17,405 nucleotides of DNA from Methanomicrobia archaeon. Lineage in GTDB: Archaea; Methanobacteriota_B; Thermococci; Methanofastidiosales; NM3. Positions 1 to 17,405 of the stretch are shown here, one piece after another (the stretch's first letter is position 1; every line of letters begins with the position of its first letter). Both the position numbers and the translations under genes were made by a program. The stretch spans positions 1 to 17,405 of the forward strand of contig JAUVXU010000024.1 in the NCBI GenBank assembly GCA_030603445.1. Reading direction: 5' to 3'. A model generated the notes under the pieces. That model was not told the DNA's origin and searched no databases. It was given only the letters and a program-made list of their open reading frames with translations.

Positions 1-2137
1 TTGAAATACATTCAATTCAAAGTCGTCAACATCGAAATAGGCATGTCTTCATAAAACTAATATAGTATTGAAATCGATAATAACGCACTGCTTTTTTATT
101 GCCACGGACCGTCTTCATAAAACTAATATAGTATTGAAATATAGGTACATCCAAATCAATCGCGCCAGGATCATCAGGTCTTCATAAAACTAATATAGTA
201 TTGAAATATTATAGAGGTGTTGGAATCATATAATGGCGACCTATGTCTTCATAAAACTAATATAGTATTGAAATAGATACGCAACCGGCGGCCACGTTGA
301 ATCTAAAACTCGTCTTCATAAAACTAATATAGTATTGAAATTCATGAAACCTGCCGACGAAATGACAGAGGCTATGGGTCTTCATAAAACTAATATAGTA
401 TTGAAATAGGATTTCATCAACTGCTATTTCGTTTCCTGCCCCGGTCTTCATAAAACTAATATAGTATTGAAATACTAATGCCACGTGCGCCCTGAATATC
501 AAGTCTGATAGTCTTCATAAAACTAATATAGTATTGAAATATTGCATTTTCAACGATAATAATGACGGGGAAAATATGTCTTCATAAAACTAATATAGTA
601 TTGAAATGATATAAAAATAGGTTGGGGCGACACAGGAAATAGGGGTCTTCATAAAACTAATATAGTATTGAAATATTTTTAGCTGGACCAAGACCGTCGT
701 CGTCGTTGCACGTCTTCATAAAACTAATATAGTATTGAAATCCTAAAACACAAGAAATAATCCTTGCTCTCGGCACGCGTCTTCATAAAACTAATATAGT
801 ATTGAAATTTGAGAGTTACGCGCTCGTTTAAAACAAACACGCCTGGTCTTCATAAAACTAATATAGTATTGAAATACCGTTGTCGCCGCCCATTCGCAAC
901 TGCAATTATATGTCTTCATAAAACTAATATAGTATTGAAATCAGGTACGCTAAATTACTTACAGGGCGCAATTTTAAGGTCTTCATAAAACTAATATAGT
1001 ATTGAAATCGGTCTGAAGATCTACATAGATCGTCCCTATCTCCCGTCTTCATAAAACTAATATAGTATTGAAATGGGGACAAAGGACAGCGGAAAAACAA
1101 CGTTAGCAATGTCTTCATAAAACTAATATAGTATTGAAATTAAATCGTGTGGGTAAGAATTACTTTTTTATTTCGGTGTCTTCATAAAACTAATATAGTA
1201 TTGAAATAAGTAAATCAAGACATTCACGGGAAGATATTCGCCCAGTCTTCATAAAACTAATATAGTATTGAAATAATAATTCTTCCACTTCAACACCTAA
1301 TGCGGCAGAAGGTCTTCATAAAACTAATATAGTATTGAAATTCGAACATATCAGATAGTTCGGCGGGCGTTACGTTAGGTCTTCATAAAACTAATATAGT
1401 ATTGAAATCCGCAATTGGTATGTTGGGTGATATTGGTATAAAGGGTCTTCATAAAACTAATATAGTATTGAAATAAAATAGTCATACCAACTAACTTTAC
1501 ATTTATTGTTGTCTTCATAAAACTAATATAGTATTGAAATCCTTGAATATGTCGAAATTGATTGTAAATATGTGGTGTCTTCATAAAACTAATATAGTAT
1601 TGAAATGCTGCAGAAACTAGCCCTCTTGCGGAAGCAAGTGCTGTCTTCATAAAACTAATATAGTATTGAAATCCGATGTAAGGTATTGCTCCAGTTCATC
1701 CCTGTTGTGTCTTCATAAAACTAATATAGTATTGAAATTGAGATTAAGGGACTTTATCAAAAAAGTGGAAAACTCGTCTTCATAAAACTAATATAGTATT
1801 GAAATCAAAACTCAAATTCCCACTTGCAGAGGGATGGAGAGAGTCTTCATAAAACTAATATAGTATTGAAATGTGTTTTCGACTTCTAGTGCGACCACAT
1901 CAAATTTTGTCTTCATAAAACTAATATAGTATTGAAATTCTAGTATAGTTGGAGTTATTATGAAATCAAAAAATCGTCTTCATAAAACTAATATAGTATT
2001 GAAATAAGTTTGTAATAGAAAGCATAATGTGAACGGAGTAGGTCTTCATAAAACTAATATAGTATTGAAATTAAGGAAGCAATGTTCAAAAAGAAAATTC
2101 TAGGGAGGTCTTCATAAAACTAATATAGTATTGAAAT
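1..2137 (+). CRISPR. CRISPR array, 32 full repeats plus one partial, truncated at the left edge
   Basis: A 30-base repeat beginning GTCTTCAT and ending ATTGAAAT recurs every 66-67 bases. The first full copy is at 45-74 and the last at 2108-2137; bases 1-7 are the end of a further copy. I read all 32 full copies as identical, including the last. The 32 spacers are 36 or 37 bases long and none looks duplicated. The terminal ATTGAAAT matches the 8-base crRNA 5' handle left by Cas6 in archaeal type I-A/I-B and III systems, so transcription should run left to right, with the leader outside the window to the left and 2137 the trailer end. From memory, the repeat resembles the 30-base Pyrococcus furiosus repeat at about 22 of 30 positions. 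Its only internal symmetry is a weak ACTA/TAGT stem, so it is essentially unstructured. No cas gene lies within the window. Reverse-strand open frames across the array are artefacts of the repeat. Confidence 0.98.
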
Positions 2138-2179
2138 ACAATTCGTATTTTAAACTAATAACTTAAGAGAAAGTTTATC

Positions 2180-2191
2180 CTTAAAAAAATA
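2180..2191 (+). promoter_or_regulatory. Possible TATA box for the GAF/PAS gene
   Basis: The A-rich stretch CTTAAAAAAATA is centred about 24 bases before the ATG at 2209. That would give a leaderless or nearly leaderless mRNA, consistent with the absence of a Shine-Dalgarno sequence there. The box is a weak match, and read-through from the CRISPR array is an alternative. Confidence 0.3.
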
Positions 2192-2208
2192 TTGGAACGT
2201 AGAACCTC

Positions 2209-2979
2209 ATGGAAGAAAACACCAAAGATATGCAAACAATACTAAAAAAACTAAAAGAACGTGTCAAGGAACTTAACACGTTATATAGAATTTCAAAAAT
2301 CACCATCAATAAAGAAGCCTCACTTGAAGAATTACTACAACGCATAGTAGATGTTATCCCATCTGGGTGGCAATATCCCGAGATATGCTGTAGTAAGATT
2401 AACATCGGCCCCATTGTTGTTACGTCGCCTCGGTTCAGAGGGGGGTTATGGAATCAGAAGGAGAATATTGTTGTTCATAACAAGCTAGTTGGTGGCATCG
2501 AAGTACACTATCTTACAAATAAGTTGGAGGCGGATGAAGGCCCATTCTTACTAGAAGAACGCAAATTGCTTATTGAGATAGCAAAACGGATCTCTGAATT
2601 AGTCAATACAAAAAATTCTGAAACCCCACTACAGAAATGTTTAGAACAATACGACATGATTTTTAATCAAGGTTCTGACGCAGTGCTTATTTTTGAATAT
2701 GAGGACACAAAATTCCTTGACAAAGTAGTAGTTGCTAATGATAAAATGTGCAGCACACTACACTATTCTAAAAAGGAAATAAATGGTTTGTTGGTAAAGG
2801 ACATTCTCCCTCCAGACACTATTGTATACCTAAATAAAACCCAGCCTGCATGCACAGCACTTAAAATACAATTGACAACGAAAGAAGGAGAGACCATAAC
2901 CATGTCTGGATATCAGCACGTGATAAAGCTAAATGATAGGTGCTATTTAATGTTAGTTACCTACCATACATCTATTTGA
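2209..2979 (+). CDS. GAF-like plus PAS domain sensor protein without an output domain
   Basis: This is a 256-residue soluble protein with no signal peptide or membrane segment. Residues 5-25 form a charged coiled-coil-like helix. Residues about 22-135 match the GAF-like sensor module common in archaeal and delta-proteobacterial signalling proteins, seen in LYRISKI near 25, IPSGWQYPEI at 50-59, GGIEVHYL at 95-102 and DEGPFLLEER at 109-118. Residues about 145-250 look like a PAS domain (FNQGSDAVLIFEYED, then a KKEINGLLVKDILPP segment). There is no histidine kinase, GGDEF or DNA-binding domain, so any signal must be passed by protein contact. The next plus-strand protein gene, 464 bases on, is a PEP-synthase-type ATP-grasp protein; I recall this GAF type occurring with such proteins, so it may be its sensor partner (inference). 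No ribosome site precedes the ATG. Domain assignment is fairly sure, while the ligand is unknown. Confidence 0.8.
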   Translation: MEENTKDMQTILKKLKERVKELNTLYRISKITINKEASLEELLQRIVDVIPSGWQYPEICCSKINIGPIVVTSPRFRGGLWNQKENIVVHNKLVGGIEVHYLTNKLEADEGPFLLEERKLLIEIAKRISELVNTKNSETPLQKCLEQYDMIFNQGSDAVLIFEYEDTKFLDKVVVANDKMCSTLHYSKKEINGLLVKDILPPDTIVYLNKTQPACTALKIQLTTKEGETITMSGYQHVIKLNDRCYLMLVTYHTSI

Positions 2980-3170
2980 TATGTGGCAATCACTATGTGC
3001 GCCCCATATATGCTGCTTCAATAAATAAACCACAACGTATATTATGTGTTATTAATGCAAGCTGCAAATATGTTAATCAAAAGAAACCATCAAAAATACG
3101 TAGCAAAGGTAAGAAATGATTCATTCCTTAATCAAACATAAATTTTCACATATGAGGCCAACAGAAATTG

Positions 3171-3248
3171 TGGTGGGACCGTCGCGATTTGAACGCGAGA
3201 CTTGAGGCCCCGAACCCCAAAGGATGGACCAAGCTACCCCACGGTCCC
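3171..3248 (-). tRNA. tRNA-Pro (anticodon CGG), CCA encoded
   Basis: Read on the minus strand, a 7-bp acceptor stem GGGACCG/CGGTCCC is perfect. The D arm is GGGT/ATCC with GG in its loop. The anticodon arm TGGGG/CCTCA holds the loop TTCGGGG, giving anticodon CGG. The T arm TCGCG/CGCGA holds the loop TTCAAAT. A discriminator A and CCA are encoded at 3174-3171. There is no intron. The gene lies opposite in strand to the protein genes on both sides. Confidence 0.95.
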
Positions 3249-3274
3249 GTGGTATGATAGATACTACAAGAGAC

Positions 3275-3285
3275 TATTAAAAATG
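3275..3285 (-). promoter_or_regulatory. Possible TATA box of tRNA-Pro
   Basis: On the minus strand the A/T-rich element CATTTTTAATA lies about 30 bases before the mature 5' end of the tRNA at 3248. This is the expected archaeal distance, allowing a short 5' leader for RNase P. The match is only moderate. Confidence 0.35.
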
Positions 3286-3410
3286 TTTTGTATTCCCAAA
3301 TTTTACACATTTAAGTATAAAATAATAACACTTATGTTAAACATATATTCTTGCAATCTCAAATTACAATAATAAATCGCTTTTATAATACCATGCATTT
3401 TTACCAAATG

Positions 3411-3420
3411 ATATAAATAG
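3411..3420 (+). promoter_or_regulatory. TATA box, leaderless promoter of the ATP-grasp gene
   Basis: ATATAAATAG is a good archaeal TATA box centred about 27 bases before the ATG at 3443. Initiation is predicted at about 3440-3443, giving a leaderless mRNA. No Shine-Dalgarno sequence precedes the ATG, which agrees. Confidence 0.6.
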
Positions 3421-3442
3421 AAAACATCAATAGACTAATATA

Positions 3443-5188
3443 ATGAAAAATGAGTCTTCCTTCTCAACATACACCGTCGACAAAGAGAATCTCCCAAAAG
3501 GTGTAATTGCATATGGAAATGGACACGTAGGGGGTAAAGCAAAAGGCATAATATATTCTATGAGGGGATATCAAGACAATATCATAGATACCAAATACGG
3601 CCCGTATGTTTTTTTTCCACGTTCCTACGTCATTACTTCAGAGTATTATGATAAGTTCATTGAACAAAATTATTTAGATGATATCGTAAATGACAAATGT
3701 AGGAGCATACTAAGTATAAAAGAAATGAATCAGAAGATGCTCGAAGGATCTATTCCTGATGAACTTGAAACAGTATTGTATAAGGTACTTGAGAACGAAA
3801 CTGGACCGCTGATTATTAGGTCTTCATCTGTATTAGAGGACAATCTGAAGTATTCGTTCGCTGGTATTTATGAATCCATATTCATTCCTAACACAGGGAC
3901 GCTTGAATACCGCATTAAATCAATAGAGAACGCAGTCAAAGAGGTGTACGCCTCTACTTTCAATGAAAACGCTAAAGAATACAGGACACAAAACAAGATT
4001 CCCTGGCAAAAAGAAAAGATGTCAATTATTATAGAGAATGTCGTAGGCAGACGACAAAAAAATGATTTATACTACCCCCTTATGGCTGGTGTAGCATTTT
4101 CGCGTAATTATTATCCTTGGAACAAGCGCATAAAAACAGGAGATGGAATTGGCAGGATAGTAGTAGGATTAGGGACAAGAGCGGTAGGTAGAAACTATGC
4201 CAGAGTATTTTCAATATCCAATCCCCGGCTCCGCCCAGAAGGATCCATAACCAACGAAATAGTGCGTTACTCCCAATCTCTTGTTGATGTACTAAATCTT
4301 TCAACTGGAGAATTCCAATCACTCGATATTGATTACATAAAAAAAACATCTGATGTTATTTATCTAACTCTCTCTTCACTAAAGGAAAATCAATATTTTA
4401 TCCCAACAGGGCCCCATATAGATCACAATGAGCGAGTAATTCCAACTTTTGATAGACTGCTCACAAATAATAAGTATTATCCTTTCGTGCCTATTATCAA
4501 TGACGTGTTAACTAGCTTGGAAAAATATTTTGGTGTGCCCATTGATATTGAGTTTGCAATTGATTTTGACAACGATAAAAAAGGCACATTTTACCTTCTT
4601 CAGGCACGGCCGCTTGGCAGCAGGCCAGAACATAGGAAGATAAAGGTACCAAAAATCCACGAACAAGATATTATTATCAAAAGCAATAATGTGCTTGGAA
4701 ATGGTTTCCAATACAATATTCGCCATATCATATACGTTCCCCCAGAAACGTTCAATGTAGAAAATTCCTACAAGATAGCACGCGAAATCGGCAAAGTGAA
4801 CGAAATACTCAATAGGGACCGCTACATCCTGGTAGGGCCAGGAAGATGGGGAACGTCAACACCGGCGCTAGGCGTACCTGTAAACTATAGCGATATATCA
4901 AATGCATCAGTAATAGTAGAGATCTCCACTTGTAGTACAGATCCAGAACTTTCGTATGGCACCCATTTCTTTGGCGACCTAAGTTCATCAAAGACACTAT
5001 ATATTCCTGTGTTTATTGAAAAAGGAGGCAAGATCAATAAAAAATTCTTTGATGACCAGCCAAACAGATTTAATTCAGAATTAATAAAACTTATTACATT
5101 TGACCAGGGGTTCAAGGTATACGTAAGTGGTGAAAAAAATACAGGACTAGTGTGTATACAAAAAAACAAACAAAAATTAAAAATATAA
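3443..5188 (+). CDS. PEP synthase-type ATP-grasp (PPDK N-terminal) protein lacking His and PEP domains
   Basis: This 581-residue protein carries the nucleotide-binding domain of pyruvate phosphate dikinase and PEP synthase at residues about 20-395. The motifs are GGKAKG at 30-35, IIRSSSVLEDNLKYSFAG at 124-141, MAGVAFSRN at 214-222 and FYLLQARPLGS at 383-393. The usual next parts, the swivelling phosphohistidine domain and the PEP-binding barrel, are absent. A conserved-looking C-terminal domain follows instead (about 410-575), with GPGRWGTSTPALGVPV at 465-480 and SYGTHFFGDL at 504-513. I recall this layout in archaeal and bacterial proteins often annotated as PEP/pyruvate-binding and sometimes fused to receiver domains; no reaction is established. 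Without a catalytic histidine it cannot do the full dikinase reaction alone. It may phosphorylate or nucleotide-bind a partner, possibly under control of the upstream GAF/PAS protein (inference). A TATA box sets the start as leaderless. Confidence 0.85.
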   Translation: MKNESSFSTYTVDKENLPKGVIAYGNGHVGGKAKGIIYSMRGYQDNIIDTKYGPYVFFPRSYVITSEYYDKFIEQNYLDDIVNDKCRSILSIKEMNQKMLEGSIPDELETVLYKVLENETGPLIIRSSSVLEDNLKYSFAGIYESIFIPNTGTLEYRIKSIENAVKEVYASTFNENAKEYRTQNKIPWQKEKMSIIIENVVGRRQKNDLYYPLMAGVAFSRNYYPWNKRIKTGDGIGRIVVGLGTRAVGRNYARVFSISNPRLRPEGSITNEIVRYSQSLVDVLNLSTGEFQSLDIDYIKKTSDVIYLTLSSLKENQYFIPTGPHIDHNERVIPTFDRLLTNNKYYPFVPIINDVLTSLEKYFGVPIDIEFAIDFDNDKKGTFYLLQARPLGSRPEHRKIKVPKIHEQDIIIKSNNVLGNGFQYNIRHIIYVPPETFNVENSYKIAREIGKVNEILNRDRYILVGPGRWGTSTPALGVPVNYSDISNASVIVEISTCSTDPELSYGTHFFGDLSSSKTLYIPVFIEKGGKINKKFFDDQPNRFNSELIKLITFDQGFKVYVSGEKNTGLVCIQKNKQKLKI

Positions 5189-5218
5189 TATGAAATAGAC
5201 CATTATTATTGGAAGAAT

Positions 5219-5296
5219 TGGTGGGCCCGCCGAGATTTGAACTCGAGACCTCCCGGTTATCAGCCGGACGCTCTAACCAAACTAAGCCACGGGCCC
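5219..5296 (-). tRNA. tRNA-Ile (anticodon GAT), CCA encoded
   Basis: On the minus strand the acceptor stem GGGCCCG/CGGGCCC is perfect. The anticodon arm CCGGC/ACCGG-type stem holds the loop CTGATAA, giving anticodon GAT. The T arm holds TTCAAAT, and a discriminator A plus CCA are encoded at 5222-5219. There is no intron. It converges on the ATP-grasp gene with 30 bases between the ends and diverges from the hydrolase gene. T-runs that could end its transcript lie inside the last codons of the ATP-grasp gene. Confidence 0.96.
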
Positions 5297-5324
5297 TGAT
5301 GTGGAGACAAACTTATTGTATGCC

Positions 5325-5337
5325 CTTTTAAATTTTT
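5325..5337 (-). promoter_or_regulatory. TATA box of tRNA-Ile
   Basis: On the minus strand AAAAATTTAAAAG lies 29-41 bases before the mature tRNA end at 5296. This is a suitable position for an archaeal promoter with a short trimmed leader. It sits back to back with the plus-strand box at 5348. Confidence 0.45.
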
Positions 5338-5347
5338 CTACAAAAGT

Positions 5348-5357
5348 CTTATAAATA
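5348..5357 (+). promoter_or_regulatory. TATA box of the hydrolase-valS unit
   Basis: CTTATAAATA is a strong archaeal TATA match. Initiation is predicted near 5378, leaving a short leader that contains GTGAT at 5381-5385, three bases before the ATG at 5389. The box is divergent from the tRNA-Ile promoter. Confidence 0.55.
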
Positions 5358-5388
5358 TCTATTTTTTGATATTTTATATTGTGATAAT

Positions 5389-6174
5389 ATGATGGAGCTA
5401 ACTTTTCTTGGAAGTGGTGGTGGTCGCTTTATGACCATAACACAAAAAAGAGGCACGGGGGGTTTTATACTAAAGGACGATGTAAAGATCCATGTAGACC
5501 CTGGCCCCGGGGCATTGGTAAAGTCATGGGAGCATAACGAAGATCCCAGGGAGCTAGATGCCCTGGTAGTTTCGCATTGCCACATTGACCACTACAATGA
5601 CTGCGGCGTCCTAATTGATGCTATGACAAATGGTGTTACTAAGAAGAAAGGGGCGCTCATTGGTTCAAAAAGCGTCATAGACGGCATAGGATTCCATCTC
5701 CAGTCAAAAAATTATAGTGAGGGTTATTTAAAACGAATAGAAGCATTGAAATCTGGAGATTCCGCTAAAGTAGGGAATGTTAAGATCATCGCTACTCCGA
5801 CCATTCATTCTGACCCAACTACCATAGGATTTAAATTTATCACCTCTGAGGGTAACATATCTTACATTTCAGACACCCAATATTTTCCGGACCTTAGCAA
5901 ATGGCACAAAGATGCCAGGATACTTATTATATGTGTAACCCGTCCTTCCCACAACAGGGTCCCTTACCATCTTAACACGACCGATGCTATCAAGCTAGCC
6001 CAGAACATACATCCTGAGCTAATAGTTATGACGCATATCGGCATGAAGATGCATATGGATGGAGCAGACACGGAGAGGAAAGAAATTGAGGATAAAACAA
6101 ATATCAAAACTATAATAGCTAAGGAAGGAGAAAAATTATTAATAGATGCATTATCTATAACCACAAGCTTATGA
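5389..6174 (+). CDS. Metallo-beta-lactamase-fold hydrolase
   Basis: The 261-residue protein has the complete metal site of the metallo-beta-lactamase superfamily. The motif HCHIDH spans residues 63-68 (H63, H65, D67, H68), followed by H140 in TIHSDP, D162 in YISDT and H216 in MTHIG. The N terminus MELTFLGSGGGR and the TRPSHNRVPYHLNTTDAI segment (184-201) resemble archaeal RNase Z/PhnP-like members. It lacks the features I would need to call it tRNase Z, and the substrate is unknown. Two ATGs are adjacent (5389 and 5392). The first is preferred because GTGAT sits three bases before it, the same spacing used at 11256 and 15356. It is followed by valS after only 13 bases, so the two are probably co-transcribed. 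No signal peptide is present, so it is cytoplasmic. Confidence 0.88.
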   Translation: MMELTFLGSGGGRFMTITQKRGTGGFILKDDVKIHVDPGPGALVKSWEHNEDPRELDALVVSHCHIDHYNDCGVLIDAMTNGVTKKKGALIGSKSVIDGIGFHLQSKNYSEGYLKRIEALKSGDSAKVGNVKIIATPTIHSDPTTIGFKFITSEGNISYISDTQYFPDLSKWHKDARILIICVTRPSHNRVPYHLNTTDAIKLAQNIHPELIVMTHIGMKMHMDGADTERKEIEDKTNIKTIIAKEGEKLLIDALSITTSL

Positions 6175-6187
6175 AAACGTGAATCCT

Positions 6188-8800
6188 ATGATGCCAAAGA
6201 CCTATGAAATAAAAGAAATAGAGAAAAAATGGCAAGACAGATGGGAAATAAAGAAAGTGTACAGATTTGACTTCAAATCGGATAAACCAATTTTTTCCAT
6301 TGACAATCCTCCAAGATACGCTTCAGGAGGACTGCATATTGGACACGCCACCCATTACACCCACATAGACATGATAGGCAGATACAAGAGGCTGATGGGT
6401 TACAATGTATTTCTGCCACTTTGTTTTGATGTTAACGGCATGCCGATAGAAGTTAACGTTGAGAAAAAATACAAGATATCTCCACGTGACACACCACGCT
6501 CTGAGTTTACAACATTATGCAGTGAATTTGCAAATAACAATATTTCAACAATGATAAATCAGTTCAAGATTCTTGGGTGCTCATTTGACCCATCCATATA
6601 TTATCAGACCGATGCTGAATACTACCGCAGGATTACTCAAATATCATTTTTGAAGATGCTTGAGAAGGATATGGTATACAAAGGCAAGCATCCGGTCAAC
6701 TGGTGCACCCGTTGTGTCACAGCGCTTGGGGACGCCGAGATAGAGTACGACGACAGGGAAACTATGTTAAACTACATCAAATTCTACCTAGAGGAAGATG
6801 TGGAAAGTACACCAGACATTAAAAAAGACCACAACGGTGCATACGTTACCATAGCCACTACAAGACCTGAACTACTGCCAACATGCCAGATTGTTGCAGT
6901 AAATCCAAAGGACCCTCGTTACAAATCAATTGTCGGAAAGACCCTTATAACCCCTATTTTCAAGAGAAAAGTAAAGATTATAGCAGACGAATCTGTAGAA
7001 ATCGAATTTGGAACTGGGATCATGATGATATGTTCCATAGGCGATAAGGACGACTTGGTGTATATATACAAAAACAACCTTGAATTTGAAAAAGCAATCA
7101 ATGAAGAGGGGAGAATGACCGATATTTGCGGTATGTATGAGGGAATGACTACAATAGAAGCCAGATCAAAAATAGCGCAATGGATGCAGGACAAAGACCT
7201 GATGGTAAAAAGGGAACCCACTCCCCAAAACGTTGGAACATGCTGGAGATGTCATACGCCTGTAGAATTCCTTGTCAAGGACCAGTGGTTTGTAAAGATA
7301 CTTGAATTCAAGGAAAAGATAAAAGAAGCGGCAAATAATATCAAATGGCACCCTGAATGGATGAAAGTTCGTCTAGATCAGTGGATAGACTCGCTCTCAT
7401 GGGATTGGGTAATTTCACGCCAGCGCTATTTTGCCACCCCAATACCTGTTTGGGAATGTACAAACTGCAAGAAGATTTTTCCAGCAAAAATAGAACAATG
7501 CTATGTCGACCCATTAAATGACGAACCCCCAATTGCATTCTGCCCAGAGTGTAAAGGCGCCCTTAAAGGATCCACAGAGGTGTTTGACACCTGGATGGAT
7601 TCATCAATTTCTGCACTATACAATACGTTCTGGAACAGGGATGAAAATAACTACAAAAAACTTTACCCTATGTCTTTACGAACTCAGGCACACGATATTA
7701 TCAGGACCTGGGCGTTTTACTCTATACTTCGTACAGTGCTCCTCACGGATCAGGAACCCTGGGACAACATATTTATTGACGGGCACATACTTGCCCCCGA
7801 TGGAAGGTCAATGCATGCCTCATGGGGCAATACAATAGACCCACTAGAGATAATTGAAGAAAATGGATCCGACCCTATGCGTTACTTTGCTGCCTCGCGG
7901 GGGCTTGGAGAGGATAGCGCGTTTTCCTGGAAAGAGATCACCCATGCACTAAGATTCATAAACAAGATATACAACATCGGGAGATTCCTGAAATCTGCAG
8001 ATTCTAAAGGTAAAGAAACCCTAATTGACCGATGGATTGCAAGCGAACTTGCCCTAAGTATAAAAAACGTTGAGGAAGCAATAGAAAAATACCAGTTCTC
8101 CAATGCCCTAAGAGAAGTTGAAGGATTTATATGGCATATATTCGCAGACAATTATTTGGAGATAATAAAATATCGCCTGTATAACAAGGAGCTGCCAAGT
8201 GACTTCGTAAAACAAATCTATGACGACGCACTTAAACTAATAGCGCCTGTTCTAGTCCACGTGACCGAAGAAGTACATGATCATCTAATCGGAGACAAAA
8301 CTAGCATCCACACAAGCCAATGGCCATCAAATTATGTTGTTGATGAGGAGGCGTTACGAAAGGGTAGACTAGCAAGAGATATCATCTCTGAGATACGAAA
8401 GTGGAAATCCCAAAACAAGATGCCGCTTAATAAAGAACTCAACAACGTAGTGCTTTATACTAAAGAGGATCTTACTGAGATAATAGACGACATAAAAAAC
8501 ACTATGAACATAATCAATCTAAAGGTAAGCTTAGATAAGCCTGATGTAAAAGAAGTTATAGTTAGTATAACCCCTAAATACTCTGTCCTTGGACCAACTT
8601 TCGGAAAAGACACAACAGTTGTATCAGAACTGTTATCAAGACCCGAAGTTGCAAAAGAGGTAATTGAGCATGGCACATTTGAAGCAGAAGGTTTTACTCT
8701 AAAAAGAGAATACATATCAAAGATTGAACATGCCTTTGAGCTAAAAGGAAAAAAAGTAGAGCTTATCGAACATCCTGAGTTTATAATTGAGATAGATTAA
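6188..8800 (+). CDS. valS: Valine--tRNA ligase, archaeal type, with altered KMSKS loop
   Basis: This class I aminoacyl-tRNA synthetase charges tRNA-Val in the cytoplasm. From the ATG at 6188 it is 870 residues. HIGH is intact at 50-53 (GGLHIGHATHYT), and FDVNGMPIEV follows at 80-89, as in the archaeal ValRS clade. Zinc-type pairs are CTRC at 173-176, CWRC at 352-355 and CTNC/CPEC at 424-455. The editing domain carries TTRPELL at 224-230 and EFGTGIMMICSIGDKDD. The region equivalent to KMSKS reads SMHAS at 541-545 inside DGRSMHASWGN, so both lysines are missing. The anticodon-binding helices follow at about 605-760, then a C-terminal extension. An in-frame GTG at 6179 would add three residues, but GTGA there fits better as the ribosome site of the ATG at 6188; the ATG at 6191 is also possible. 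The stop overlaps the convergent lipoprotein gene by four bases. Confidence 0.93.
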   Translation: MMPKTYEIKEIEKKWQDRWEIKKVYRFDFKSDKPIFSIDNPPRYASGGLHIGHATHYTHIDMIGRYKRLMGYNVFLPLCFDVNGMPIEVNVEKKYKISPRDTPRSEFTTLCSEFANNNISTMINQFKILGCSFDPSIYYQTDAEYYRRITQISFLKMLEKDMVYKGKHPVNWCTRCVTALGDAEIEYDDRETMLNYIKFYLEEDVESTPDIKKDHNGAYVTIATTRPELLPTCQIVAVNPKDPRYKSIVGKTLITPIFKRKVKIIADESVEIEFGTGIMMICSIGDKDDLVYIYKNNLEFEKAINEEGRMTDICGMYEGMTTIEARSKIAQWMQDKDLMVKREPTPQNVGTCWRCHTPVEFLVKDQWFVKILEFKEKIKEAANNIKWHPEWMKVRLDQWIDSLSWDWVISRQRYFATPIPVWECTNCKKIFPAKIEQCYVDPLNDEPPIAFCPECKGALKGSTEVFDTWMDSSISALYNTFWNRDENNYKKLYPMSLRTQAHDIIRTWAFYSILRTVLLTDQEPWDNIFIDGHILAPDGRSMHASWGNTIDPLEIIEENGSDPMRYFAASRGLGEDSAFSWKEITHALRFINKIYNIGRFLKSADSKGKETLIDRWIASELALSIKNVEEAIEKYQFSNALREVEGFIWHIFADNYLEIIKYRLYNKELPSDFVKQIYDDALKLIAPVLVHVTEEVHDHLIGDKTSIHTSQWPSNYVVDEEALRKGRLARDIISEIRKWKSQNKMPLNKELNNVVLYTKEDLTEIIDDIKNTMNIINLKVSLDKPDVKEVIVSITPKYSVLGPTFGKDTTVVSELLSRPEVAKEVIEHGTFEAEGFTLKREYISKIEHAFELKGKKVELIEHPEFIIEID

Positions 8801-10944
8801 TCCACCACGAAATCTTGTGCCCATTTTGGGATTGATGGCATGTCCCCTAATTTTAGTATTTCTTGCCATTTTTCGTCTGTTAATCTATCATCAAGAGGAT
8901 GCTTGAACTCATAGTATGAAAATACAGGCCCTTGGGAAATATATGTCTCACCCTCAACGTTAACAATCACAAATAACGTAAAAGGGTAACCAACGGCCTC
9001 TTCAAGCACCATCATTGAGTTCACATCTGTATGAACATCTGCAACAAGAGCTAGTGAGTTGTCAGCCTCCGATACAATAGAATCTTGGACCGATTGGGAG
9101 AATGTTGTTATATCCTCAAGAAGCGTCCCTATGTTCATGATAAGTTCGTACTCTATGCTATCAATTTTCTGTCCGGAAATCTCCTTTTCTGAGATGGTAA
9201 TCAAAGCTTGCAACAGTGAATCATACATATAGAATTTCTCGGTGAACTCTTCTGTAATTAGTCCTCTCTCTATTAGGCCGTCATGTGCCATGCGCGTAAG
9301 GGAAAGCAGTCGTGCATAAAGCACTGCATTTGGTTCGACATAACCGTTTGTTGCATTAGGTTGTTGTGGTACAGAAGTGGCCTCGAAAGTATACGACTGC
9401 TTTGCATAAAGGATAGTATCATGACGCAGCTGCGTCCAAGATCCCAATGCTGTGAATAGCTCCTTTCGTTTCCACATCTGTGATTGCATAAAAGCCGGCC
9501 ATCCGTCAGCAGGCTCTGTTTGATAAGAAGATAAACAATAAAGCCAGGAGGTATACATGTTCTTTGACCAGTCATCCACAGTATAAGCGTCAACTTCTTT
9601 TCTAAGTGCTTCTATCTGTTTATCATAATCTATATAATCAGTATCTCCTTCTTCCTCAAGAATCTGTTCTGCCTCATCAAAATTAAGCACGCTGAATACG
9701 TCAAGCCCGCGCGGAAATCCCCTTATAGGGCCTGCATCGCTTATTACAAGAGTAAAAGGAGTATCTTCGCCCAAATAACTAGTGACATTATTATATACAA
9801 GCTCCGAAAAGATATAAGAATCCAAGATAAATCTCTGTCCCATAAATCGAAAACCCTTTGTATCGTCAACTAGGTCCTGTTGGTCTGTAATTACGCTAGA
9901 GTTGATTTTTGGATCCCTTAATTCCTTGGCCTGATCGATAAACTCATCTAAGAGCAACGAGTCACCCACATCATCAAGCGATACTTCCTCTCCGTATATC
10001 TTTATGATAAGTTGTGAGTAATCATGAAGCGTGAGATCATCCGCCTCGCCTACAAAGAAAGACGTGGTCTCATAAATATTATCCCAAACAAGAACTGCAT
10101 CACGGTTATCGATCGTTATATTTTGAATTGCAAGCACGCTAAGTATGGCTGCACGCGTTTCAAGTTGTTCTTTTAATCTGAACGGCATCCTTCCATACCA
10201 CATCATGGCCTTAAAATAGTGCCCAAGTTCCTCTGTTCGTGTGTAATGGCCTCGAGGAACATACTGGGAATAATCTTCCCTATAATCAAATAAGGGGGAA
10301 ATGCTAATGCCATTAGATCCATCAATAAGGGTTAATTCCGCATTTACAATGTCTTGCACATAACTAGGGATCTCAGCCTCTTGGTCAAGCAGCTTCAACG
10401 CAATAGCAAAGAAAGCAACGTTCATCTTTGCAGCTTCTCTCACGTCGCCAACAGAGTTTTCATATTGGGAGTTTGAAGCTTCGCACATTGCTAGAGTAAG
10501 TAAGGTTAGATCATTTATGAAAAAGTCTTGTTCTATACATCGCAAAGAGTAATCATAAAGGATATGAAAAGAATTTAGGATTGAGTCTGTTGTTACAAAT
10601 ATCGGGATATTCCTATCCCTTAAAATCTCATAATACTCATGGAACAACTTATCCTCAAAAGATGGAACCACAACAAAACCGTATTGTTCCAAAAACTCTT
10701 TTTGTCCACTGGTTAGTAAGAAACTATCCATATTCGATGGCGTGAAATCGTATATCTCATTTTGTGGATTTAATTCCACACTTAGCTCCTCATAACTTGA
10801 GAATTGTTGGTTGTCGTGCATAGATACCTGATAGGTGATTGGTTCTGTGCTTTGTTGTGGGGACTCCCCTGATATGCATGCAGACACTAAAAGGACAACC
10901 ATAATGAACATATAAGGTAGATATTTTCTCAAGTTTTCTGTCAT
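8797..10944 (-). CDS. DUF3160 family surface lipoprotein
   Basis: This 715-residue protein begins with a short charged stretch and a hydrophobic segment (10-22) ending in the lipobox LVSAC, so C23 is the predicted lipidation site and the protein should face outside the membrane. The body matches the DUF3160 family, with PIFVTTDSILNSFHILYD at 114-131, YFKAMMWYGRMPF near 245, and a C-terminal block VADVHTD at 634-640 followed by LEEAVGYP, GPVFSYYEF and DRLTDEKW. The family occurs in bacteria and some methanogenic archaea; its function is not established. Predicted structure is mostly helical. The gene stands alone on the minus strand, with a TATA box directly before the start implying a leaderless mRNA. 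Its TAA interlocks with the valS TAA, so neither gene has its own downstream spacer. Family and lipoprotein calls are firm, the role unknown. Confidence 0.88.
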   Translation of the reverse strand: MTENLRKYLPYMFIMVVLLVSACISGESPQQSTEPITYQVSMHDNQQFSSYEELSVELNPQNEIYDFTPSNMDSFLLTSGQKEFLEQYGFVVVPSFEDKLFHEYYEILRDRNIPIFVTTDSILNSFHILYDYSLRCIEQDFFINDLTLLTLAMCEASNSQYENSVGDVREAAKMNVAFFAIALKLLDQEAEIPSYVQDIVNAELTLIDGSNGISISPLFDYREDYSQYVPRGHYTRTEELGHYFKAMMWYGRMPFRLKEQLETRAAILSVLAIQNITIDNRDAVLVWDNIYETTSFFVGEADDLTLHDYSQLIIKIYGEEVSLDDVGDSLLLDEFIDQAKELRDPKINSSVITDQQDLVDDTKGFRFMGQRFILDSYIFSELVYNNVTSYLGEDTPFTLVISDAGPIRGFPRGLDVFSVLNFDEAEQILEEEGDTDYIDYDKQIEALRKEVDAYTVDDWSKNMYTSWLYCLSSYQTEPADGWPAFMQSQMWKRKELFTALGSWTQLRHDTILYAKQSYTFEATSVPQQPNATNGYVEPNAVLYARLLSLTRMAHDGLIERGLITEEFTEKFYMYDSLLQALITISEKEISGQKIDSIEYELIMNIGTLLEDITTFSQSVQDSIVSEADNSLALVADVHTDVNSMMVLEEAVGYPFTLFVIVNVEGETYISQGPVFSYYEFKHPLDDRLTDEKWQEILKLGDMPSIPKWAQDFVVD

Positions 10945-10963
10945 GTAAATTCATATGTTATTC

Positions 10964-10975
10964 AATTTATATAAC
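10964..10975 (-). promoter_or_regulatory. TATA box of the DUF3160 lipoprotein gene
   Basis: On the minus strand GTTATATAAATT is centred about 25 bases before the ATG at 10944, so initiation should fall at or next to the start codon. No Shine-Dalgarno sequence is present, consistent with leaderless translation. Confidence 0.6.
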
Positions 10976-11185
10976 ACTACCGATTATGTTCATTGTATTT
11001 TGAAGTTATTTATATCCCTTGTAGAAAAACCCCTAAAAGATAGAATAATCGATGAAAAAATTAACTAGTCTATGCTAACTATCGCCCCCATATAATCATA
11101 TTTCGTGAAATAACTGTTTTTTTATTGGCTCCGTGCACAATCTTTTATAATCAGAACATAATATCTATTTACAACGATACTTTTT

Positions 11186-11197
11186 GAATATAAAAAT
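11186..11197 (+). promoter_or_regulatory. Possible TATA box of the dikinase operon
   Basis: GAATATAAAAAT is centred about 64 bases before the ATG at 11256. Initiation near 11217 would leave a leader of about 40 bases that includes GTGAT at 11248-11252, three bases before the start codon. Other A/T-rich boxes are nearby, so the choice is tentative. Confidence 0.38.
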
Positions 11198-11255
11198 TGA
11201 AATAACTATACTGATGGATAAACACCAAAAATATATCATATAATGTAGTGATAAC

Positions 11256-13883
11256 ATGAAAAGACACTGTATTCCTCTACATATGGCAAAGAAATACGGG
11301 ATATCAAAAATTGGTGGAAAAGCAATCAATCTATCAAAGATGATTAATGCAGAGTTCACCATCCCTATGGGATTTATAGTGCCAGTAGAAACGTATGAAG
11401 AATTTTTTAAGAATAATGGGCTTGAAAAAAAAATACTATCCTGTCTTGAAGACTTAGACTTTTCTGATGAAAAAGAAATATCCAAATGTTCTATCAATAT
11501 CAAAAACATGATATTAAATGGCCATGTTTATAACAATATTTTTGAAGAGATTTCTGATTCATTGGATAATTATAAATTATTTCTTTGGGCAGTTCGCTCC
11601 TCTGCTACAGCAGAGGATCTTCCCGAAGCATCTTTTGCTGGCCAACAGGATACTTACCTCAACGTTAAAACAGAAGATATCATGGCCCATATCAAGCTTT
11701 GTTGGGCATCATACTGGAATGATAGGGCAATATCTTATCGCCATCATGTCAACATACCTCACTCAAAGGGAGGTATTGCAGTAGTTATACAAAAAATGGT
11801 AGATTCACGCACATCAGGAGTTATGTTTACAAGAAACCCAGTAAATAAATCAAGTGATGATATTATCATTGAATCTAGTTGGGGGCTTGGGGAGTCCATT
11901 GTATCTGGAATTGTAAGCCCGGATAGATTTACCTGCAAAAGAGTTGATGGCCATATATTATCTGAAGAGATTAGTAAAAAGACAAAAGGTATCTTTCTAT
12001 CTACAGGACAAAATCAAATAACAAAAATAGAGAAAAATAAGCAAAAAACACCATCGCTCACTAAAGATGAAATATCAGCATTAGTGGAACTGGGAAAGAG
12101 AATAGAGACATATTTTGAATGTCCGCAGGATGTAGAGTGGTCTATAGAGAATGATAAAATACATATACTACAGTCACGGCCTATCACAACATTAGAAAAA
12201 GATGATGGGATATTGTGGACAAGGGGATATGGCGACGAATACTGGGCTGATATCACTTCTCCGCTCTTTTTTTCTTTACTTGGAGAATACCTTACAAAAT
12301 ATGTTAATCATGAAGGTGCAAAAATCATGGGATACCATGAGATAACGGATGCAAAACTTCTACGGTTGCATAAAGGACATATATACTTCAACGCTGGTGT
12401 GCTCGAAGACATATTCACATTCAATCCAAAGTTTTCACGTACGAAGGAATTGCTAAATTATTTCCCTGAATCCGAGCAGGAAAGAATAGCAAATGCAAAG
12501 ACAAAGAAATTACGCAGGATATGGGCAGAAATCAGGATAATGATATTTGATCCTGATGGCAGTATCCTAAAAACTGATAAAGCATATAGAACTTGGGCAG
12601 AAAAATATCTTAAAAAAATGGAAAAATATGATGATCTTGATTTATCCCAACTTACCTATGAAGAGCTCCATGACCAATATATCTTGATGTTTTGGTCATT
12701 TGTTAAGCATTACAGGCTGATAAGGCATGGCATGGTGACTCACAGCATTGGCACCAATCTTATGGTAAAAAGATGGTTAATAGATTGGCTTGGCGACACA
12801 TCAGGCACATTATACTCAAAATTGATATCCGGCCTGCCAGACAACAAGACGATAAAAACAAATATGGATATGGTTAAGTTATCAAATTCGATCAGGGAAA
12901 ATAAAGACCTATCATCCATACTGCTTGAACAAGACGCAGAAGTGTTCTTAGAAGCTATTAGATCCAGTGACAAATACTTAGATCAAAGAACAGAATTTGA
13001 ATTGTTCTTAAAAGATTATGGACACAGGTCCCATACTAGAGAGATATTCTTTCCACGATGGAAAGATGATCCCTCCCTTGTAGTTGACGTACTTAAATCA
13101 CTTGTATCCTCGCCAAAAGTGGATATGGATGCGATGGAAAACAACGCAGTAGAGGGAAGATTACAATGCGAAAGAGAGGTATTTGAAGCTATTAGCAAGC
13201 TGAAATATGGGTATTTTAAAAAACAATTGTTCAAATACGTTATGCGTTTTGCTCAAACATATCTTATATTTAGGGAAAATCAGAGATTTTATCTTGACCA
13301 CATAATATGTCGCCTCCGAAGACTATTTAGTGAATATGGAAATAGATTTGTTCATCAAGGAATCATATCTCGTACAGAAGACATATTCTTCTTATCAAAA
13401 GAAGAGATTTTTTCTTTAGCCAAAAATCCGTCAGCAAACATGAAGGCCAAGATATCTGCTAGAAAGAAAGAATTTAAAAAATATGAAAACATTCTTCCAC
13501 CCAAATTTATTCAGGGAAGAACTGAATTTGATGATACTATAACAAAAGAAGAAGACCATATCAGAGTGACCGGGACTTCAGTTAGCCCCGGTATTGTAAG
13601 GGGCAGAATACGCGTTGTTTCGTCAATTAAACATATCTCCAGTATAAAAGAAAATGAGATACTTGTTACTTCTAATACTGACCCGGGATGGACCCCAATA
13701 TTTGCCAAATTAGCTGGTTTAATAACAGAAACTGGAGGCATACTTTCTCATGGGGCAGTTGTTTCAAGAGAATACGGTATCCCTGCAGTGACTGCGGTCA
13801 AGAATGCCACAGTATTTTTTAGAACCGGCCAATATGCCACAATTGATGGCAATGAGGGGATAATCTATCTAGAGGAGGAATAA
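11256..13883 (+). CDS. Rifampin phosphotransferase-like dikinase (ATP-grasp plus phosphohistidine domain)
   Basis: The 875-residue protein has three parts. Residues 1-312 are a PPDK/PEP-synthase ATP-grasp domain, with KIGGKAINLSKM at 18-29, VRSSATAEDLPEASFAGQ at 113-130, GVMFTRNP at 188-195 and DVEWSIENDKIHILQSRP at 292-309. Residues about 315-770 are a large helical middle domain. The C terminus is a swivelling phosphohistidine domain, with ETGGILSHGAVVSREYGIPAV at 825-845 and predicted catalytic H832. There is no PEP-binding barrel, so it is not a true PEP synthase. Domain order, length and histidine position match rifampin phosphotransferase (about 865 residues), which moves the beta-phosphate of ATP to an antibiotic hydroxyl. 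Here the middle domain would bind an unknown acceptor, so rifampin itself should not be assumed. GTGAT three bases before the ATG supports the start. It is followed after three bases by a lipocalin-like gene, suggesting one pathway. Confidence 0.85.
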   Translation: MKRHCIPLHMAKKYGISKIGGKAINLSKMINAEFTIPMGFIVPVETYEEFFKNNGLEKKILSCLEDLDFSDEKEISKCSINIKNMILNGHVYNNIFEEISDSLDNYKLFLWAVRSSATAEDLPEASFAGQQDTYLNVKTEDIMAHIKLCWASYWNDRAISYRHHVNIPHSKGGIAVVIQKMVDSRTSGVMFTRNPVNKSSDDIIIESSWGLGESIVSGIVSPDRFTCKRVDGHILSEEISKKTKGIFLSTGQNQITKIEKNKQKTPSLTKDEISALVELGKRIETYFECPQDVEWSIENDKIHILQSRPITTLEKDDGILWTRGYGDEYWADITSPLFFSLLGEYLTKYVNHEGAKIMGYHEITDAKLLRLHKGHIYFNAGVLEDIFTFNPKFSRTKELLNYFPESEQERIANAKTKKLRRIWAEIRIMIFDPDGSILKTDKAYRTWAEKYLKKMEKYDDLDLSQLTYEELHDQYILMFWSFVKHYRLIRHGMVTHSIGTNLMVKRWLIDWLGDTSGTLYSKLISGLPDNKTIKTNMDMVKLSNSIRENKDLSSILLEQDAEVFLEAIRSSDKYLDQRTEFELFLKDYGHRSHTREIFFPRWKDDPSLVVDVLKSLVSSPKVDMDAMENNAVEGRLQCEREVFEAISKLKYGYFKKQLFKYVMRFAQTYLIFRENQRFYLDHIICRLRRLFSEYGNRFVHQGIISRTEDIFFLSKEEIFSLAKNPSANMKAKISARKKEFKKYENILPPKFIQGRTEFDDTITKEEDHIRVTGTSVSPGIVRGRIRVVSSIKHISSIKENEILVTSNTDPGWTPIFAKLAGLITETGGILSHGAVVSREYGIPAVTAVKNATVFFRTGQYATIDGNEGIIYLEEE

Positions 13884-13886
13884 AAG

Positions 13887-14801
13887 ATGGATACAGATGT
13901 TTTTCACGATGTACTAGCAGACGATCCAGAATGGAATGAAAGCTTTTACTTCAATTGTTATGACAAAGGAAATGACATATGCATATTTATGCGAATAGGA
14001 AACAAACAAAACAAGGATGAAAAGAGCATGTTTTGTTTTATTATGCTTCCTGACGGATCATTTATGGGTTTAAAAGGGGAAGAAGCACTTGATTCTAAAA
14101 TGCTTAGTGTGCTTGGTTTGTCCTATAAAAAGATCGAAGCAGAAAAAGAGTGGAAACTATGTTACCAAGGTACAATGGAGCATATTTCCAAAAACGGGCC
14201 CCTGCAGGCGAATGTGCAATTTGATCTAACATTTTATGCGCTAAATAAAATATTTGATTACAGAAAATGTGTCACAGATAGTTTTAAAGAGAAAATATCC
14301 CAACAAGTTGCATCAGAACATCTGGAACAGTATGGCAAGATAACAGGAAAACTATCAATTAACAATAAACAAATCCAAATTACGGGCCTTGGCGAACGCG
14401 ACCATTCATGGGGAGTACGGGACTGGACATTTCCTAATATGTGGGTATGGTTAACAAGCGGATTTTCTGAAAAGCTTGCACTAAATGTTACAAAGCTATA
14501 TGTTGACCAAGGTGAGGTAGATGCAGGATTCTTTTATGAAAAAGGGAAAAACGATCCATTAAAAGCAATCGACATATCAATAGACTATGATGATGAAAAA
14601 TCACCTAAATCATTTTCAATGACGCTAAGAGACGAAGATGAGAAAATATACTATGTCACTGCGAAAATACTGCGCCAGGTTGCATTGCCTTTCGTTAGCA
14701 ATGACGGGGGAAAAATATCAATAATGTATGAAACACTGGCAGAATACATATATGATGGGGAAAAAGGATATGGCATTGCCGAATTTTTAATAAAAAAATA
14801 A
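13887..14801 (+). CDS. CrtC/AttH-like lipocalin-fold protein
   Basis: This 304-residue protein has no signal peptide or membrane segment. The motif GERDHSWGVRDW at 169-180 is typical of the hydroxyneurosporene synthase (CrtC)/AttH and DUF7064/7065 group, which have two lipocalin-like beta barrels and bind hydrophobic ligands. In CrtC the fold hydrates carotenoid double bonds, while most relatives have no known reaction. The N-terminal half (residues 1-140) is beta-rich in pattern (FYFNCYDKGNDICIFMRIGN, MFCFIMLPDGSFMGL), as expected for the first barrel. GGAGG at 13874-13878, inside the end of the upstream gene, sits eight bases before the ATG, and the intergenic gap is three bases, so it is translated from the same mRNA as the dikinase. 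The pairing suggests that both act on one lipid-like or polyketide-like compound (inference). A T-run follows the stop at 14847. Confidence 0.75.
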   Translation: MDTDVFHDVLADDPEWNESFYFNCYDKGNDICIFMRIGNKQNKDEKSMFCFIMLPDGSFMGLKGEEALDSKMLSVLGLSYKKIEAEKEWKLCYQGTMEHISKNGPLQANVQFDLTFYALNKIFDYRKCVTDSFKEKISQQVASEHLEQYGKITGKLSINNKQIQITGLGERDHSWGVRDWTFPNMWVWLTSGFSEKLALNVTKLYVDQGEVDAGFFYEKGKNDPLKAIDISIDYDDEKSPKSFSMTLRDEDEKIYYVTAKILRQVALPFVSNDGGKISIMYETLAEYIYDGEKGYGIAEFLIKK

Positions 14802-14834
14802 TGCAAAAAAAAAAGATTAATATAAAAAAATAAA

Positions 14835-14860
14835 AAGACGGATTGATTTTTTTCCATCTT
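14835..14860 (+). terminator. Putative terminator after the dikinase operon
   Basis: Arms AAGACGG (14835-14841) and CCATCTT (14854-14860) pair with one mismatch around a loop that contains T7 at 14847-14853. Archaeal termination depends mainly on the T-run, so the tract itself is the better evidence. It lies 34 bases past the last stop codon. Confidence 0.45.
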
Positions 14861-15136
14861 AAATGATAATATATGAGAATAATAAAATTATTTCCTCAAT
14901 TTAGCTTTTCGTTTTTTTCTCCTCATTCTCTTCTTAAGGTGTTTCCACCTCATTTTTCCTTTTTTCTTCCATTTTCTTGGTTTTTTCCCCAAAATATCAC
15001 CTTAACTTCTATTTACCATAAGTATGAGGTAAGTAAAATCGACTTAATCCATTATCCACAAGCTATTTAAAAAGGTTTTGGTAACGATATTTGCACATAA
15101 AGTACCTGACTAAACATAAACTACCGCACAGTAAAT

Positions 15137-15158
15137 ATAAAGTCCCTTTATTTTTTTT
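15137..15158 (+). terminator. Hairpin plus T8 terminator without an obvious gene
   Basis: A perfect 6-bp stem ATAAAG/CTTTAT (15137-15142 with 15146-15151) has a TCC loop, extends further with one mismatch, and is followed by a T8 run (15151-15158). No annotated gene ends just before it, so it may end a read-through transcript or an unrecognised small RNA from 14870-15136. Confidence 0.5.
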
Positions 15159-15278
15159 AGTAATAATGTGTATTGTAGAATCCCATTACCATACTCCCTT
15201 TTGTGGACTTAATTCATGAAAATATTTTTAATATTATAACCCGCGTTTGACATTTCTGTAATTATATATCAGGATAAA

Positions 15279-15290
15279 AGTTTTTATATT
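15279..15290 (+). promoter_or_regulatory. Possible TATA box of the secreted-protein operon
   Basis: AGTTTTTATATT with the A-rich GGATAAA just upstream would place initiation near 15310. The resulting leader of about 45 bases would include the complete ribosome site. The TATATATA inside the second palindrome is an alternative box, but it would start transcription inside the ribosome site. Confidence 0.4.
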
Positions 15291-15294
15291 ATTA

Positions 15295-15308
15295 AGTATA
15301 GTAATACT
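15295..15308. promoter_or_regulatory. Operator-like palindrome 1, AGTAT-N4-ATACT
   Basis: AGTAT (15295-15299) and ATACT (15304-15308) are inverted copies separated by AGTA. The site lies between the predicted TATA box and start of transcription, where a bound repressor would block polymerase. The same half-sites and spacing recur 16 bases on. Confidence 0.45.
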
Positions 15309-15310
15309 AG

Positions 15311-15324
15311 AGTATATATATACT
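15311..15324. promoter_or_regulatory. Operator-like palindrome 2, AGTAT-N4-ATACT
   Basis: AGTATATATATACT is a perfect 14-base palindrome with the same half-sites and 4-base spacer as the site at 15295-15308. The centres are 16 bases apart, so two dimers would sit about one and a half helical turns from each other. It overlaps the predicted initiation site. Confidence 0.45.
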
Positions 15325-15342
15325 TATTCAATTAACTTAAGT

Positions 15343-15352
15343 GGGAGGTGAT
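15343..15352 (+). promoter_or_regulatory. Full-length Shine-Dalgarno sequence that fixes a TTG start
   Basis: GGGAGGTGAT is complementary to the conserved archaeal 16S 3' end (CACCUCC core) over about nine bases. It ends three bases before TTG at 15356, the same spacing seen at 5389 and 11256. This argues against the upstream in-frame GTG at 15341 and predicts strong translation. Confidence 0.85.
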
Positions 15353-15355
15353 AAA

Positions 15356-15715
15356 TTGAAAATTAAGGCATTTGCAGTATCAATCGGATTATTGATGCTG
15401 ATTACGGCAATGGTTGTGGCAGCAGATTTCCAATTCAATGAATATGACAGCGATGCAGGCTTGTATGTCAATACAAGCGCAAGCGTTTCAGGCACAGCAC
15501 ATACCGATGGGTCCAAATCTAACGTTAGCTATGGCCATAATACCTGGGACCCTATTCCTGGAGATGAATACTGGGTATATGGAACCTGGACTAAGAACAC
15601 GCCTGGCACATCATATGTTGCTAGTGGAAATGTTACTGCCGAATCAAAGGGTATAGTGGGTTATGGAATTATCCACTTTACTGACTATTGTCATGCCGTT
15701 GCAATATTCGGATAA
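15356..15715 (+). CDS. Small secreted beta-rich protein of unknown function
   Basis: The protein is 119 residues from the TTG start. A classic signal peptide (positively charged MKIK, hydrophobic 5-21, AVVAA-type cleavage near residue 22-23) leaves a mature chain of about 96 residues. That chain is rich in G, S, T, Y, W and N, with alternating polar and aromatic residues (GDEYWVYGTWTKNTPG at 69-84) that suggest a beta sandwich. It has three N-glycosylation sequons (N39, N56, N92), one cysteine (C112), and ends in HAVAIFG. I do not recognise the family. Size, export signal, very strong ribosome site and position before a surface protein and an ABC ATPase resemble lactococcin 972-type bacteriocin loci, but sequence similarity to that family is not convincing to me. 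A secreted toxin, an adhesin-like protein or a surface-coat protein are all possible. A T-tract follows the stop. Confidence 0.8.
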   Translation: MKIKAFAVSIGLLMLITAMVVAADFQFNEYDSDAGLYVNTSASVSGTAHTDGSKSNVSYGHNTWDPIPGDEYWVYGTWTKNTPGTSYVASGNVTAESKGIVGYGIIHFTDYCHAVAIFG

Positions 15716-15739
15716 CTTTTTCTTTTCTTTTTTCTTTTT
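15716..15739 (+). terminator. T-rich tract between first and second genes of the operon
   Basis: Directly after the stop codon the plus strand has four T-runs (T5, T4, T6, T5) interrupted by single C residues. Such oligo-T tracts are archaeal termination signals. A ribosome site for the next gene begins only eight bases later, so partial rather than complete termination is likely. Confidence 0.55.
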
Positions 15740-15758
15740 AATTATAGGAGTGGAACAT

Positions 15759-16826
15759 ATGAATTATAAATTAATTATAATATGCATATTTATTATGCTT
15801 AACATTGGAAGTATCGGACTGGTACAGGCATCAAGCGCATACGGGCTCGAAGAGGGGGATTATGCCATCTATCCTTTTGAGTTCTATGACTTTCTATTAA
15901 ATGATCTGCATTGGTACGAGGATGCAAAAGGTTATTTCTCATGGGAGTGTCTTAATAAAACTGGCAATATCGCGCAGATAGAGATAAAGTTTGAATTTGT
16001 GACAAATGCAAAGTATTGGAGTAAAAAAGAGCAGAAATGGCGCCCTAATGAGATTAGGTTTGATGGCATCGAATATGTTAACATGTTTAATAAGGGCAAT
16101 TATAGCTTCCTCGATTCAACGTATGTGCGAAATGACGTGTCTACTGAAAAAATATACGTCGATGAAAGCTCCGTAGTCGTAGAGGCCCCGTTCGAGATAT
16201 CCATCCTAAAAATAATCGAGCTTGACTTGGGCACTATGTTGTATCAAATTCCTGATGAGGGTGTATCTGGCAAATGGGTATGGACAATCAATCCTGACGT
16301 TTTCTCCATGCATGAGGAGCAAGAGTACCTATACTCATCGGACTACTTCTCCCAAGAAGTAAATTTGAAGATGATATACCTTGATGTGGAGACGAACAAA
16401 GAAATGGAAGTTCTCTCAGAACTAGCTGGTCTCGATGAAACCAGTGGGTATTATCTTTTTACAACTAAGGAAATGGAAATAAATAAGCTGGGGCAAGAAG
16501 GGGAGGAATATCTCTCGATAAGCAATTTATACAACGATAACAACGGCCTGTTACTTACCAATTATAGCATGATATTCACTGATGACCTTTCCGTGGATGT
16601 ATTGCATATCCTCAATGCATTTGCGGGCGCAGACCTCTACAACGGGGTCGTACCAACACCGCATCTGAAAGCGGAGGAGTATAATCTTTCCCATGTTGTC
16701 AGTACATTGAACACACTATTGGATGATGATGGTACCGACTACGCCCTTTACTTCATGATCATGGTGGTAATATCCTGTATGGCCCTTGCTACGTACTTAT
16801 TCGTTGAGCGGAGGAAAGAAACATGA
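15759..16826 (+). CDS. Single-pass surface protein with large extracellular domain
   Basis: From the ATG at 15759 this is a 355-residue protein. The start is chosen because GGAG at 15747-15750 lies eight bases before it and a signal peptide begins right there; the longer frame from 15663 overlaps the upstream gene and the T-tract. Residues 4-24 form the signal segment (cleavage near QASS). Residues about 25-325 are an acidic extracellular region beginning GLEEGDYAIYPFEFYDF, with several N-glycosylation sequons (first NKT at 66-68). Residues about 329-349 are a membrane helix, followed by ERRKET facing the cytoplasm. I do not recognise the family. It is not an ABC permease, having only one stable helix. 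Its stop overlaps the ATG of the ABC ATPase (ATGA), so the two are translationally coupled. Such a protein could be a transporter-associated surface domain or an immunity/receptor component. Confidence 0.8.
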   Translation: MNYKLIIICIFIMLNIGSIGLVQASSAYGLEEGDYAIYPFEFYDFLLNDLHWYEDAKGYFSWECLNKTGNIAQIEIKFEFVTNAKYWSKKEQKWRPNEIRFDGIEYVNMFNKGNYSFLDSTYVRNDVSTEKIYVDESSVVVEAPFEISILKIIELDLGTMLYQIPDEGVSGKWVWTINPDVFSMHEEQEYLYSSDYFSQEVNLKMIYLDVETNKEMEVLSELAGLDETSGYYLFTTKEMEINKLGQEGEEYLSISNLYNDNNGLLLTNYSMIFTDDLSVDVLHILNAFAGADLYNGVVPTPHLKAEEYNLSHVVSTLNTLLDDDGTDYALYFMIMVVISCMALATYLFVERRKET

Positions 16827-17405
16827 TGATTAATGTCAGGCACATCAGCAAGAGCTACGGGGGTAAGCTAGTGCTTAATGACATTTCGTTTGCCTTTGAC
16901 AACGGAGTGATGGGTTTCATAGGCCCCAACGGAGCTGGCAAGAGCACCCTTATCAAAATCATCCTAGGGTTGGTGGCACCAAACGAGGGAGAAGTGAACA
17001 TCCTAGACAAAAACATAAGCACGGATCGGATGGGAATTATGAGAAATATCGGCGTACTCCATGAAAAATGCATTTACCCGCCAACAGTAAAAGGAAGCGA
17101 GTATATTGAGTTCATGTCCAAGTACAAGGGTGTAACGACAGAAGACCTGAAAAAGATATGTGAATTCGCAGGAGTGTACGACTACATCCACAAGCCCATA
17201 GGCTCTTATTCTGCCGGTATGCTGCAGCGATTTGGATTTGCCGAAGCCATAGTGGGGTTTCCAAAGCTCGTAATACTTGATGAGCCAACGTCAAATCTTG
17301 ACCCTCTTGCCAGAAGGGAGATACTAAACAAAATCAATGTTCTGCACAAGGAACATGATATGAGTTTTATTATATCAACACACATCCTATCCGAACTGGA
17401 AAAGA
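16823..17405 (+). CDS. ABC transporter ATP-binding protein (partial, runs off the window)
   Basis: The first 194 codons are present. Walker A is GPNGAGKST at 34-42, the signature is YSAGMLQR at 129-136, Walker B is LVILDEPTSNLD at 149-160 and the switch histidine is H187 in ISTH. The pattern (short linker, SAGMLQR signature, LDEPTSNLDP) is that of ABC-2/drug-export type ATPases rather than nutrient importers. The usual Q-loop glutamine position reads H80 in GVLHEK. GGAGG at 16810-16814 is eight bases before the ATG, which overlaps the upstream stop; a second ATG at 16826 is possible. The permease is expected just beyond the window. As the third gene of the operon it probably exports, or removes from the membrane, something related to the secreted protein (inference). 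Confidence 0.93.
   Translation, partial: MMINVRHISKSYGGKLVLNDISFAFDNGVMGFIGPNGAGKSTLIKIILGLVAPNEGEVNILDKNISTDRMGIMRNIGVLHEKCIYPPTVKGSEYIEFMSKYKGVTTEDLKKICEFAGVYDYIHKPIGSYSAGMLQRFGFAEAIVGFPKLVILDEPTSNLDPLARREILNKINVLHKEHDMSFIISTHILSELEK

What the first reader, a model, noticed from the sequence alone, without database searches (positions are those of the whole stretch)
15356..17405. Operon of small secreted protein, surface protein and ABC ATPase: candidate archaeal bacteriocin-like or surface-peptide system
A highly translated, exported 96-residue beta-rich protein of no known family is followed by a membrane-anchored extracellular protein translationally coupled to an export-type ABC ATPase. 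The order matches loci where a secreted toxin is followed by immunity and transporter genes (lactococcin 972 type), but the sequences seem unrelated. The promoter looks regulated.
Basis: partly seen in the sequence, partly recalled or inferred. Interest (0 to 1): 0.65.

Follow-up and report, generated by a model that had tools for sequence, protein, structure and literature searches.

The report
Archaeal secreted-protein and transporter gene cassette
The window ends in part of an apparently undescribed gene cassette, found in several groups of archaea, that pairs a rapidly changing small secreted protein with a partner surface protein and a membrane pump; its gene swapping and repeated loss of the secreted protein look like a toxin with its own immunity, but nobody has yet tested whether it kills anything.

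Summary
A 119-codon Sec-type secreted protein (about 97 aa mature), a single-pass surface protein (SURF) and a truncated ABC-2-type ATPase lie in one operon. The window is a whole contig. Contig C21 of the same genome continues the ATPase and adds the missing ABC-2 permease and a 160-aa membrane ectodomain protein, so the cassette has five genes.

The same cassette occurs in another Methanofastidiosia genome, widely in the family of complete-genome relatives in the class (probably Thermococcaceae), and in other archaea (f20; a variant in f28). No searched library names the small protein or SURF.

In Thermococcaceae the small+SURF pair behaves as a swappable unit. Their identities track each other (Mantel r=0.84). 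They do not track the transporter genes, and the transporter data reject the SURF clades (p 1e-57, 1e-113). Some loci carry two or three small+SURF pairs before one transporter. The small gene has been lost or broken several times while SURF and the transporter stay intact.

This is the signature of a secreted effector with a cognate self-protection protein. The best reading is an archaeocin-like toxin with SURF+ABC immunity (about 0.5). It is not a lactococcin 972 member. Toxicity is untested; a ligand/receptor or recognition system remains possible.

The parts
15282..15290 (+). TATA-box-like element (TTTTTATAT) upstream of the small gene
   Evidence: Read by eye from the sequence, about 25-30 bases before a plausible transcription start; not tested
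15295..15308 (+). palindrome AGTATAGTAATACT, operator-like copy 1
   Evidence: pattern expected 0.06 times in the window; the tandem occurs only here among 175 loci
15311..15324 (+). palindrome AGTATATATATACT, operator-like copy 2, two bases after copy 1
15344..15352 (+). Shine-Dalgarno GGAGGTGAT of the small gene
   Evidence: the same nine bases precede the small gene of G003; Thermococcaceae small genes have G-rich SD-like leaders
15356..15715 (+). small secreted protein (119 aa, about 97 mature; no known family)
   Evidence: signal peptide about 15356-15421 read by eye; in Thermococcaceae the gene in this slot is under purifying selection (omega about 0.18)
15759..16826 (+). SURF: single-pass surface protein, large ectodomain, C-terminal TM (355 aa)
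   Evidence: G003 homologue E 1e-15; profile match to Thermococcaceae SURF 37.6 against at most 23.7 in 60 shuffles
16823..17404 (+). ABC-2-type exporter ATPase, first 194 aa; continues on contig C21 of the same genome
   Evidence: 48% identical to the G003 cassette ATPase; C21 begins with the 8 bases that end the window and continues the frame ...SELEK-ICSDIMILNSG

Best explanation
A toxin-immunity cassette of archaea (archaeocin-like). The small protein is made from a strong ribosome-binding site and exported by the Sec pathway (inferred from its signal peptide), and acts outside the cell on close relatives that lack the matching partner (inferred). SURF, anchored in the producer's membrane with its domain outside, binds the cognate small protein or shields its target (inferred from pairing and co-transfer). 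The ABC-2 transporter (ATPase, permease, small ectodomain subunit) works with SURF to clear or exclude the toxin from the producer's membrane, as LanI plus LanFEG do for lantibiotics (inferred). Shown here: the five-gene architecture, its recurrence, the pairing and swapping of small+SURF independent of the transporter, and repeated loss of the small gene with the rest kept.
For: (1) Same set in G000 (window plus C21), G003, Thermococcaceae and f20: small-SURF-ATPase-permease-ecto in G000, G246, G280, G398; small-SURF-permease-ecto-ATPase in Thermococcaceae. (2) Small identity tracks SURF (Mantel r 0.84, p 0.011) but not permease, ecto or ATPase (r 0.16-0.22), which track each other at r 0.79-0.91. 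Holding SURF type B or type A together on the transporter data is rejected (p-AU 1.8e-57, 4e-113). L097/L104: transporter 95-99% identical, SURF 69%, small present/absent; L107/L109: small 96%, SURF 95%, permease 73%. (3) Tandem small+SURF pairs before one transporter: two in L131, three in L130. (4) Small gene absent or broken with SURF+ABC intact: L098, L101-L106, L110, L115, L119 absent; L100, L113, L114 broken. (5) Recent amino-acid changes cluster in one loop of the small protein: 56 of 152 nonsynonymous differences fall in it. (6) In pneumococcal scb some strains lack the functional Sec-exported toxin but keep B and C (PMC11796350).
Against: No toxicity data exist. The mature small proteins are mostly acidic (net charge -12 to +1), unlike cationic membrane-active peptides. 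Small proteins of different groups share no significant sequence similarity (window against G003 p 0.17; against Thermococcaceae within shuffled controls), so their common function rests on position. SURF paralogues also occur in arrays with few small genes (L122, L127, L134). G005 has a divergent transporter trio without small or SURF. Swapping and pairing would also fit a ligand-receptor system.
Confidence: 0.5

Rival explanations
1. Secreted ligand and surface receptor: the small protein is a self-recognition, adhesion or signalling molecule sensed by its paired SURF, with the ABC module as transducer or exporter; diversity marks kin rather than killing.
For: Pair co-inheritance and tandem pairs fit equally. 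Acidic, aromatic, beta-predicted proteins with one variable loop suit recognition. Other hypervariable surface systems exist in Thermococcales (VARTIG, PMC8416519).
Against: Repeated loss of the secreted partner with SURF+ABC intact is less expected of a ligand-receptor pair; an ABC-2 transporter is not a usual signal transducer.
Confidence: 0.22
2. Envelope-maintenance or export ABC system: SURF and the ABC trio handle a lipid, glycan or surface component, and the small protein is an optional accessory or chaperone.
For: SURF+ABC occurs without the small gene in many Thermococcaceae; a divergent trio lacks both in G005; ABC-2 transporters commonly move lipids and glycans (general knowledge).
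Against: A housekeeping system should not swap its surface protein and accessory as one unit against a fixed transporter, and the cassette is missing from G001, G002 and G004, the nearest relatives (these genomes are only 77-89% complete).
Confidence: 0.17
3. Variable surface barrier or decoy against viruses or vesicles: the small protein coats SURF and the diversity comes from virus pressure.
For: Variability and block exchange.
Against: No PADLOC match for the small protein or SURF (the ATPase matches only generic ATPases); a link to defence islands was not looked for; the need for an ABC transporter is unexplained.
Confidence: 0.06

Closest known systems
Lactococcin 972 / streptococcin B loci (scbABC)
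   Same: A Sec-exported, unmodified, beta-rich small protein is the first gene, followed by a membrane protein and an ABC component; the toxin is lost in some strains while B and C remain (PMC11796350).
   Different: No sequence match. The partner is a single-pass ectodomain protein. The transporter has a separate ATPase, ABC-2 permease and ectodomain subunit. Small+SURF pairs swap against a fixed transporter. The host is an archaeon without peptidoglycan/lipid II (general knowledge).
Lantibiotic self-immunity (LanI + LanFEG)
   Same: Surface-anchored immunity protein plus ABC-2-type transporter protecting the producer (general knowledge); the ATPase's second-best NCBIfam model is the lantibiotic protection ATPase TIGR03740 (129 bits, cut-off 309.75).
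   Different: The secreted protein is about 100 aa; no modification enzymes were seen beside it; score far below the cut-off.
Archaeocins (halocins, sulfolobicins)
   Same: Secreted archaeal proteins proposed to act on relatives (PMC10105419).
   Different: No sequence family match; no such system for Thermococcales or Methanofastidiosales turned up in the papers searched.
VARTIG modules of Thermococcales
   Same: Hypervariable secreted proteins in Thermococcales with recombination (PMC8416519).
   Different: VARTIG centres on large Ig-domain proteins (arCOG07710); that paper's text does not mention ABC transporters.

Membership tests
Lactococcin 972 bacteriocin family | sequence match of the secreted protein to the family model | tested here: not met
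   No Pfam or NCBIfam match for P0001, P0009 or P0013
Lactococcin 972 bacteriocin family | beta-sandwich fold | tested here: inconclusive
   AF2 model pLDDT 38; strands predicted, not usable for a fold search
Lactococcin 972 bacteriocin family | three-gene operon: Sec-type toxin, presumed immunity protein, transporter protein | tested here: inconclusive
   General order met, but the cassette has five genes and an ABC-2 permease
Archaeocins (secreted antagonistic proteins of archaea) | inhibits related archaea | not testable with these tools
   needs an assay
Archaeocins (secreted antagonistic proteins of archaea) | secreted by an archaeon | tested here: inconclusive
   Signal peptide by inspection only, secretion not measured; the relative with the cassette is a Ca. 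Methanofastidiosia archaeon
ABC-2 type exporter | ABC ATPase plus ABC-2 permease in one operon | tested here: met
   PF00005 on P0003; P0005 PF12679 4.7e-10; P0010 PF12679 8.6e-5, 22.4 bits, below the 27.2 cut-off; hhalign of permeases 79.8 against shuffled maximum 19.6
LanFEG/LanI-type immunity | ATPase above the curated model cut-off | tested here: not met
   TIGR03740 129 bits, cut-off 309.75, on the truncated ATPase
Anti-phage defence systems in PADLOC | match of the small protein or SURF to a defence model | tested here: not met
   none for small protein or SURF; the ATPase matches generic ATPases only

The most novel reading that the evidence does not exclude
A new archaeal competition system in which a hypervariable Sec-exported protein and a cognate membrane-anchored ectodomain protein are exchanged as one unit onto a resident ABC-2 transporter, with tandem pairs and toxin-less immunity loci; the small-protein slot is kept across distant archaea although the sequence diverges beyond recognition.
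Probability: 0.45. Interest if true: 0.88.

Novelty: new variant of a known kind. Interest (0 to 1): 0.72.

Why it matters
Only halocins and sulfolobicins were described as protein archaeocins as of 2023 (PMC10105419), and how producers protect themselves is little known. A five-gene cassette present across Thermococcaceae, which include genetically tractable lab strains (general knowledge), would make archaeal toxin immunity directly testable. It would also link a large family of unannotated surface proteins to a function.

Tried and rejected
Lactococcin 972 membership: no model hits. Homology of the window's small protein with the G003 or Thermococcaceae small proteins: profile score within 100 column shuffles, local alignment p 0.17; rejected as unproven. 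A C-terminal A-x-[IV] motif (8 of 10 representatives, 2.35 expected in shuffles) was chosen after seeing the sequences and is absent from the window protein, so it is not used. Plasmids: no match. The best PDB sequence match of the small protein (E 0.019, to Epx4, residues 39-83 only) is weak and comes with beta-helix matches, so it is treated as composition. Empty-site comparison: the flanking genes lie on different contigs in G001, only 48-53% identical, so no empty site could be shown.

Full report
WHAT IS IN THE WINDOW. The window is contig C14 of G000, a 1.62-Mb draft genome in 48 contigs, so it stops where the assembly stops. G000 belongs with Ca. Methanofastidiosia: the one database contig that encodes a SURF relative is a Ca. 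Methanofastidiosia MAG and corresponds to G003, same family as G000. At the right end three genes run on the plus strand. 15356-15715 (TTG start, GGAGGTGAT at 15344-15352) encodes a 119-aa protein with a signal peptide and a polar mature part of about 97 aa. 15759-16826 encodes SURF, an N-terminal signal segment, a roughly 300-aa ectodomain and a C-terminal TM helix. 16823-17404 encodes the first 194 aa of an ABC-2-type ATPase. No searched library names the first two convincingly.

THE MISSING HALF. A search with the G003 permease found contig C21 of G000. C21 begins ggaaaagatctg; the window ends ggaaaaga. The overlap continues the ATPase frame (SELEK-ICSDIMILNSG..., compare SELERVCDKIMIFNQG in G003), ends that gene at about 240 codons, and is followed by an ABC-2 permease (253 aa) and a 160-aa protein with a TM helix and an outside domain. 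The join rests on 8 bases, the frame and the homology; reads would be needed to prove it.

RELATIVES. G003 carries SURF, small secreted protein, permease, ectodomain protein and ATPase, with the small gene after SURF instead of before it. SURF is 24% identical (E 1e-15) and the ATPase 48%, against 35% to the best paralogue in G000. A two-row SURF profile reached one genome of the class; adding that member gave 43 of 396 genomes, mostly family f5. The usual f5 order is small, SURF, permease, ectodomain, ATPase, at one chromosomal spot behind a ferritin-like gene. Distant archaea have it too: small-SURF-ATPase-permease-ectodomain in G246, G280 and G398 (family f20), and a SURF plus transporter variant without a clear small gene in G289 (f28). 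Profile comparison supports homology of the window-type SURF and permease with those of f5 (37.6 against a shuffled maximum of 23.7; 79.8 against 19.6); the ectodomain protein is weaker (21.0 against 17.8). The small proteins are not significantly similar between the window, G003 and f5. They share length (90-127 mature), mostly acidic charge and 11-19% aromatics.

IS THE SMALL GENE LINKED TO SURF? Yes. 25 of 50 SURF genes have a small secreted ORF within 200 bases upstream, against 3 of 256 other genes of at least 200 aa in the same loci (Fisher p 1e-19). One of the 25 (L102) is a PIN-like false positive; L117 and L133 were missed by the filter although they have one, and in G003 the small gene lies behind SURF. 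L131 has two small+SURF pairs before one transporter and L130 three. In close relatives the small gene is under purifying selection (omega 0.18) with changes concentrated in one loop.

PAIR SWAPPING. Among eight f5 loci with an intact small gene, small and SURF identities correlate (Mantel r 0.84, p 0.011). Small does not correlate with permease, ectodomain or ATPase (r 0.16-0.22), which correlate with each other (r 0.79-0.91); SURF with ATPase is intermediate (r 0.39). Trees of SURF and of the transporter block conflict: holding SURF type B together costs 183 log-likelihood units on the transporter data (p 1.8e-57), type A 386 (p 4e-113). The groups were chosen after the trees were seen, so these p-values are not formal, but the margins are very large. 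L097 and L104 have 95-99% identical transporters while SURF is 69% identical and only L097 has the small gene. L107 and L109 share small (96%) and SURF (95%) but only 73% of the permease. Synonymous distances agree: L062 to L097 is 0.29 and 0.35 for small and SURF, 0.80-1.10 for the transporter genes.

LOSS. At the shared f5 site eight loci keep SURF and transporter without a small gene, with the small gene's leader now in front of SURF in several (L098, L101-L106, L110). L100 carries a frameshift and L113 and L114 an interrupted small gene. In the SURF tree, losses sit beside intact relatives (L119 beside L117; L098 inside the type A clade). Sequencing error could explain single frameshifts but not the absences.

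MECHANISM. A secreted product that is variable, exchanged together with a partner surface protein, duplicated as pairs and lost while the partner is kept is what toxin-immunity systems show; pneumococcal scb behaves alike (PMC11796350). I therefore favour an archaeocin-like secreted toxin with SURF and the ABC-2 transporter as self-protection (0.5). Export by Sec rather than by this transporter is inferred from the signal peptide. A ligand-receptor or recognition role explains the pairing too (0.22). An envelope transporter with an optional accessory protein explains SURF+ABC without the small gene, but not the swapping (0.17).

FAMILY. It works like lactococcin 972 loci and lantibiotic immunity but is a member of neither by the tests done. 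Literature searches found no description of this cassette; the library held is open-access only, and a 2019 mBio survey of archaeal antimicrobial systems, recalled from memory, was not available, so novelty is likely rather than certain.

Noticed in passing
window 45-2138: CRISPR array of about 31 copies of the 30-base repeat GTCTTCATAAAACTAATATAGTATTGAAAT with 36-37-base spacers. An ORF finder reads it as a false repetitive protein (1375-1650, minus).
   Followed up: partly
window 15295-15324: Two tandem 14-bp palindromes AGTATNNNNATACT between the TATA-like element and the SD of the small gene; the tandem is found nowhere else in the loci fetched.
   Followed up: partly
L034 8723-8340 (minus): The small gene of G003 has a perfect SD (GGAGGTGAT) but no ATG/GTG/TTG at the expected distance; the frame suggests an ATA start or an assembly error.
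   Followed up: no
L122, L123, L130, L134: Arrays of up to four SURF paralogues with a further protein of about 530 aa carrying signal and TM segments, next to ABC-2 genes in several: a second, larger version of the cassette.
   Followed up: partly
L134 4338-5408 (minus); L112 5000-6064: SURF genes without a small gene; in L112 no ABC genes are near, an orphan surface protein.
   Followed up: no
window 11256-14801: A phosphoenolpyruvate-synthase-like protein (PPDK_N plus PEP-utilizers) followed 3 bases later by a DUF7065/DUF7064 protein, a likely operon of unknown pathway.
   Followed up: no
window 8797-10944 (minus): A lipoprotein-like DUF3160 protein (3e-202) next to an aminoacyl-tRNA-synthetase-like gene.
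   Followed up: no
L042 (G000 C26): Four ABC-2-type ATPases with their permeases within 22 kb of one contig, an exporter-rich stretch of the same genome.
   Followed up: no
L102 about -577 to -164 of SURF: A PIN-domain-like toxin ORF between the ferritin-like gene and SURF, where the small gene would be; L103 has a shortened copy.
   Followed up: no
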